In this document: positions 1 to 64,000 of the stretch, one piece after another
How positions within the stretch are numbered: position 1 is the first letter of the stretch
Layout: the number at the start of each line of letters is the position of its first letter
NCBI GenBank assembly: GCA_017441925.1
Contig: JAFRUE010000007.1
Coordinates: 248,001-312,000, forward strand
Length of the DNA stretch: 64,000 bases
Direction: 5' to 3'
From: Bacillota bacterium
GTDB lineage: Bacteria; Bacillota; Clostridia; Lachnospirales; Bianqueaceae
Notes under the pieces: generated by a model
Seen by the model: only the letters and a program-made list of their open reading frames with translations
Databases searched by the model: none
Told to the model about the DNA's origin: nothing
Program-made: the position numbers and the translations under genes

Positions 1-719
1 TGGAAATACCGCCATTTGAAGACAGACCTCTCGGAGAAACCATCAAGTATCATTTGATCGCGGCCGGATGCCGGATGGCCTTAAGCCCGAGTGAAGCGGA
101 TATTATTCTCGGGATTTCTTATCCCGGCCGAAACGGAAGATCCGGCGTTGTGTGGCCGGAGTCGGATCCGGGATATACTGTGGAGCGGAACCTTGCTGAA
201 TTTGTGCTGTTCCTGGAGGATACACTGGAAAGGGGCAAGACAGTGACGCTGGCGGATAATGCTTATGCGAACGGCGGAGATCCGGAGCTGATATCTATGT
301 TGGACCAGCAAGGGATGCTCTCTCGTCTTCACGGCTATTCCGGATGGAATACTTCTTCCAATACCTTGGGAACCGCGATAGCGGAAGGTGTCCATGCGTT
401 GGTCGTCGGGATGACGCAAGGGCATTGGGACTTCTTGGCATTGCGTTATCTGGAAGATATCTGTTATGACAGCGTTGTGCGTCAGCAGATCACAAAGGAT
501 GATTTGCCCAAGCGGGGATTTGACTATTTTAATGTAGGAGAGCAGCGGGGAGAGATCAGTGAACTGGTTCGGACACATCTGCTTCAGGCTGCCAAAGAAT
601 TCTTGCCCAGTATCGCTGACCAATTGGTTATACTTGATACGTGGATGCCCTGGTCCCGGATGTTTGAAGTAGGATTATCGATACGATGGAATTGTCCCGC
701 AGAGGGTCCGACAATCTGA
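1..719 (+). CDS. DUF4127 family protein, C-terminal part (truncated by window edge)
   Basis: The reading frame is open from the first complete codon at base 3, so the start lies outside the window; the TTG at 54 is not a convincing start. The visible ~238 residues contain the signature ADNAYANGGDPELI followed by GYSGWNTSSNTLGTAIA, which I recognise from the DUF4127 family of about 500 residues. The function of the family is not known to me. The stop at 719 lies 52 bases before the start chosen for the next gene, an SGNH hydrolase on the same strand, so the two may be co-transcribed. A role in carbohydrate or cell-wall metabolism is guilt by association only. Confidence 0.75.
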   Translation, partial: EIPPFEDRPLGETIKYHLIAAGCRMALSPSEADIILGISYPGRNGRSGVVWPESDPGYTVERNLAEFVLFLEDTLERGKTVTLADNAYANGGDPELISMLDQQGMLSRLHGYSGWNTSSNTLGTAIAEGVHALVVGMTQGHWDFLALRYLEDICYDSVVRQQITKDDLPKRGFDYFNVGEQRGEISELVRTHLLQAAKEFLPSIADQLVILDTWMPWSRMFEVGLSIRWNCPAEGPTI

Positions 720-771
720 ATGAAAAATGACTAAATCACGACCATCATACGGTGAGGAAGGTATATCCATC

Positions 772-1875
772 ATGACGGAGCGGTTTTTGAAACAGTATTC
801 TTCCTCTACGCTCGCCGCGGGAGGCGTTCATATGCTGTTTCCTTCGGACGGAGAGACGCGGACCGGCCGGGTCTATAATAAGCTCTATGTAGAAGGAATA
901 TATGATTTTGCGTTTCTGTTTTCCTGTATTACGGATTCAACCTTCGCGGATGGAGCAGAGATCGTCAGAGATATGCCTGCAGGTCCCTGGGTCATTTACA
1001 GTGCCTCTGTCGCTGTTTCCGATACGGCGGATCCGGTCAAAGATAAGGCGGCGCGGACCGAATTGCGCTTTGGCGGGAAGAACAGGAAGAATGTTGCTTC
1101 GGGAGAGGTTTTCGCGACCGATCCGGTTCGTCTAAGCGTCAAAAAGGGACAGTATCTTGGGATCGAGCTTACGTATGCAGGCCGGCTTCTTCCCAGCCAT
1201 AGAGAGAGTATTGTTCCGATCTTCCGGCAGACTCCGGAGGGGTGGATCCCGGATCCGGATATGCCGATTCCGTCTATGACCGGCTGTACAAGAGAGGTGA
1301 CGACACGGGTGTGCTTCTGGGGAGATTCCATTACTCAGGGAATCGGTACTCCCTTCGACAGCTATACATACTATGCAGCCCACACAGCTGAATTGATCGG
1401 ATATGGCGGAATTGCTTACCGGAACATCGGTATGGGTTGGGCCCGCGCCGATGATGCGGCGGCGGGCGGTATCTGGATGGAGCAAGCAAAGCGGAACGAC
1501 ATCGTTTCAATCTGTTTCGGTGTAAACGATCTTCAGAACGGATTTTCAGGAGAAGAGCTGATAGAGAATCTCGTCAAGATCGTAGCGGAGCTGAAGGCGG
1601 CAGGATGCAGCGTTTTGGTCCAGACGGTACCTCCCTTCGGGAACGATCCCGAGTTTGAAAGAAAACGTCAGATCGTTAACCGGTTTATCCTGAACGATTC
1701 AAGACTGGGGGCGGATGCGGTTTTCGACTGCGGGAGGGTACTCGGGATGCCGGGAGCGCCGCAGCTTGCGAGATACGGAGACCATCCGGATGCGGAAGGC
1801 TGCAGACTATGGGCGGAGGCCTTTGCACCGGTGCTGAATAAATTGATCACACAGAAAAAGGAGACTGCTGTATGA
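772..1875 (+). CDS. SGNH/GDSL-type hydrolase (putative carbohydrate or lipid esterase)
   Basis: 367 residues from ATG 772, chosen because GAGGAAGG lies about 10 bases upstream; the earlier ATG at 727 has no good ribosome binding site. Residues ~1-165 form a beta-rich N-terminal domain and ~175-360 the SGNH hydrolase domain. Block I is WGDSIT with nucleophile Ser186, and the Gly/Asn block is FGVNDLQNG. Near the end is YGDHPDAEGC with Asp337-His338; the usual DxxHP spacing is not seen, so the acid residue is uncertain. No signal peptide, so probably cytoplasmic. Such two-domain proteins are often deacetylases or esterases of sugars; the substrate here cannot be read from sequence. Confidence 0.8.
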   Translation: MTERFLKQYSSSTLAAGGVHMLFPSDGETRTGRVYNKLYVEGIYDFAFLFSCITDSTFADGAEIVRDMPAGPWVIYSASVAVSDTADPVKDKAARTELRFGGKNRKNVASGEVFATDPVRLSVKKGQYLGIELTYAGRLLPSHRESIVPIFRQTPEGWIPDPDMPIPSMTGCTREVTTRVCFWGDSITQGIGTPFDSYTYYAAHTAELIGYGGIAYRNIGMGWARADDAAAGGIWMEQAKRNDIVSICFGVNDLQNGFSGEELIENLVKIVAELKAAGCSVLVQTVPPFGNDPEFERKRQIVNRFILNDSRLGADAVFDCGRVLGMPGAPQLARYGDHPDAEGCRLWAEAFAPVLNKLITQKKETAV

Positions 1876-1893
1876 TGGCAGTCTCCTTTTATT
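1856..1893 (+). terminator. Rho-independent terminator of the SGNH hydrolase gene
   Basis: AAAAGGAGACTGC pairs with GCAGTCTCCTTTT across a 9-base loop (13-bp stem) and is followed by ATTCTTT. The stem includes the stop codon of the hydrolase gene. Confidence 0.85.
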
Positions 1894-1960
1894 CTTTATT
1901 TCGTGTTCTGTTTTTATAAGGACGGCAGAGATCCGTCCCCTTGTTTCCTCGAAGCCGTCT

Positions 1961-2280
1961 CAGCAGAAAATCCTGTCCAAAGCAATGCATTTTCTGCTCG
2001 GCTCATAAGAAAAAGCAGAAAATCATTCCAAAACCACAGTGTTTTCTGCTTTGGAGTCCGCTGCCGGATCAAGTCAGCAGAAAATCCTGTCCAAAGCAAT
2101 GCATTTTCTGCTCGGCTCATAAGAAAAAGCAGAAAATCATTCCAAAATCACAGTGTTTTCTGCTTTGGAGTCTGCTGCCGGATCAAGTCAGCAGAAAACT
2201 ACGTCCAAATCAGCGATCTTTCTGCTCGACTCCCAGAAAGAAGCAGAAAATCTTAGTCAAAGATCATGTTTTTCTGCTTT
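1961..2280. repeat. Three-unit 114-bp tandem repeat, each unit carrying two hairpins
   Basis: Unit 1 (1961-2074) and unit 2 (2075-2188) differ at two bases; unit 3 (2189-2280) is shorter and diverged. Each unit has two inverted repeats: AGCAGAAAAT/ATTTTCTGCT (1962-1971 with 1989-1998) and AAAGCAGAAAA/TTTTCTGCTTT (2012-2022 with 2042-2052), giving six hairpins in all. In unit 3 the loops have changed but the stem arms AGCAGAAA/TTTCTGCT remain. Five loops contain TCCAAA and the sixth TCAAA. The array lies between the SGNH terminator and the 3' end of trpS. 114 is a multiple of three, which keeps spurious reading frames open; I do not think it codes for protein. Confidence 0.9.
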
Positions 2281-2284
2281 TGGG

Positions 2285-2320
2285 CCGGAGGGACAGTTTA
2301 GTGGCCCCGGAGGGACAGTT
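2285..2320. repeat. Short direct repeat CCGGAGGGACAGTT (two copies)
   Basis: CCGGAGGGACAGTT occurs at 2285-2298 and 2307-2320, 22 bases apart, directly after the hairpin array. Nothing else recognisable lies between here and the end of trpS at 2367. Confidence 0.7.
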
Positions 2321-2366
2321 CTTCAGGTCTGGAAAAACAGATTATTATTGTAGTAACAAATATGTC

Positions 2367-3467
2367 TTACTGCGGCTTTGTCATCTCTTTGAACTTTTCG
2401 CTCTGGGAGCGGATCAGGTCGAGATCGTCGAAGTAGTTGATCTTCATCGCGGCCTTGACCTCATCGAGGGTCTTCTGAGCGATCTCATAGGCAGTTTCGC
2501 TGCCTTTCTTCAGAACTTCATAGACGGACGGGATGTCCTGTTCCCACTGATGACGGCGGGCACGGATCGGAGCAAGCTCAGCCTGCAGGACACTGTTCAG
2601 GAAGCGTTTGACCTTCACGTCACCCAGTCCGCCGCGCTTGTAATGCTCTTTCATTTCGTCCAGATTCTGATATTCCGGGCAGAATTCGGCAAAATGCTCA
2701 TCACGCACGAAGGCATCGAGATAGGTGAAGACAGGGTTGCCTTCTACCTTGCCGGGATCGGAGACCTTCAGATGGTTCGGATCGGTAAACATGGACATGA
2801 CCTTCTGCTGGACATCTTTCTCCGTATCGGAGAGATAGATGCAGTTGCCGAGGGATTTGCTCATCTTGGCCTTGCCGTCGATGCCCGGCAGGCGCAGACA
2901 GGCTTTATTGTCGGGCAGAAGAGCCTGCGGCTCGACAAGGACCTCTGCGTAGGTGGAATTGAATTTGCGGACGATCTCGCGGGTCTGCTCGAGCATCGGA
3001 AGCTGATCCTCGCCGACCGGGACCGTCGTCGCCTTAAAGGCCGTGATATCGGCGGCCTGGCTGATCGGATAGCAGAAGAATCCTACCGGGATGTCCGCCT
3101 CGAAATTGCGCATCTGGATTTCGGACTTGACCGTGGGGTTGCGCTGAACACGCGCTACAGTGACCAGATTCATATAGTAGAAGGTTAGCTCGGTGAGCTG
3201 CGGGATCTGCGACTGGATCAGGATATTGCACTTCGTCGGATCAAGCCCTGCGGACAGATAATCGAGAGCGACCTCGATGATATTCTGGCGGACCTTCTCC
3301 GGATTGTCGGCGTTGTCGGTCAGGGCCTGCGCGTCCGCGATCATGATATTGATCTGGTCAAACTTGCCCGAATTCTGAAGAGCTACACGCTCTTTGAGGG
3401 AACCTACGTAATGACCGACATGCAGACGGCCGGTGGGACGGTCTCCCGTCAGGATGATTTTGCTCAT
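2367..3467 (-). CDS. trpS: Tryptophanyl-tRNA synthetase
   Basis: 366 residues; charges tRNA-Trp with tryptophan. The class I signatures are both present: [20 protein letters not shown] at the N terminus (HxGH) and [10 protein letters not shown] (KMSKS). ATG 3467 is chosen because GAAGGAG sits 7 bases upstream; an in-frame ATG five codons earlier overlaps that ribosome binding site. The [18 protein letters not shown] form is typical of the Firmicutes group of TrpRS. It lies 58 bases downstream of htpG on the same strand. No T-box leader is present, which is worth noting because many Firmicutes trpS genes have one; expression probably depends on the upstream operon or a weak promoter in the 58-base gap. 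Confidence 0.96.
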
Positions 3468-3525
3468 GGGAATCTCCTTCATTTACTGTATAGTATAGGA
3501 TTTGATCTCGCGGTCAGTAAGCGGT

Positions 3526-5409
3526 TCAGCCACCGATCAGCGCGTCCAGAAGCTCCTGTGTGCGGCTGATGAAAGCATTCAGCTCCGCAGCCTCAAGCGG
3601 GCGGCTGGACAGCCTTGCGAGATCGTACATCTGGCAGGCGGCTTTCTTGACGAGCTCTTCGTTCTCGCTGGCAAGCAGGTGAGCTACAAGAGGACTGTTG
3701 GCGTTCACGACCAGTGTCTGGTCATTCTGACGGGCCAGTTCAGCCATGCCGTAGAGGCGGGCCATATCGTTCATACGCTGACCTTCTTCAGAATTCTCCA
3801 GCAGAACCGATACGCCGGTATCCTTCAGATTCTCCAGCTTTACATTCAGCTTGTCATTCTCAAGGGCTTCCCGGAAAATCTTTTCGGCCTTGGCGGCTTT
3901 TTCGGAATCAGTCTCAGCATCATCACTCTTGAGCGCCTCAGACAGATTTGTATCGACCCGCAGGAAACGAACGCCTTCGTTCTTGGACTCCAGCAGAGAG
4001 ATGAACGGCAGATCGATCGCGGTCGGCAGGATCACGGCATCCATATTCTGTCCCTTGAGCGCTGCAACGTACTGTGCCTGCTGGCGCGGATCAGAGGTGT
4101 AGAAGACCTTCTTGTCGTGCTTCTCCTTAGCGGCTTCCAGATAATCCGGAAGAGTCACATACTTGTCCGTGACGGCGGATTTGAAGATCAGGCAGTCCTT
4201 CATACGGTCATAGAACTTCTCGTTGCGCAGGCAGCCGTATTTTACAAAGGGATGGATGTCGTCCCAGTATTTCTCGTAATTCTCCCGCTCGGACGTGAAG
4301 AGGCTCTTCAGCTTGTCCGCGACCTTGCGGGTGATATAATCACTGATCTTGCGGACATATCCGTCATTCTGCAGGAAACTGCGGGAGACATTGAGCGGGA
4401 TGTCCGGGCAGTCGATCGTGCCTTTGAGCAGGAGCAGGAATTCCGGAATGACTTCCTTAACGTTGTCCGCAACGAAGACCTGGTTGCAGAAGAGCTTGAC
4501 CTGTCCCTCGGATGATTCGAACTCATTGCCGAGCTTGGGGAAGTAGAGGATGCCTTTCAGCCGGAACGGATAGTCCATGTTCAGATGGATCCAGAAGAGA
4601 GGCTCCTTGTAGTCCATAAAGACTTTATGATAGAAATTCTTATAATCGTCATCGGTCAGATCCTTGGCAGCGCGGGTCCACAGCGGCTCAACGTCGTTGA
4701 TCGGCTTAGGTTCCGGAAGTGAAGGCTCCGGCTCGCCGTCTTTATGGTTCTTGCGCATCTCCTCGAGGCGCTTCATCTCCTCCGCAGGATTGGTCAGATA
4801 GACCGGAACCGGCATGAAGGAGCAGTACTTGTCCATGATGGAGCGGAGCTCGTAGGTCTGCAGGTATTTCTCGCCGTCTTCGTTCACATGCAGAATGATG
4901 TCTGTACCGCGGTGATCACGGCTGCCGTCGGACATCTCGTAGGAAGATCCTCCGTCAGATGTCCAGAGGACAGCCTTAGCGCCTTCCTGATAGGACAGAC
5001 TGTGGATCTCGACGACCTTGGCGACCATGAAAGCAGAGTAGAAGCCAAGGCCGAAATGTCCGATGATCGGATCCTCGGTGGCGTCTTTATACTTCTCCAG
5101 AAACTCTGCGGCTCCGGAGAAAGCGACCTGATTGATATACTTGCGGACCTCTTCATCCGTCATACCGATACCGTTGTCGGAAACCGTGATTGTCTTGCCG
5201 GCTTCATCGATGGATACAGTGACCGCCCAGGTCTCGTCCTCGCCGACCTGCGCATCGCCCATGGCGGCTAGCTTTTTCATCTTGACGATCGCGTCGGCCG
5301 CATTGGAAACAAGCTCGCGGATAAAGATATCCTGATCGGAATACAACCATTTTTTAATGATAGGGAACAGATTCTCACTGTTTATAGAAAGATTCCCTTT
5401 TTCCTGCAT
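3526..5409 (-). CDS. htpG: HSP90-family molecular chaperone HtpG
   Basis: 627 residues, the normal length for bacterial Hsp90. The N-terminal GHKL ATPase domain shows RELVSNAADAI (catalytic Glu), DNGIGM and GHFGLGFYSAFMVA. The middle domain and a C-terminal dimerisation domain follow. The protein is a cytosolic ATP-dependent chaperone dimer. ATG 5409 is preceded by GAGGGGG. It starts 15 bases after the stop of the DUF5721-like gene, so the two are probably one transcript from the promoter at 5930-5958. No CIRCE or other heat-shock operator is visible at that promoter. Confidence 0.96.
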   Translation of the reverse strand: MQEKGNLSINSENLFPIIKKWLYSDQDIFIRELVSNAADAIVKMKKLAAMGDAQVGEDETWAVTVSIDEAGKTITVSDNGIGMTDEEVRKYINQVAFSGAAEFLEKYKDATEDPIIGHFGLGFYSAFMVAKVVEIHSLSYQEGAKAVLWTSDGGSSYEMSDGSRDHRGTDIILHVNEDGEKYLQTYELRSIMDKYCSFMPVPVYLTNPAEEMKRLEEMRKNHKDGEPEPSLPEPKPINDVEPLWTRAAKDLTDDDYKNFYHKVFMDYKEPLFWIHLNMDYPFRLKGILYFPKLGNEFESSEGQVKLFCNQVFVADNVKEVIPEFLLLLKGTIDCPDIPLNVSRSFLQNDGYVRKISDYITRKVADKLKSLFTSERENYEKYWDDIHPFVKYGCLRNEKFYDRMKDCLIFKSAVTDKYVTLPDYLEAAKEKHDKKVFYTSDPRQQAQYVAALKGQNMDAVILPTAIDLPFISLLESKNEGVRFLRVDTNLSEALKSDDAETDSEKAAKAEKIFREALENDKLNVKLENLKDTGVSVLLENSEEGQRMNDMARLYGMAELARQNDQTLVVNANSPLVAHLLASENEELVKKAACQMYDLARLSSRPLEAAELNAFISRTQELLDALIGG

Positions 5410-5424
5410 TGCAGATTCCCCCTC

Positions 5425-5895
5425 TTAGGATTGTGTAAATTCTATATGAAGCTTCTCAAGATAGGCCGGCAGGAAACTGTCCCAGAAAACCGCATCAGAA
5501 CGGTCCATACTGAAACTGCCGATCGAAATGCCGCTGATAAGCTTTAAGCTCTTGTCCTGAAAACGGATCGTCATCTGATACGATCCGGCTGTTGTCGACT
5601 GATGCCCGGCAAGCAACTCACGCGGACATGTCAGAACGATCGTCATGCGGAGCGGAGTACGGCCGGAACGGATAATGCCGGTAAGTACCTCGCGGAAGTC
5701 GGAGAAGACGAGTCCCGTTTCCTTGCGGGCTTCGCGTTCGGTCTCCGTCAGATAATCCGTATTGATACTCCCATCGATCGTGTACTGTGTAAGAGATGTC
5801 ACAGAAGCGCCCTGGAAACCCCAGCTGTCAAATGTATCGGACAGCAGAAGCAGGTTCATAAACGCGCGGACGTCGGCAACCTGAAGTGTAGTCAT
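5425..5895 (-). CDS. Hypothetical protein, DUF5721-like
   Basis: 156 residues starting MTTLQVADVRAFMNLLLLSDTFDSWGF, with GAAGAGG 7 bases before ATG 5895. The pattern (an early segment with FDS, then a TxFTIDG-like stretch, here TQYTIDGSINTDYL) resembles small Clostridia proteins of family DUF5721, from memory. No signal peptide or membrane segment is present; the sequence alternates beta-like segments rich in Thr and Ser. It is the first gene of a probable DUF5721-htpG(-trpS) transcript. Function unknown. Confidence 0.65.
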   Translation of the reverse strand: MTTLQVADVRAFMNLLLLSDTFDSWGFQGASVTSLTQYTIDGSINTDYLTETEREARKETGLVFSDFREVLTGIIRSGRTPLRMTIVLTCPRELLAGHQSTTAGSYQMTIRFQDKSLKLISGISIGSFSMDRSDAVFWDSFLPAYLEKLHIEFTQS

Positions 5896-5929
5896 GCATA
5901 ACCTCTTCTCTGTAAAATATCACCTGCGT

Positions 5930-5958
5930 ATTATACCACATTTCGGAGAGATAAGCAA
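5930..5958 (-). promoter_or_regulatory. Promoter for the DUF5721-htpG transcript
   Basis: On the minus strand TTGCTT is followed after 17 bases by TATAAT, with TG one base before the -10 (extended -10). It lies 35 bases upstream of ATG 5895. Confidence 0.7.
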
Positions 5959-6005
5959 CGCAGGATAAAGGAAAACGCATACGGAACATAAATCCGCGCC
6001 GGCAG

Positions 6006-6038
6006 AAAAAAAGCGCCCGGCTGTTACGTCAGCCGGGC
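6006..6038 (-). terminator. Terminator of the candidate small RNA
   Basis: 9-bp all-paired stem GCCCGGCTG/CAGCCGGGC with a 6-base loop (6015-6038), then GC and seven T residues on the minus strand (6006-6012). Confidence 0.85.
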
Positions 6039-6114
6039 AAAATAGAAGAAAGTTAAGAAAAGAGGAGATATACAAAAAGTGGATTATTCAAATTTGAGTT
6101 AGCAATGAACAGCT
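6006..6114 (-). ncRNA. Candidate stand-alone small RNA (~109 nt)
   Basis: A complete minus-strand transcription unit with no reading frame. It has a promoter (TTGCAT, 17 bases, TATAGT at 6121-6149), an expected 5' end near 6114, and a strong terminator (GCCCGGCTG/CAGCCGGGC hairpin at 6015-6038 followed by seven T). The flanking genes run divergently away from it, so the terminator cannot serve a known gene on this strand other than this unit. The middle of the RNA has a pyrimidine-rich tract including UAUAUCUCCUCUUUUC, complementary to GGAGG-type ribosome binding sites. There is no ATG or GTG in the RNA. By analogy with other Firmicutes small RNAs that use C/U-rich seeds, I infer translational repression in trans. 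Confidence 0.6.
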
Positions 6115-6149
6115 ATAGTCACTATAGCACAACTTTCCACAAAATGCAA
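6112..6149 (-). promoter_or_regulatory. Small RNA promoter with overlapping palindromic operator
   Basis: TTGCAT (6144-6149) and TATAGT (6121-6126) are separated by 17 bases on the minus strand. A perfect dyad GCTATAG-TCA-CTATAGC (6112-6128) covers the -10 and the predicted start point, as expected for a repressor site. The regulator is unknown. Confidence 0.6.
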
Positions 6150-6187
6150 TATGTATTTTACAATATTTTTTCAAAAGAGGCAGGTTC

Positions 6188-6216
6188 TTGACAATTATGC
6201 CGGAATCATATATAGT
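6188..6216 (+). promoter_or_regulatory. Promoter of trkA-trkH
   Basis: TTGACA (6188-6193), 17-base spacer, TATAGT (6211-6216). The leader is only about 20 bases before AGGAGG (6230-6235) and ATG 6243, so there is no room for a cyclic-di-AMP riboswitch. Confidence 0.85.
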
Positions 6217-6242
6217 ATTCAGGTACAATAGGAGGATATGCT

Positions 6243-7637
6243 ATGGTTAAGAAGAGCAGGGATAAGAACAGCCTTTCCATCATTATCGTCGGATGCGGCA
6301 AAGTCGGTTCGACTCTGGTGGAGCAGCTTTCACAGGAAGGCAACAACGACATTACGGTCGTCGATAAGGACCGCAATGTTGTGCATACCCTGTGCAATAC
6401 ATACGATGTTATGGGCGTCGTGGGCAACGGCGGCAGTTATAATATACTGATGGATGCCGGTATCGAGAAGGCGGATCTGATGGTCGCTGTTACGGATTCC
6501 GATGAACTGAATCTGCTTTGCTGCGTTATCGCGAAACAGGTCGGCAACTGCGCGACGATCGCGCGTGTCCGTACGCCGGATTACAGTACGGAGGTCGGTT
6601 ATATCCGCCAGAAGCTGGGCCTTACCATGATCATCAATCCAGAGGAAGAGGCCGCCAAAGAGGCCGCCCGTATCCTGTACCTTCCGAGCGCGCTGGAGAT
6701 CAACCCCTTTGCTCACGGACAGGCGGAGATGATCAAGTTCCGTGTGCCGCAGAATAATATCCTCGATGGCATGACGATCGCCTACCTTGGCAGCACGTTT
6801 ACTTCCAAAGTCCTGATCTGCGCTGTAGAGCGTTCGGGACAGATCTTTATCCCTTCCGGCGCGTTCCGTCTGGCGCACGGAGATATTATTTCCTTTGTGA
6901 GTTCAAGAGAAGATGCCAAGGCTTTCCTCAAGGATATCGGCTTCAATATCAAGCAGGTTGCCAGCACGATGATTATTGGAGGCGGCAAGTCTTCCTATTA
7001 TCTGGCAAAGCAGCTGCTGCATTCCGGGATCCGCGTCAAGATCATCGAGAAGGATCCGGAGAGATGTGAGGAGCTCAGCGATCTCCTGCCTAACGCGGTC
7101 ATCATCAATGAGGACGGTTCGAACGAAGACGTTCTTAAGGAAGAGGGCATCGCGTATACGGATTCCTTTGTCCCGCTGACCGGTATCGACGAGGAGAATA
7201 TCCTGCTGACGCTGTATGCAAGGCAGGTCTCGGATGCCAAGGTCATTACCAAGATCAACCGTATCTCTTTCAACAACGTTATAAACAGTCTGGATCTCGG
7301 CAGCGTAATCTATCCGCGGTATATCACTTCTGAAGCGATTATCGCGTATGTTCGCGCGAAGCAGGATTCCATGGGCAGCAATATCGAGACGCTGTACCAT
7401 CTGTTCGATCATCGCGTGGAGGCGATCGAGTTCCGTGTTGACCGCGACAGTGAAGTGACGGATACACCGCTCATGAATCTGAATCTGAAGCGCGACCTCC
7501 TGATCGCGTTCATCAACCGTAAAGGACAGATCCTGATCCCGTCCGGCCGTGACTGCATCATGAACGGAGACACGGTCATGATCGTTACGACACATCCCGG
7601 ATTCAACGACATCAGTGATATTTTGAGGGAAGACTGA
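6243..7637 (+). CDS. trkA: Trk potassium uptake system, peripheral NAD-binding protein TrkA
   Basis: 464 residues with two tandem RCK units, the usual TrkA architecture. The first Rossmann domain opens with IIIVGCGKVGSTLVEQL and an acidic residue ends beta-2 (VVDKD). The second starts near residue 240 with MIIGGGKSSYYLAKQLL. Each is followed by an RCK_C (TrkA_C) domain. The protein is cytosolic, binds nucleotide and gates the TrkH channel. AGGAGG lies 7 bases before ATG 6243. It ends 2 bases before trkH, so the pair forms one transcript from the promoter at 6188-6216. Confidence 0.97.
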   Translation: MVKKSRDKNSLSIIIVGCGKVGSTLVEQLSQEGNNDITVVDKDRNVVHTLCNTYDVMGVVGNGGSYNILMDAGIEKADLMVAVTDSDELNLLCCVIAKQVGNCATIARVRTPDYSTEVGYIRQKLGLTMIINPEEEAAKEAARILYLPSALEINPFAHGQAEMIKFRVPQNNILDGMTIAYLGSTFTSKVLICAVERSGQIFIPSGAFRLAHGDIISFVSSREDAKAFLKDIGFNIKQVASTMIIGGGKSSYYLAKQLLHSGIRVKIIEKDPERCEELSDLLPNAVIINEDGSNEDVLKEEGIAYTDSFVPLTGIDEENILLTLYARQVSDAKVITKINRISFNNVINSLDLGSVIYPRYITSEAIIAYVRAKQDSMGSNIETLYHLFDHRVEAIEFRVDRDSEVTDTPLMNLNLKRDLLIAFINRKGQILIPSGRDCIMNGDTVMIVTTHPGFNDISDILRED

Positions 7638-7639
7638 TT

Positions 7640-9124
7640 ATGAATTTAGCGATGATTCGTTATATCCTGGGATACGTCCTGGAGCTTGAATCGGTCCTGA
7701 TCGCGATCTGCGGAGGCATCGGACTGGTATACGGTGAGAAACAGGCAGCGGCTTATTTCATCGTCGCGGCCGCGGAACTCGCCGCGGGACTCCTGGTCAA
7801 ATGGAAGAAACCTCAGGATGACGTGTTCTATCTGAAGGAAGGCTGCATTATGACCGGTCTCGGCTGGGTCCTGATGAGTCTGATCGGCTGTCTGCCTTTT
7901 GTTATCAGCAAAGAGATTCCCGGATTTGTGGACGCTCTTTTTGAGACCGCTTCCGGTCTGACCACGACAGGCGCGAGTGTCCTGTCGGATGTTGAGAGCC
8001 TTGCGCACTGTACGCTTTTCTGGAGAAGCCTGACACACTGGATCGGCGGTATGGGAATCCTTGTATTCCTGCTCGCGGTCATCCCGCTGGCAGGCGGATC
8101 CAATATCAATGTGATGCGCGCGGAGAGCCCGGGCCCTTCTGTTGACAAGATCGTGCCCAAGATGAAGCAGTCCGCGTCGATCCTGTATGCTCTTTACATT
8201 GCGCTGATGCTGATCGAATTCATCATGCTGCTTTGCGGCGGCATGGACTGGTTCGAATCGCTGACGCTGTCGTTCGGTACGGCGGGTACCGGCGGATTCG
8301 GTGTGCGGAATGATTCGATCGGCGGATATTCCAATTATATTCAGTGGGTCATTGGCGTCTTCATGGTGCTTTTCGGCGTCAATTTCAACTTCTATTATTA
8401 TCTTGTCCTGCGGAAGTGGAGCAAGGCGTTTGAGACAAAAGAAGTCTTCTATTATATCGGAATCGTCGCCGTGTCTGTGCTGCTGATCTTCTTTGATATC
8501 CGCAGAGTGTATCCGGTATGGGACGCGCTGCGTCATTCCTTCTTCCAGGTCGGAGCGGTTATCACGACGACAGGTTATTCTACGGCTGACTTTGACCTAT
8601 GGTCCAGCGCGACTAAATGGATCATGGTCACGCTCATGTTCATCGGTGCCTGTGCGGGCAGTACGGGCGGCGGTATCAAGGTCGCGCGTATCGTGATCAT
8701 GTTCAAGTCCATGCTGCGCGCTTTCCGTTCCTATCTGCATCCGCACGGCGTCTCCAAGATCCATTTTGAGGGAAAGACCGTAGACAACAGCGTGATTCAT
8801 TCCGTTCTGGTCTATGTCGCGACGTTCACCTTTATCTTCTTTGTCTCGGTCGCACTGGTCGCGATTGAGGGACGCGATTTTACGACGAATTTCACTGCGG
8901 TCGCGGCGACGCTCAACAATATCGGCCCGGGTCTGTCCCAGGTCGGCCCGACCTGTAATTACGGAGGGTTTACCGCACTCAGCAAGATCGTCATGATCTT
9001 TGACATGCTGGCAGGCCGTCTGGAGCTCTTCCCGATCCTGCTTCTGTTCTATCCCGCTATGTGGAAAGAAGCCGTTGAGCAGGAGCGTGCAAGGCACAGC
9101 CGTCAGGCACGTGTTCAGGAATAA
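7640..9124 (+). CDS. trkH: Trk potassium uptake system, membrane subunit TrkH
   Basis: 494-residue polytopic membrane protein, the normal size for TrkH/KtrB-type potassium channels. Four pore-loop segments are visible: ASGLTTTGASV, FGTAGTGGFG, TTTGYSTADF and LNNIGPGLSQ. About ten hydrophobic helices surround them. It passes potassium across the cytoplasmic membrane under control of TrkA, which ends 2 bases upstream. A transcription terminator follows the stop at 9124. Confidence 0.97.
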   Translation: MNLAMIRYILGYVLELESVLIAICGGIGLVYGEKQAAAYFIVAAAELAAGLLVKWKKPQDDVFYLKEGCIMTGLGWVLMSLIGCLPFVISKEIPGFVDALFETASGLTTTGASVLSDVESLAHCTLFWRSLTHWIGGMGILVFLLAVIPLAGGSNINVMRAESPGPSVDKIVPKMKQSASILYALYIALMLIEFIMLLCGGMDWFESLTLSFGTAGTGGFGVRNDSIGGYSNYIQWVIGVFMVLFGVNFNFYYYLVLRKWSKAFETKEVFYYIGIVAVSVLLIFFDIRRVYPVWDALRHSFFQVGAVITTTGYSTADFDLWSSATKWIMVTLMFIGACAGSTGGGIKVARIVIMFKSMLRAFRSYLHPHGVSKIHFEGKTVDNSVIHSVLVYVATFTFIFFVSVALVAIEGRDFTTNFTAVAATLNNIGPGLSQVGPTCNYGGFTALSKIVMIFDMLAGRLELFPILLLFYPAMWKEAVEQERARHSRQARVQE

Positions 9125-9180
9125 AAAAAGTCCTGCGGACCGGTCAGTTCATCTGATCAGTCCTGCAGGACTTATTTGTT
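9123..9180. terminator. Bidirectional terminator between trkH and the convergent kinase gene
   Basis: AAGTCCTGC (9128-9136) pairs with GCAGGACTT (9165-9173). A run of T follows on both strands (TTATTTGTTT on plus, CTTTTTTTATT on minus). Confidence 0.75.
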
Positions 9181-9187
9181 TGCATAT

Positions 9188-10249
9188 TTAACCCGGAAAA
9201 CCATCTGGCACGGTATCGGTAATGTTCAGGATCCTGAATCCGGCGTTCTCCGGAATATTGTAGGCTGAATGATAGACTCGTTCGTTAGGGATCCACTGGC
9301 TGTTGAACATCTTCAGAATCTCTGGGCCGTTGCGGCGCAGGATCCTTTCCTGCTGGAAATCGTCCGGCAGATCCGCAAAACAGGTCAGGTCCCAATGCGG
9401 AACAAGATCCGGCCGCAGGGAGTAGGAGCCTTCCACGATATAGACATCGGCTGTCGGGACATCGATCTCTGCAGTAAAACTGTCGCTGCGCGGATCATAA
9501 TGCCGGTAGGTGAAAGAACGGTGCTGCGCGAGCGGTGTCAGGACTTCTTCACGGAAACGCGGCATATCGACGTTCCAGCCGGGGACGGAAGTGAATTCCG
9601 GCGTACGCTCCCGGAAAGGAACATAGAAATCATCCACATGGATCACAGAAGCGCTGAAGACTGACGCGAGCATACGGGCAAGGGAGGTCTTGCCGGCGCC
9701 GCATTTCCCGTCGATCGCACAGATGAGCGGCTTTGCAGCCTTATCGATCGCCTGGATCAGCGGAAGAGCACGCAGCAGTGTACCCTCCAGTACACGGTAG
9801 GCAGGATGATAAGCGCTGCGGTAAACGTCCGAATGATGAATGGAAGGACAGCCGGAAGCGATATAGGCGGACAGACTGTCTGAAGGCTGCAGCAAAGTGA
9901 GAAGGGACGAAAGGTCCTCTGAATCGTCAGATCCGGGACGGATCGCCTCTCCGGTCTCGGCACCTGCCGCGAAGATCCGGTTCAGCAGATCAGGGGACAG
10001 ATTCCTACGGGAAGCTTCCTGCAGGGACAGACGGAACCGGTCGTTTCCAAGCGGTTCAAGCGGAGCAGAGATCTCAGAATCAAGCCGGCTGTATTCGCTC
10101 TTGAGATATTCAAGAGAAACGCCGCGGTCCGGAATCATATGTCCGGCACCGCGGCTGCGCTGATACATAAGCTTGATCCTGTCCTGTTCCGTCAGCTGCG
10201 GATAACGCTCTTCATGCCAGCGGAGAATGGACAGCGGATCGGTTTTCAT
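9188..10249 (-). CDS. Two-domain P-loop kinase of the uridine-kinase fold
   Basis: 353 residues. The C-terminal half (~residue 175 on) is a P-loop kinase: Walker A GKCGAGKTS (181-189), DDFY (206-209) as in uridine/pantothenate kinases, and a lid with ERILRRNG. Residues 1-~165 are an all-alpha-looking domain that I do not recognise. The start overlaps the stop of the upstream ECF S-component gene by 4 bases (ATGA), so translation of the two is coupled. That coupling suggests the kinase phosphorylates what the transporter brings in (inference). Annotation as uridine kinase would be a guess; vitamin or nucleoside substrates are equally possible. Confidence 0.7.
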   Translation of the reverse strand: MKTDPLSILRWHEERYPQLTEQDRIKLMYQRSRGAGHMIPDRGVSLEYLKSEYSRLDSEISAPLEPLGNDRFRLSLQEASRRNLSPDLLNRIFAAGAETGEAIRPGSDDSEDLSSLLTLLQPSDSLSAYIASGCPSIHHSDVYRSAYHPAYRVLEGTLLRALPLIQAIDKAAKPLICAIDGKCGAGKTSLARMLASVFSASVIHVDDFYVPFRERTPEFTSVPGWNVDMPRFREEVLTPLAQHRSFTYRHYDPRSDSFTAEIDVPTADVYIVEGSYSLRPDLVPHWDLTCFADLPDDFQQERILRRNGPEILKMFNSQWIPNERVYHSAYNIPENAGFRILNITDTVPDGFPG

Positions 10250-10782
10250 TTCATTACACGTGCCTTCTGCAAGGCGATGACAACGAGCGGGATCAGTACG
10301 ATATGCAGTACGAGAGCCGGAACAGCGTTGATAAAAGCGCCGGCAAGGAACATCTGGAACGTAAAGGCGGATCCCATCGCACTGGATACGATGTATTTGG
10401 CAATGCCCCAGACAACGCGTCCGAGCAGCATGGCGAGGATCAGAGCGACATAGATGTTGATGGTCTTCTTCGGCAGGAGCTTGTAGAAGAGCCCGGCGAA
10501 GAAGCCGTAAGCGGCGAGTTCAAAAGCCATCGGAACGGCGTTTGCCGGGAAAGCCGGCATACCGACCAGCAGAGAACGCAGGAGCGGTCCCAGGAAGCCG
10601 ACGAGCAGTCCGTAAGGCCATCCGCAAGCGAATCCGCAGATCAGTACCGGAATATGCATCGGAGAAATTGCCTGCGCGATCTGCGGAAGCTGTCCCGTTA
10701 CAAAAGGAAGCAGATAGCAAAGCGCAAGGAAAACTCCGGAAAGAATCCATTTTTTCAGAGTGTCATGAGAAGAACCGGCCAT
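10246..10782 (-). CDS. ECF transporter substrate-binding (S) component
   Basis: 178 residues with about six hydrophobic helices and very few charges. LPQIAQAISPMHIPVLICGF, then GWPYGLLVGFLGPLLRSLL and NAVPMAFELAAYGFFAG are typical of the ECF_trnsprt family of S components, which capture vitamins or similar small molecules and dock onto a shared EcfAAT energising module. No EcfA or EcfT gene is nearby, so it is a group II (shared-module) S component. It is the first gene of a two-gene unit with the kinase. It starts 45 bases after a strong -10, leaving no room for a vitamin riboswitch. Confidence 0.85.
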   Translation of the reverse strand: MAGSSHDTLKKWILSGVFLALCYLLPFVTGQLPQIAQAISPMHIPVLICGFACGWPYGLLVGFLGPLLRSLLVGMPAFPANAVPMAFELAAYGFFAGLFYKLLPKKTINIYVALILAMLLGRVVWGIAKYIVSSAMGSAFTFQMFLAGAFINAVPALVLHIVLIPLVVIALQKARVMK

Positions 10783-10826
10783 GTCTATATCCCCCTATGG
10801 TTTTATATGTATTCATTTGATTTAGT

Positions 10827-10855
10827 ATTATAACACAGTTCTGTATCTGATGCAA
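10827..10855 (-). promoter_or_regulatory. Promoter of the ECF S component-kinase pair
   Basis: TTGCAT, 17 bases, TATAAT on the minus strand. Confidence 0.75.
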
Positions 10856-10875
10856 GTGCCCGGCCTTTTTCAGTG

Positions 10876-10904
10876 TTTACAAACAGACTGCAAAAGCGTA
10901 TAAT
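10876..10904 (+). promoter_or_regulatory. Promoter of the queH operon
   Basis: TTTACA (10876-10881), 17 bases, TATAAT (10899-10904), followed by GAGGAG 5' of ATG 10931. Confidence 0.75.
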
Positions 10905-10930
10905 AAAACAGAATACAGAGGAGGAGTCCT

Positions 10931-11491
10931 ATGGAAAAGGTTTTTATGCATACATGCTGCGCACCGTGTTCTGTCGCCTGCATCACCGAGCTGCGGCAGG
11001 AAGGGATCGAGCCGGTTTCTTTCTGGTATAATCCGAACATTCATCCGACGACGGAGTACAGGATGCGCAGGAATACGCTGATGGATTACGCGCAGTCTGT
11101 CGGGATGGAGCTGATCCGCAAGGAAGAGTACGGTCTGCGGCGTTTTATCGAGGGCATCTATCCGGAATGGGACAACCGATGCGGTTTCTGCTACGGGATA
11201 CGCCTTGATGAGACGGCAAGAACGGCTGCGGAGATGGGCTTTCACGCGTTTACGACGACGCTTCTGATCAGTCCCTATCAGAAACACGATCTGATCCGGG
11301 CTGTCGGAGAAGAAGCCGCGCGTAAATACGGTCTGACGTTCCTGTACAGGGATTTCCGCCCGCATTTCCGGGAGGGACAGGATAAAGCACGGGAACTCGG
11401 ACTCTATATGCAGAAATACTGCGGCTGCATCTTCAGTGAGGAAGAGCGTTACGCCAAAAAGAAAAAACCAGCGAACACGGAGCAGAAATAA
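10931..11491 (+). CDS. queH: Epoxyqueuosine reductase QueH
   Basis: 186 residues of the QueH (former DUF208) family, which reduces epoxyqueuosine to queuosine in tRNA using a metal centre. The conserved cysteines are all present: Cys9-Cys10 and Cys13 in HTCCAPC, Cys84 and Cys87 in RCGFCYG, and Cys164 and Cys166 in KYCGCIFSEEER. It is the first gene of a long plus-strand run, with its own promoter at 10876-10904. The next gene starts 1 base after its stop. No other queuosine genes are in the window. Confidence 0.93.
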   Translation: MEKVFMHTCCAPCSVACITELRQEGIEPVSFWYNPNIHPTTEYRMRRNTLMDYAQSVGMELIRKEEYGLRRFIEGIYPEWDNRCGFCYGIRLDETARTAAEMGFHAFTTTLLISPYQKHDLIRAVGEEAARKYGLTFLYRDFRPHFREGQDKARELGLYMQKYCGCIFSEEERYAKKKKPANTEQK

Positions 11492-11492
11492 A

Positions 11493-12500
11493 ATGAATAC
11501 ATCAGAGAAACTCGGGAACAGACTGTTTATCGTCGTTCCCTGCTATAAAGAACAGGAAGTGCTGCCGGAGACGGCTAAACGGCTGAAAGAGAAGATGGGG
11601 ACGCTTATCGGGAGCGGTAAGATCGCCGGAGACAGTCATGTTCTGTTCGTCAATGACGGTTCTTCGGACAATACCTGGGAGATCATCTCCAAGCTCCACG
11701 AAGAGGATCCGCTATTCTGGGGCATCAGCCTCTCCCGCAACCGCGGACACCAGAACGCGCTTCTCGCGGGGCTGATGACGGCTAAGGACTACGCGGACAT
11801 GACGGTCTCGATGGACGCGGATCTGCAGGACGACATGGATGCTGTCGATGCGATGGTCGATAAGTACCTTGAAGGATATGATATCGTGTACGGGGTCCGT
11901 TCCAGCCGCGCGACAGACAGTTTTTTCAAACGCTTTACCGCGGAAGCCTACTATAAAGTCATAAAGAAACTCGGCGCGGACATTGTGTACAATCACGCGG
12001 ATTTCCGCCTGATGAGCCGCCGCGCGCTTGAAGGTCTTGCGGAGTTCAAAGAAGTCAATCTCTTCCTGCGGGGCATCGTTCCGCAGATCGGATACCCGTC
12101 CGCGATCGTTACGTATGAGCGGCATGAACGTTTTGCCGGCGAATCCAAATATCCGCTGTCCAAGATGCTTTCGCTCGCATTCGAAGGCATCACGTCCTTC
12201 AGTGTCAAGCCGATCAGGTTCGTATACCGCACAGGCGCTGTGATCGCTTTCGTTGCCGTGATATTTCTCCTGTATTGTCTGATCGTTAAGCTGACAGGAC
12301 ATTCAGTGAGCGGATGGAGCTCCCTGATGGGATCGATCTGGCTGCTCGGCGGGATCCAGCTTTTCTGTATCGGCATTATCGGTGAGTATATCGGAAAGAT
12401 CTATATGGAATCCAAACAGAGACCGCGCTATATCATTCAGGAATATCTGGTTGACGCGCCGGAGGAGCCGTCAGGAGGGACAGAATGCAGCACGAAATAA
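11493..12500 (+). CDS. Family 2 glycosyltransferase, DPM/GtrB type
   Basis: 335 residues. The N-terminal GT-A domain has FIVVPCYKEQEVL, FVNDGSSDNTWEII, SRNRGHQNALLAGL and the MDADLQDD metal-binding motif. Two C-terminal membrane helices follow (about residues 245-270 and 280-305), as in polyprenyl-phosphate sugar transferases such as GtrB, YkcC and CsbB. It most likely loads a sugar onto undecaprenyl phosphate at the inner membrane face. ATG 11493 follows the queH stop by 1 base. Its 3' end overlaps the DUF2804 gene by 16 bases, so the two are tightly coupled. Confidence 0.9.
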   Translation: MNTSEKLGNRLFIVVPCYKEQEVLPETAKRLKEKMGTLIGSGKIAGDSHVLFVNDGSSDNTWEIISKLHEEDPLFWGISLSRNRGHQNALLAGLMTAKDYADMTVSMDADLQDDMDAVDAMVDKYLEGYDIVYGVRSSRATDSFFKRFTAEAYYKVIKKLGADIVYNHADFRLMSRRALEGLAEFKEVNLFLRGIVPQIGYPSAIVTYERHERFAGESKYPLSKMLSLAFEGITSFSVKPIRFVYRTGAVIAFVAVIFLLYCLIVKLTGHSVSGWSSLMGSIWLLGGIQLFCIGIIGEYIGKIYMESKQRPRYIIQEYLVDAPEEPSGGTECSTK

Positions 12501-13528
12501 CCGCGCCGCAGCGTCTGCTGGATCAGGCGGGCAATATTGCGGAACCGGGTTTTGCGAAGAAACAGTACTGGCAGTATGACCGCGCGGATATCAAGGCGCC
12601 GCGCTTTCGTATCAAAGAGTGGGATTACTATTATATCGGCAGTCAGGACTATGGACTGGCGCTGACGGTCTCGGACGCGGGATACGTGAGCAGCCTCTCC
12701 ATATCGCTGCTCGGCTTCGGAGACGAACCGTTCCAACTGAACGACGGAGCAATGGGCATGTTTCCGCTTGGAAAACTGCATCTTCCGTATACGAGTGAAA
12801 AAGGCGATATTGCGGCTGTCGTCGGCAATGCGGATATGTCCTTTGCAAACGACGGTACCGAGCGGCATCTGAAGGGACAGTTCCGCAATTTCTGCAAGTC
12901 CGGAGAGGATCTGACTTTCGACATCTTGCTGACCGATATTCCTGAGGAATCGATGGTCATTGCGACGCCTTTTGATAAGAAGGCGCATTTCTATTACAAC
13001 CAGAAGATCAATTGCATGGCTGCCGACGGCATCGTCCGCTTCAAAGGCAAAGAATATGTTTTCCGGTCAGAGGACGGTGCGATGGGTACGCTCGACTGGG
13101 GGCGCGGAGTCTGGACCTACGACAATACCTGGTACTGGGGCAGCGGACAGATGCTGCTCGAGGACGGAAACAGATTCGGTTTCAATATCGGGTACGGATT
13201 CGGCAACACACAGGCGGCCAGCGAAAATATGCTGTTTTATAACGGCCGTTCGCATAAGCTGAAGGACGTTGAATTCCGTATCCCGCGCAAGGCGGACGGG
13301 AGCTTTGATTACCTGAAGCCGTGGACGTTTACGGAAACGGACGGGCGGTTTGAGATGACGATGGTTCCGGTACTGGACCGTCAGGCACCGGTCGATTTTA
13401 AGGTGATCTGCATGATCCCGCACCAGGTGTTCGGAAGGATGAGCGGACGGGCAGTGCTGGACGACGGTAGGGAGATCCGGATTGTGGACAGAATGGTTTT
13501 TGCCGAGCACGTTCACAACAAGTGGTAA
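12485..13528 (+). CDS. DUF2804 family protein
   Basis: 347 residues, beta-rich with many Trp/Tyr/Gly. The segment SEDGAMGTLDWGRGVWTYDNTW and the preceding DKKAHFYYNQKINCM match my memory of DUF2804, a family thought to have a lipocalin/diacylglycerol-acyltransferase-like double beta barrel. No signal peptide. The gene begins inside the glycosyltransferase reading frame (16-base overlap) and is followed after 29 bases by the GH28-like gene with a GAAAGGA ribosome binding site. Function unknown; a lipid or carbohydrate ligand is possible. Confidence 0.75.
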   Translation: MQHEITAPQRLLDQAGNIAEPGFAKKQYWQYDRADIKAPRFRIKEWDYYYIGSQDYGLALTVSDAGYVSSLSISLLGFGDEPFQLNDGAMGMFPLGKLHLPYTSEKGDIAAVVGNADMSFANDGTERHLKGQFRNFCKSGEDLTFDILLTDIPEESMVIATPFDKKAHFYYNQKINCMAADGIVRFKGKEYVFRSEDGAMGTLDWGRGVWTYDNTWYWGSGQMLLEDGNRFGFNIGYGFGNTQAASENMLFYNGRSHKLKDVEFRIPRKADGSFDYLKPWTFTETDGRFEMTMVPVLDRQAPVDFKVICMIPHQVFGRMSGRAVLDDGREIRIVDRMVFAEHVHNKW

Positions 13529-13557
13529 TATAATCTGGAGAAAGGACGAATCATACG

Positions 13558-16128
13558 ATGAAAATCGCAACAGGGTCAAGTCTTAACAGAAACAGTTTCC
13601 TGGAATACGAGAAGAACCGGTTCGATATCAGGGATTACGGCGCCAGAGAAGGCGGAGAGGCCGTTGCCAACACCAAAGCCATTGATGAAGCGATCGCGGC
13701 GGCTTCGCAGGCAGGAGGCGGATGTGTCGTCGTTCCTGCAGGGGATTATAAGGTCTATACGATCCATCTGCAGAGCCACATTATCCTGCGGCTCGAGGAG
13801 AATGCAATCCTGCGCGCGGCGAGGCCTGATATAGACGGCGGCAATTACGATATGCCGGAAGTCAATCCTTTTGCCGGACTGCAAGATCAGGGACACAGTT
13901 ATTTCGCCAACAGCCTGATGACGGGCTTTGACCTCGAGGACATCCGTATCGACGGCTCAGGCCGTATTGACGGCAGTATGCTTGTTGAGGGCAGCGATGA
14001 CGAAATCGCCTATGTGATCCAGTCGTTCGACCCGCGTTCCGGAAACCGCAGGCTCAGCCCCGGCTGCAGAGACAACTGGTTCGCCAATAAAGCGATTTCG
14101 CTTGTCCGCTGCAGGAACATCGTACTGCTGGACTTTGCCATCGTGATCGGCGGACATTTTGCTATCCTTGCGTCCGGGTGCGACAATATGTATGCGGATC
14201 ATATTCTGCTCGATACACAGAGGGACGCTTTTGACATTGATGCGTGTAAGGACGTGACGGTAACGAACAGTATCGTCAATTCGCTGACAGACGACGGACT
14301 GTGCCTGAAGGCAAGTATCGGCGCGGGACTGGACCGTCCGGTCTCAAACGTTTTGCTTGAGGACTGTGTTGTATGCGGTTACGATGCGGGCAGCGTCTGG
14401 GCAGGCGAATATACGCGCAATAAACTGATCGCAGCGGACCGCTGCGGTCCGACCGGACGCGTCAAATTCGGCACAGAGGCGACAGGAGGGCTCGATACGC
14501 TGACCGTACGCCGTGTACGTTTTGACCGCAGCCGCGGGTTCGCGCTGGAGGCGTGTGACGGTTCCGATATGCACGATATCCTGATGACGGACTGCGAGAT
14601 GGAGCATATCAGCAGTTCGCCGGTCTATATCCGTGTGGGCGACCGCGGACGCCGTCCGGTAACGGGAGTCCGTACCGACGATATCATCGGAGCGCCCGAC
14701 AATGTACGTCTGGACAATCCGGAGTGGATCCTGCCGGCAAGAAACGATTTCCCGTCCTATCCTGCGGTCCGTTACAAACCGTCCTATGCGCGTGTTGAGA
14801 GGGAGCTCGCTGACGGCAACGTTGTTCCGATCGTGGTACAGGGTACCCGGGATGAAGCCTGCCGCATCAATAACGTCAATCTGACGGAAAAAGACGGCAA
14901 GTACTACGTCCGTCAGACCGGCGCCGAGATCAGCGCTGACGAGCGCTACGCGTATGCAAACGCCTGCGGCAGAGGCTTTGCGCAGGCCTGGAATATCGAG
15001 ATCCGAAACCTGAAGGTCAGGGACGCGGATCCGCGTTATCCGATCCTTGTGCACGGTCTGCTGGATTCCCGCATCCGGAACGTTGTTTTTGAGAATGTTG
15101 ATGTTGAATTCCGCGGGGGACTGAGCCTTGCGGATGCCTGCGAGCAGCGCATCGCCAATACCCGCTGGGATTATAACGAATATAAAGCAGAGAGACGTAC
15201 CTGCACGCTGCCGTGGATGGTCAATTCTTTCTTCAGCAAGAATGAAGCACGTCTCCCGAGAATGCGCTATGACGCGGGGAAAAAGACCTGGGTCGAGGAC
15301 CCGCTGAACGTGCCGGAGATGCCGGACGTCTATCCGGAGCCTTCCGACTGGGGCATTCTGCCGTCTTACGGCTTCTATCTGTGCCATACGGAGGACATTA
15401 CGCTTCGCGGACTGAAGATCCGTACCGTTGTCCAGGACAGCCGTTACGGCGGCGTGATCGATGACGCGGTGACCGTACGCCTTGAGAATATCGAGATGCC
15501 GCAGTCCGCGGAGATCGTCACGGTTACCAGTCCGTTCCGCAGACATACAGGGTTTGAAAATGTCCCCGAACTAGCCTATTTTACAACGACAGTGACAGAT
15601 CTGGTGACGGAGAACTGCCCGCCGGTACGTGAAGAGAAACTCGCAGCTCCACAGCCGGGCGTTCCTTCCGACAGTCTGTATCCGTATCCGACTGTCGCGG
15701 TACCGGAGAACGGTTTCAACGGATTCCGTCCCCAGGATGATGTTACGCTGCCTCTGACGGTGCATGTGCCGTATACGACGCTGCCCGGTAAGATCAAAGC
15801 GGCAGACGCTGTTGAGTTCGAAGTCAGGGATCCTGCAGGCGCGGTATTTGCCTGCGACGTCAATACACTTATGAAATTCCGCTTCCCGGGCCGTCAGGAA
15901 CCTGTTATCCCGACTGCGCCGAGGGAGCTGACGGTCGGAGCGGCACTTGTCTGCGGAGAGAACACGACAGAACTTACTGTCGAAAAACTGTCCCGTGAAG
16001 AAGCCGGTATCCGCTGCCGTGTGACGGTCCCTGAGGAAATCCGTGCAGCCCTTAAGCCAGGAAGCCGCTTTGCGGTAACTGTATCGGACGGTACCGTAAC
16101 ACGGACCGAATCCGCTGAGATCGCATAA
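13558..16128 (+). CDS. GH28-like right-handed beta-helix protein (putative pectin/rhamnogalacturonan oligosaccharide hydrolase)
   Basis: 856 residues. Residues ~20-45 (FDIRDYGAREGG, then NTKAIDEAIAAAS) are the standard opening of pectate-lyase-superfamily/GH28 proteins. The catalytic region has RDAFDIDACKDV and SLTDDGLCLKAS, corresponding to the NTD and GDD motifs of GH28, then GRVKFGTEATG at the RIK position. A further helix region and a beta-rich C-terminal extension bring the length well beyond the usual ~450. No signal peptide, so it should act in the cytoplasm on imported oligosaccharides. No transporter for these is adjacent. Substrate is inferred from the fold only. Confidence 0.8.
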   Translation: MKIATGSSLNRNSFLEYEKNRFDIRDYGAREGGEAVANTKAIDEAIAAASQAGGGCVVVPAGDYKVYTIHLQSHIILRLEENAILRAARPDIDGGNYDMPEVNPFAGLQDQGHSYFANSLMTGFDLEDIRIDGSGRIDGSMLVEGSDDEIAYVIQSFDPRSGNRRLSPGCRDNWFANKAISLVRCRNIVLLDFAIVIGGHFAILASGCDNMYADHILLDTQRDAFDIDACKDVTVTNSIVNSLTDDGLCLKASIGAGLDRPVSNVLLEDCVVCGYDAGSVWAGEYTRNKLIAADRCGPTGRVKFGTEATGGLDTLTVRRVRFDRSRGFALEACDGSDMHDILMTDCEMEHISSSPVYIRVGDRGRRPVTGVRTDDIIGAPDNVRLDNPEWILPARNDFPSYPAVRYKPSYARVERELADGNVVPIVVQGTRDEACRINNVNLTEKDGKYYVRQTGAEISADERYAYANACGRGFAQAWNIEIRNLKVRDADPRYPILVHGLLDSRIRNVVFENVDVEFRGGLSLADACEQRIANTRWDYNEYKAERRTCTLPWMVNSFFSKNEARLPRMRYDAGKKTWVEDPLNVPEMPDVYPEPSDWGILPSYGFYLCHTEDITLRGLKIRTVVQDSRYGGVIDDAVTVRLENIEMPQSAEIVTVTSPFRRHTGFENVPELAYFTTTVTDLVTENCPPVREEKLAAPQPGVPSDSLYPYPTVAVPENGFNGFRPQDDVTLPLTVHVPYTTLPGKIKAADAVEFEVRDPAGAVFACDVNTLMKFRFPGRQEPVIPTAPRELTVGAALVCGENTTELTVEKLSREEAGIRCRVTVPEEIRAALKPGSRFAVTVSDGTVTRTESAEIA

Positions 16129-16129
16129 G

Positions 16130-16678
16130 ATGGAGCTTCAGGTATATGACGGCCGTCCTGTCGACACTACAGGACGAGAAGAGCGCGAGGTCCGCGTCTA
16201 CAATTATCTGGACAGTCTGCAGATCTCCTATCAGAGGACGGATCATGAAGAAGCGCTGACCATGGAGGACTGTATCCGCATCGGAGAGGCACTTGGATGC
16301 AAGATCTGCAAAAATCTGTTCCTTTCGAACCGGCAGCAGACGGATTTCTACCTGCTGCTGATGCCCGGGGACAAACCTTTCAAGACAAAAGAACTGTCCC
16401 CGCAGCTGCATACTGCGCGCCTGTCTTTCGGCACGCCACAGCAGATGGAGGAGATGCTGGATACAATGCCGGGTTCGGCGAGTGTCCTGGGACTCATGAA
16501 CGATCCGGACGGCCGCGTGCAGCTTGTGATCGACAGGGACGTGATCCGGGATGAATATATCGGATGCCATCCCTGCAGGAATACTTCAAGCCTCAAGGTC
16601 CGGACGGCTGATATTCTGAATGTTTTCCTGCCGGCCGTTCATCACGAGCCTGTCTATGTTGAACTGAAAGGAGAGTAA
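16130..16678 (+). CDS. Prolyl-tRNA editing/PrdX-type deacylase domain protein
   Basis: 182 residues of the YbaK/ProXp family, which hydrolyses mischarged aminoacyl-tRNA in trans (ProXp-ala clears Ala-tRNA-Pro). Recognisable blocks are CKNLFLSNRQQTDFYLLLMPGDKPFKTKELS, PGSASVLGLMND and IGCHPCRNTSSLKV. The ATG lies one base after the GH28 gene's stop codon, suggesting co-translation. The pairing with carbohydrate genes looks incidental. The exact tRNA substrate cannot be decided from sequence alone. Confidence 0.88.
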   Translation: MELQVYDGRPVDTTGREEREVRVYNYLDSLQISYQRTDHEEALTMEDCIRIGEALGCKICKNLFLSNRQQTDFYLLLMPGDKPFKTKELSPQLHTARLSFGTPQQMEEMLDTMPGSASVLGLMNDPDGRVQLVIDRDVIRDEYIGCHPCRNTSSLKVRTADILNVFLPAVHHEPVYVELKGE

Positions 16679-16682
16679 GCGC

Positions 16683-18050
16683 ATGACAAAAGACATCAAA
16701 GAACTTGTGCAGGCACAGAAAGCCTGGTTCATGTCGGGGTCTACGCGCAGCCTCTCCGCAAGGATCAAAGCGCTGAACGATCTGGAGAGCTCGATCAAGG
16801 CCCATGAAAACGATCTGCTCGAAGCATTGTTCAAGGATCTTCACAAAGACCGCACAGAGAGTTTTATGACAGAGCTCGGGATCATCTACGGAGAGATCCG
16901 TCACCATAAGAAACATCTCGCGTCCTGGATGCGGGAGCGGCGTGTGCGGACTCCGATCACGCTGTTTCCGTCCACAAGCCGCCTGATGCCGGAACCTTAT
17001 GGCTGCGTACTGATCGTATCGCCGTGGAATTATCCCGTGCAGCTTTGTTTTGAGCCGCTGATCGGCGCGATCTCGGGCGGGAACTGTGCGGTGATCAAGC
17101 CTTCCGCATATGCTCCGGCGGTCAGCTCTGCTGTGGCAGAAGTGATCCGGGACGCTTTTCCCGAGCAGTTTATCGCTGTCGTAGAGGGCGGCAGAGAAGA
17201 GAACAGGATCCTCTTTGAACAGCCTTTTGACTATATTTTCTTTACAGGGAGCGTAGCGGTCGGCAAAGAGGTCATGGCTGCGGCAGCCCGTAATCTGACG
17301 CCGGTCACGCTTGAACTGGGCGGCAAGAGCCCTGTCATTGTCGAGAAGTCCGCAGACGTCCGCAAAGCAGCCCGCAAGGTCGCTTTCGGTAAAGTCCTGA
17401 ACGCGGGACAGACCTGTGTCGCGCCGGACTATGTTCTGATCGACGAGACGATCAGGGACAGTTTTATAGAGGAGTATAAAAAGGCACTGAAACGTTTCTC
17501 GCCAGACGGCAGTTTCCGTCAGATGGCTTCCATCGTAAACGATAAGCATTATGAGCGTCTGCGTGGCCTTATGGAAGGTCATAAACCCGTGATCGGCGGT
17601 CATTATAAAGCTTCGGAGAGGCGCATCGAGCCTTCTGTCTATACGGACGTCACCCTAGGCGACGGACTGATGCAGCAGGAGATCTTTGGACCGCTGCTGC
17701 CGGTCCTGACGTATAAAACACTGGATGAAGCCATAGCTTTTATCGTGAAACAGCCGCATCCGCTGGCACTGTATCTGTTCACAAGGGACGGAGAAATTCA
17801 GCGCAAAGTAATGGAAAGCTGCCAGTTCGGCGGGGGGTGCGTAAATGACGTGATCCTGCATCTGTCGTCGGCGAATCTGCCTTTTGGCGGAGTCGGAGCG
17901 TCCGGCATGGGACAGTACCACGGGAAAAAGAGTTTCGAGACCTTTACGCACATGAGGAGCGTACTGGTGAGCCCTGCGTCGGCAGAGATCCCGATCCCGT
18001 ATATGCCGTATTCCAGACTGAAAGAAAAACTGCTGCGCAGAGTCATGTGA
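16683..18050 (+). CDS. NAD(P)-dependent aldehyde dehydrogenase, class 3-like
   Basis: 455 residues, short like the class 3/YwdH group of the ALDH superfamily. Catalytic Cys245 lies in AGQTCVAPDY, the general base Glu211 in LELGGKSP, and the N-terminal cofactor segment reads SPWNYPVQL. It oxidises aldehydes to acids in the cytoplasm; the substrate is not predictable. Ribosome binding site GGAGAG overlaps the end of the ProXp gene 4 bases upstream. The hydrophobic C terminus (IPYMPYSRLKEKLLRRVM) resembles the tail of membrane-associated fatty-aldehyde dehydrogenases, but no clear membrane helix is present. Confidence 0.93.
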   Translation: MTKDIKELVQAQKAWFMSGSTRSLSARIKALNDLESSIKAHENDLLEALFKDLHKDRTESFMTELGIIYGEIRHHKKHLASWMRERRVRTPITLFPSTSRLMPEPYGCVLIVSPWNYPVQLCFEPLIGAISGGNCAVIKPSAYAPAVSSAVAEVIRDAFPEQFIAVVEGGREENRILFEQPFDYIFFTGSVAVGKEVMAAAARNLTPVTLELGGKSPVIVEKSADVRKAARKVAFGKVLNAGQTCVAPDYVLIDETIRDSFIEEYKKALKRFSPDGSFRQMASIVNDKHYERLRGLMEGHKPVIGGHYKASERRIEPSVYTDVTLGDGLMQQEIFGPLLPVLTYKTLDEAIAFIVKQPHPLALYLFTRDGEIQRKVMESCQFGGGCVNDVILHLSSANLPFGGVGASGMGQYHGKKSFETFTHMRSVLVSPASAEIPIPYMPYSRLKEKLLRRVM

Positions 18051-18098
18051 GAGACTGATCATTCCGGAAGACAGACAAGATAACAGAAGGGGTTACGA

Positions 18099-19469
18099 GT
18101 GAAGAAAAAAGACTTTATCAGAGACTTGACCGTCGGTCCGATCATGCCGGCTCTGCTGAGCTTTGCGATACCTGTAATGCTCTCCAATATTATGCAGACG
18201 CTTTACAATATGATCGATATGGTCATCATCGGGCGTTTCGCGAGCAGCGCAGGACTCTCTGCGGTATCGTCAGGCGGCGATATCATGCACTTTTTCGCGT
18301 TCCTCGGCATGGGATTCGCGACGGCGGGACAGATCATGGTCGCGCAGTATGTCGGCGCGGGACGCAGAACGGATCTGAACGCTGTCATAGGGACACTTTT
18401 TACTTTCGTCATGCTGTCGGGGATCGTGCTCGGCGGTGTCAGTATCGCCTGTACGGATCTGTTCATCCGACTGGTCAACGTACCGCCTGAAGCCGTCGAA
18501 GGCGCGCGTGCCTACGTCATGTGCTGTTCGACAGGTATGTTGTTTATCTTCGGCTACAATATGGTTAGTGCTGTGCTGCGCGGTATGGGTGACGCGAAGC
18601 ATCCGATGATTTTCGTAGCGATCGCGTCCGTCATCAACATTATTCTGGACATCGTCTTTATTGCCTGGATGAAGCTGGGAGCTTTCGGCGCGGCGCTCGC
18701 GACTGTGATCGGCCAGGGCAGTTCATTTGTCCTGAGCTTTATCTATCTGTACCGAAACAGAAAGCGCTTCGCGTTTGATTTTAAGCTGAAGAGCTTCCGG
18801 ATCTCCCGTTATCCGTTCCGTCTGATGATCCGCCTCGGCATCCCGATCGTGATCCAGTCGAGCGCGGGCAGCATATCCCTGCTTTTTGTCGGTCATTACA
18901 TCAATCCGTACGGTGTCGTCGCTTCTGCAGTCACAGGCGTCGGCAACAAGCTGAACAGCATAGCGCTGATCGTCGCGAACGCGATGAATACAGCCGGCGC
19001 GGCCAATATCGGGCAGAATTTCGGCGCCGACAAAATCGACCGTGTCCGCGGCATTGTCTATCGTGTCTTTGCCGTAGACTTCGCGTTTGAGACCATCCTG
19101 TCGATCCTGATCCTTGTCCTTCCGCGGCAGATCTTCGGTATCTTTGACCAGAATCCCGCAGTACTGGAAATGGCAAGGGAATACGCTCCTGTAGCCGCGA
19201 TCGCCTTCATGGGATACGCGTTCCGGTCGCCGTGCCTGGCCTTTATCAACGGTCTGGGCCACGCCCGGATGAACTTCCTGATGGGCGTGATGGAAGGCTT
19301 TATCCTGCGGATGGGCCTGACGTATCTGCTCGGTGTTGTCTTCGGACTGGGGCTGCACGGCTTCTGGTACGGTTTCACGATCGGAAGCTACGGATACGCC
19401 GTGGTCGTCGCACCGTATTTCTTCAGCGGGAAGTGGACGGGACGGAGGTCTATTGCGGAAGAGGTTTGA
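18099..19469 (+). CDS. MATE family efflux transporter
   Basis: 456-residue membrane protein with twelve hydrophobic segments arranged as two repeats (each a MatE domain). Typical motifs include PALLSFAIPVMLSNIMQTLYNMIDMVIIGRF and, in the second half, NKLNSIALIVANAMNTAGAANIGQNFGA. It exports small organic molecules using a cation gradient. GTG is the start at 18099, with AGAAGGGG upstream. It is the last gene of the plus-strand run from queH. A large hairpin at 19496-19562 follows. Confidence 0.93.
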   Translation: MKKKDFIRDLTVGPIMPALLSFAIPVMLSNIMQTLYNMIDMVIIGRFASSAGLSAVSSGGDIMHFFAFLGMGFATAGQIMVAQYVGAGRRTDLNAVIGTLFTFVMLSGIVLGGVSIACTDLFIRLVNVPPEAVEGARAYVMCCSTGMLFIFGYNMVSAVLRGMGDAKHPMIFVAIASVINIILDIVFIAWMKLGAFGAALATVIGQGSSFVLSFIYLYRNRKRFAFDFKLKSFRISRYPFRLMIRLGIPIVIQSSAGSISLLFVGHYINPYGVVASAVTGVGNKLNSIALIVANAMNTAGAANIGQNFGADKIDRVRGIVYRVFAVDFAFETILSILILVLPRQIFGIFDQNPAVLEMAREYAPVAAIAFMGYAFRSPCLAFINGLGHARMNFLMGVMEGFILRMGLTYLLGVVFGLGLHGFWYGFTIGSYGYAVVVAPYFFSGKWTGRRSIAEEV

Positions 19470-19495
19470 TTGACTTTCTGGTGGTTATTATCTAT

Positions 19496-19562
19496 ATAGC
19501 ATACTCCCTCTCGCAAAAACAGTTGCTGGCGCAAAAAGTTTTTGCGAGGGGGAGTATGCTAT
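19496..19562. repeat. 25-bp-stem palindromic element with conserved loop (copy A)
   Basis: Arms 19496-19520 and 19538-19562 pair over 25 positions with one G-U, around a 17-base loop. The apex (CAAAAACAGTTGCT, two variable bases, CGCAAA, two variable bases, GTTTTTG) is shared with the minus-strand reading of the element at 22459-22529, whose outer stem is unrelated in sequence. It may terminate the MATE gene, but the shared apex suggests a dispersed repeat. Confidence 0.75.
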
Positions 19563-19675
19563 TTTGCTGATAGTCAAGAATAGTCAAAAACCTTTCGCAA
19601 TGGACATGTTGTTGATGCATCTGCCGGCAACTGTTTTGCAGCGAAATTTGTTATACTTAATGTTTCAAAGCCTTG

Positions 19676-19704
19676 TTGTACGCTTCAGCAGATTATGGTA
19701 TAAT
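19676..19704 (+). promoter_or_regulatory. Promoter of the DUF3795-MBL-GH4 genes
   Basis: TTGTAC, 17 bases, TATAAT, with TG before the -10 (extended -10). Between this and the hairpin at 19562 there is AT-rich sequence with no feature I can name. Confidence 0.75.
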
Positions 19705-19740
19705 CGGAGCAAAGAATCGAAGCTAATAGGAGAAGAGCAC

Positions 19741-20133
19741 ATGGATAAGATCATAGCGGCGTGTGGTAATGATTGTTCCGCATGCCCGAGATATGTGAAG
19801 CATCCTTATGAAAAGACAGAGAAAGAGCTTCTTCATACAGCAGAATTATGGATGATGATCGGATACCGTGATCATGTTGTGTCAGCCGGAGAAATATCCT
19901 GTACCGGCTGCAGGCCTGAAAACCGGTGCAGATACCAGATCGTGAGGTGCTGTGAGGAGCGGGGGATCGCGAGCTGTGCCGATTGCCCGGAGCGTCCGTG
20001 CAGGAAACTGTCGGAGTGTTTTGAGATTACCAGGTCCTTTGAGCCAATGTGCCGAAAGGTCTGTACAGATCAGGAATATGAGCAGCTATGCAAAGCTTTC
20101 TTTGAGAAAGAAAAGAATCTGGGATTGCAATGA
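19741..20133 (+). CDS. DUF3795 domain protein, cysteine-rich
   Basis: 130 residues from ATG 19741 (AGGAGAAG upstream); an open frame upstream to 19564 lacks a ribosome binding site and contains the promoter. The pattern IIAACGNDCSACPRYVKHPY with CTGCRPENRC, CADCPERPC and late cysteines is characteristic of DUF3795 proteins, probably metal or Fe-S binding, function unknown. The stop overlaps the start of the next gene (ATGA), so it is coupled to the metallo-beta-lactamase-fold protein. Confidence 0.8.
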   Translation: MDKIIAACGNDCSACPRYVKHPYEKTEKELLHTAELWMMIGYRDHVVSAGEISCTGCRPENRCRYQIVRCCEERGIASCADCPERPCRKLSECFEITRSFEPMCRKVCTDQEYEQLCKAFFEKEKNLGLQ

Positions 20134-20936
20134 TCAGACTGATTCAATACGGGACGACGAATACTTATCTGATCAAAGGGAAAAGCGGCGCGGTCCTCTT
20201 TGACACAGGATGGGCAGGGACTCTGAATGCTTTCTGCCGCGCTATGGGCGAAGCGGGGGAGAAGGTCCAGGATATATCCTATATATTGATTTCGCATTAT
20301 CATCCAGACCATATGGGCATTGCACAAGAAATCGCCGACATGGGGCCGGTCATTCTGGTTCCTGATATTCAGACCGGCTTTATCCATGGTTCGGATCAGA
20401 TTCTGGAAAGGGACAGGAAAGCGGCCTTCAAACCGATCAGGGACAGCGAAATCAGGACTTTTCCGATTGAAGAGAGCAGGCAGATCCTTAAAGAACTCGG
20501 AATAGACGGCTGCATTTACAGTACACCCGGTCATTCCGATGACAGTATCAGTCTGATGCTCGACGATGGAAGTCTTTTTGTCGGCGATCTGAACCCTCTC
20601 TATGAGCTGGAGCTCCATAAAGGTACCCGGATTGGGGAAAGCTGGGATTTCCTTCTGGGAAAGCATCCCAAAAGGGTCTACTACGGTCACGCGCCGGCAG
20701 TGGATCTGAGAACAGGTCCGGTCGACAGGTTTCTTGGCAGAACGACTTCACCAGATATTTATGCTCTCGTAAAGAAGATGACCAGACTGGCTGACAAAGG
20801 AGTTCCCGTGGACGCGATCGCAGAGAAGACCGGTGCTGATCCGGCGTTTACGGAGGACGTCATCAGAATGTATGTAACACACCCTGGTGTCAGTGTCCAG
20901 GGAATCCTTGACCGGATCGAGATCAAGGGCAAATAA
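20130..20936 (+). CDS. Metallo-beta-lactamase-fold hydrolase
   Basis: 268 residues. The metal-binding motif is SHYHPDHMG (HxHxDH); further ligands are in STPGHSDDS and LFVGDLNP, and the last His in YYGHAPAVD. The N terminus (LIQYGTTNTYLI) is typical of the glyoxalase II-like branch. A helical C-terminal part (~residues 205-268) resembles a small winged-helix or helical add-on. The enzyme is cytosolic; substrate unknown. Start codon overlaps the DUF3795 stop by 4 bases. Confidence 0.85.
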   Translation: MIRLIQYGTTNTYLIKGKSGAVLFDTGWAGTLNAFCRAMGEAGEKVQDISYILISHYHPDHMGIAQEIADMGPVILVPDIQTGFIHGSDQILERDRKAAFKPIRDSEIRTFPIEESRQILKELGIDGCIYSTPGHSDDSISLMLDDGSLFVGDLNPLYELELHKGTRIGESWDFLLGKHPKRVYYGHAPAVDLRTGPVDRFLGRTTSPDIYALVKKMTRLADKGVPVDAIAEKTGADPAFTEDVIRMYVTHPGVSVQGILDRIEIKGK

Positions 20937-20964
20937 AGAAACACAGCAGAAAGGAAGAAACAAC

Positions 20965-22314
20965 ATGAACAAAGAAAGACCTGTCATCGTGATGGTAGGA
21001 GGAGGAAGCGTCAACTGGTCACCCAAGCTGATCAATGATTTCCTGCAGACGCCGTCCATGCAGTCCGCGGATTATGTGATTTTGGATATCGACAGACATG
21101 CTGGGCAGAGAATGACGGATTTCGGCAATCAGTATGCCGCAAGGCTCGGGATCGGAGCCACTTTCCGCTTCACGGACAAGCAGGAAGAGGCTTTCCAGGG
21201 AGCGGATTTTGTCCTGATCACGATATCGACCGGTGATCTGGACGCGATGGCCTATGATATCTCGATTCCGGAAGAATATGCGATCTATCAGACGGTTGGC
21301 GATACTGTCGGACCGGGAGGATGGGCCCGCGGACTGCGCAATATCCCTGTTTTCAAGGAAATGGCCGCGAATATCGAGAAATACGCGCCGGAAGCGATCG
21401 TTCTGAACTATACAAATCCCATGGCAGTCCTGACAAATGTGTTCTATAAAACGACGAAACTGCGGACGGTCGGCCTGTGCCACGGACTGTATGAATCGCT
21501 TTTTGTACTGCAGACGATCTTTGGCCTTAAATCCGATAAAGAGATCAAAATGCGATTCGGCGGTACCAATCATTTCTTCTGGCTGTTTGATTTCATGATC
21601 GACGGCAGGGACGGTTATGAGATGCTGCGGGAAAAGATGAACGGACAGCCTTTTTCTTCGCTGATCACGGAGTTCAAGGACATCGCAAGCTACAGCAGCC
21701 ATGCGAATGTCTGCAGTGAACTGTTTGATATATACGGATATCTGCCCTATGTTGCGGACCGGCATATCAGCGAGTTTTTCTCAAGTTATCTGACCGGCAG
21801 CGAGGATAAACCGGCGGCCTACAATCTGGTCAGAACGTCGATCGCTGACCGCCGCAAGATGAAGAAAGACGCGTATGAACGTGTAACGCGTTATCTGAAC
21901 GGAGAAGAGGAATACATGCATCCGGTCTCCCGCGAAGCCGCGGCAGGCATCATCAACGCCTTCCTTACCGGCGAAGATTTCATAGACGTTGTCAATCTGC
22001 CGAATGAAGGACAGGTCAATAACCTTCCGCAAGGCAGCATTGTAGAGACACTCGGCGTAGTCCGGGATTCCGGTTTTGTACCAATGGTCATGGGCGCGAT
22101 GCCTAAGCCGCTTCTCAACGTGGTCATGCCGCATATCAGCAATCAGGATATGATCGTTGAAGCAGGCCTGACCGGAGATCTCGAGCTCGCGATGAAAGCT
22201 CTGCTGAACGATCCTATGTGCGCGCATCTGACTCCGCCGCAGATCCGCGAGATGGGCATGAAACTCCTGAAAGCCCACCGCGCATTCCTCCCGCAGTTCG
22301 AGAAATGGCTCTGA
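20965..22314 (+). CDS. Family 4 glycoside hydrolase (NAD/Mn-dependent)
   Basis: 449 residues from ATG 20965 (AAAGGAAG upstream). The N-terminal Rossmann fold has VIVMVGGGSVNWSPKLINDFL, and the metal and catalytic region shows NYTNPMAVLT, GLCHGLYES (Cys-His Mn ligands) and GTNHFFWL. GH4 enzymes cleave glycosides by an NAD-dependent oxidation-elimination route. Members act on alpha-galactosides, alpha-glucosides, galacturonides or phosphorylated sugars. The CHG motif points away from the 6-phospho group (which has CN), but the substrate is open. It lies 28 bases after the MBL gene and may share its transcript. Confidence 0.88.
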   Translation: MNKERPVIVMVGGGSVNWSPKLINDFLQTPSMQSADYVILDIDRHAGQRMTDFGNQYAARLGIGATFRFTDKQEEAFQGADFVLITISTGDLDAMAYDISIPEEYAIYQTVGDTVGPGGWARGLRNIPVFKEMAANIEKYAPEAIVLNYTNPMAVLTNVFYKTTKLRTVGLCHGLYESLFVLQTIFGLKSDKEIKMRFGGTNHFFWLFDFMIDGRDGYEMLREKMNGQPFSSLITEFKDIASYSSHANVCSELFDIYGYLPYVADRHISEFFSSYLTGSEDKPAAYNLVRTSIADRRKMKKDAYERVTRYLNGEEEYMHPVSREAAAGIINAFLTGEDFIDVVNLPNEGQVNNLPQGSIVETLGVVRDSGFVPMVMGAMPKPLLNVVMPHISNQDMIVEAGLTGDLELAMKALLNDPMCAHLTPPQIREMGMKLLKAHRAFLPQFEKWL

Positions 22315-22390
22315 CCGGCACAGCAGGTGACGGCAGCAAAGGCAAGGCGAATATAGTTCGATACAATCAATAAAAGCATAAAAGTACCTC

Positions 22391-22459
22391 CCGCAAAACC
22401 ATTTTGCGGAACCCTCCGATTAATGCCAATAGAGAAGGCTTCGTACGATTGCTGGCATT
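22391..22459. repeat. Two small hairpins leading into the 27-bp palindrome
   Basis: CCGCAAAA/TTTTGCGG (22391-22398 with 22402-22409, 3-base loop) and AATGCCA/TGGCATT (22422-22428 with 22453-22459) stand in series. The second ends where the large palindrome begins, so 22391-22529 may fold as one structured unit. Confidence 0.6.
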
Positions 22460-22529
22460 CACAATAAAAACACCGTCTCAAAAACCCTTTGCGTGAGCAA
22501 CTGTTTTTGAGACGGTGTTTTTATTGTGA
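22459..22529. repeat. 27-bp perfect palindromic element (copy B) between convergent GH4 and fba
   Basis: Arms 22459-22485 and 22503-22529 pair perfectly over 27 positions with a 17-base loop. Read on the minus strand, the apex matches copy A at 19496-19562. It can act as a two-way terminator for the convergent genes since the stem holds T runs. Confidence 0.85.
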
Positions 22530-22560
22530 TAGGATAGTCTATCGTACAGTATCCTTTTCC

Positions 22561-23526
22561 TTACGCCTTGCCCTCGCTGCCCAGAACGTCTTTGATCTTA
22601 TGAGCAACAACAGCCTTGACATTGGCGCGGCCGTCGCCGATATACTGTCTGGGATCGAAATGATCCGGATGAGCGAAGAGATGCGCGCGGATACCGGCAG
22701 TCATCGCCAGACGGAGGTCGGAGTCGATGTTGATCTTGCAGACAGCCATTCTGGCGGCCTGACGAAGCTGTTCCTCGGGAACGCCGACAGCGTCCTTCAT
22801 AGCTCCGCCGTTCTCGTTGATGATCTTAACATATTCCTGCGGTACGCTGGAAGCGCCGTGCAGAACGATCGGGAATCCGGGCAGTCTCTTGGAGACTTCT
22901 TCCAGAATGTCGAAGCGGAGCGGAGGCGGTACAAGGATGCCTTTCTCATTCCTGGTGCACTGTTCGGGAGTGAACTTGTATGCGCCGTGGCTGGTTCCGA
23001 TCGCGATTGCCAGAGAATCAACTCCGGTCTTGGTCACGAATTCTTCAACGTCTTCCGGACGGGTATAGGAGGAATCCTCAGCGGAAACCTTAACTTCGTC
23101 TTCTACACCGGCAAGAGTTCCAAGCTCGGCCTCGACGACAACGCCGCGCTCATGAGCGTACTCGGCGACCTTACGGGAGATCTCGATGTTCTCTTCGAAA
23201 GGATGAGAGGAAGCGTCGATCATAACAGAGGTGAATCCGCTGTCGATACACTCTTTGCAGACCTCAAAGCTTGCGCCGTGGTCCAGATGCAGAACGATCG
23301 GGATATCGGTGGTCTCGGCAGCAGCCTGGACCAGATGGGTCATGTACGCACCGGTCGTGTACTTTCTCGCGCCTGCGGAAGCCTGCAGGATAACGGGAGA
23401 ACGAAGTTCATCGGCCGCGCCGATGATCGCCTGAACGATCTCCATGTTGTTGATGTTGAAAGCGCCGATGGCGTAACCGCCTTCGTAAGCCTTTTTGAAC
23501 ATTTCGGTAGAAGTTACTAATGCCAT
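22561..23526 (-). CDS. fba: Class II fructose-1,6-bisphosphate aldolase
   Basis: 321 residues. Zinc ligands and substrate residues are visible in HLDHGASFEVCKE, SVMIDASSHPFEENI, AIGTSHGAYKF and VLHGASSVP. It cleaves fructose 1,6-bisphosphate into two triose phosphates in glycolysis. AAGGAG lies 8 bases before ATG 23526. The gene is divergent from pfp, the preceding glycolytic step, and the two promoters lie back to back in a 177-base intergenic region, suggesting joint control. Confidence 0.96.
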   Translation of the reverse strand: MALVTSTEMFKKAYEGGYAIGAFNINNMEIVQAIIGAADELRSPVILQASAGARKYTTGAYMTHLVQAAAETTDIPIVLHLDHGASFEVCKECIDSGFTSVMIDASSHPFEENIEISRKVAEYAHERGVVVEAELGTLAGVEDEVKVSAEDSSYTRPEDVEEFVTKTGVDSLAIAIGTSHGAYKFTPEQCTRNEKGILVPPPLRFDILEEVSKRLPGFPIVLHGASSVPQEYVKIINENGGAMKDAVGVPEEQLRQAARMAVCKINIDSDLRLAMTAGIRAHLFAHPDHFDPRQYIGDGRANVKAVVAHKIKDVLGSEGKA

Positions 23527-23568
23527 AAATACATCTCCTTTTCGTACAATACTTTTAGAACTGTTAAT

Positions 23569-23596
23569 ATTATAACATAACCGCGGTGAAAATCAA
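23569..23596 (-). promoter_or_regulatory. Promoter of fba
   Basis: TTGATT, 16 bases, TATAAT with TG one base upstream (extended -10) on the minus strand. Confidence 0.7.
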
Positions 23597-23638
23597 CCCT
23601 CATATTCAGGGAACTGTCCCCGGATACACAAATTTTTC

Positions 23639-23667
23639 TTGCGTAATGAGGCCTATGATGGTACAAT
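23639..23667 (+). promoter_or_regulatory. Promoter of pfp
   Basis: TTGCGT, 17 bases, TACAAT with an extended TG before the -10. Confidence 0.65.
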
Positions 23668-23703
23668 AGCTGAAGAATGCAATGAGAAAGGAGAACTACC
23701 AGA

Positions 23704-24948
23704 ATGAATGTGCTGAAAGGAGCATGTGTTATAGGTCAGTCCGGAGGCCCGACTTCCGTTATCAATGCAAGTGCATACGGCGTTATCAAGACCGCGCTGG
23801 ATTCCGAGGTCATCACCAAGGTCTACGGAGCGCGCTTCGGCATCCAGGGTGTGCTGAAGGATCAGCTGATGGATATGGAAATGGAGGATCCTGAGGAGCT
23901 TGCGCTGCTCAAGACCACACCGTCGTCCGCTCTCGGTTCCTGCCGCTACAAGCTGAAGGATTATACCGAGGACGATACCGATTACAAGAGAATTCTCGAG
24001 ATCTTCAAGAAATACGACATCCGTTATTTCTTCTACAACGGCGGCAACGATTCCATGGATACCTGCAACAAGATCTCCAAGTATATGCTGCACGTCGGAT
24101 ATGAGTGCCGCATCATGGGTATTCCAAAGACGATCGACAACGATCTGTTCGGGACGGATCACTGCCCGGGTTACGGCAGCGCGGCCAAGTTCATCGCGAC
24201 TTCCGTTGCCGAGATTTCCCGTGACGCGCAGGTCTATGACATGGGAAGCGTTGTAATCCTTGAGATCATGGGCCGCAACGCCGGATGGCTTGCCGCGAGC
24301 GCCGCGCTGGCGTCTGTTGCAGGCGAGGGACCGGATCTGGTGTATCTGCCGGAGACGGATTTCGACATGGAGCAGTTCCTGGCTGACGTTAAGCGCGTCG
24401 AGCAGGAGAAGGGAACCGTCATTGTAGCGGTTTCCGAGGGAATCCATGACAAGGACGGACGTTATATCTCCGAATACGGCAGCAGCCTGGCTCAGCAGAA
24501 GGATGCTTTCGGTCATGCTCAGATGGGAGGACTGGCTTCCACGCTGGAGCAGATCGTCAAGGAGAAACTCGGCGTAAAGTGCCGCGGCATCGAGTTCTCA
24601 CTGCTGCAGCGCTGCGCGGGACATATTGCGTCCGCGACCGACATCGAGGAATCCTTCCTTGCCGGCAAAGCGGCTGTTGAGCAGGCTATAGAAGGCGTTA
24701 CCGATAAGATGGTCGGCTTCAGTCGTCCGGAAGAAGGCGCTTATGAGTGCCAGCTGCAGCTTTTGAATCTGTCTGCCGTCGCGAACGCGGAGAAAACCGT
24801 ACCGCTTGAGTGGATCAATGAAGAGCACAATAACGTGAACCAGAAGTTCATCGATTATGCTCTGCCGCTGATTCAGGGCGTTCCGGAGATCCCGACCGTT
24901 GAGAGCCTGCCGCGCTATCCCAAGCTGAAGAGAGTTTTTGCAAAGTAA
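23704..24948 (+). CDS. pfp: Pyrophosphate-type 6-phosphofructokinase
   Basis: 414 residues, longer than the ~320 of ATP-PFK. The donor-specificity positions read NGGNDSMDT and GIPKTIDND. Lys in PKTIDND is the hallmark of pyrophosphate-dependent enzymes (ATP enzymes have Gly there). The first motif has Asn where many PPi enzymes have Asp (GGDDS); this GGND variant seems common in Clostridia, from memory. It would phosphorylate fructose 6-phosphate with PPi, reversibly, so it can also serve gluconeogenesis with the window's PEPCK. Divergent from fba. A terminator follows. Confidence 0.88.
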   Translation: MNVLKGACVIGQSGGPTSVINASAYGVIKTALDSEVITKVYGARFGIQGVLKDQLMDMEMEDPEELALLKTTPSSALGSCRYKLKDYTEDDTDYKRILEIFKKYDIRYFFYNGGNDSMDTCNKISKYMLHVGYECRIMGIPKTIDNDLFGTDHCPGYGSAAKFIATSVAEISRDAQVYDMGSVVILEIMGRNAGWLAASAALASVAGEGPDLVYLPETDFDMEQFLADVKRVEQEKGTVIVAVSEGIHDKDGRYISEYGSSLAQQKDAFGHAQMGGLASTLEQIVKEKLGVKCRGIEFSLLQRCAGHIASATDIEESFLAGKAAVEQAIEGVTDKMVGFSRPEEGAYECQLQLLNLSAVANAEKTVPLEWINEEHNNVNQKFIDYALPLIQGVPEIPTVESLPRYPKLKRVFAK

Positions 24949-24973
24949 AAAATCTCTGCAGAATACAGATAAG

Positions 24974-25002
24974 AAAAGCGTCACCTGCGGGTGACGCTTT
25001 TT
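24974..25002 (+). terminator. Terminator after pfp
   Basis: AAAAGCGTCACC/GGTGACGCTTTTT with a 4-base loop. A second small hairpin GGCCGTTTAAACGGCC-like sequence lies near 25024-25042 facing the convergent aminotransferase gene. Confidence 0.88.
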
Positions 25003-25047
25003 GATGCCTTCTTGTGTTTTACAACGGCCGTTAAACGGCCGGACAGT

Positions 25048-26343
25048 TCAGACCTCTTCAGCCTCTCCGTCTGTAAGCAATTTCTCGAGCGTCGCGATCT
25101 TGGTGCAGAGGCAGAGCAGAGCGGTTGCCTGTGTCAGGTCGTCGAGGCTCGGAGATGTCGGCGCGATCCGGATATTTGAATCATGCGGATCGTGTCCGTA
25201 GGGATAGGTGGCTCCGACCGGTGTCAGCTTGACGCCGGCGTCTTTGCAGAGATTGTAGACACGTGTCGCACAGCCGTCCATCACGTTAAAGGAGATAAAG
25301 TATCCGCCTTTGGGATTTTTCCACTGGGCAATGTCGGAAACTTCAGCTTCAAGAATCTCTTCGACTGCTTTGAATTTAGGACGAAGGACAGCGGCATGTT
25401 TCCTCATCAGAGCGGCAATCGTCTCGTTGTCCTTGAGGAATTTGACATGCATCAGCATGTTCAGCTTGTTCCAGCCGATGGACTCAACCGCAAACTGCTT
25501 GCTGATATAGTCGATATTGTGTCTGCTCGCGCCAAGAGCGGCAAGTCCGCCGCCTGCGAACGTCATCTTGGAAGTTGAGGTGAATTCATAGACCATGTCC
25601 TCGGAACCGTATTCCTTGCACAGATCCATAATGTTCGCGAGTTCATCCTTATCGTCCCCGTACAGATCGTGGACAACATAAGAATTGTCCCAGAAAATAC
25701 GGAAATTGTCTGCGGCCGGTTTCAGAGCGGCGAGACGGCGGACGACTTCATCGGAATACGTTACACCGGTGGGATTGGAATACTTGGGAATACACCAGAT
25801 GCCTTTGACATCAGGATCGTTGTTGACGTAGTTCTCGACCATATCCATATCCGGGCCGTCTTCCAGGATCGGAATATTGATCATATAGATGCCGAAATAT
25901 TCCGTGATCGCGAAGTGACGGTCATAACCCGGAACAGGGCAGAGGAATTTAGGATGTTCAGACGCGCGCCACGGTTCGTTGCTGCCGTATACACCGTGCA
26001 GATAGGCATGCGACACAAGATCGAACATGATATTCAGGCTGGAACTGCCGCAGATATAAACTTCTGTAGGATCCAGCCCGAGAATGCCGCCCATCAGCTT
26101 GCGGGCGGAGAGAATACCGGCCGGGATACCGTAATTGCGTACATCCGAACCGTCTGCAAGTATCATATCCTCAGGCGTCAGACAATTAAGCATATCCATA
26201 GCAAAAGCAGCCTGATCACGGCAGGGACGGCCCCTGGACATATCCAGACTCAGATTCATATTACAGATCGTTTTGTACTGCTTTCTCAGAAGCTCCAGCT
26301 CGTTCTCTTTTTCTTCTCTGCTAAGTAAGGAATACTGAGGCAT
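25048..26343 (-). CDS. Class I-fold aminotransferase, AspB4/MocR-type aspartate aminotransferase family
   Basis: 431 residues. The PLP lysine lies in FTSTSKMTFAGGG, the phosphate-binding region in ICGSSSLNIMFD, and the cofactor Asp/Tyr region in FWDNSYVVHDLYG. The N terminus LSLDMSRGRPCRDQ and PKYSNPTGVTYSD fit the subgroup (PF12897-like) of aspartate aminotransferases from Clostridia and actinobacteria. It should interconvert aspartate/2-oxoglutarate and oxaloacetate/glutamate; substrate is by family. It stands alone with its own promoter at 26406-26434. Confidence 0.9.
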   Translation of the reverse strand: MPQYSLLSREEKENELELLRKQYKTICNMNLSLDMSRGRPCRDQAAFAMDMLNCLTPEDMILADGSDVRNYGIPAGILSARKLMGGILGLDPTEVYICGSSSLNIMFDLVSHAYLHGVYGSNEPWRASEHPKFLCPVPGYDRHFAITEYFGIYMINIPILEDGPDMDMVENYVNNDPDVKGIWCIPKYSNPTGVTYSDEVVRRLAALKPAADNFRIFWDNSYVVHDLYGDDKDELANIMDLCKEYGSEDMVYEFTSTSKMTFAGGGLAALGASRHNIDYISKQFAVESIGWNKLNMLMHVKFLKDNETIAALMRKHAAVLRPKFKAVEEILEAEVSDIAQWKNPKGGYFISFNVMDGCATRVYNLCKDAGVKLTPVGATYPYGHDPHDSNIRIAPTSPSLDDLTQATALLCLCTKIATLEKLLTDGEAEEV

Positions 26344-26405
26344 GATTCTTATCTATTCTCCTGGCTTGAATAATACTGCGGATCTAAAATTCAGAATCCT
26401 CATAT

Positions 26406-26434
26406 ATTTTATCGCAGAATAGGGAAAAATGCAA
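26406..26434 (-). promoter_or_regulatory. Promoter of the aminotransferase gene
   Basis: TTGCAT, 17 bases, TAAAAT on the minus strand. Confidence 0.6.
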
Positions 26435-26444
26435 GCTGTATTTT

Positions 26445-26478
26445 TAAAAAATGCAAGATTGCAATAGCAATCCTGCAA
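26445..26478 (-). terminator. Terminator after the DUF6320 gene
   Basis: TGCAGGATTGC/GCAATCTTGCA (one G-U pair, 4-base loop) followed by six T on the minus strand. Confidence 0.8.
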
Positions 26479-26520
26479 AATCGGGTATATTTAGCTGTTA
26501 ACCTTAAATACAGCGTCCTG

Positions 26521-27228
26521 TCAGACGAAGAATTTTTTATATAGTGCTTTGCGCAGCGCCGGACGCATCGCGATGAAGATCAGACCGGCTCCGATCAGTC
26601 CGAGTGCAATGAGCGGATAGAAAGACCAGAACGAGAAGCGGAATCCGAAGGTCATGCAGATCATGGTCTCAAGCAGTACATTGAAGATCCCGCCCGCGAC
26701 AAAGAACAGGCCGACCAGAAGAAGAGGATCCATACGGTTCCCGCGCAGGGTCCAGAAGGCAATTTCCGTCATGATGATAAGGATAACGACGATCGGAAGC
26801 GCCAGGGTCAGGAACCAGTGTCCGCCGTTCTTGACGCAGATATAAGCGAGCAGAAAACCGATCGCGATTCCGACAGCAAGGATAAAAGGATACGGCTTGC
26901 GCTGAGGGAACCAGTACGGCAGGACCACGATCGTATAGACAAGAAGGAGTGAACTGGAAACATATCCGGACCAGACGATATGCTCGTTGAGACGCAGATC
27001 GATCAGCATGCACAGCAAGGCCGGCAGCAGAAAGAGGATCGTGATCACAACAAGAACTGTCCAGTGATTGACTTTCTCCTGGACACGGTTTTCCGGATAA
27101 AGGGAAGGTGCGGGAGCCGCGGCAGCGGCTTCTTCTTTTAATTCATCCGGGATGATTACAGGTGTTCCGCACAGAGGGCAGCGTTTCACACCGTTTGCCA
27201 GTTCGACACCGCATTTGATACAGTACAT
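26521..27228 (-). CDS. Zinc-ribbon membrane protein, DUF6320-like
   Basis: 235 residues. An N-terminal zinc ribbon (CIKCGVELANGVKRCPLCG, residues 3-21) is followed by an Ala/Pro linker and six or seven hydrophobic helices from about residue 55. This layout matches DUF6320 proteins as I remember them, which often sit beside alcohol-acetyltransferase-like genes, as here. The start lies 5 bases after the stop of the upstream acyltransferase-like gene. Function unknown; a membrane partner for the acyltransferase is plausible from gene pairing. Confidence 0.75.
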   Translation of the reverse strand: MYCIKCGVELANGVKRCPLCGTPVIIPDELKEEAAAAAPAPSLYPENRVQEKVNHWTVLVVITILFLLPALLCMLIDLRLNEHIVWSGYVSSSLLLVYTIVVLPYWFPQRKPYPFILAVGIAIGFLLAYICVKNGGHWFLTLALPIVVILIIMTEIAFWTLRGNRMDPLLLVGLFFVAGGIFNVLLETMICMTFGFRFSFWSFYPLIALGLIGAGLIFIAMRPALRKALYKKFFV

Positions 27229-27233
27229 GAATA

Positions 27234-28565
27234 TCAGCTTCCTTTCTGTGAGGTCGGAGTGTCACCGGCCGTATTTCGGTCATTGGACTCGATCCGGACG
27301 TGCAGACCTTCTTTTACGAGGTTTGTAAAGAAGATCCGTTCAAATTCCGACGACTGTGTATTGCGCACAAGATTGCAGAAAAGCGTCCCGTCCCAGCTGC
27401 TGATGCTGCAGTTATAGGGCGTTTTGGATGGAGGACTCAGAATGAACTCGATCCGCTCGACATAGGGCTGCATGGAATCCGGCAGTCTGATATTACCAAG
27501 ATTGGAGAGACAGATGCTCGAGACGCGTTCACCGACAAGATCAAAGATCGTCCGCAGGATCATGTCCTTCATAAAGCGGGGGACAGCTTTGATCAGGGGA
27601 TTGCGCTCTCCGTTGACATTCGGTGTAAAGATCGCCTGGAGATTCTTGGGCGTCTCGCCGAGTTCGGCCTGATAGTGGATCGTATGGATGACTTCCTCAA
27701 GCGTCCATTCTCCCATCCGCGGATCGATTCCGACATTGACGACAGCGACGAAATTGCGCATCGTACGGCTGGGGAATTTGGCGCGCAGATTGACGGGAAT
27801 CTGGACTTTGACGTCTTTCTGACGGCTGATCCTGGGTTCGGCCTGCGACTGCAGCTCCAGGAGAGACCAGGCAAGTATCGCAGCAAAATAATTCGTAACG
27901 GTCGTACCGTAGGAATGCGCTTTATCCAGAACGGCACGGGAATCAAGCGTTCCGCAGGTCTGATGCAGGAAGAGATCCGGCTCCAGGACACCGCGCGGAC
28001 GGTATACCCGCAGCGGATCACGCGGCGCGGATACTTTGCCGGCATACCGGATAAAACTGTCTTCAAATTCGTCTTCGGACGGAGTCTCGTTCAGGTCGAG
28101 GATACCGTTCTCAGCAGGGACATCGACAAGATAACGGCGGCGGACATACTCCGCAGCCAGCGTTTTGGCAAAAGTCAGTCCGCCTGTTCCGTCAGTGACA
28201 GCGTGAAAGAACTCTACCGCAAAACGGTTCCGGTAGTAGAGAATACGGATCGCGCACTCACGAGTCTCTTTCTCCGTCATGAGGAGCAGCGGCTGGCTTG
28301 CGTCCTCGCGGATCACGGGCGGCTCCGCGTTCTCCTCAAGATAATGCCAGAACATACTGTGTCCGAGGTGTACGTCAACGGAAGGAAAGCGCAGCACAAC
28401 AACATTAACGGCTTCCTGCAGCTTCTCCGGATCGATCGGATCACGGAAGCTGAAAGAGATCCGGTACGCGTTGTTCCAGTTCTTGCGCATGGCCGCCGGG
28501 AAGATCTTGGCAGCGTTATCAAGCCGCATCCAGCGGAGTTCACGGGCGGGCTTTTTCCGTGCCAT
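27234..28565 (-). CDS. Alcohol acetyltransferase/condensation-domain-like protein
   Basis: 443 residues from ATG 28565, preceded by AAAGGTGGTG; an upstream in-frame ATG lacks a ribosome binding site. The CoA-dependent acyltransferase fold is indicated by the catalytic motif FFHAVTDGTG (HxxxDG) near residue 135, VQIPVNLRAKFPSRTMRNF and a late SNLGNIRLP segment. Families sharing these are yeast-type alcohol acetyltransferases and NRPS condensation domains. No carrier protein gene is nearby, so a free-standing O- or N-acyltransferase is more likely. Co-transcribed with the DUF6320 gene (5-base gap). Confidence 0.8.
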   Translation of the reverse strand: MARKKPARELRWMRLDNAAKIFPAAMRKNWNNAYRISFSFRDPIDPEKLQEAVNVVVLRFPSVDVHLGHSMFWHYLEENAEPPVIREDASQPLLLMTEKETRECAIRILYYRNRFAVEFFHAVTDGTGGLTFAKTLAAEYVRRRYLVDVPAENGILDLNETPSEDEFEDSFIRYAGKVSAPRDPLRVYRPRGVLEPDLFLHQTCGTLDSRAVLDKAHSYGTTVTNYFAAILAWSLLELQSQAEPRISRQKDVKVQIPVNLRAKFPSRTMRNFVAVVNVGIDPRMGEWTLEEVIHTIHYQAELGETPKNLQAIFTPNVNGERNPLIKAVPRFMKDMILRTIFDLVGERVSSICLSNLGNIRLPDSMQPYVERIEFILSPPSKTPYNCSISSWDGTLFCNLVRNTQSSEFERIFFTNLVKEGLHVRIESNDRNTAGDTPTSQKGS

Positions 28566-28609
28566 TTCCACACCACCTTTAACAGAAATGATCATTTTAC
28601 AGCATATCC

Positions 28610-28618
28610 ATTATAGCA
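28610..28618 (-). promoter_or_regulatory. Extended -10 promoter for the acyltransferase-DUF6320 pair
   Basis: TGCTATAAT on the minus strand; no good -35 at 17 bases. Confidence 0.55.
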
Positions 28619-28648
28619 GATTTTCGGACAAACTATATCGATTTCCTG

Positions 28649-28676
28649 TTGTTTTTTCAAAAAAAGATGATATAAT
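28649..28676 (+). promoter_or_regulatory. Promoter of pspA
   Basis: TTGTTT, 16 bases, TATAAT with TG one base upstream of the -10. AAGGAGG follows at 28691. It is back to back with the minus-strand promoter at 28610. Confidence 0.7.
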
Positions 28677-28706
28677 AAAGTCAAATCTTTAAGGAGGCAA
28701 CATAAT

Positions 28707-29390
28707 ATGGGAATTTTAGCCAGATTCAAAGACATTATGAGTTCTAATATCAATGCGTTTTTTGACAAAATGGAAGATCCCGAGAAGATGATCGATCAGG
28801 TCCTGCGTGATCTTGAGTCAGATCTGGGAGAGGTCAAGGCGGAGACTGCCAGCGTTATGGCTGAGGAAGCCAGAGCGCAGAGAGCTCTGAACGAGTGCCA
28901 GGCTGAGGTTGACAAGCTGCAGTCTTATGCGGAGAAGGCCGTACTTGCCGGAAACGACAAGGATGCCGCGATCTTCCTGCAGAAGAAGAACGGCAAGTCC
29001 CGTGAGCTTCAGGCTCTGCAGCAGGCCTATGATCTCGCAAAGGATAATTCCACCAAGATGCGTCAGATGTTCGATCACCTGAATGATCAGATCTATGAGA
29101 TGCAGGCCAAGAAGACGCAGATCAAGGCTAAAGTCGCTGTTGCCAAGACACAGGAGAAGATCAACAAGCTGACCGAGAGCGTCCAGACCGCTAAGGGTAC
29201 GATGAATAAATTCGATGCTCTTGAGGCCAAGGCTGACAAGATGCTTGACAAGGCCAATGCGATGGCGGAGCTTAACGGAGCGATCACCGGAGACGTGATG
29301 GAGGACTTGATGGACAAGTACGACACCACGACCACCGAGAGCGTTGACGAGGAGCTTGCAGCACTTAAGGCAAGACTGGGAAGAGCCTGA
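28707..29390 (+). CDS. pspA: PspA/IM30 family membrane-stress protein
   Basis: 227 residues, almost entirely helical and charged, with long coiled coils, as in PspA, LiaH and Vipp1. The N terminus MGILARFKDIMSSNINAFFDK is the membrane-binding amphipathic helix, followed by MEDPEKMIDQVLRDLE, the conserved PspA opening. It is expected to form oligomeric scaffolds on stressed cytoplasmic membranes. The next gene encodes an SPFH protein; a pspA-SPFH pairing is also known in Bacillus (ydjF with ydjI). Confidence 0.92.
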   Translation: MGILARFKDIMSSNINAFFDKMEDPEKMIDQVLRDLESDLGEVKAETASVMAEEARAQRALNECQAEVDKLQSYAEKAVLAGNDKDAAIFLQKKNGKSRELQALQQAYDLAKDNSTKMRQMFDHLNDQIYEMQAKKTQIKAKVAVAKTQEKINKLTESVQTAKGTMNKFDALEAKADKMLDKANAMAELNGAITGDVMEDLMDKYDTTTTESVDEELAALKARLGRA

Positions 29391-29412
29391 GCATATCAGT
29401 AAACAAAGATCA

Positions 29413-29444
29413 GGGCCGGGCGGATGTCCGGTCCTTTCTCTTTT
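29413..29444 (+). terminator. Possible weak terminator between pspA and the SPFH gene
   Basis: GGGCCGG/CCGGTCC (one G-U) with an 8-base loop, then TTTCTCTTTT. It may reduce rather than stop read-through. Confidence 0.5.
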
Positions 29445-29460
29445 GGAAGGGGGCCTGTAA

Positions 29461-30321
29461 ATGGGGCTTTTCAGCCGTAAAGCAAACGTCGTCGAATGGG
29501 ACGAATACCGGGACGATCTGCTTTTCTGGAAATGGAAGGACAAGGAGATCGGGAGGAAGTCACGCTTGATCCTTAAACCCGGCCAGGATGCGGTTTTTCT
29601 CTATAACGGCAAGGTCGAAGGCGTCTTCCGGGACGAGGGCAGCTATGAGATCAAATCTCAGATCGTTCCGCTCCTGAACACGCTCCGCGGATTCCGTTTC
29701 GGATTCATGCGCGGGCTCCGTGCCGAGGTGATCTTCATCAATACCAAAGAGATCCCGATGACCTGGGGTACGAAAGGCGCTCTTAACATTCCCCATCAGA
29801 GTCTGCCCGGAGGCGTTCCTGTCCGCGCGTTTGGTTCATATGTGCTGAAAGTGGACGACGAGATGGCGCTCCTCGATAATATAGCCGGCGTCAAAGCCAT
29901 CTATACAGCGGAGGACGTCAGGATGCGCGTGGATTCCATGCTGGATCAGATCCTGATGAAATGGATCACGCAGGAGGGCAAGGATATCTATAATCTGCAG
30001 ACCAACGCGGATATGATCGCAAAAGGCGTCTGTGACGATCTGGATATGGAACTGATCAAGATCGGCCTTACGGTCAGCCATTTCAGGATCTCCAATATCA
30101 GCTACCCGAACGAGATCCAGTCTAAGATCAATCAGGCGGCGACGCAGTCGCTTCTCGGTGGTATGCAGAACCATCAGCACAGCATTCCGCAGCCGCAGAC
30201 GTATCCGCCGCTTCCCGCGGCTGACAATTCCGCCAGGCACGGAGATCATTATTGTACGTATTGCGGAGCATCACTTAAAGCAGGCGCCAGATTCTGTCCC
30301 AACTGCGGGAGAGAAGTATGA
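29461..30321 (+). CDS. SPFH/band-7 protein with C-terminal zinc ribbon (YdjI-like)
   Basis: 286 residues. Residues ~1-230 match the YdjI/virion-core-like branch of SPFH proteins: VVEWDEYRDDLLFWKWKDKEI, then ILKPGQDAVFLYNGKVEGVF and INTKEIPMTWGTKG. A Pro/Gln-rich linker leads to a C-terminal zinc ribbon (CTYCGASLKAGARFCPNCG). No membrane helix or signal peptide is evident. Paired with PspA upstream, it probably helps anchor PspA at the membrane, as proposed for Bacillus YdjFGHI. Here the zinc ribbon, which in Bacillus is on a separate partner, appears fused (inference from memory of that operon). Confidence 0.85.
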   Translation: MGLFSRKANVVEWDEYRDDLLFWKWKDKEIGRKSRLILKPGQDAVFLYNGKVEGVFRDEGSYEIKSQIVPLLNTLRGFRFGFMRGLRAEVIFINTKEIPMTWGTKGALNIPHQSLPGGVPVRAFGSYVLKVDDEMALLDNIAGVKAIYTAEDVRMRVDSMLDQILMKWITQEGKDIYNLQTNADMIAKGVCDDLDMELIKIGLTVSHFRISNISYPNEIQSKINQAATQSLLGGMQNHQHSIPQPQTYPPLPAADNSARHGDHYCTYCGASLKAGARFCPNCGREV

Positions 30322-30346
30322 CGCATAGACAGCAGGAGGAGATATT

Positions 30347-31012
30347 ATGTATACAATTTCGGATTTATATGACCTGAGCCACACACTGGCAGCGGATTAC
30401 CTTGCTCAGTTCACCTATCCTTGGGAGGCTCTTGCAGGTATCAAGGAACTGATCCTTAAGCTCGGACCGGCGCTCGATCCGGCAGAGTATGACGAAGTAT
30501 CCGAGAACGTATGGGTACACAAGACCGCGAAGGTTTTCCCGTCTGCATATCTGGGCGCGCCGTGCATCATCGGACCGAATACGGAAGTCCGTCATTGTGC
30601 GTTTATCCGCGGATCGGCGCTGGTCGGCGCGGACTGCGTTGTCGGCAACAGCGTCGAACTTAAGAATGTGATCCTTTTCGACCACGTACAGACTCCGCAC
30701 TATAACTATGTCGGAGATTCGATCCTCGGTTATTACAGCCACATGGGAGCCGGATCCATCACTTCCAACGTCAAGAGCGACAAGACGCTTGTGACCGTGC
30801 ATGACCGCGTTAATGGCGAAGATATCGCTACCGGCCTTAAGAAGATGGGTGCGATGCTCGCGGATCATGTTGAAGTCGGGTGCAATTCCGTTCTGAATCC
30901 GGGAACTGTGATCGGCCACAACACGAATGTCTATCCGACATCCTGTGTCAGAGGCGTAGTCCCGGCCAATTCGATCTGGAAGAACAGCGGAGAGATCGTG
31001 CCGAAGAAATAA
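30347..31012 (+). CDS. Left-handed beta-helix (hexapeptide repeat) protein, GlmU-acetyltransferase-like
   Basis: 221 residues. From about residue 60 the protein has hexapeptide repeats ([LIV]GxxxX), such as APCIIGPNTEVRHCAFIRGSALVGADCVVGNSVELKN, then HMGAGSITSNVKSDKT and VEVGCNSVLNPGTVIG. This resembles the C-terminal domain of GlmU. No nucleotidyltransferase domain is present. It may be a sugar-nucleotide acyltransferase or a binding protein. AGGAGGAG lies before ATG 30347, 25 bases after the SPFH gene, so it may be part of the pspA operon. Confidence 0.8.
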   Translation: MYTISDLYDLSHTLAADYLAQFTYPWEALAGIKELILKLGPALDPAEYDEVSENVWVHKTAKVFPSAYLGAPCIIGPNTEVRHCAFIRGSALVGADCVVGNSVELKNVILFDHVQTPHYNYVGDSILGYYSHMGAGSITSNVKSDKTLVTVHDRVNGEDIATGLKKMGAMLADHVEVGCNSVLNPGTVIGHNTNVYPTSCVRGVVPANSIWKNSGEIVPKK

Positions 31013-31029
31013 TAAGGGCTGAGAGTAAA

Positions 31030-31078
31030 CAAAAACTGCCTGTCAGCAGCAGCTTATATAGCTCTTGCGGCAGGCGGT
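31030..31078. terminator. Terminator between the beta-helix gene and convergent map
   Basis: CTGCC/GGCAG outer pairing with an inner AGCT/AGCT; T runs on the minus strand (TTTTTGTTT) after the hairpin. Confidence 0.5.
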
Positions 31079-31084
31079 ATTGTT

Positions 31085-31918
31085 TTACCAGCACAGAACT
31101 TCGTGGCCGGTCTCTGTAACCAGTACCATGATTTCCCACTGTGCGGAAGGCTTGTGGTCGAGCGTCGTGACGGTCCAGCCGTTTTTGCGGTCGATGCGGA
31201 AGCCGGCGCGTCCCATATTGACCATGGGTTCGATCGTAAAGATCATGCCCGGGACCATTAGCATGCCGGTATTGCGCGAAGCGGTATGGCAGATGTACGG
31301 ATCTTCATGGAACTCCAGTCCGACGCCGTGTCCGCCGATCTCGGCGACAACGGAATAACCGTTCTCGCGGGCATAGGCGTTGATCGCCGCGCCGATATCG
31401 CCGATCTGTTTCCAGGGCCTGACTTCTTCAAGACCAAGCTCCACACAGCGCTTTGTCACGTCCACGAGCTTACGGTTCTCTTCAGAAACGTCTCCGATAC
31501 AGTACATTCTGGAAGAATCGGAGAAATATCCGTTCAGGATCGTGGAGCAGTCGACATTGATAATGTCACCGTCCTTAAGGATTTCTTTCTCGGAAGGAAT
31601 TCCGTGACAGATCACGTCGTTGATGGAGGTGCAGACGCTTTTCGGATAGTCTTCGTAACCGAGCGGTGCGGGCAGAGCCCAGTGATCCGTGGTCACCTGA
31701 TACACGCAGCGATCGATTTCCGCAGTGGAAATGCCGGCACGGACGATCTTTTCGACCTGATCCAGGACAGCGATATTCACCTGACAGGACTTACGGATCT
31801 CCTCGATTTGACGCTCTGTTTTCAGCAGGTGCGGAGGAGGGACGGGAATGCCCTGTTTTTTGAAATATGCAACATTGTCTCTGACAGACGCCGGATAACT
31901 GTTCTTGTTGGATGACAT
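31085..31918 (-). CDS. map: Methionine aminopeptidase, type I
   Basis: 277 residues from ATG 31918 (GAGG 8 bases upstream); an open frame 13 codons longer has no ribosome binding site. Metal ligands appear in GDIINVDCSTILNGYFSDSSRMY (two Asp), GGHGVGLEFHEDP (His), FTIEPMV (Glu) and the last VLVTETG (Glu). It removes the initiator Met from nascent proteins. An N-terminal extension of about 40 residues (YFKKQGIPVPPP) precedes the catalytic fold. The gene stands alone, divergent from glpK, with a promoter that shares its -35 with glpK. Confidence 0.94.
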   Translation of the reverse strand: MSSNKNSYPASVRDNVAYFKKQGIPVPPPHLLKTERQIEEIRKSCQVNIAVLDQVEKIVRAGISTAEIDRCVYQVTTDHWALPAPLGYEDYPKSVCTSINDVICHGIPSEKEILKDGDIINVDCSTILNGYFSDSSRMYCIGDVSEENRKLVDVTKRCVELGLEEVRPWKQIGDIGAAINAYARENGYSVVAEIGGHGVGLEFHEDPYICHTASRNTGMLMVPGMIFTIEPMVNMGRAGFRIDRKNGWTVTTLDHKPSAQWEIMVLVTETGHEVLCW

Positions 31919-31945
31919 GATGTGTTCCTCTCTTTCCAAACAGAA

Positions 31946-31974
31946 ATCATAGCACAAATGCCTTATATTTGCAA
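31946..31974 (-). promoter_or_regulatory. Promoter of map (shares -35 with glpK promoter)
   Basis: TTGCAA (31969-31974), 17 bases, TATGAT (31946-31951, minus). TTGCAA is its own reverse complement and is also the -35 of the plus-strand glpK promoter. Confidence 0.75.
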
Positions 31975-31997
31975 GTTCGCTCAGATTATGTTATAAT
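31969..31997 (+). promoter_or_regulatory. Promoter of glpK (shares -35 with map promoter)
   Basis: TTGCAA (31969-31974), 17 bases, TATAAT (31992-31997). Confidence 0.8.
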
Positions 31998-32028
31998 GCA
32001 TTCGATCATGTGAAGGAGGACGGATAAC

Positions 32029-33534
32029 ATGGCAAAGTATATAATGGCTCTGGATCAGGGTACGACAAGTTCAAGATGTATCCTGTTTGACCATAACGCG
32101 CAGATGGTAAGCGTCGCGCAGAAGGAATACAGACAGATTTTCCCGCAGCCCGGCTATGTGGAGCATGATCCGAACGATATCTGGGCTTCGCAGCTCTCTG
32201 TCGCGATGGAGGCTATGGCGCAGGCCGGTATCCGTGTAAATGAGATTGCCGCGATCGGTATTACGAATCAGCGGGAGACCACGATTGTATGGGAAAAGGC
32301 GACAGGCAAGCCTGTTTATAACGCGATTGTCTGGCAGTGCCGCAGGACGGCGGACCGTGTCGGCCGGATATATGAAGACGGATTTGACAAAACACTGACC
32401 GAGAAGACAGGACTGATCCCGGATCCGTATTTCTCCGCGACAAAACTCGAATGGATCCTTGATCATGTTCCCGGATCCAGAGAGCGCGCCGAGCGGGGAG
32501 AACTGCTCTTCGGAACCGTCGATACCTGGCTGCTGTGGAATCTGACAGGCGGCAGCGTGTTCGCGACGGATGTTACAAATGCGTCCCGGACGATGCTTTA
32601 CAATATACATACGCTTGAGTGGGACAAGGAGATCCTGAATTACTTCCGCATCCCGCGGCAGATGCTGCCTGAAGTTAAGGATTCCAGCTGCATTTTCGGA
32701 CATACCAGTGAAAAGGTGCTGGGCGGAGAGGTGCCGATCGGTTCACTGGTCGGTGACCAGCAGGGCTCACTATTCGGACAGTGCTGCTTCACGCCCGGAT
32801 CGGTAAAGAATACCTACGGTACAGGATGCTTCCTGCTGATGAATACGGGCAGCAATTGTGTCGCTTCCAAGAACCGGCTGCTGACAACGATCGCGGTCGG
32901 TGAGAACGGTAAAGTCCAGTATGCGCTTGAAGGAAGCGTATTTGTTGGCGGAGCTGTGATCCAGTGGCTGCGCGATGAGATGCGTCTCTTCCCGCATGCT
33001 TCAGACAGTGAGCGTTATGCTCGCGCTGTGCCGGATACGGCCGGCGTTTATCTGGTTCCCGCCTTCACGGGCCTTGCGGCACCGTTCTGGGATCCGTATG
33101 CGCGCGGGACCGTCGTCGGTCTGACCCGCGGATGTACAAAGGATCATTTTATCCGTGCCGCGCTCGAATCGATCGCGTATCAGAGTTATGACGTTTTTGA
33201 CGCGATGCAGAAAGATACCGGCATGCAGATCCGCAATCTTAAGGTTGACGGCGGCGCGTCCGCGAATGAATTCCTGATGCAGTTCCAGGCGGATCTGATC
33301 CAGGGAAGTGTCGCACGCTGTGCGATCAATGAAACGACCGCGCTGGGAGCCGCGTATCTGGCGGGTCTTGCGTGCGGATTCTGGAAGGATAAAGAAGAAC
33401 TCACGCTGCTGACACAGTCCGGCAAGACGTATGTCTCCGGCATGGACAGAAGCGAACAGGAGCAGAAACTGCGCGGATGGCACAAGGCTGTTGCCCGCAG
33501 TCTGCAATGGGCAAAGGAGGATATGGACGAATGA
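32029..33534 (+). CDS. glpK: Glycerol kinase
   Basis: 501 residues, standard length. FGGY-kinase motifs: [61 protein letters not shown] and [15 protein letters not shown]. It phosphorylates glycerol to glycerol 3-phosphate. Ribosome binding site GAAGGAGG. No glycerol facilitator or glycerol-3-phosphate dehydrogenase gene is adjacent. The stop overlaps the start of a fumarylacetoacetase-like gene (ATGA). Confidence 0.97.
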
Positions 33535-34424
33535 AACTGGCTACATACAGACAGAACGGAACGGAACGTATCGGCGCGGTCTGCGGAGACCGGGTCGTAG
33601 CTCTTAGCGACATCGGATTTGCAGAAGCGACGATGCAGGAACTGATCCGGAATACGGATCCGGCTGTTTTTGCCGCGGCAGAGACCAAAGACAGACTCCA
33701 GGTAGCACTTGACGCGGGTAAATCCGTGCCGCTCGGAGAGGTCGAGCTGCTTGCACCGATTCCGCATCCTGCACAGGACGTGTTATGCCTCGGCATCAAT
33801 TACATGGATCATGCCGCGGAGTCCGCGAGAGCCAGAAACCAGGCTTTTGACGGTAAGAGAGAGCAGGCTGTCTACTTCAGCAAAAGAGTTAACGAAGCGA
33901 CCGGCGATAAGGCGGATATCCCGCTGCACGCGGATATTACGTCCCGTCTGGACTATGAATCCGAATTTGCGGTCATTCTCGGCAAGGACGCGGATCATGT
34001 CAGCCGTGAAGATGCCTGGAAGTATATCTTCGGCTATACGATCATAAACGATGTGAGCGCGCGCGACGTCCAGAACCTGCATCAGCAGTGGCATTTCGGC
34101 AAAAGCCTCTCCGGTGCCTGCCCGATGGGACCGTGGATCGTGACGGTCGATGAATTTGCCTGTCCGCCTGCTGTCGGCATCCGTTCCTACGTGAACGGAG
34201 AGCTTCGTCAGAACAGCAATACAGCGCTTCTGATCTTCGGAGTGGATTTCATCATTGAAGAACTGTCGCACGGCATGGTCCTGCAGGCCGGAAGCATTAT
34301 TTCGACCGGAACGCCTTCCGGAGTCGGAATGGGCATGAACCCGCCGCAGTTCCTGAAGGACGGAGACGAAGTCGTATGCGAGATCGATGGAATCGGCAGA
34401 CTGACCAATACCGTCAGAGCCTGA
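33531..34424 (+). CDS. Fumarylacetoacetate hydrolase family protein
   Basis: 297 residues from ATG 33531, which overlaps the glpK stop. The C-terminal FAH fold begins [15 protein letters not shown]. Metal and catalytic residues are in [11 protein letters not shown] (two Glu), [13 protein letters not shown] and [24 protein letters not shown]. Members hydrolyse or decarboxylate 2-oxo acids, acylpyruvates or oxaloacetate. The tight coupling to glpK is unusual and does not identify the substrate. Confidence 0.88.
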
Positions 34425-34445
34425 TCCCTGATACAAGGAGGAAAT

Positions 34446-35393
34446 ATGCGTTCACAGTCAGTAATACTGGACGTTAAGAACGTTACAAAGAAATTCGGCC
34501 TTGTCACTGCGGTCAATCATGTGTCGCTGCAGGTGAGAGAGGGCGAGATCTACGGACTGACCGGGCCGAATGATTCCGGCAAGACCACGCTGATCAAGAT
34601 GATCCTCGGTCATCTCAGACCGACCGCCGGAAACATTTCGGTCTTCGGATACGACAACCAGAAGGAATACGCGGACGCGGTCGATTTCATCGGGGCTACG
34701 ATGGAATATCCGAACCATTATCCGTATCTGTCCGGATGGCAGAATCTGATGATGACAGCCAATATGTATCCGGATGTCAATAAGGCGAGAGTTGAGGAAG
34801 TCACGGAGCTTGTCGGGCTGAAGAGCGTGATCCATCAGAAGGTCAAGAGCTATTCGCTGGGCATGAAGCAGCGTCTCTCGATCGCACAGAGTATCCTCAA
34901 ATATCCGCAGCTCCTGATCCTGGATGAACCGCTTAAAGGATTTGATCCGTCCGCCATGCATGACTTTGTACAGTTGATGAAAAGTATCGCGGCCAACGGG
35001 ACCTCTGTTCTGCTGACAAGTTATCTGCTGGAAGATCTGGAAGAGCTGTGCGACCGTGTCGGGATCATGTCTCACGGATATCTGATCGCAGAGAGAGCAA
35101 TGGCTGATCTGCAGGTAGGTGATACTTCCTCTTTTACGATCCGGATCAAAGAGGGCAGCGAGGCAGAGGCTTATCAGCTGCTCCGGGATAACCAGAACAA
35201 GGATATCGATGAGACGTATTCATTCGACAAAGTTTCGGACTGCATCTTTGAGATCACGTCCAGTACGATGCCGCCGTCCCGTCTGAACCGGATCCTTGTG
35301 GAAGCCGGTATCGACGTGGAAGAGATCCGGACGCACCGTCAGACGCTGGAAGAGCTCTATACTTCTCTGACCGGAGGTGCTGAAATTGAATAA
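34446..35393 (+). CDS. ABC transporter ATP-binding protein (BcrA-like) with atypical switch region
   Basis: 315 residues. Walker A GPNDSGKTT (40-48), signature SLGMKQR (137-143) and Walker B LLILDEP (Asp160, Glu161) are intact. Two positions are odd: the D-loop reads LKGFDP, not NGLDP, and the H-loop His is Tyr193 (LLTSYLLEDLEEL, normally SSHLLxEIE). A ~100-residue C-terminal domain follows, as in the BcrA/DrrA group. The H-loop change may slow ATP hydrolysis (inference). AAGGAGG precedes ATG 34446; it overlaps the permease gene, so the two form one exporter. Confidence 0.88.
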   Translation: MRSQSVILDVKNVTKKFGLVTAVNHVSLQVREGEIYGLTGPNDSGKTTLIKMILGHLRPTAGNISVFGYDNQKEYADAVDFIGATMEYPNHYPYLSGWQNLMMTANMYPDVNKARVEEVTELVGLKSVIHQKVKSYSLGMKQRLSIAQSILKYPQLLILDEPLKGFDPSAMHDFVQLMKSIAANGTSVLLTSYLLEDLEELCDRVGIMSHGYLIAERAMADLQVGDTSSFTIRIKEGSEAEAYQLLRDNQNKDIDETYSFDKVSDCIFEITSSTMPPSRLNRILVEAGIDVEEIRTHRQTLEELYTSLTGGAEIE

Positions 35394-36909
35394 ACTGTTT
35401 CAGAATGAATGGATAAAACTTTTCGGCCGGAAAGGGACTAAAGTTCTGATCGCGCTCGCGCTGATCGCGTCTGTTCTTGCCGTCGGGATCCAGATGCTCT
35501 CAGACAGGGAAACACGTGTATCCTGGCAGGAGCCGTATCAGAATGCGGTCAGCCGGTATGAAGCCCAGCTGAATCAGTATCCTGAATACAATGCAGAAGA
35601 ATGGCTATCCGAGACAGAGTATAAAGCGGACATCCTCCGATGGAACAACGAGATCCAGAAGAACCGTTTCTGTCTGGATTCGGGGATTCCTTCCTGGGAT
35701 TGGCGCATGGGGATCGTTGACAGATATTTCCGCAATATGCAGCTCCTGGACGCTGTACGGGCAGGCTGGAATTCGCAGGATCTTGAGCGATATTTCGGTT
35801 TCCCGTCGGATCTGGATCTTGCGCAGGTAGAAGAGACCAATAAAGAACTGATGGTCTACATTCTCGGCAACGATTATTCGACATACAATAAAGAACAGCT
35901 CCAGCTTGCGGAAGAGCGTCTGCTGAAGCTGAAAGAATCTGTTTTTGTCGAAGGAGGGGAGAAGACGGTCGAGCTTGCCCAGGCTGATACGGAAATGCTG
36001 GAGCGGTATGTGACCTATAACGTGCCTCCGAACGCAAAGGATAACTGGATCAGTGTCGCTATCGCAAGGATCCGTGAGAATCAGGGCAATATCATCGAAT
36101 GGAAATATGAAGTCAATACGGATGCCGAGACTGCGAGAGAGAACGTGATGCTCTCGGAAGCGGCTAAAGTTTCGATCCAGAAAGATCTGTTTTCCCTGAC
36201 CAACAACCTGCCTTCATCGGATATCATGAAGGAAGTTTATACGGAGAGAACGACATATCTGCAGTTCTTCGAGAATTCGTTCCTGATGTCTGCGTCCGTC
36301 GTGATCCTCGGCATCCTTCTGGCCGTATGGCTGATCTGTATGGAATACCGCTACGGGACGATCGCGACTCTCGTACTGTATCCGTTCAAACGGAATCAGA
36401 TGCTGCACGCCAAATATCTGGTACTGGAGGTTATGCTTCTCTGCGTGACACTTTTAGAGTGTCTGATCACACTCTGCATCGGCAAATATCTGTATCCTGT
36501 ATCCGGCACGGATCCGGTCTACATGACCGTCGTAAAAGGGACAGTCTACTGGGTGCCGTATTTCGCGGCAGTTCTGTTACGGTATCTGGCGGTATTTGTG
36601 CAGGCTGTGATCATGGTGACGTTTGCGGTCATGGTCAGCGTGCTTGTACGTTCCTCATCGGTCGCGGTTTTCTCCGGTCTGTTCGCCTATCTGATCCTCC
36701 CGCAGATCGTGCGGATGATGTACTCCTATTTTGGCAAGTTCTTTGTGCTGCGGTATGAGATGTTCGTCAACCTGGATCTGACAAGGATCGCAGGCAATCT
36801 GCCGCCTGTAACGTTCGCAGAGTGGTGGGCCGCGTCACTGATCGTAATAGTCTGGTGGTTCATTTTCCGCAGAGTCTCCTATGCTGTATACAAGAGGCAG
36901 GAGATCTGA
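35386..36909 (+). CDS. ABC-2 type transporter permease with large external domain
   Basis: 507 residues from TTG 35386, placed 8 bases after GGAGG; the GTG at 35377 overlaps that site. The first membrane helix is at ~20-40, followed by a ~250-residue soluble, probably extracellular, charged segment, then five or six helices from ~300 to the end, including a final one with WWAASLIVIVWWFIFRR. This is the layout of the ABC-2_membrane group. The start overlaps the ATPase stop by 8 bases. Substrate unknown. Confidence 0.85.
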   Translation: MNKLFQNEWIKLFGRKGTKVLIALALIASVLAVGIQMLSDRETRVSWQEPYQNAVSRYEAQLNQYPEYNAEEWLSETEYKADILRWNNEIQKNRFCLDSGIPSWDWRMGIVDRYFRNMQLLDAVRAGWNSQDLERYFGFPSDLDLAQVEETNKELMVYILGNDYSTYNKEQLQLAEERLLKLKESVFVEGGEKTVELAQADTEMLERYVTYNVPPNAKDNWISVAIARIRENQGNIIEWKYEVNTDAETARENVMLSEAAKVSIQKDLFSLTNNLPSSDIMKEVYTERTTYLQFFENSFLMSASVVILGILLAVWLICMEYRYGTIATLVLYPFKRNQMLHAKYLVLEVMLLCVTLLECLITLCIGKYLYPVSGTDPVYMTVVKGTVYWVPYFAAVLLRYLAVFVQAVIMVTFAVMVSVLVRSSSVAVFSGLFAYLILPQIVRMMYSYFGKFFVLRYEMFVNLDLTRIAGNLPPVTFAEWWAASLIVIVWWFIFRRVSYAVYKRQEI

Positions 36910-36940
36910 AGAGACGCAAAGCCATTAACTGAATAACGCA

Positions 36941-36971
36941 AAAAAGGAGCGCTGGGTTCGGCCCAGCGCTC
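36941..36971 (-). terminator. Terminator of the minus-strand membrane protein gene
   Basis: GAGCGCTGGG/CCCAGCGCTC 10-bp stem, 5-base loop (36947-36971); on the minus strand it is followed by CTTTTTT. It also ends the ABC transporter transcript by hairpin alone. Confidence 0.85.
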
Positions 36972-36977
36972 TAAATA

Positions 36978-37056
36978 TATTTGGAGGAGAAAATAAAATG
37001 AAGATATAAACATGAAAAAGTTCCGATGGTTAAAATATACAATATAAATGTGAACA
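36978..37056 (+). other. Possible gene remnant: ribosome binding site with two tiny reading frames
   Basis: GGAGGAG is followed by ATGAAGATATAA (three codons) and then an 11-codon frame starting ATGAAAAAG. The AT-rich stretch between the terminator and 37105 holds nothing longer. It looks like the leftover 5' end of a lost gene, though tiny peptides cannot be excluded. Confidence 0.3.
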
Positions 37057-37105
37057 AATTATGAACAGAACAATGCAGTCTGGTTTCATTCGGGAAACGG
37101 TCTTG

Positions 37106-38062
37106 TTACAGATCGCCTTGATTATCTGCGGTATTCTCCGCAACGGTCGCAGAATTTTCGGCCAAGCGGGCAGCGGCTTCTTTGGCTTCACGATCGGCAG
37201 CTTCTTTCGCCGCAATTTTTTCCAGATATTCAGCATGTTTGCGGGCTTTGAATTCCTTACGCTGCTGAGTCAGGAGCATCCTCTGATTGTTGTACCAGCG
37301 GAAATACAGGTACAGACCGCCTGCGACAGCGGCGATATCCAGGAAGAGTACGATCGCGTATCCCCAGGTCGGAAGAACAAGACTGAAATAATCCGAAGTG
37401 AAGAGCACGGCGAACTGTATCGCCATACCATACAGTGCAAATACGAATCTGCCGCGTTTCATACCGTGATAGACAAGAACGAAGATCAGGACCACAGTCA
37501 GAGCGATCAGGACGAAATTCAGTATTTCAAGCAGGCACTGCCAGATATCGGCAGTCTGCATGATGGCCAGATAATCGTCGATCTCTTCCCGTGTGACCGT
37601 CTCGTTTACAAGAGAATAGACAGTCCCGTCATTGACCATCTTGGCAATGCGTGCCTCATTCGCATAGCCGTATGCAAGGGACGCGGCGTTGTAGATCCAG
37701 TAGGAAATACCGGAAGCGATCGCGTCGTAGACCGTCCATTTGCCGCGGCGTATCCACTTGAGGAAAAGATAGGCGATCGGCGCGAGGAAGAGGGCCGGGA
37801 GCAGGGATATGACCAGATAGTAGATGACCAGATGATCCGGTGAAGTCAAGAATGCGTTGACAGCCGGAATCTCCGTCAGCAGGGAATAGGATACGGACGT
37901 CAGGATCTGTCCGGACAGGAAGTAAACGGCAAAACCGAGAACGACCGATATGATCGGGAATTTATGGATCCGGCGCAGTCTGTAGAATCCGTAGATGATA
38001 AACATAAGCGGCAGTACGCCGGCCAGTACAAATCCAACGATCGTGCTTCGAGCGATGGTCAT
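37106..38062 (-). CDS. Polytopic membrane protein of unknown function with charged C-terminal tail
   Basis: 318 residues with about seven membrane helices up to residue ~260, then a cytosolic helical tail rich in Lys, Glu and Ala (QQRKEFKARKHAEYLEKIAAKEAADR), probably a coiled coil. The layout resembles YhfC-type membrane proteins, but I do not see their EExxR-type motif, so I leave it unnamed. AAGGAGGATC precedes ATG 38062. It is a single gene with its own promoter (38113-38141) and terminator. Confidence 0.7.
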   Translation of the reverse strand: MTIARSTIVGFVLAGVLPLMFIIYGFYRLRRIHKFPIISVVLGFAVYFLSGQILTSVSYSLLTEIPAVNAFLTSPDHLVIYYLVISLLPALFLAPIAYLFLKWIRRGKWTVYDAIASGISYWIYNAASLAYGYANEARIAKMVNDGTVYSLVNETVTREEIDDYLAIMQTADIWQCLLEILNFVLIALTVVLIFVLVYHGMKRGRFVFALYGMAIQFAVLFTSDYFSLVLPTWGYAIVLFLDIAAVAGGLYLYFRWYNNQRMLLTQQRKEFKARKHAEYLEKIAAKEAADREAKEAAARLAENSATVAENTADNQGDL

Positions 38063-38112
38063 GAATGATCCTCCTTAAGCTTATACCTGCAGGGAGCAGG
38101 CTCCGTTCATAA

Positions 38113-38141
38113 ATTATACCCTTATTTAACAAAATTGAAAA
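38113..38141 (-). promoter_or_regulatory. Promoter of the membrane protein gene
   Basis: TTTTCA, 17 bases, TATAAT on the minus strand. Confidence 0.55.
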
Positions 38142-38170
38142 GGGATTCAGGCTTTTTTTCTGTGAAAGTC

Positions 38171-38199
38171 TGTTCAATTGCAGACTCCTGTGATATAAT
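38171..38199 (+). promoter_or_regulatory. Extended -10 promoter of the PRPP synthetase operon
   Basis: TGTGATATAAT carries an extended -10; the -35 (TGTTCA) is poor. Confidence 0.5.
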
Positions 38200-38243
38200 G
38201 CAGATGTTCCAATATGATTATTTCCCAGAAAGAGAGGCACTGT

Positions 38244-39425
38244 ATGGCAGGAAATGTGATTTCGAGTCAGATTGAAGACCATCATCAGGTAGCGCCTATC
38301 GGTATCATCATGATGCAGGGGACCGAAGAGCTCAGCAAAAAGGTCAATGAGAGACTGATGAAGCTGTACTCGGATCTGCACGGCCCGGAGATCGTCCGTA
38401 TGCCGGTCATGATCAAACCCGATGTGCCGAGGTTCCAGAGCGGAGACGGTAAAGCCGTATTGAATGAGTCGGTACGCGGACTGGATATCTATATCATCTG
38501 CGATCCCGGCAATTACAGCTGCACGTATACGATGTTCGGCCAGGAAGTGCCGATGAGTCCTGATGATCATTTCGCGGATCTGAAGCGTATCATTCAGGCG
38601 ATTTCCGGCAAAGCGCACCGTGTCAGCGTCATCATGCCGCTTCTTTACGGAGGCAGACAGCATAAACGCAACAGACGTGAGAGCCTGGACTGTGCGATGG
38701 CCCTTCAGGAGCTGGAGAGCATGGGCGTAGAGGAGATCGTCACGTTTGATGCTCATGATCCTCGTGTTGTCAATGCTGTTCCTCTGATGGGATTCGATAA
38801 CGTTCTTCCCAACTATCACGTCCTGAAGGCTTTGCTCAACCATGTACCGGATCTGCAGATCGATAAGGACAATTTCATGGTCGTCAGCCCGGATACAGGC
38901 GCTATGGAACGGAACGTTTTCTACGCTTCTGTTCTTGGGGTAGAGCTTGGAATGTATTATAAGCGCAGGGATTATTCCCAGATCGTAAACGGAAAAAATC
39001 CGATAGTCGCTCATGAGTTCCTTGGAACGGATGTAGGCGGCAAGGATGTTCTGATCTACGATGATATCATTTCATCCGGCGAATCCGTACTGGATATTGC
39101 CTATGATCTGCGCGAGCGCGGAGCGGGCAGGGTCTTCGCAGGATGTACTTATGCACTGTTTACCGACGGAATCGGCAAATTCCAGGAAGCTGTCGATAAA
39201 GGCGTGCTGTCAGCTGTCCTTTCTTCCAACCTGACCTATCGCCGTCCGGAGCTTAAGAATGTCTCCTGGTATTATGAAGTTGACTGTTCCAAGTATATGA
39301 CATATCTGATCGCGGCGCTTAATCATGATATGTCGGTCAGTCTGCTGCTTGACCCGACAGCAAAGATCAATACGCTGATCGAGAACCACCGCGCCAATAA
39401 ACCTCAGCTGGAGCTTTTCAAATGA
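38244..39425 (+). CDS. prs: Ribose-phosphate pyrophosphokinase (long, divergent form)
   Basis: 393 residues from ATG 38244 (AGAGAGG upstream), about 75 longer than classic Prs. Key sites: MPLLYGGRQHKRNRRESL (flexible loop with Arg-Gln-Arg), FDAHDPRVVNAVP, VVSPDTGAMERN and the PRPP-binding motif LIYDDIISSGESVLD, with SSGES in place of the usual TGGT. It makes PRPP from ribose 5-phosphate and ATP for nucleotides, His, Trp and NAD. Another, standard Prs may exist elsewhere in the genome. The stop overlaps the next gene by 4 bases. Confidence 0.85.
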   Translation: MAGNVISSQIEDHHQVAPIGIIMMQGTEELSKKVNERLMKLYSDLHGPEIVRMPVMIKPDVPRFQSGDGKAVLNESVRGLDIYIICDPGNYSCTYTMFGQEVPMSPDDHFADLKRIIQAISGKAHRVSVIMPLLYGGRQHKRNRRESLDCAMALQELESMGVEEIVTFDAHDPRVVNAVPLMGFDNVLPNYHVLKALLNHVPDLQIDKDNFMVVSPDTGAMERNVFYASVLGVELGMYYKRRDYSQIVNGKNPIVAHEFLGTDVGGKDVLIYDDIISSGESVLDIAYDLRERGAGRVFAGCTYALFTDGIGKFQEAVDKGVLSAVLSSNLTYRRPELKNVSWYYEVDCSKYMTYLIAALNHDMSVSLLLDPTAKINTLIENHRANKPQLELFK

Positions 39426-40054
39426 GCAATCCTATTAAAAAATGGCGTTATGAAGCCATCGGTAAGAGCATTACCAAAACACTGAACGAGAAAGGGTTCA
39501 ATGCCGTCTACGTGGATACGGTGGAGGAGGCAAGAGAGCTGCTCCTGTCCATGGTCCCGGAGGGCGTTTCGATCGGACTCGGCGGATCAGTTACACTGAA
39601 TCAGCTGGATGTGATCGATCATTTCCGCAAAGGAAACTATGATCTGATCGACCGCTATCAGTGTGAAGATCATGTGCAGAAATATCACGAAGCGCTCAGC
39701 GCTGATTACTTCCTGACCGGTACCAACGCGATCACATTAAACGGTGAGCTTGTGAATATGGACTGCTCAGGCAACCGTGTCGCGGCGATGATCTTCGGAC
39801 CTAAGCACGTAATCATCGTTGCGGGAGCCAATAAAATCGTCAAGAATATTGATGAGGCGATCGCACGGATCAAGACGATCGCACCGCTTAATTCAAAGCG
39901 AAACGGTCATGACACGCCCTGTACGCTGAGCGGCTACTGTGAAGATTGCAGAACGCGGAAACGTATGTGCAACTATCTTGGCGTAATCTATGACGGCTGG
40001 AAGGAGCCGGACCGCTTCCGGATGATCATTATCGGAGACGAAGCCGGATTGTAA
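39422..40054 (+). CDS. LUD-domain (lactate utilisation/LutC-like) protein
   Basis: 210 residues. The LUD (former DUF162) fold is seen in VSIGLGGSVTLNQL, DYFLTGTNAITLNGELVNMD and VIIVAGANKIVKNIDEA. A late Cys-rich stretch (CTLSGYCEDCRTRKRMC) could bind a metal and is common in the Clostridia version. The start overlaps the PRPP synthetase stop (ATGA). LutA and LutB partners are absent, so a role in lactate oxidation is not supported by context. Confidence 0.85.
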   Translation: MSNPIKKWRYEAIGKSITKTLNEKGFNAVYVDTVEEARELLLSMVPEGVSIGLGGSVTLNQLDVIDHFRKGNYDLIDRYQCEDHVQKYHEALSADYFLTGTNAITLNGELVNMDCSGNRVAAMIFGPKHVIIVAGANKIVKNIDEAIARIKTIAPLNSKRNGHDTPCTLSGYCEDCRTRKRMCNYLGVIYDGWKEPDRFRMIIIGDEAGL

Positions 40055-40082
40055 ACTCTTACATGACTGGAGGGATGTTAAC

Positions 40083-40334
40083 GTGAGTTACGTAAAGAAA
40101 AAGCTGATCACAGCCTGGACGCTGATCCTGCTGGGCGTTGGAGCTTTTGCTTTTGATGTGATTTCTGTTAAGAACGCGCTTCCGACCGAAGGTAAGTGGA
40201 AAGGCGTGATCTTCCAGTTCCATCCGGCATATCCGCAACAAGGGCTTGTTATCATCCTGGTCGGCATTGTCGGAGCATTCCTGCTGATTGCAGGTATTAT
40301 ATATCTGGTTGTTATCCTTAAGCAGGATTACTGA
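40083..40334 (+). CDS. Small two-helix membrane protein
   Basis: 83 residues from GTG 40083, with GGAGGG upstream. Hydrophobic helices at about residues 8-28 and 53-77 flank a ~24-residue loop. No family recognised. It lies 28 bases after the LUD gene and before a strong terminator, so it is the last gene of the prs operon. Confidence 0.65.
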   Translation: MSYVKKKLITAWTLILLGVGAFAFDVISVKNALPTEGKWKGVIFQFHPAYPQQGLVIILVGIVGAFLLIAGIIYLVVILKQDY

Positions 40335-40361
40335 ACCTGCCGCGGATCAATGAAGATGAAG

Positions 40362-40388
40362 AAAACCCGCCATACGGCGGGTTTTTTG
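40362..40388. terminator. Bidirectional terminator between the small membrane protein gene and lexA
   Basis: AACCCGCC/GGCGGGTT with a 4-base loop; TTTTTT on plus, TTTTC on minus. Confidence 0.88.
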
Positions 40389-40415
40389 TATACATATGAT
40401 TTGCGGCAGACCGTA

Positions 40416-41081
40416 TTACGCGAGCGAACGGAAGACGCCGATAACCTTGCCCAGGATAGAGGCATCCTTGACATAAATCGGCTCCATTAAGTCATTTTCC
40501 GGCTGCAGACGGATGAAATCCTTCTCCCGGAAATAACGCTTTACAGTCGCGCTGTCATCAATGAGCGCTACGACGATCTGACCGTTCTGCGCAACATTTT
40601 GCTGATGAACGACGATCAGATCTCCGTCGAGAATACCTGCGTTGATCATGCTCTCGCCCTTTACGTGCAGCATAAAGCACTTCTCCGGATCACTGCCCAG
40701 AAGATCCAGGGGAAGAGGGAAGCGGGACTCGAGATTCTCGGAAGCAAGGATCGGCTGACCGGCAGCAACGCGGCCGATAACAGGAATCTGCGCAACATCC
40801 GCAGGAGGGGCCTCTTCAAACTCGGGTTCGGGCAGATTCTCCGGAAGAGCAGAGTCCTCCGGTCGGACAAGGATCTCTATAGCACGGGGCTTGGTCGGAT
40901 CTCTGCGGATATACCCTTTCCGCTCAAGACGCTCAAGATGTCCGTGAACTGTTGATGTCGAACTCAGATTCGCAGCCTCGCAGATCTCTCTGACTGAAGG
41001 GGGATAACCCTTCTCAGACTGTTTGCGAATAATAAAATCCAGAATCTGTTTCTGCTTTGAAGATAAAGAATTGCTCTTCAT
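40416..41081 (-). CDS. lexA: SOS repressor LexA
   Basis: 221 residues counted from ATG 41081; GTG one codon earlier is equally well placed behind GGGAG. The N-terminal winged helix ([29 protein letters not shown]) binds SOS boxes. The autocleavage site is Ala107-Gly108 (GRVAAGQP), with Ser144 (GESM) and Lys181 (ATVKRYF) as the catalytic pair. Its own promoter contains an SOS box next to the -35, so it is self-regulated. Divergent from the yneA-like gene, as in Bacillus. Confidence 0.97.
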
Positions 41082-41116
41082 CACAAAAAATCTCCCTTCT
41101 GAAATCATCTGTTCTC

Positions 41117-41155
41117 ATTATAGCACGGATGGGAACAGATGTCAAACGCTTGTTC
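41117..41155 (-). promoter_or_regulatory. lexA promoter with overlapping SOS box
   Basis: TTGACA (41140-41145), 17 bases, TATAAT (41117-41122) on the minus strand. GAACAAGCGTTT (41144-41155, minus), a near match to GAAC-N4-GTTC, overlaps the -35 edge. Confidence 0.8.
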
Positions 41156-41200
41156 TAAAATATTTACAAGAAATTTTGTTCGATATTTTTAAAAAGACTA

Positions 41201-41229
41201 TTGACAAGAACAAATGTTCTATATATAAT
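41201..41229 (+). promoter_or_regulatory. yneA promoter with SOS box in the spacer
   Basis: TTGACA (41201-41206), 17 bases, TATAAT (41224-41229). The palindrome AGAACAAATGTTCT (41207-41220) fills the spacer and is a perfect GAAC-N4-GTTC LexA site. A second, weaker site AGAACAAATATTCA lies just downstream at 41243-41256. Confidence 0.88.
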
Positions 41230-41341
41230 AGAGAACGTAACAAGAACAAATATTCATGGATCTGTTCCCTTAGATTGACCCCGATGCGAACGGATCTTTC
41301 AACATAGCCTGGCAAGCGGCTTTCAGGAAAGGAGATCAGTT

Positions 41342-41719
41342 ATGTACAGTCATTCCGGAACCATCGCAATTAAAAATCCCGGCATCAGCACTAAGCATGC
41401 CGGCCGGGAACTGACATCGGTCAGAAGGCAGATCAGGCTTCTGACCGCTATGACGATTGTTGTATTTACTGTTGTTATAATACTTTCTGCAATACTTTCA
41501 CCCAAAATTACGTTCGCTAAATCCGGCAGCGCCGGTCCGGTATATGAGTCTGTTCGGATCGAGACCGGAGATACCATGTGGGATATTGCATCACGTTATG
41601 CGGAACCGGGGACGGATATCCGCTCTCTGATCAGACAGATCGAGGAACTGAATCATATTTCTGCGGACTTTATATATGATGGACAGTATCTGATCGTTCC
41701 GGTCTCATCAGGATCGTAA
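41342..41719 (+). CDS. yneA: YneA-like SOS-induced cell division inhibitor (LysM protein)
   Basis: 125 residues. One membrane helix (~33-53) is followed by a single extracellular LysM domain (~71-121: VRIETGDTMWDIASRY ... YDGQYLIVP). In Bacillus and relatives YneA has this layout, is divergent from lexA, and delays division during DNA damage. The promoter carries a perfect LexA site. The first 30 residues form a basic cytoplasmic tail. AAAGGAG precedes ATG 41342. The name is by architecture, position and regulation; direct sequence identity was not tested. Confidence 0.82.
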   Translation: MYSHSGTIAIKNPGISTKHAGRELTSVRRQIRLLTAMTIVVFTVVIILSAILSPKITFAKSGSAGPVYESVRIETGDTMWDIASRYAEPGTDIRSLIRQIEELNHISADFIYDGQYLIVPVSSGS

Positions 41720-41737
41720 AGCCTTTACAGTGTATTT

Positions 41738-41762
41738 AAAGGCCTTTTACAAGGCCTTTTTT
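41738..41762 (+). terminator. Terminator of yneA
   Basis: AAAGGCC/GGCCTTT with an 8-base loop followed by a T run; it reaches into the end of the convergent recombinase gene. Confidence 0.8.
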
Positions 41763-42840
41763 AGTTCGATTTAGGTGTGGAATCTTCCCTGATAATGACG
41801 GCTCCGGCAGCCTGACGGCGCCTGGAGTCTTCCATCTGAGCGTAATGTCGTCTTGTAGTATTGACGTCCTTATGTCCAAGTACATCTGCTACAAGATAGA
41901 TATCGTTTGTTTCATTATAAAGGGCTGTGCCGTAACTGGAACGAAGCTTGTGAGGCGAGATCTTCTTCAGATTTGTAACAGAAGAGGCGTATTTCTTGAC
42001 AAGATTCTCGACAGCACGCACAGTGATGCGCTTTTTCTGCAGTGAGAGGAAGAAGGCGTCTTCGGATCCGGCAAGAGGGACGATCTCACGGCGCTGTTTC
42101 TCATAAGCCTTGAGTGCTTCCTCGATTTCTTTGCCGAAATAGAGAACAGCTTCGTTGCCGCCCTTACGTGTTATCTTAACACCGTTGATACTGTAGTCGA
42201 TATCGCTCAGATTGATACCGACACACTCCGATACACGCATGCCGGTCCCGAGCAGGAGTGTGATCAGTGCCTGGTCGCGCAAGTGAGTAGCCTCATGATA
42301 AGCCTGCTGGTGTTTGCTCAGCTTATCGGCTGTATCGACTTCATCCAGAAGCTTTGCCATCTCGTCCGTCTCCAGACGGATGATGTTCTTTTCATGGATC
42401 TTGGGTGTAGTGATCAGCATGGCTGGATTATTGTGAATGGACTGCTTCCTGTAGAAATACTTGAAAAGACTGCGGATCGCTGCGATCTTACGGGCTTTTC
42501 CGTTTTCGCCGTTCTTGAATTCCCGTACACGGCCGTCACCGGAATCGCCCTGATAATAGGTGACATATTCGAGGAAACGCTCGATATCGCGGACCTGAAC
42601 GGTGTCCAGATCTTCCAGCGTAAGATCGTCAATGGTCTTGCCGGCAAATTCCTTTTTATGTTCGCACAGATAGGAAAAGAACAGCTTCAGGTCGTATCCG
42701 TAGCCGAGACGGGTGCGTTCGGCAGTTGTGATCTCGATACCCTGGAAGTATTCAAAACAGAAATCCGGCAGATCCAGCATTAGGTCTCTCAGCTTCAGAA
42801 TGTTTTTACGGCGCTGTTCTTCATGATAAGATCCGCTCAT
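41761..42840 (-). CDS. Tyrosine recombinase (XerC/XerD-like)
   Basis: 359 residues. The full catalytic set is present: Arg202 (GTGMRVSE), Lys226 (TRKGGN), His297 and Arg300 (SPHKLRSS), His323 (LGHKDV) and Tyr333 (RRHYAQM). Residues ~30-140 are the SAM-like core-binding domain. It is longer than Xer proteins (~300) through an N-terminal extension. No phage genes or att-like repeats surround it. The start overlaps the ttcA stop (ATGA). A Xer-like housekeeping recombinase is more likely than a prophage integrase; the target site is unknown. Confidence 0.88.
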   Translation of the reverse strand: MSGSYHEEQRRKNILKLRDLMLDLPDFCFEYFQGIEITTAERTRLGYGYDLKLFFSYLCEHKKEFAGKTIDDLTLEDLDTVQVRDIERFLEYVTYYQGDSGDGRVREFKNGENGKARKIAAIRSLFKYFYRKQSIHNNPAMLITTPKIHEKNIIRLETDEMAKLLDEVDTADKLSKHQQAYHEATHLRDQALITLLLGTGMRVSECVGINLSDIDYSINGVKITRKGGNEAVLYFGKEIEEALKAYEKQRREIVPLAGSEDAFFLSLQKKRITVRAVENLVKKYASSVTNLKKISPHKLRSSYGTALYNETNDIYLVADVLGHKDVNTTRRHYAQMEDSRRRQAAGAVIIREDSTPKSN

Positions 42841-43571
42841 GACCGTCGCTCCTTTCGTGTGATTTTCCAGTCGGACAGTTCATCCTGCAGTGCACGGAAT
42901 GTTTTGTCCGTAATATGATCATATTGATGATTCCAGGCCCTTATCTGTTCCTTCATCGATTCCCGCATGGAATGACCGTCCTCAGGGCAGGGATTCTTCA
43001 GTACGGGGAAATTATGGACTCTTGCGTAAGTCGCGATTTCACCCTCATGAACGTATATCAGAGGGCGGATCGCGGTCAGTCCTGTACGGTCCAACTGCGT
43101 GACCGGAGAGAAGGTATGCAGGCGTCCTTCGTAAAAGAGACTCATATAGAAAGTCTCGACGACGTCTTCGTTGTGATGGCCGAGAGCGACTTTATTGCAG
43201 TTATTCTCTACGGCAAAACGGTTCAGAGCGCCTTTGCGCAGCTTAGAGCAGAGAGAGCAGGGGTTGGCCTCTTTGCGTTCTTCAAAAACGATACGCGCAA
43301 TATTGGTCGGAATCACTGTATAGGAAATATCGTGAGCAGCCATAAATTCCTGCACACCGGAGGTGTCAAATTCCGGGAAACCGAGAGAGACTGTAAATGC
43401 AATGAGCTCAAAACGCTTAGGATAATAGGCCTGCAGACCTCTCAGAGCGGCGGCGAGTGCCAGACTGTCTTTGCCGCCGGAGATGCCGACAGCGATACGG
43501 TCGCCTTCAGAGATCATCTGATAGTCATCGACAGCGCGTCTTGTATATCCCATTAACTGTTGGAATGTCAT
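42837..43571 (-). CDS. ttcA: tRNA 2-thiocytidine biosynthesis protein, TtcA family
   Basis: 244 residues from ATG 43571 (GAAAGGATC upstream); a TTG eight codons earlier is less likely because it lies within the promoter. PP-loop SGGKDSLAL binds ATP. Cys in NPCSLCSKLRKG and the late NPCPED are the Fe-S ligands of TtcA, which thiolates cytidine 32 of tRNA. First gene of a two-gene unit with the recombinase. Confidence 0.9.
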   Translation of the reverse strand: MTFQQLMGYTRRAVDDYQMISEGDRIAVGISGGKDSLALAAALRGLQAYYPKRFELIAFTVSLGFPEFDTSGVQEFMAAHDISYTVIPTNIARIVFEERKEANPCSLCSKLRKGALNRFAVENNCNKVALGHHNEDVVETFYMSLFYEGRLHTFSPVTQLDRTGLTAIRPLIYVHEGEIATYARVHNFPVLKNPCPEDGHSMRESMKEQIRAWNHQYDHITDKTFRALQDELSDWKITRKERRS

Positions 43572-43594
43572 AGAAATCAGATCCTTTCGACGCA

Positions 43595-43623
43595 ATTATA
43601 ACATCAGAAGAACAGAAATACAA
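43595..43623 (-). promoter_or_regulatory. Promoter of ttcA-recombinase
   Basis: TTGTAT, 17 bases, TATAAT with TG one base upstream (minus strand). The -35 touches the dyad at 43622-43657. Confidence 0.75.
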
Positions 43624-43657
43624 GTATTCGTAAATAAAAATTATTTTGCGAATACTT
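43622..43657. repeat. Palindromic element AAGTATTCG...CGAATACTT (copy 1)
   Basis: AAGTATTCG (43622-43630) and CGAATACTT (43649-43657) form a 9-bp stem; inner bases also partly pair. The minus-strand reading matches the element at 48250-48283 except for a compensating G-C to C-G change. It lies between divergent ttcA and pckA. Confidence 0.7.
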
Positions 43658-43732
43658 TGAAAGTGCGGCACAAAATAGGCCGATTTTCGATATTTTTTTA
43701 ACAAATGTTCACAATTATTTTGAGGGAAGGAC

Positions 43733-43761
43733 TTGTTTCCTTGTACGTTTTATGGTATAAA
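43733..43761 (+). promoter_or_regulatory. Promoter of pckA
   Basis: TTGTTT, 17 bases, TATAAA with TG one base upstream. The leader is about 70 bases with no recognised riboswitch. Confidence 0.7.
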
Positions 43762-43838
43762 TATATTGGGTGTATATGAGTCTGAGGATTATTTGTAGGG
43801 CTTAGATACATATCATTAATAGGGGAGAGGTTAATAGT

Positions 43839-45443
43839 ATGGCAGCTGTTGATTTAAGCAAGTACGGCATCGTAGATGTCAAAGAGATCATCTACAATCC
43901 CTCTTACGAGCAGTTATTCAATGATGAAATGGATCCTTCTCTGGAAGGATACGACAAAGGCAAACTCACAGAACTTGGTGCTGTGAACGTTATGACCGGC
44001 ATTTATACCGGACGTTCGCCTAAAGACAAATATATCGTTATGGATGAGAATTCCAAGGATACCGTCTGGTGGAATACTCCCGCGTATCCGAACGATAACC
44101 ATCCGATGAGCATTGAGACCTGGAATACGGTCAAGGAGCTCGCAAAGAAGCAGCTCTCCGGCAAGAAGCTGTATGTTGTTGATGCTTTCTGCGGCGCTAA
44201 CGCTGACACCCGTATGGCTGTCCGTTTCGTTATGGAAGTCGCGTGGCAGGCACACTTTGTTACCAATATGTTCATCAAGCCGACCGCTGAGGAGCTTGAG
44301 AGCTTCAAGCCTGATTTCGTAGTTTATACCGCTTCCAAGGCTAAGGTTGACAACTACAAGGAGCTCGGACTTAATTCCGATACCTGCGTTGCTTTCAACG
44401 TAACGAGCCGTGAGCAGGTTATCCTGAACACATGGTACGGCGGCGAGATGAAGAAGGGCCTGTTCTCCATGATGAACTATTATCTGCCGCTTAAGGGTAT
44501 CGCTTCCATGCATTGCTCCGCGAACACCGATATGGAAGGCAAGAATACCGCCATCTTCTTCGGACTGTCCGGAACCGGCAAGACCACGCTTTCCACTGAT
44601 CCTAAGAGACTTCTGATCGGCGATGACGAGCATGGCTGGGACGACAACGGCGTCTTCAATCTGGAGGGCGGCTGCTATGCCAAGGTTATCAACCTGGACA
44701 AGGATTCCGAGCCTGACATCTACAACGCGATCCGTCGTGACGCGCTGCTTGAGAACGTAACCGTAGACGACAACGGTGTTTGCGATTTCGCAGATGGTTC
44801 CACCACCGAGAATACCCGCGTTTCTTATCCGATCGATCATATCGAGAAGATCGTTAAGCCCATCTCTCAGGGACCGGCAGCTGAGAACGTAATCTTCCTG
44901 TCTGCTGACGCTTTCGGCGTACTGCCTCCTGTATCCATTCTGACTCCGGAGCAGACCCAGTATTACTTCCTGTCCGGATTCACCGCTAAGCTTGCCGGAA
45001 CAGAGCGCGGCATCACCGAGCCCGTACCGACATTCTCCGCTTGCTTTGGCCAGGCGTTCCTGGAACTGCCTCCGACCAAGTATGCGTATGAGCTGGTCAG
45101 AAAGATGAAGATGAGCGGCGCCAAGGCTTATCTGGTAAATACCGGATGGAACGGCACCGGCAAGAGAATCTCCATCAAGGATACCCGCGGTATCATCGAT
45201 GCGATCCTGAACGGCGCTATCCTGAAGGCTCCTACCAAGAAGATTCCTTACTTCGATTTCGAAGTACCGACCGAGCTGGAAGGCGTTGCGACCAACATCC
45301 TGGATCCGAGAGACACCTATGCAGATCCTTCTGAGTGGGATGCTAAGGCTAAGGATCTGGCAGAGCGCTTCATCAAGAATTTCCATAAGTATGAAGGCAT
45401 TGAGGGCGGCGCTGAGCTGGTAGCTGCAGGCCCGCAGCTGTAA
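43839..45443 (+). CDS. pckA: Phosphoenolpyruvate carboxykinase (ATP)
   Basis: 534 residues, the normal length of ATP-type PEPCK. The kinase-1a motif [13 protein letters not shown], kinase-2 [10 protein letters not shown], and [12 protein letters not shown] and [17 protein letters not shown] are all present. It interconverts oxaloacetate and PEP; in fermentative Clostridia it can run toward oxaloacetate. GGGGAGAGG precedes ATG 43839. Codon usage is strongly biased toward GCT/AAG/CTG, as in highly expressed genes. A single gene with its own promoter and terminator. Confidence 0.97.
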
Positions 45444-45466
45444 TAAGCTGGATTACCGATAATTGG

Positions 45467-45504
45467 AATGCCTGTCCGGTCAGCAGATCGGACGGGCATT
45501 TTTC
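45467..45504 (+). terminator. Terminator of pckA
   Basis: AATGCCTGTCCG/CGGACGGGCATT with a 10-base loop, then TTTC. Confidence 0.88.
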
Positions 45505-45536
45505 TCTATTATACGAATCAACAGGAGAATTGGTAC

Positions 45537-46610
45537 ATGAATGTACAGGAACTATGGGAAGAGCTGCATGCCAGCCCGGAGCTTTCCATGCATGAAGTTC
45601 ATACAATGGAGATCCTCGAGGACTATATCCGTAACGAAACGGATCTGGAGCTTTATGTGGAAAATGGTTGGCTCTATGCGGCACATGAGGAGCCGGATGC
45701 AGATAAAACGATAGTGATACGGGCTGAAATGGACGCCATTCCGAAGCCTGGAGGCGGTGTTTTTCACGGCTGCGGACATGACGGACATGCAGCTATGGCG
45801 GCGGGTACAGCAGCAGCTTTGAAGGGCAGAAAAGTAGGTAAAAATGTTATTTTTTTGTTTCAGCCGGGTGAGGAGATCGGTGCCGGCGCTGCTATCTGTC
45901 TGCCGTTATTTGACCGGTATAAAGTCGATATGATCCTGGCATGTCACAATCTGCCCGGATATGAACTCGGTTCGTTTGTATATACCGAAAATACGTTCGC
46001 GTGTGCGTCAGAGGGCCTGAAAATGAGCTTTACAGGCAGGCAGTCCCATGCGGCGTATCCGGAAGACGGTCTGAATCCGGCCGGCTGCGCGGCAAAGACG
46101 ATTTCGGAACTGTTGCAGATTGCCGCATCTCTGGAGTCCACAAAAGGCTGCAGACTCACGATTGTAAATGTACAGGTCGGGAATCCGGATTTTGGGATTA
46201 ATCCGGGATTTGGCTCAGTCAGTGTGACCATACGGGCTGAAAATGACGGCATCCTGAAGGATCTGGAACATAAAGTATTACAGATTGCCGAATCAAGCGC
46301 TGATCAGGACGGCCTTGGATTTACATATAACATCAAGGATCCGTTCCATGCGACAGTCAATGACGCGGAGCTTGCCGAGCGCCTGAGCGCGGCAGGCAAA
46401 ACTGCCGCGTGTTCCTGGATCCATGAGGAAGCGCCGGTTGTCCGCTGGTCCGAAGACTTTGGATTGTTTTCAGACAAAGCCAAGGCATTTTACTGGGGAA
46501 TCGGTTCCGGTACCAATCAGCCGGGCCTGCATACGGAGCAATATGTTTTCCCAGAGGATTTGCTGGAAAAAGGGATCCGTATCTGGCTGGAGATGATCCG
46601 GATCGCGTAA
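45537..46610 (+). CDS. M20 family amidohydrolase/peptidase
   Basis: 357 residues from ATG 45537 (AGGAGAA upstream). Metal ligands: HGCGHDGHAAMA (Cys, His), QPGEEIGAGA (Glu pair), ACHNLPG (His) and the last GLHTEQYVFPED (His). The lid domain lies at ~170-280. This is the M20D group (hippurate/aminoacyl amino acid hydrolases), which removes acyl groups from amino acids. No signal peptide. The start lies 33 bases after the pckA terminator and no clear promoter is visible in between. The next gene follows after 12 bases. Confidence 0.88.
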   Translation: MNVQELWEELHASPELSMHEVHTMEILEDYIRNETDLELYVENGWLYAAHEEPDADKTIVIRAEMDAIPKPGGGVFHGCGHDGHAAMAAGTAAALKGRKVGKNVIFLFQPGEEIGAGAAICLPLFDRYKVDMILACHNLPGYELGSFVYTENTFACASEGLKMSFTGRQSHAAYPEDGLNPAGCAAKTISELLQIAASLESTKGCRLTIVNVQVGNPDFGINPGFGSVSVTIRAENDGILKDLEHKVLQIAESSADQDGLGFTYNIKDPFHATVNDAELAERLSAAGKTAACSWIHEEAPVVRWSEDFGLFSDKAKAFYWGIGSGTNQPGLHTEQYVFPEDLLEKGIRIWLEMIRIA

Positions 46611-46622
46611 AGGAGCGGCACA

Positions 46623-48080
46623 ATGATTGACCTGAACAGTCTTGAGAAGTATCGGGAGAATAACCGCATTGAGGCTAAAAAAGCCATGGGCGGCCTGCCT
46701 CACAGCATTTGGGAGACCTATTCCGCCTTTGCCAACACAATGGGAGGCATCATTCTGCTGGGCGTGGAGGAGTACAAGGACAAGAGCCTCCATACGGTCG
46801 ATCTGCCGGATCCCGATAAATTGGTCAAGGAGTTCTGGAAACTGGTCAATAATCCCAACAAGGCCAGCGTGAATGTGCTTTCGGCGAAGGACGTTGTGAT
46901 TGAAAATATCAACGGGGATCACATTATCGTTATTCATATTCACCGTGCAGATCGTTCCAGCAAGCCCGTGTATGTGGACGGCAATCCGCTGAATACCTAT
47001 CGCCGCAATGGCGAGGGCGATTACAAGTGCACTGACGAAGAGCTGCATGCTATGTATCGTGACGCCTCGATCAAGACCCAGGATATGCTGGTGCTGCAGC
47101 AAATGGGAATGAACGTGTTCAACGCCGACAGTCTGCAAGATTATCGACAGCGGATGCGAATATCTCACCCCGGTCATATTTGGGATGCCTTGGAGGATGA
47201 GGAATTCCTGCTGAAAATAGGTGCTGCAGGGATCGGTGAAGACGGTAACAATCATCCGACGGCTGCAGGCCTTCTGATGTTCGGCAATGAGTATGATATT
47301 GTACGGGAATATCCGCAGTATTTTCTTGATTTCCGCGAGGTTAATGATAATATCCGGCGCTGGACGGATCGCTTTGTCTCTTCCTCCGGCGACTGGAGCG
47401 GAAACGTTTTTGACTTCTTTTTCCGGGCTTATAACAGGCTGCAGACCGATCTTAAAGCGGCGTTGGGAATGAAGGAAGGTTTTGACGCGGATAATATGCC
47501 TGTATATCAGGCTGTGCGGGAGGGTCTGGCGAATTGCCTGATCAATGCGGACTATTACGGCAGAGGCGGGATCGTGATTATTAAAAGACCAGACGAGATC
47601 ACCATGAGCAATCCAGGCAATTTCCGTGTTGAGCTTGCTACGGCTAAGGCCGGCGGCCTGTCCGATCCCCGCAACGGAACCATGATGAAAATGTTTCATA
47701 TGATCGAGATCGGTGAACGTACCGGCAGCGGCATTCCCAACATCTTCCGAGTGTGGCACGAACAGGGCTGGGCGGAACCGACGATCACACAACGTATGAA
47801 TCCGGATCGTATCACGTTATCCCTTGCTTTATCGCCGATAAGGACGGATAAATCGGCGATAAAAAGCAATGATAAAAACAATTCTGCGATAAAACCGGTA
47901 AAGAGGCAGATGATTATTGATTATCTGACCGATCATCCAATTGCCAAATCGGCAGAGATCGCCGGGTATGTGCATCTCAAACCGTCACGTGTTAGAGATT
48001 ATCTTGCAGAACTAATCGCCGAGGATATTGTCGTTGCCGAAGGCGGAAACAGAAACAGGACATATCGATTGAAGGCCTGA
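46623..48080 (+). CDS. AlbA_2 (Schlafen-like) domain protein with GHKL and winged-helix domains
   Basis: 485 residues in three parts: AlbA_2/Schlafen-AAA-like domain (~1-135; RIEAKKAMGGLPHSIWETYSAFANTMGG), a GHKL-type ATPase-like region (~270-400; ANCLINADYYGRGG, then ERTGSGIPNIF) and a C-terminal winged helix (~425-485). A low-complexity linker repeats SAIKxxxKN-like segments. Such proteins are often called transcriptional regulators and are frequent in mobile or defence regions. AAGGAG precedes ATG 46623. Codon use differs from the neighbouring core genes, hinting at later acquisition. Function not established. Confidence 0.82.
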   Translation: MIDLNSLEKYRENNRIEAKKAMGGLPHSIWETYSAFANTMGGIILLGVEEYKDKSLHTVDLPDPDKLVKEFWKLVNNPNKASVNVLSAKDVVIENINGDHIIVIHIHRADRSSKPVYVDGNPLNTYRRNGEGDYKCTDEELHAMYRDASIKTQDMLVLQQMGMNVFNADSLQDYRQRMRISHPGHIWDALEDEEFLLKIGAAGIGEDGNNHPTAAGLLMFGNEYDIVREYPQYFLDFREVNDNIRRWTDRFVSSSGDWSGNVFDFFFRAYNRLQTDLKAALGMKEGFDADNMPVYQAVREGLANCLINADYYGRGGIVIIKRPDEITMSNPGNFRVELATAKAGGLSDPRNGTMMKMFHMIEIGERTGSGIPNIFRVWHEQGWAEPTITQRMNPDRITLSLALSPIRTDKSAIKSNDKNNSAIKPVKRQMIIDYLTDHPIAKSAEIAGYVHLKPSRVRDYLAELIAEDIVVAEGGNRNRTYRLKA

Positions 48081-48116
48081 AAGTCTGACATAAGCAATAC
48101 AGCTTAAATAGTACAT

Positions 48117-48162
48117 AAATAAAGTCAACATGCACGCAGTTTCGCACATGTTGACTTTATTT
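48117..48162. terminator. Terminator after the AlbA_2 gene
   Basis: AAATAAAGTCAACATG/CATGTTGACTTTATTT, a 16-bp perfect stem with a 14-base loop, usable on both strands. Confidence 0.85.
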
Positions 48163-48379
48163 GTTATGAAGGATTAACTCGTTTAAGATAAACCAGCCAA
48201 TCGGCAGGTTTTTAGGGTTTTCAAGAGAAGTCCCCCTCTTTTATGGTCTAACTATTCGTAAAAGTTGCGTTTTGCGAATAGTTGTGTGTTTCCTGAAACA
48301 TCTCCTCCACGGGATCTGTCTAAGAGATCCGCAGAACGATCCGGGAGTGATTACAGAGAACGTCCCGTAAAGGAACGGT
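48163..48379. other. Intergenic region with palindromic element (copy 2)
   Basis: No gene seen. It holds AACTATTCGTAAAA (48250-48263) pairing with TTTTGCGAATAGTT (48270-48283) over 14 positions with one G-T, around GTTGCG. This is the same repeat family as 43622-43657. A small inverted repeat GGATCT/AGATCC lies at about 48314-48331. No T run follows either, so they are not typical terminators. Confidence 0.65.
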
Positions 48380-48787
48380 TCAGATCTCTTCCGGATCTAC
48401 AGGCTGGCCCTGTGACCAGATCTTTTCCAGATTATAGAATACGCGGGCTTCCTGTGTAAATACATGAACGATGATTCTGTGGCAATCCAACAGGCCCCAT
48501 GTAAAGGATTCCATGCCTTCCTTATCATAGATCGTATATCCGGCTTCTTCCAGTTTCTCTTCTACGGCCTCTAGGAGCGCCTGTACATGGTTGCGGTTGC
48601 TGCCGTGAGCGATTACGAAATAATCAGCCAGGACGGATACCTTATGCAGGTCAAGGATGCGGATATCTTCGCCCAGTTTGTCTTTTAAAGCCTCTACAGC
48701 TGTTTTGGCCATCATACGGGAGACCTTCAGGTCTTCCTGAATATTCTCCGGTTCCGGATAATTGGTGTTTTCAGTCTGATCTACCAT
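48380..48787 (-). CDS. rsfS: Ribosome silencing factor RsfS
   Basis: 135 residues; RsfS binds L14 and keeps 50S subunits from joining during starvation. Typical motifs are ILDLHKVSVLADYFVIAHGSN, RNHVQALLEAVEEKL and SFTWGLLDCHRIIVHVFTQEARVFYNLEKIW. A ~25-residue N-terminal extension (TENTNYPEPENIQED) is less conserved. The start overlaps the yqeK stop by 7 bases; last gene of the obg-yhbY-nadD-yqeK-rsfS cluster. Confidence 0.96.
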   Translation of the reverse strand: MVDQTENTNYPEPENIQEDLKVSRMMAKTAVEALKDKLGEDIRILDLHKVSVLADYFVIAHGSNRNHVQALLEAVEEKLEEAGYTIYDKEGMESFTWGLLDCHRIIVHVFTQEARVFYNLEKIWSQGQPVDPEEI

Positions 48788-49407
48788 ATTATATGCTCCT
48801 TCTGCAGTCTTCTGTCATTTTGCGAATAGTTGATGAGCGGACGGTCCTTGTAACTTTCAAGCGCCTGCATCGTCATGGGAAACACTTCTGAATGATTGCT
48901 CTCCAGATACTTTACGGTATTCTGCAGGATAAAATGCGTACCGTCGGAAAGATCCGCGATCAGCCGTTTGCGGGCTTCTTCGAGGCCGGGAAACGGATCC
49001 CGGCCCAGTTCTGCATAATCGGCTGAATAGATCAGCTCCTCAAGCGGGGACATCCCTGCTCTTCCGGTCGTGTGGAACCGAAGTGCGTTGCAGACATCCT
49101 CCGGAAGTGTTCCGAACTGTTTCTGGGCCACATACGGGGCCGCAAACGCATGCAGGAGCTGTGGATATTCCTCATTATTATGCAGATTGATATTATGATC
49201 TTTGCATATTGCCAGCAGCTTTTCTGTCGAAAGATTCTTGGCGCAGTCGTGCAGCAAAGCCGCTGTAGATGCCTCTTTAAGCGGAATTCCGTGAATGCGC
49301 GCAAGCTGCAGGGCTTCCTGCTCCACTCCGAGCGTATGCAGGAAGCGCTTGGGTTTAAGCCGTTCATAGAGCCATTTAAGGATCTCGTTTCTGGCCGGCA
49401 TCGGCAT
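48781..49407 (-). CDS. yqeK: HD-domain protein YqeK (Ap4A hydrolase family)
   Basis: 208 residues. HD motif LLHDCAKN and upstream His (RFLHTLGVEQ) with HAFAAPYVAQ and RFHTTGRAGMSPLEELIYSADY. The family hydrolyses diadenosine tetraphosphate symmetrically. It starts 5 bases after nadD, the usual neighbour. The last ~15 residues (NYSQNDRRLQKEHIIW) are encoded by a stretch that contains one arm (TTTTGCGAATAGTT, 48818-48831) of the palindromic repeat found at 48250-48283, so the repeat may have added to or replaced the original C terminus. Confidence 0.93.
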   Translation of the reverse strand: MPMPARNEILKWLYERLKPKRFLHTLGVEQEALQLARIHGIPLKEASTAALLHDCAKNLSTEKLLAICKDHNINLHNNEEYPQLLHAFAAPYVAQKQFGTLPEDVCNALRFHTTGRAGMSPLEELIYSADYAELGRDPFPGLEEARKRLIADLSDGTHFILQNTVKYLESNHSEVFPMTMQALESYKDRPLINYSQNDRRLQKEHIIW

Positions 49408-49412
49408 AGCGG

Positions 49413-50051
49413 TTATTTCCTTTCGTATAAATGGTATTTATGGATATAAGCTTCAACTGGCTCAGGCAGCAGATAACGGATCGAGAGGCCGTTTTCGATA
49501 CGCTTGCGGATGTCAGAAGACGAAATCGAAAGCGCCGGCACGTCGAGGAAACTGATGCGGAGATTCGGATTGTTTTTCATGGAATCCGTAAGGGAACGCA
49601 GCAGGTCCTCTTTGTCGAATCCGGGCCGTGTAGCCGCGATAAAATGACAAGATTCCATCAATTCGTCCGCTCTGTGCCACGTATTCATGGAATAAAAGGC
49701 ATCCGCACCGGTTATAAAACAGATCTCCGTCTCCGGCCCGTAGATCTGCTGCAGTTCGTGGATCGTATCGATCGAATAACTGTAGCCTTCACGGTCGATC
49801 TCGATCCTGGACGCATAGAAATCCGGGTTGGACATGACCGCGAGCACGGTCATCATATACCGGCGTTCTGTCTCCACGATCGTCTGATCCTTCTTATGAG
49901 GCGGATTGCCGGACGGAATGAACAGGACCTGGTCCATGTCAAACTGTACACGGGCGGTCTCTGCGGTAACAAGATGTCCGTAATGGATCGGATTGAAAGT
50001 TCCGCCCATGATGCCGATCCGGCGGGCTCCCTGTTTGTAAATCGTATCCAT
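49413..50051 (-). CDS. nadD: Nicotinate-nucleotide adenylyltransferase
   Basis: 212 residues. GIMGGTFNPIHYGHL (HxGH), PSGNPPHKKDQ and SISSSDIRKRIENGLSIRYLLP are the NadD signatures. It joins nicotinate mononucleotide and ATP in NAD synthesis. Located 29 bases after yhbY in the conserved cluster. Confidence 0.97.
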   Translation of the reverse strand: MDTIYKQGARRIGIMGGTFNPIHYGHLVTAETARVQFDMDQVLFIPSGNPPHKKDQTIVETERRYMMTVLAVMSNPDFYASRIEIDREGYSYSIDTIHELQQIYGPETEICFITGADAFYSMNTWHRADELMESCHFIAATRPGFDKEDLLRSLTDSMKNNPNLRISFLDVPALSISSSDIRKRIENGLSIRYLLPEPVEAYIHKYHLYERK

Positions 50052-50080
50052 AAGCTGGCCCTCTCTGCGGGAAACCGCAG

Positions 50081-50374
50081 TTACGCCTTCGGAAGCTCGA
50101 TATGAGGCTTTTTCGAAGCGCGGTACAGGACAAATTTGCGGCCGATGATCTGTACGACCTCCGAATGTGTCCGGGAAGCGGTCTTCTCTGCCGCCGCAGA
50201 AAGCTCTTCTTCACAGTTGTTGAGTACGGAGATCTTGATCAGTTCTCTTTTTTCCAATGCGTCATCCGCAGACTGGATGAATTCAGGAGAAACGCCGCTC
50301 TTGCCGATCTGGAAGATCGCATTCTCCTTCTGCGCGAGAGAACGCAGATATGCACGCTGTTTCGGTGTCAGCAT
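50081..50374 (-). CDS. yhbY: CRM-domain RNA-binding protein YhbY
   Basis: 97 residues, a single CRM domain: LTPKQRAYLRSLAQKENAIFQIGKSGVSPEF and KISVLNNCEEE, with VVQIIGRKFVLYR near the end. The family associates with pre-50S ribosomal particles. It lies between obg and nadD. Confidence 0.95.
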   Translation of the reverse strand: MLTPKQRAYLRSLAQKENAIFQIGKSGVSPEFIQSADDALEKRELIKISVLNNCEEELSAAAEKTASRTHSEVVQIIGRKFVLYRASKKPHIELPKA

Positions 50375-50412
50375 ATTCTCACCTCGCTGATTGTTGTAGA
50401 TAATGAACGGGA

Positions 50413-51696
50413 TTACGGATAGAATTCGTAGGCCGTATCCCCGACGATGACCGTATCTCCCTCATGGATGCCCATCTTGATGAGACGGTCGATAACACCG
50501 CGCTGGCGCATGAATTTCTGGAAGAAATCAAAGCCTTTCTCGGTGTCAAGATACGTATAGCCGAGCATCTTATCGACTGCGGGACCTTCGATCACGTAGC
50601 TGCCGTCGTCCTGCTTATCGATCAGGATCCCATCGCCCTCTTCATCCGGAAGCATCGTATTGATGTCGTATTCCTTCTCAAAAGTACGGGGAGCTTCCGC
50701 GATCGTGTCTCTGATCTGCACGACACGGTTCAGCAGATCCTGAATGCCCTTGCCGGTAGCCGCGGATATCGGATAGACAGGATAGCCTTTTTCCTTGCAA
50801 TAGGCTTCAAGCTCCGGATAGAAGGCTCTGGCGTCCTCCAGATCCATTTTATTGGCAGCGACCACCTGCGGCAGCGCGGCGAGCTCTTCGCTGTACTGCG
50901 CAAGCTCCTGGTTGATGACTTCAAGGTCAGAGATCGGGTCTCTCCCGTCGGTACCGGAAGTATCGACGATATGGATCAGGACTCTTGTGCGCTCCAGATG
51001 CTTCAGGAAAGAATGGCCGAGGCCGGCTCCGTCCGCAGCGCCTTCAATGAGTCCGGGAATATCCGCTATTACAAGCGTTTTGCCATAGGACAGATTCACA
51101 ACGCCCAGGTTAGGTTCCAGAGTCGTGAACGGATAATCCGCGATCTTGGGCTTCGCGTTGGATACACGCGACAGGAACGTGGATTTACCGGCGTTAGGAT
51201 AGCCAAGCAAGCCGACGTCCGCAAGTACTTTGAGCTCCAGGATCAGATCCAGCGTCTTACCGGGCTTACCGGGCTGTGAATAATTGGGGATCTGCATTGT
51301 AGGCGTTGCGTAATGCTGATTGCCCTTCCCTCCCCGGCCTCCGGGCACAAGAACTTCCCGCATGCCCTCTCTGGAGAGGTCGCAGGCGACAAGACCGGTC
51401 TCTGCCTCACGGATCACTGTACCGACAGGGACCCTGATCACGAGATCCTCGGCATCCTTGCCATGACAGTTCTTCCCGGAACCGTCACCGCCCTTCGCGG
51501 CCTTGAAAATGCGTTTGTGACGGAACGCGTACAGCGTCGTCATGCCGGATTCCGTTTCAAAAATGATATCTCCGCCCTTACCGCCGTCACCGCCGTCCGG
51601 ACCGCCGTTCGCAACGAATTTCTCACGGCGGAAGGACGTGCAGCCATTGCCGCCGTCACCGGAAACAACCGTAATACGGGCTTCGTCAACATACAT
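50413..51696 (-). CDS. obgE: GTPase Obg/CgtA
   Basis: 427 residues in three domains: Gly-rich Obg fold (1-~158), G domain with GYPNAGKST, DIPGLIEGA and NKMD, and a C-terminal OCT domain (~345-427). It is a ribosome-assembly and stress GTPase. ATG 51696 is preceded by AAAGGAG, which itself directly follows the T run of a terminator-like hairpin (51714-51753); see findings. Confidence 0.97.
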   Translation of the reverse strand: MYVDEARITVVSGDGGNGCTSFRREKFVANGGPDGGDGGKGGDIIFETESGMTTLYAFRHKRIFKAAKGGDGSGKNCHGKDAEDLVIRVPVGTVIREAETGLVACDLSREGMREVLVPGGRGGKGNQHYATPTMQIPNYSQPGKPGKTLDLILELKVLADVGLLGYPNAGKSTFLSRVSNAKPKIADYPFTTLEPNLGVVNLSYGKTLVIADIPGLIEGAADGAGLGHSFLKHLERTRVLIHIVDTSGTDGRDPISDLEVINQELAQYSEELAALPQVVAANKMDLEDARAFYPELEAYCKEKGYPVYPISAATGKGIQDLLNRVVQIRDTIAEAPRTFEKEYDINTMLPDEEGDGILIDKQDDGSYVIEGPAVDKMLGYTYLDTEKGFDFFQKFMRQRGVIDRLIKMGIHEGDTVIVGDTAYEFYP

Positions 51697-51713
51697 AAGT
51701 GGGATTCTCCTTT

Positions 51714-51753
51714 AAAAAACAGGTTTCAAGTCTGAATAAGGCTTGAAACCTGT
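51714..51753 (-). terminator. Strong terminator between rpmA and obg
   Basis: ACAGGTTTCAAG/CTTGAAACCTGT 12-bp stem (51719-51730 with 51742-51753), 11-base loop, then six T on the minus strand, 17 bases before the obg start. Confidence 0.88.
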
Positions 51754-51787
51754 CTGAAAATCGCTTAAACCAAAATCACAGAACGAA

Positions 51788-52096
51788 TCAGTCTGCTGCG
51801 GTTTCGGAATCACGAACCTCGACCGGATATACAGAAACCTGCTTCTTGTCACGGCCGAATCTTTCAAACTTTACACGGCCCTCAATCAGAGCATAAAGCG
51901 TATAATCGTTGCCCAGACCGACGTTCAGACCCGGATGGATACGGGTACCGTTCTGACGGTACAGGATGTTGCCGGCCTTAACGATCTGGCCGTCCGCGCG
52001 CTTGGCTCCCAGACGCTTCGCATTGGAGTCACGTCCGTTCTTGGTGGAGCTGACGCCCTTCTTATGAGCAAACATTTGAAGATTGATCAGAATCAT
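51788..52096 (-). CDS. rpmA: 50S ribosomal protein L27
   Basis: 102 residues. The N-terminal segment [20 protein letters not shown] contains the Firmicutes leader cleaved by Prp, here with Met in place of the usual first Phe of [22 protein letters not shown]-type residues and [18 protein letters not shown] are typical of L27. The start overlaps the prp stop by 4 bases. Confidence 0.97.
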
Positions 52097-52452
52097 TGCA
52101 ATGCACCTCCTCTATTGTACGGTACTTTTTTTACTCTCACAAACCTGCTGTACTGCGCGGCTAGTGATTCCAGACCCAGGACCATGAGGTCAAGGATCAG
52201 ATCGGTACTTTCAGACTCTTCCGCTCTCTCGGCTGCCGGTACGGAAGCTTCCAGATATCCGTCGTCGTCTGCTATATAGCGGACCTCGTCGGATGTGAGA
52301 ACTTCGATTCCGTTGATACTGTTCTGTGCAAGGAACGAGACCGCCGCACAGACCGGATCTGCCTGATCAGCCGGAACAGATTCCGTATGCCCGGAGATCA
52401 CAAAGCTCTTAACCTTGCTCCGGGAATTCATCTGAAATACAGCTTCAACCAT
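52093..52452 (-). CDS. prp: Ribosomal-processing cysteine protease Prp
   Basis: 119 residues. The catalytic His is in SFVISGHTE and the Cys in [10 protein letters not shown], both placed as in the Prp (YsxB) family. Prp trims the N-terminal leader of L27. The gene sits between rplU and rpmA as in other Firmicutes, overlapping rpmA by 4 bases. This copy starts 15 bases after the rplU stop. Confidence 0.93.
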
Positions 52453-52467
52453 CAGCCTGTAATCAGC

Positions 52468-52779
52468 TTAAGCCTTGATGGAATCGATCTTAAGCTTGGT
52501 ATAATACTGACGATGTCCCTGTTTCTTGTGATAGCCCTTCTTGGATTTATACTTGTAAACAACGACCTTCTTGGCACGGCCTTCCTTAACGGTCGTAGCG
52601 GCAACTTCCGCTCCCTCTACGTAGGGCTTGCCAACCTTCACACCATCGTCTGCGAATACAGCGAGTACCTTATCAAAGGTGTAAGACTCTCCTTCAACCA
52701 GACCGAGCTTCTCAACGAAAACAATGTCTCCTTCTTGTACCCTGTACTGCTTTCCGCCAGTTTCGATTACAGCGAACAT
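52468..52779 (-). CDS. rplU: 50S ribosomal protein L21
   Basis: 103 residues: [25 protein letters not shown] and a basic [27 protein letters not shown] tail are typical of L21. AAAAGGAGGTG precedes the ATG. First gene of rplU-prp-rpmA, with a long leader. Confidence 0.98.
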
Positions 52780-52869
52780 TACACGGCACCTCCTTTTATC
52801 AAGACTCGCCGGCTGTGGCTGTTCTCTGCCTGTGCAGATACACTTAAAAACACCTCGCCGAGCGGCAAC
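52780..52869 (-). promoter_or_regulatory. Probable L21 (rplU) mRNA leader
   Basis: A ~90-base untranslated leader with GCCGCTCGGCGAGGTG followed by a T run and GC-rich pairings. It resembles the Firmicutes L21 leader element by position and by its GCGAGGTG-type segment, but I cannot confirm the fold without a covariance model. Confidence 0.5.
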
Positions 52870-52875
52870 ATGAGT

Positions 52876-52904
52876 ATCATATCATACGAAAAGCCCGATG
52901 TCAA
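52876..52904 (-). promoter_or_regulatory. Promoter of rplU-prp-rpmA
   Basis: TTGACA (52899-52904), 17 bases, TATGAT (52876-52881) on the minus strand. Confidence 0.85.
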
Positions 52905-52938
52905 GCGGAAAAATGAATATTTTCCATAATTGGTTCAA

Positions 52939-53505
52939 TTACTGAATAGTAAATTCATTCCCATAGTAATAGGTCGTAATCTCCAATCGGGCAGAAATCC
53001 TGCTTATAGATACCAGATGAAGATATCTTCCGGGAGGAAGCTCCCCGTACCAATACTCAAAATCATGCTTCTTGTCCACAGAATCGCCTGGCTGTAGATT
53101 CAAAGCATCGGAGAAAACGCTTTCGTTTCTTATAACTTCGGCATGCTGCCATTCTTCGTTCTCGTATTTATACAGATCAAAAGAACGGCCATAAGTACAA
53201 GTGTCTGAAGTTTGGTTTGAATAAGTGCATATGCAGCCCTGCGGCGTAACAGAAGATAAAGTTACAGTAAAACCTTGAAGGTTATTCATCCCGTTGGATA
53301 GCGCGCTTTCCAGCAGGAAGTCCTGTACGGAAGATTCTGAAAGGTTTACTGTCTCAGAAGCTTCTGATGATGCTGTTGATTCTGATATCTGGACATCTTC
53401 ACTCACCTCCGTATTCTCCTCACGGAGATGACAAGATGCTAGTAGGATAAATCCGGTCAAGATCAATAATAACAACACGTGAAAATGCTTCGATAGAATT
53501 TTCAT
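52939..53505 (-). CDS. Putative lipoprotein, Ig-like domain
   Basis: 188 residues. A signal peptide with lipobox (LLLLILTGFILLASC) is followed by a Ser/Glu/Val-rich linker and a ~110-residue beta domain (FTVTLSSVTPQGCICTYSNQ ... SFDLYKYENEEWQHAEV) that resembles an Ig-like domain seen in other Firmicutes lipoproteins. It is an outer-face membrane-anchored protein. The gene is clearly more AT-rich than its neighbours and has no ribosomal partner role. The radical SAM pair and rplU usually flank a ribonuclease E/G gene in related genomes; here this gene sits in that place. Likely horizontal gain. Confidence 0.75.
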   Translation of the reverse strand: MKILSKHFHVLLLLILTGFILLASCHLREENTEVSEDVQISESTASSEASETVNLSESSVQDFLLESALSNGMNNLQGFTVTLSSVTPQGCICTYSNQTSDTCTYGRSFDLYKYENEEWQHAEVIRNESVFSDALNLQPGDSVDKKHDFEYWYGELPPGRYLHLVSISRISARLEITTYYYGNEFTIQ

Positions 53506-53687
53506 GAAAATTAATTTCTATTTAGACCAAGAGAGTTCTCTTGCATGTATTCTCTGGCATGGAACTATAGAAGATATGGCTATGAAGAAAAATACCACAA
53601 ATGATATTACTTTCTTTATCTTTTTTGTTTTCTTGCAATTGAAATGTATTTATCCTCCCTTGTCAAGTGATAGCATTGATTATCTAT
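53506..53687. other. AT-rich intergenic stretch
   Basis: 182 bases, much richer in A and T than the surroundings, with no gene, terminator or repeat that I can support. It is continuous in composition with the lipoprotein gene and is likely part of the same insert. Confidence 0.5.
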
Positions 53688-54404
53688 CTAATGATCTTTC
53701 ATAATGGAGATCAGATCCACCAGCCTGCCGTCTTCCTGCTGGCAATACAGCCCTGTTCTCTCGATCAGTTCGTATCCGGTCTGCTCCGGGTGTCCGCAGG
53801 TCTCCCAGAAGACCTTCATCATCCTGTCGGGCTTGAGATTTTCCTTCTCCGTGGCAAGACACAGAAGCCGCATTGTTAGCGGTTCTGTAAGCTCCAGACT
53901 GCATATCATGGGTTTAATGTCCAGATCGACCATCTGCTTACGGCCTTTGGATTTGGCGAGCTTCTGGATCGTAATCTCGGGTTTTTCCAGGAATCGTGCG
54001 AGATAATCAGCGTATTCATCCTGATGCCTCTCCGGCAGATGGATCAGGTATTCCGCGTGCGTAACGATCGCCATGGCGGGTTTGGCGCCTTCCGGCATGT
54101 CATAGGCCGCAAGGACCTGCAGGTGCACCGGGAGGGCTGAATTCATGCGCTTGATGAGCTCATCGTTTGCAATATCGCCTGCAAGCTCAATGTCCATGAT
54201 TTCCACATGACTGGTCTGTCCAAGAGACAGAGGCCGTGCAAAAGACATGCGCGGATGCGGATTGAATCCCTGTGAGAAGACGAGTTCGATCCCTTCACGG
54301 CTGATCGCGCGCTGGAAGATCCGCATCATATCCAGATGACCGACAAAACGCATACGGTGTGTCTTCTCAAAGACGAGTCTCTTCTTGATACGTTCAGGAT
54401 TCAT
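53688..54404 (-). CDS. TIGR03936/DUF2344 radical SAM-associated protein
   Basis: 238 residues from ATG 54404 (GAGGAGGGG upstream). RLVFEKTHRMRFVGHLDMMRIFQRAI and SQGFNPHPRMSFARPLSLG define the family, which is always encoded beside or fused to the TIGR03960 radical SAM protein. Function unknown. The start lies 11 bases inside the end of the radical SAM gene. Confidence 0.92.
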   Translation of the reverse strand: MNPERIKKRLVFEKTHRMRFVGHLDMMRIFQRAISREGIELVFSQGFNPHPRMSFARPLSLGQTSHVEIMDIELAGDIANDELIKRMNSALPVHLQVLAAYDMPEGAKPAMAIVTHAEYLIHLPERHQDEYADYLARFLEKPEITIQKLAKSKGRKQMVDLDIKPMICSLELTEPLTMRLLCLATEKENLKPDRMMKVFWETCGHPEQTGYELIERTGLYCQQEDGRLVDLISIMKDH

Positions 54405-56283
54405 CAGAGCCCCTCCTCTCTTCGAAACAGAGCCCGGCTCTGGCAAAGGCCATCATGCCGCATCCGGAGCAGGCTTTGCCGCAATCGATCGTCGGCAGCC
54501 CCTGTTTAGCACGCTCATATTCCCTCTGGAGCCATCGTTTCGTCACGCCATAGTTAATCATATCCCACGGCAGGATCTCGTCATACGGACGCTCTCTGTA
54601 GTTATAATACTGGAGCTCGATATGGCACTCCTCTAGCGCTTTTTTCCAGAGGTCCTCTCTGTAATAATCGGACCATGCATCGAAACGGCAGCCTTTTTTC
54701 CAGGCCGTATAGATCAGATCGGCCACACGGCGGTCTCCGCGTGCGATCACGCCTTCGAGCGTGCTCAGATAGGAATCATGCCAGTTATAGCGGATCTTAC
54801 GGTTCGTGATGAGTCCGGACAGATAAGTCTGTTTGGCAGTATACTGCTCCGAAGACACCTGCGGAGCCCACTGGAACGCGCTGAACGGCTTTGGTACGAA
54901 GAAGGACGTACTGACAGTAACCGATACATCGCGGGAGCGTTTGTCAAGGTCTGTCTTGCGCCAGACGTCTACGATCTCATAGCCGAGATGCGCGATTCCG
55001 AAGATATCTTCGTCCGTCTCAGTCGGCAGTCCGAGCATGAAATACAGTTTGACCCTGTCCCAGCCGCCGGAGAAGGCAAGACGGCATCCGCGCAGAATGT
55101 CTTCTTCGGTAATGCCCTTGTTGATAACGTCGCGGAGGCGCTGAGAACCTGCTTCCGCAGCGAAAGTAATGCCGGTCTTCTTACCTTCGGCCAGTTTCTC
55201 CATCAGGTCGAGAGAAAAGGCGTCAACACGCAGCGAAGGCAGGGAAATGGCTACGTGAGGGTGTTTCTGATGGAATTCCGTCATCAGTTCGCCGAGCCAT
55301 GGATAATCATCCGTGCTGAGCGATGTGAAGGAAATCTCATCATATCCTGTGTTTTTCAGGATCTCTTCGCTGGTTTTGAGGACCATATCTTTTGTCCGGT
55401 AGCGGACGGGCTTATAGACCTGTCCCGCCTGGCAGAAACGGCATCCGTGGACGCATCCGCGGAAGATCTCCATCACAGCGCGGTCAAAAACGGACTGCAG
55501 ATTCGGCACGACAGGACGTACGGGATAGAACGATGTATTCAGGTCATCTGTGATATCCTTGCGGATCTCAATCGGCGCATCCGGCCGGTTCGGCTTAAAG
55601 GAACGGATCGCTGGCGTATACTCGGCTCCCACGGCCGGATGATCTTCATATTCTACATCATAGAACGCAGGCACGTAGATCGGTCCCAGATCGAGGATTT
55701 TAGCGAGAAAGTCCCTGCGGTGCCCTCCTGCTTCCTTATGAGCCTTATAACGGCGGAAAATCTCTTCATAACAGACCTCGCCCTCTCCAATATAGAAGAA
55801 ATCGATAAAAGGCGCCATAGGCTCCGGGTTGGACGCTGTCGGTCCGCCGGCGATGACAAGCGGATCATCGTCTGTGCGGTCTTTTGAATAGATCGGGATC
55901 CCGGAGAGGTCCAGCACATTCAGAATATTGGTAAAGGACATCTCATACTGCAGGGTAAACGCAAGAAAATCCATATCCTTGACCGGAGAGAACGTTTCCA
56001 GCGTATACAAAGGGATCTGACGGGCACGCAGCTGCTCTTCCATATCGGGCCATGGCGCGAAAACGCGTTCACAGTAGACATCGTCCATGCTGTTGAACAT
56101 GCCGTATAGAAGCTGCAGACCCAGATGAGACATGCCGACTTCATATACGTCCGGATAACAGAAAGCGACTCGGACAGGCGTCTTATCCGGGTCTTTATAA
56201 ACAGCGTTCAGTTCTTCACCGATATAGCGGGCCGGCTTGTCCACAGACAGCAGGACGGGATCCGGTACAGTAACTCTTCTCAT
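54394..56283 (-). CDS. B12-binding-domain radical SAM protein, TIGR03960 family
   Basis: 629 residues. Residues ~30-190 form the B12-binding-like Rossmann domain. The radical SAM cluster is Cys277, Cys281 and Cys284 (RGCVHGCRFCQAG). The C terminus has a second Cys set (CGKACSGCGMMAFARAGLC), probably another Fe-S site. No substrate is known for this conserved family, which pairs with the DUF2344 protein. The start overlaps the mgs-like gene by 4 bases. Confidence 0.93.
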   Translation of the reverse strand: MRRVTVPDPVLLSVDKPARYIGEELNAVYKDPDKTPVRVAFCYPDVYEVGMSHLGLQLLYGMFNSMDDVYCERVFAPWPDMEEQLRARQIPLYTLETFSPVKDMDFLAFTLQYEMSFTNILNVLDLSGIPIYSKDRTDDDPLVIAGGPTASNPEPMAPFIDFFYIGEGEVCYEEIFRRYKAHKEAGGHRRDFLAKILDLGPIYVPAFYDVEYEDHPAVGAEYTPAIRSFKPNRPDAPIEIRKDITDDLNTSFYPVRPVVPNLQSVFDRAVMEIFRGCVHGCRFCQAGQVYKPVRYRTKDMVLKTSEEILKNTGYDEISFTSLSTDDYPWLGELMTEFHQKHPHVAISLPSLRVDAFSLDLMEKLAEGKKTGITFAAEAGSQRLRDVINKGITEEDILRGCRLAFSGGWDRVKLYFMLGLPTETDEDIFGIAHLGYEIVDVWRKTDLDKRSRDVSVTVSTSFFVPKPFSAFQWAPQVSSEQYTAKQTYLSGLITNRKIRYNWHDSYLSTLEGVIARGDRRVADLIYTAWKKGCRFDAWSDYYREDLWKKALEECHIELQYYNYRERPYDEILPWDMINYGVTKRWLQREYERAKQGLPTIDCGKACSGCGMMAFARAGLCFEERRGSDES

Positions 56284-56693
56284 ACGGTGTCTCCTTGTGT
56301 CTTTTTATGCAGCCCGCGCCAGTTCAGAAGCCCGGCGTCGATCCCGAGCAGGAGCATCTCTGCACTTGCAATATTGGTAGCTATGGGGATATTCTGCTGG
56401 TCGCACAGGTTGATCAGCTGTACGAACCAGGAATTGACGGCACGGTCCTCCGGTTCATGGAACAGGATCACCATATCGATTTCATTGGAGACGATCATCG
56501 AAGCGATCTGCTGCAGCCCGCCAAGCAGACCGGGCAGATATTTGGTGATCGAAAGATCCGTAACTTCTTCGATCTGCCGGGCAGTCGTCGCGGTCGCGTG
56601 CAGTGTATGCTGCTTGAGGATGGGCTGATAGGCGATGCAGAGATTCTGCATCAGATGTTTCCTTTTGTCATGAGCGGCCAAAGCGATATTCAT
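56280..56693 (-). CDS. Methylglyoxal synthase-like protein, catalytic residues lost
   Basis: 137 residues, clearly homologous to methylglyoxal synthase over its length (AHDKRKHLM, LPGLLGG, IPIATNIASAEMLL). The residues needed for catalysis in the Escherichia enzyme have changed: GGDQQ is GGLQQ (Asp to Leu), FWDPL is FHEPE, and the HDPDV segment is NSWFV (His and Asp lost); the phosphate loop TGTTG is TATTA. I infer a non-catalytic ligand sensor or a decayed copy. It overlaps rodA and the radical SAM gene by 4 bases each, so it is still translated within the operon. Confidence 0.85.
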   Translation of the reverse strand: MNIALAAHDKRKHLMQNLCIAYQPILKQHTLHATATTARQIEEVTDLSITKYLPGLLGGLQQIASMIVSNEIDMVILFHEPEDRAVNSWFVQLINLCDQQNIPIATNIASAEMLLLGIDAGLLNWRGLHKKTQGDTV

Positions 56694-57880
56694 AACGAAA
56701 ACCTCACTGTATCCCTGTCAGAGACCGCAAGAAGCAGATCCTGACGCTTTGTAGACGCGTTTACCTGCAGGACCATACCGATTCCGATCAGAGACGAAAG
56801 CAGAGAACTCATGCCATAGCTCATGAACGGGAGCGGAATTCCGGTATTGGGAAGGATCGCTGTGTTAACACCGATATGGATGGCAGACTGCAGCGCGATC
56901 CAGGTAGCCGTGCCGGCACAGACAAGCTTACCATACAGGTCTTTGGAGTGCATGCCGATGTACAGGATCCGCCATACGATGAAGGCAAGCAGCAGGAAAT
57001 AGACGCTGCATCCGAAGAAACCGAGCTCTTCTCCGAGAATTCCGAAGATAAAGTCCGTCATCGGGACAGGGATCATACCGCTTGAATTGGAAAGCCCTAC
57101 TCCGGTAAGACCGCCCGAGGAGATCGCGTACTGGGATTTCAGCGTCTGGTAGGCATAGTTCTGCGCGTATTTCTCCGGCTCAAAGAAAGCCCAGATTCGT
57201 GTTGCCTGGTATTCGGAGAGGATCCTCGGTCCGGAAGGATTATAAGCGTCCGAATAGATAATGTAAATCGCGGCTCCGCCGATCACGAGGGCCAGTACGA
57301 TATATTTCCAGTCCAGTCCGCTGGCGAAAAGGATGACTGCCGCGATCGAGAATACGACGATCGTTGTGGAGAGGTCAGGCTCTTTCAGGATCAGAAACAG
57401 CGGAATACCGACAAGCAGCATATACAGCAGCAGGTTCGGAAAATAGTTGATCCGTTCGCTGCGGGCTTCGCAGAATCGAGCAAGTACAAGAACAAGAAAG
57501 AATTTGGCAAATTCGGATGGCTGCAGAGTGTATCCGCCGAAGAACGGGATCCATCTGCGGACACCCTCCTCTCCTTCCGTACCGCTTCCGACACCGATCA
57601 GAAGGACCGCGACAAGCAGCAGAAGCATGAAAAGATACGCAGGAACAGTCGCGAAATTCAGCAGTTCTTTGCTGAGAAAGGTGATGATCAGCATGAATAC
57701 GAGGCCGATGATCAGTCCGAGCAGCTGTTTGCGCATGATCGGACCAAGACTTAAGTGAGACAGGGAGATCTCTCTTCCGCCGGCTGAACCGATCATGATA
57801 ATGCCGAAAGAAACCGTTATGACGACCGCGATCAGCAGCGGAAAATCAATACGGGCCGCGATCTGTGTGCTTTTCTTCAT
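56690..57880 (-). CDS. rodA: FtsW/RodA/SpoVE family SEDS glycosyltransferase, RodA-like
   Basis: 396 residues with about ten membrane helices. SEDS motifs: RRWIPFFGGYTLQPSEFAKFFLVL, LKEPDLSTTIVV and GIPLPFMSYG. The protein polymerises lipid II glycan together with its PBP2 partner, encoded just upstream. The RodA name rests on operon position with mreBCD and mrdA; it could equally be called FtsW by sequence alone. Confidence 0.92.
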   Translation of the reverse strand: MKKSTQIAARIDFPLLIAVVITVSFGIIMIGSAGGREISLSHLSLGPIMRKQLLGLIIGLVFMLIITFLSKELLNFATVPAYLFMLLLLVAVLLIGVGSGTEGEEGVRRWIPFFGGYTLQPSEFAKFFLVLVLARFCEARSERINYFPNLLLYMLLVGIPLFLILKEPDLSTTIVVFSIAAVILFASGLDWKYIVLALVIGGAAIYIIYSDAYNPSGPRILSEYQATRIWAFFEPEKYAQNYAYQTLKSQYAISSGGLTGVGLSNSSGMIPVPMTDFIFGILGEELGFFGCSVYFLLLAFIVWRILYIGMHSKDLYGKLVCAGTATWIALQSAIHIGVNTAILPNTGIPLPFMSYGMSSLLSSLIGIGMVLQVNASTKRQDLLLAVSDRDTVRFSL

Positions 57881-57915
57881 CCGGAGATCCTCCTTTCTGT
57901 ATCAGAGTCTTACAC

Positions 57916-60696
57916 TTATTCGTAGTCTGCCAGATCTTCTTCTGTGATCTGTACAGGGTCTTCTGCCGGGTCGATCGAGTAATAATACTGCATAAGGTCT
58001 ACAAACGTCCGTACAGCGGCTACAGAGTTGCCTCCGAAGGGAATCGTGACCGTAACCGTGATGTCCGGATCATCGACATTGACGAAACTGGTGAAAAGAG
58101 CGTGGTCCGGACGGTCATTGTATTCCTGGGCCGTACCGGTCTTGCCTGCGACACTCAGGCCGCTCTGGGCCATGAAAACCTGCAGATTCGGATAATTCTG
58201 CGCCATGGCGGTCATACCGCGCTGTACGACGTTGAACGTATAAGCGGATACATCTGCTTCATGGTCGACGACAGGTTTTGTTTTGAATACGACAGTACCC
58301 TTGTAATCCAGAATACGGTCGACAAGATACAGGTCGACAACTGTTCCGTTATTGGCAATCGTACTGGTATAGCGGTTGATATTGGCGGTCGTGAAAGAAT
58401 TCGTGCCCTGCCCGATCGCGCTTCGGATAGCATCCTGTGTGGATGTATGCGGTTCAGCTTCGGAAAGCTCGATACCGGTCTTTGTCGCGAGTCCCAGATC
58501 TACAGCATATGCAGCCATCTTGCGCAGACCGGTTGAGTCCTCATAATCGTATTCTTCGACAGGCTCGCACAGCCGGTAGCCCATTGTGTAGAAGTAATAG
58601 TTGCAGGACTCCTGGATTGCTTCGACGATATTGATATCTCCATGGCTCCAGGTACGGAAGCATGTCGGCTTATCGGCACTGTGGACATATTCGAAACGGT
58701 AATCATCGTAGATCGTTTCGCTCTCTGTGACGACGCCGCATTCAAGCGCTGTGACCGAGGTGCAAAGCTTATAGGTCGAACCGGGAGCGCGGTCCTCTTC
58801 CAGCGCGCGGAAAATCAGCGGAGAGGAAGCGTCTTCCATCATAGCCTGGTTGTAATCGGCATCCTGTGTAAAACGGTTGTTGTCATAGGAAGGATAACTT
58901 GCGATCGCCAGGACCTCGCCTGTTTTTGTATCCGTAATGACCGTGCTTGCGCTGCAGGGATCCAGATGGATCGCGGACGGCGACAGCTCATTGGATCGGA
59001 TCTTAAGGATCAGGCATTCTTCGGAATTGATACCTCCGTTCTGGAGACGTGTGCGGGATTCGTCAGCATTGGACAGATCACCGAGATCATACAGCAGCAG
59101 GAGAAAATCACGGGTCGTATACAGACCGTCCTGCAGGATAAAACCGCACACGATCCGCTGATAGCTCTCGCTTTCCGCCAGAGAAGCAAGTTCCTGATCG
59201 ATCAGAGAGGGGAAGATCACGTTGATATCCATTTCATGCTCGAGACCGACCTGCTCCAGATCGATATAATTGCTGTAGATACAGTACTCCAGGAATTCGT
59301 GGGCACTCTTCTGTCCTGCTTTGTACTGCTCGTAGAAAATCCCCGAATTGCGGTACTCGGAGGAAAGAATGCCTTCGGCGTCACGCATGGTCTCGATCCA
59401 GGTGTTGTAGATCGACATCAGTTCATCATCATAATCTTCGATCAGATAATTCGGATCCATGACCGCACCGCGCAGTTCATTCAGGATCGATGCGCTCTTT
59501 GCGTCATAGACCTGCTTAAAAGAATTCGCATAGACTGAATTTGCATCAAAAATGCGCTGCGGTTCTACTGCTCCGTTATTTACCAGCGAGACCAGTACAT
59601 CGACGGCCGAGTATTCCGAACCGTATTCGTCCGAGACGCCGGTGATCTTCTCGATCAGCAGTGTTTTGACATTCTCCCTTAGAATGGAATAAACGGCATT
59701 CTGCAGATCTTTATCAAGCGTCAGATAGATGGAATTGCCCATAGCGGGCTCCTGCAGCGTTGAACGGGAGATCTCTTCGTCAGTCAGGCGGCTGTAGACA
59801 ACTTCGATCCGTCCCTGACTGCCGCGAAGACTTGACTCGTAGACCGCCTCCATACCGTCGCGTCCGATGCGTTCATCCACATCGTATCCGCGCTCCTGGT
59901 ACTCTTTAAGCGATGTTTCGGGAATACCGCCCATATATCCGAGAATATGCGAGAAAGCCTCTCCTTCAGGATAATAACGGCTCTCAACGGTCTGACAGGA
60001 GAATCCGGGATAATCCTTCTGCTGCTCACGGATCGTTACACGGAATTCCTCCGGCAGACGGGAAGCGACAGGGATCAGCCGTTCCGTCGTGAAGCGGTTT
60101 ATGTGGATCGCATAACGGAAACGCATGATCTCAAGCATTTCTTCGGTAGTATAGGTGTCAGGCGGGATCTCGAAAAGGGTATCCCGCATATAATCAAATG
60201 CGTCCTGTGCCTCGGTTCTCTTTTCCGCGGCTGTCAGATCGACACTGGACTTGCTGTACATTTCAGCCAGGAAAAGAATGCGCAAAGCCGCATTGTTCTT
60301 ATATTCCGAAGTGTAGTGTATGCCGTGTGCAGCATCATATTCCAGAGCGAAAGCAAGATCCGGCGTGACCGAATACTTCCCGAGCAGACTTGAGATCCTG
60401 TGGCACAGACCGTTCAGATCTTCAGGCGGATTCGAAGAATCATAATACAAAGACCAGGTATAGACATTGCCGGCGAGGATCCTGCCGTACCGGTCATAGA
60501 TCTCACCGCGTGTCCCCTGTGTCGTAATTGTCGAAGTGTAAGTGTCCGGCTCGGAAGAAATATAATGTTCAGGATCAACAACCTGCATGATAAAAAGATG
60601 CCGCCAGAGCAAAAACAGCAGTACGGCAAAGATCACGATCAGGATAAGCAGCCGGTTGGTAAAGAAGTCCCGGATCCTTCTCAGCAATTCTCTCAT
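57916..60696 (-). CDS. mrdA: Penicillin-binding protein 2 with large insertion
   Basis: 926 residues against ~600-700 usual for PBP2. One N-terminal membrane helix (~14-36) is followed by the PBP dimer domain (RGEIYDRYGRILA, ~60-310). The transpeptidase domain begins TLDKDLQNAVY near 326, but the next conserved segment (STVITDTKTGEVLAIASYPSYDNN) comes only at ~583, leaving a ~240-residue helical, acidic insertion. Catalytic sites follow: Ser640 (STYK), SCN (697-699) and KTG (852-854). It cross-links peptidoglycan in elongation with RodA. The start overlaps mreD by 4 bases. Confidence 0.95.
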   Translation of the reverse strand: MRELLRRIRDFFTNRLLILIVIFAVLLFLLWRHLFIMQVVDPEHYISSEPDTYTSTITTQGTRGEIYDRYGRILAGNVYTWSLYYDSSNPPEDLNGLCHRISSLLGKYSVTPDLAFALEYDAAHGIHYTSEYKNNAALRILFLAEMYSKSSVDLTAAEKRTEAQDAFDYMRDTLFEIPPDTYTTEEMLEIMRFRYAIHINRFTTERLIPVASRLPEEFRVTIREQQKDYPGFSCQTVESRYYPEGEAFSHILGYMGGIPETSLKEYQERGYDVDERIGRDGMEAVYESSLRGSQGRIEVVYSRLTDEEISRSTLQEPAMGNSIYLTLDKDLQNAVYSILRENVKTLLIEKITGVSDEYGSEYSAVDVLVSLVNNGAVEPQRIFDANSVYANSFKQVYDAKSASILNELRGAVMDPNYLIEDYDDELMSIYNTWIETMRDAEGILSSEYRNSGIFYEQYKAGQKSAHEFLEYCIYSNYIDLEQVGLEHEMDINVIFPSLIDQELASLAESESYQRIVCGFILQDGLYTTRDFLLLLYDLGDLSNADESRTRLQNGGINSEECLILKIRSNELSPSAIHLDPCSASTVITDTKTGEVLAIASYPSYDNNRFTQDADYNQAMMEDASSPLIFRALEEDRAPGSTYKLCTSVTALECGVVTESETIYDDYRFEYVHSADKPTCFRTWSHGDINIVEAIQESCNYYFYTMGYRLCEPVEEYDYEDSTGLRKMAAYAVDLGLATKTGIELSEAEPHTSTQDAIRSAIGQGTNSFTTANINRYTSTIANNGTVVDLYLVDRILDYKGTVVFKTKPVVDHEADVSAYTFNVVQRGMTAMAQNYPNLQVFMAQSGLSVAGKTGTAQEYNDRPDHALFTSFVNVDDPDITVTVTIPFGGNSVAAVRTFVDLMQYYYSIDPAEDPVQITEEDLADYE

Positions 60697-61256
60697 ATGA
60701 CGTCCGCACCTCCCGCCTCTACCGGCATAGCAGCATTTTCTTCAAGCCGGCGCCTCTTCTCTTCCCTGCGGTCGGAGAGCCAGCAGACCCAGCGGGTAAA
60801 GAGATAGACTGGAATGGAAGCGATTGTCGTATAGACGAGCTCCGGAAGGATCCTGCGCGTAAGATAGAAAGAGATCTGGATCCGTCCCTGGAGATAATGC
60901 AGGAACAGATAACAGATCAGGCAGAAGGCAAAATCAAATAAAGCCGTGATCATGACGGAAAGAAGCAGATTGTTCTGATCAAAGCGGTTTTTGAACATGC
61001 CGGCGATGTATCCGACAAGGAAGAATACCAATGTAAAGAATCCGATGACGCGCATGAACATCAGATCCTGCACAAGTCCGACGAACAGGCCGAGACGTCC
61101 GCCTGTGCGGCTTCCGAGAAGCAGGGAGCTGCTGACGATCAGGCAGAGCGAGAGGTTCGGAACGATTCCGTAGATCTCGATACGATGCAGGATGCTTGAT
61201 TCCGCACAGATGATCAGAAACGCGATCACACCGAGGATCAGCCCTTTTCGGTTCAT
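60693..61256 (-). CDS. mreD: Rod shape-determining protein MreD
   Basis: 187 residues, five or six membrane helices with little soluble sequence, as expected. SLCLIVSSSLLLGSRTGGRLGLFVGLVQDLMF is a typical MreD segment. The tail is basic. Overlaps mreC and mrdA by 4 bases at either end. Confidence 0.92.
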   Translation of the reverse strand: MNRKGLILGVIAFLIICAESSILHRIEIYGIVPNLSLCLIVSSSLLLGSRTGGRLGLFVGLVQDLMFMRVIGFFTLVFFLVGYIAGMFKNRFDQNNLLLSVMITALFDFAFCLICYLFLHYLQGRIQISFYLTRRILPELVYTTIASIPVYLFTRWVCWLSDRREEKRRRLEENAAMPVEAGGADVI

Positions 61257-62197
61257 GGTGCGGAATCCTCCTCTGCGGGAAGATCATCTGTAATGATCAG
61301 GACGGTGCTGGCATCCCGGATACGCGCGTAAGGCTCAAGATAAGCGATACCGTTAACGCCGTCGCCCTTCTCCCTGATCTCTGTAATCATACCGATACGG
61401 ATTCCGGGCGGATAGACGGTGCTGAGAGAAGACGTTACGATCTCATCACCGACAGCAATATCGACTTTATCCATGACGAATTCGATCTGGCAGAGATTTT
61501 CCTGCTGCAGACTCTCCGAACCGGTCACACCGACACGGTCGCCGCTGCGCAGGATCTCGCCGTAGATGTAGCTGTCCGAGGAAAGCAGCGTCATGATTTC
61601 AGAAGAATGATAGGAAACCGTACGGATACATCCAAGCAGACCGCCGCCGGTCAGGACCGGATAATAGTCCTTCATTCCTTCCGAAGAACCTTTATTGATC
61701 ATGATGGAATCCATCCAGTTGCCTGGTGATACGGATATGATCTCCGCGCCGGTCTTAGGATAATCCGCATAGCTGAGATCCAGCTCATACAGCTCCGAAA
61801 GCTCGGCAAGCTTCTCAAGCTGTACTTTCTGAACGGTATTCTCGTACTGCAGAGCCTCCAGCTGCTGCCGGAGAACAGCGTTCTCATTCGTCAGTTCATC
61901 GACGGAACGGTTCCGTTCCGAAGCTTTGGAAAAAGCATTGCCGATCGCGGAGAAACCGCGCTGGATCGGAGAGGCGACACGGTTCAGGAAAGAACCGGCC
62001 GGAGCAAGATAATTGCCGACCAGGAAAGTCGTCAGGATCAGGCCGATACAGGCAAGCACAATAAGAAAAATACGGGTGCACACGGACATCCGCACCGTAT
62101 TCGGCTTCTGCTCGATCTGTATAGGCTTCAGATCCCTGAGAGATACCCTCACGAGATCTCTCAGGGATGAATATAACGGACGCTTATTTCTTGGCAT
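61253..62197 (-). CDS. mreC: Rod shape-determining protein MreC
   Basis: 314 residues: one membrane helix (~44-66), coiled coil (NENAVLRQQLEALQYEN), then the beta-barrel domain with IINKGSSEGMKDYYPVLTGGGLLGCI and DIAVGDEIVTSSLSTVYPPGIRIG. It links MreB to the wall synthases on the outer face of the membrane. Starts 10 bases after mreB. Confidence 0.96.
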   Translation of the reverse strand: MPRNKRPLYSSLRDLVRVSLRDLKPIQIEQKPNTVRMSVCTRIFLIVLACIGLILTTFLVGNYLAPAGSFLNRVASPIQRGFSAIGNAFSKASERNRSVDELTNENAVLRQQLEALQYENTVQKVQLEKLAELSELYELDLSYADYPKTGAEIISVSPGNWMDSIMINKGSSEGMKDYYPVLTGGGLLGCIRTVSYHSSEIMTLLSSDSYIYGEILRSGDRVGVTGSESLQQENLCQIEFVMDKVDIAVGDEIVTSSLSTVYPPGIRIGMITEIREKGDGVNGIAYLEPYARIRDASTVLIITDDLPAEEDSAP

Positions 62198-62207
62198 GAT
62201 TTATCCT

Positions 62208-63242
62208 TTACAAAATGCTCCGGAGAGGTACCGGCAGATTCCTGTATTCTTTCGGATGATCAAGAACGATCCCGGCGCCGTTGATCACAGCTGACATAGG
62301 ATCCGGAGCCAATCGGACAGGAATCTCCGTCTTTTCGGAAAGAACGCGGTCAAGTCCGCGCAGCAGCGCGCCTCCGCCGGCAAGCACCATACCGTTCTGG
62401 CTGATGTCCGCGGCAAGTTCCGGAGGCGTATTCTCCAGCGTGCTTAAGACGACTGCAACGATCGCGTCGACTGATTCGCGGATCGCCATACCGGCCTGGA
62501 AATTGGTCATCTCTACGATGCGGGGAAGACCGGTCTCAAGGTCACGGCCTTTGATCTCCAGTTTCTCTTCCTCCGCGTAAGGATCAAAATAGGCATTGGC
62601 AAGACGGATCTTGATCTGTTCGGCAGTCTGTTCTCCGATCATCAGATGGAATTCGCGCTGTACGAATCTGACGATATCATCATTCATTGTATTGCCGGCG
62701 ACCGGTGTGGAGCGGCTGATCACGACGCCTCCCATCGATACGATAGCGACTTCCGTCAGTCCTCCGCCGACGTCAAGAACCATATTGCCGACAGGCGCCG
62801 TAACATTCATGCCGGAAGCAAGCGCTACGGCAACAGGCTGTTCAAGAAGATGCGTTCCGCCGTCCGAGAAACCCGCCTGGATCGCAACATCCGCAAGCAC
62901 TCTGCGTTCCGTGTCAGTCAGACCATAAGGAATGCACAGCAAAAGATGCGGCCTCGCGAGAAGCAGCTTGCCGCGGTACAGATGCCGCAGGAAATAACGG
63001 AACATGGCTTTTGTCGTCAGCAGATCCGTCACTGTCCCGTGGCTTACAGGAGATACGGAAGCCACATCGTTCGGCGTACGGCCGACCATGTTCTTGGCTT
63101 CTTCTCCAACGGCGATTACTTCTCTTGCGCTTGTATTGAACGCGATGATACTGGGCTCATTCAGGACCGTGCCGGTACCTTTCGCGTAGACACGGGTATT
63201 GCATGACCCCAGATCTATGGCAAGATTTCTTGAAAACAGCAT
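62208..63242 (-). CDS. mreB: Actin-like rod shape protein MreB
   Basis: 344 residues: LAIDLGSCNTRVYAKG, EPSIIAF, VLDVGGGLTEVAI, GNTMNDDIV and LAGGGALLRGLD are the actin-fold phosphate and adenosine motifs. It organises cell-wall elongation at the membrane. It starts 14 bases after radC. Whether this is the only MreB or one of several (Mbl-type) cannot be seen here. Confidence 0.97.
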   Translation of the reverse strand: MLFSRNLAIDLGSCNTRVYAKGTGTVLNEPSIIAFNTSAREVIAVGEEAKNMVGRTPNDVASVSPVSHGTVTDLLTTKAMFRYFLRHLYRGKLLLARPHLLLCIPYGLTDTERRVLADVAIQAGFSDGGTHLLEQPVAVALASGMNVTAPVGNMVLDVGGGLTEVAIVSMGGVVISRSTPVAGNTMNDDIVRFVQREFHLMIGEQTAEQIKIRLANAYFDPYAEEEKLEIKGRDLETGLPRIVEMTNFQAGMAIRESVDAIVAVVLSTLENTPPELAADISQNGMVLAGGGALLRGLDRVLSEKTEIPVRLAPDPMSAVINGAGIVLDHPKEYRNLPVPLRSIL

Positions 63243-63256
63243 GAAAGCTCCTCCTC

Positions 63257-63967
63257 TTACAGCAGACCTTCTTCTTTCATTGAACTATAGGACGCGCCTG
63301 TCACAATGATATGATCCACAAGCCGGATCTCAAGCATTGCTCCGAGATCACGGATCCTCAGCGTTGCAGACAGATCCGCACCGGAAGCTTCGGAATTCCC
63401 GCTCGGATGATTATGCACAAGGACGAAACAGACCGCACGGAAACGCAGCGCTTCGAGGAAAATGTTACGCGGGCTCATCAGAGCCTGATTAACACTTCCG
63501 AGCGAGATCTGCGATTCGCCGAGAAAGTGCATGCGGGTGTCCAGCCATATTGCCCAGACCTGTTCCTGTTCGGAAGATCCGAGCCGTGCGCGGAAATGCT
63601 CTGCGATCACGGATGGACTGTCCAGACTGATGCTCTCCGGTATCCTGCCCGCGGAGATCCTCCTGGAAAGCTCTCCCACAGCACTAAGCTGCAGGGCTTT
63701 GACTTTACCGATCCCTTCAAAGCGGGAAAGCTCCTGCGGGGACAACGAGAACAGACTGCGCAGCGCTGTCGTCTCATCGGAGCCGGCCAGATGCAGCAGA
63801 CGTTCGCTCATCTGCAGAGCGGTCTCTCCGATACGGCCGGACCGCAGCAGGACTGCGACGAGTTCCGTATCAGAGAGAACACTGCTCCCCTTCTCCCACA
63901 TCCGTTCGTACGGACGTGCTTCAGGAGGCAGATCTTTCATTGTGTAGGCGTTTCTTTCTGTATCCAT
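63257..63967 (-). CDS. radC: RadC-like JAB domain protein (DUF2466)
   Basis: 236 residues. An N-terminal helix-hairpin-helix segment (RFEGIGKVKALQLSAVGELSRRI) precedes the C-terminal JAB/MPN metalloprotease fold with HNHPSGNSEASGADL (HxHx7Sx2D). The name radC is historical; a DNA repair role is not proven. AAGGGAG precedes ATG 63967. First gene of the visible shape operon; a maf-like gene could lie further upstream outside the window. Confidence 0.95.
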   Translation of the reverse strand: MDTERNAYTMKDLPPEARPYERMWEKGSSVLSDTELVAVLLRSGRIGETALQMSERLLHLAGSDETTALRSLFSLSPQELSRFEGIGKVKALQLSAVGELSRRISAGRIPESISLDSPSVIAEHFRARLGSSEQEQVWAIWLDTRMHFLGESQISLGSVNQALMSPRNIFLEALRFRAVCFVLVHNHPSGNSEASGADLSATLRIRDLGAMLEIRLVDHIIVTGASYSSMKEEGLL

Positions 63968-64000
63968 ATTTCTCCCTTCCGGGAGAGACGGGATCAGTCT

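Follow-up and report, generated by a model that had tools for sequence, protein, structure and literature searches.

A candidate small RNA with a nearly invariant anti-Shine-Dalgarno core in one family of Clostridia

Introduction

To our knowledge, few regulatory RNAs are known outside the model Firmicutes. The pyrimidine-rich anti-Shine-Dalgarno (anti-SD) small RNAs (sRNAs) RoxS/RsaE, FsrA and AbcR expose a C/U-rich motif that is complementary to ribosome-binding sites. Targets have been described for RoxS (PMC10433868) and AbcR (PMC8844928), and also for SpoY/SpoX and other Hfq sRNAs of Clostridioides difficile, which act by base pairing through an exposed seed (PMC10267692). GlnZ of the Enterobacteriaceae is an sRNA of the glnA 3′ untranslated region (3′ UTR) (PMC9731577). 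MalH and MicX of the gamma-proteobacteria are related to each other, yet one lineage obtains its sRNA by processing of an mRNA 3′ end and the other transcribes it from a promoter of its own; 3′ UTR-derived sRNAs are thought to be fewer in Gram-positive bacteria, an argument cited in the same work (PMC9438474).

Here we analyse an intergenic region in a 64,000-nucleotide stretch of a Clostridia genome (the window; genome G000). The host is apparently a gut or rumen clostridium. The region holds a short, probably non-coding RNA gene with a 42-base stretch that hardly changed while its surroundings diverged, and this makes it very likely that the gene specifies a real regulatory RNA. Like the C. 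difficile RNAs it belongs to the Clostridia, occurs together with Hfq and would base-pair through an exposed seed; it differs in that their targets are known, and no sequence relation to them is apparent. With RoxS/RsaE, FsrA and AbcR it shares the exposed C/U-rich motif, but in place of their short C-rich loops it has one long unstructured core, and it has no Rfam match: searches at gathering and permissive thresholds returned no convincing hit to a known family. The best E-value in the permissive scan fell to RF02278 (Betaproteobacteria_toxic_sRNA; 24.6 bits, E 0.006), which likewise combines a pyrimidine tract with a terminator; membership was rejected because the score is far below the gathering score of 50 and that family belongs to a different phylum. 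In the literature we found no description of this RNA.

Results and discussion

Architecture of the locus

Read directly from the sequence, the minus strand between trkA and the gene for a DUF5721 protein consists of a promoter, a predicted RNA and an intrinsic terminator. The features are:

6121..6149, minus strand: promoter TGCTATAGT, with a -35-like TTGCAT (6149-6144), a 17-nt spacer and an extended -10, TGC-TATAGT (6129-6121)
6006..6114, minus strand: predicted small RNA of about 108 nt, its start placed from the -10 and its end at the T run; conserved in G001 and G002
6006..6039, minus strand: intrinsic terminator, stem 6039-6014 and T tail; in relatives, hairpins of other sequence replace the stem
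6045..6086, minus strand: core TAATCCACTTTTTGTATATCTCCTCTTTTCTTAACTTTCTTC, 42 nt, pyrimidine-rich, predicted single-stranded; 42/42 in G001 and G002
6057..6072, minus strand: anti-SD tract UAUAUCUCCUCUUUUC, invariant in 6/6 genomes
6243..7637, plus strand: trkA, potassium uptake, the divergent upstream gene; trkH is next
5425..5895, minus strand: DUF5721 (PF18988), function not known, the downstream gene; syntenic in 6/6 core-bearing genomes
5930..5958, minus strand: DUF5721-htpG promoter, TTGCTT-17-TATAAT, separate and downstream of the sRNA terminator

The earlier note had called TTGCAT-17-TATAGT a good promoter. Its position and 17-nt spacer hold, and the extended -10 layout recurs with the same spacer length as TGCTATAAT in G001 and TGTTATAGT in G002, the two other genomes of the window's genus (g1). 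TTGCAT, however, matches only three of the six -35 consensus positions and is weak, which is why a consensus scan misses the promoter. Its strength resides in the extended -10 (TGC-TATAGT), where the hexamer TATAGT at 6126-6121 is preceded by TG one base upstream. The spacer sequence differs among the three g1 genomes; the layout is constant.

At its other end, the transcript closes with a stem of ten pairs, eight of them GC, followed by CTTTTTTT with a T7 run to about 6006. A terminator scan found this element, and the strong GC hairpin with T7 tail described before is thus borne out. The predicted transcript folds with -24.3 kcal/mol (z -4.5). Terminator hairpins of differing sequences stand at the same place in all six core-bearing genomes; that of G001 reads GCCUGGC-UUUU-GCUGGGC. 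As expected of an sRNA, the sequence thus has the form of an independent unit with an intrinsic terminator and a U tail, and this form is conserved in g1.

A conserved, exposed core

Promoter, core and terminator are kept in all three g1 genomes. Loss of promoter, tract and terminator from close relatives, which had been named as grounds for abandoning the candidate, did not occur, and a stand-alone small RNA carrying these conserved elements is well supported. At the level of the whole locus, identity to G002 is 88-89% over nearly the entire query; with G001, a run of 46 nt is identical. Conservation of the core exceeds chance: it is identical at 42/42 positions between G000 and G001, whereas next door the fourfold-degenerate sites of DUF5721 agree at only 4/22, i.e. 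are saturated, and the DUF5721 proteins are identical at 84/156 positions (54%). In a sister genus (g3; G005, G006 and G007), 37-38 of 41 aligned core positions are identical.

The heptamer CUCCUCU within the anti-SD tract is predicted to be unpaired with a probability of 0.98 in the window's RNA and of 0.85-0.99 in five of the six genomes, the value for G005 being 0.62 with the end of the coding sequence included. A conserved and exposed seed region, the second mark of an sRNA, is therefore found in the form of a nearly invariant core that is mostly unpaired by prediction. A constant core within a kept promoter and terminator layout is, as far as sequence comparison can tell, the pattern of a functional RNA whose exposed core is sequence-constrained.

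Could the region instead encode a small hydrophobic peptide (LYISSFLNFLLF...)? The transcript, put at about 109 nt and free of ATG and GTG starts in the earlier note, indeed comes to about 108 nt and contains neither codon. Two TTG codons are present, and from such a start the frame stays open through the core in several genomes. A peptide is nevertheless highly improbable: the TTG codons lack a ribosome-binding site, the invariant part shows no synonymous change, the frame is shifted in G006 and G007, where 1 nt is deleted, and the C-terminal parts extend through the terminator. On the opposite strand, a gene using AGAGGAGATATAC as ribosome-binding site was considered and rejected, as neither start nor frame is conserved.

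Relation to the DUF5721-htpG genes

The neighbouring genes had been described as running divergently away from the RNA. This is correct for trkA (plus) and DUF5721 (minus) relative to each other, but the RNA itself is co-directional with DUF5721. Together with the synteny to DUF5721-htpG in all six genomes, this orientation would suit a leader or attenuator of that operon, in which transcription from about 6114 stops at the terminator unless a signal permits read-through. We regard such a leader as quite unlikely. DUF5721 has its own promoter (5958-5930) past the terminator, and a similar one is present in all six core-bearing genomes, so that the RNA is not needed for DUF5721 expression. Because the invariant part is unstructured and does not pair with the varying terminator stems, no antiterminator is seen. 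Rfam yields no leader match either, and in g3 the upstream unit is the mRNA of a gltD-like gene. The hallmarks of a cis-acting leader, an alternative structure or obligatory read-through, are accordingly missing here: the downstream promoter is separate, and no alternative fold was seen.

The similar position of the core in each of the six genomes, 154-191 nt ahead of DUF5721, could also point to a DNA element, e.g. an operator serving DUF5721-htpG or the gene upstream. Such an element fits the anatomy of the transcription unit less well, since the core always lies within the unit just before an intrinsic terminator. It contains no palindrome, and the upstream genes vary from genome to genome (trkA, another gene or the gltD-like gene). 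We thus hold a DNA element to be very unlikely.

As a separate observation, htpG (3526-5409, minus strand) adjoins DUF5721 (5425-5895, minus strand) in the core-bearing loci read, and the pair also occurs in G004. DUF5721/htpG is therefore a conserved pair of functional interest.

Distribution

A sequence model of the core gave convincing matches in just six of 392 genomes of the order, in agreement with BLAST; the core was not found in 13 other genomes of the family or in about 370 others of the order. In front of DUF5721 it is absent, within the reach of the contigs, from ten genomes of the family's other three genera (g2, g4 and g5). Weak matches from the order's other families were rejected, as they mostly lie antisense of or in ribosome-binding or coding sequences and none shows a core followed by a terminator. 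Among 84,980 public species genomes, an exact 18-mer occurs in 41 stretches, five of them from this family; the remaining stretches were not accepted as homologues, as most of them resemble ordinary ribosome-binding sites or coding sequence read in antisense. The core thus appears to define a new sRNA family that is narrowly distributed within a single family of Clostridia; it stands as an autonomous gene in one genus and, apparently, in a 3′ UTR in the other.

The core behind a gltD-like gene in the sister genus

In the three g3 genomes the core lies upstream of the same DUF5721-htpG genes, yet its start lies directly at the end of a GltD/GltA-like oxidoreductase gene, whose TAA stop codon it includes. 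The best NCBIfam match of the encoded protein is TIGR01316 (335 bits, below the cut-off of 472 for the gltA equivalog). No consensus promoter was found just upstream of the core by a scan of G007, and none was detected by eye in G005 and G006; terminators of yet other sequence follow the core. It therefore occupies a 3′ UTR position between stop codon and terminator in G005-G007, which is not the case in the window. In g3 the core is probably the 3′ UTR of the gltD-like gene and would arise together with the mRNA of this gene, as its 3′ end. The label orphan, given to the RNA in the earlier note, consequently applies in g1 and not in g3. At the 3′ ends of gltD-like paralogues in the genera g2, g4 and g5, the core was not found.

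A possible trace of this arrangement is GAATAATC, which in g3 spans the final codon of the gltD-like gene, its stop and two further bases. The same string precedes or begins the core in G000 and G002, where there is no gltD-like gene. It may be a relic of the stop-codon context, and six genomes do not polarise the direction of change.

The g3 arrangement resembles GlnZ (PMC9731577) in that the core follows a gene of nitrogen-metabolism type and is ended by its terminator, the seed is conserved and Hfq is available. It differs from GlnZ in the gltD-like gene itself, in an unrelated sequence, in the own promoter found in the window's genus and in having no known target. MalH/MicX provide the parallel for a 3′ end state and an own-promoter state, although the sequence is unrelated and the phylum another; moreover, the MicX promoter lies inside an open reading frame (PMC9438474), whereas the gltD-like gene is absent beside the autonomous copy here. 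That a single sRNA core exists in two states within one Gram-positive family, in the 3′ UTR of a gltD-like mRNA in one genus and, under a promoter of its own, as a free-standing gene in another, is a tentative reading to which we give slightly less than an even chance. If true, control through a host mRNA has been either lost or gained by the sRNA, and this short, strongly conserved core would be a clear natural case of sRNAs changing their own regulation, besides giving a well-defined seed for target hunting in uncultured rumen bacteria.

Pairing potential and candidate targets

CUCCUCU is complementary to ribosome-binding sites of the GAGGAG type, and the complementarity to GGAGG-type sites claimed before is true as sequence. 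To what extent it is selective was judged from duplex energies on 368 initiation regions (about 17% of the genome). For the core, upstream regions differ from coding windows by -3.59 kcal/mol, compared with -3.36 kcal/mol for the 16S tail. When the core is shuffled at constant composition, the difference is -2.92 ± 0.54 kcal/mol, and 26 of 200 shuffled versions perform at least as well as the real core. The anti-SD affinity is thus genuine, but it stems largely from the pyrimidine composition, and the order of bases adds little.

The target prediction against gene 5′ ends that had been recommended brought out no candidate that stands above the others in these 368 regions, about 17% of the genome: the top duplex scores fall inside the control range. 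A complement of the 19-mer with up to three mismatches occurs in G000 only at the locus itself, and complements of the 14-mer are as frequent as in reversed controls, without enrichment. None of the leads examined gave a predicted target conserved across the family. The proposed role as a trans-acting translational repressor stays plausible, but neither an enrichment of complementary initiation regions nor a family-conserved target backs it.

This lack of enrichment, the U-richness of the core and the presence of hfq would also agree with an RNA that binds Hfq or some other RNA-binding protein, or serves as its decoy, and does not act by antisense pairing. The invariant run moreover extends over more than 20 contiguous bases and exceeds the usual seed length. 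Against this speaks that the most invariant segment holds a perfect anti-SD heptamer, CUCCUCU, and we judge a decoy to be unlikely.

We favour, with rather better than even confidence, the reading that the whole unit is an sRNA whose exposed core pairs with ribosome-binding sites of mRNAs, aided by Hfq. In the window's genus its own promoter, of the extended -10 type, would start the RNA and the intrinsic terminator would end it; in the sister genus the core would probably be produced as the 3′ end of the gltD-like mRNA. The exposed pyrimidine core could then pair with purine-rich ribosome-binding sites in at least one mRNA. Hfq, whose gene is present in 19/19 genomes of the family, may assist this pairing, and blocked ribosome entry would result in repression. 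We infer that antisense pairing at ribosome-binding sites is the most likely mechanism.

Several individual sites were inspected. In G000, the thyX 5′ region GTTAAGAAAGGAGATATACGGATTATTATG (L164:4612, minus strand; G000:C4, about 384612) can pair with the core over 10+9 bp, interrupted by a 2-nt bulge; it was rejected as a conserved target, as the pairing is partly kept in G002 and absent in G001. Sites at amtB (G002), metY (G001), metF (G006) and deoC (G006, G007) were not retained as family targets, their pairing being known from those genomes alone. The deoC ribosome-binding site carries AAGAAAAGAGGAGG, complementary to the core, in both G006 (G006:C17:4808, L128) and G007 (G007:C23:61107, L137), where deoC is divergent from the core-bearing gltD-like gene. 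No other lead is kept in two genomes, and these two are closely related.

Elsewhere in the window, the minus strand at 9188-10249 encodes a 353-aa protein with a weak match to Zeta_toxin/P-loop kinases (E 4.6e-4, under the Pfam cut-off), which is perhaps uridine-kinase-like.
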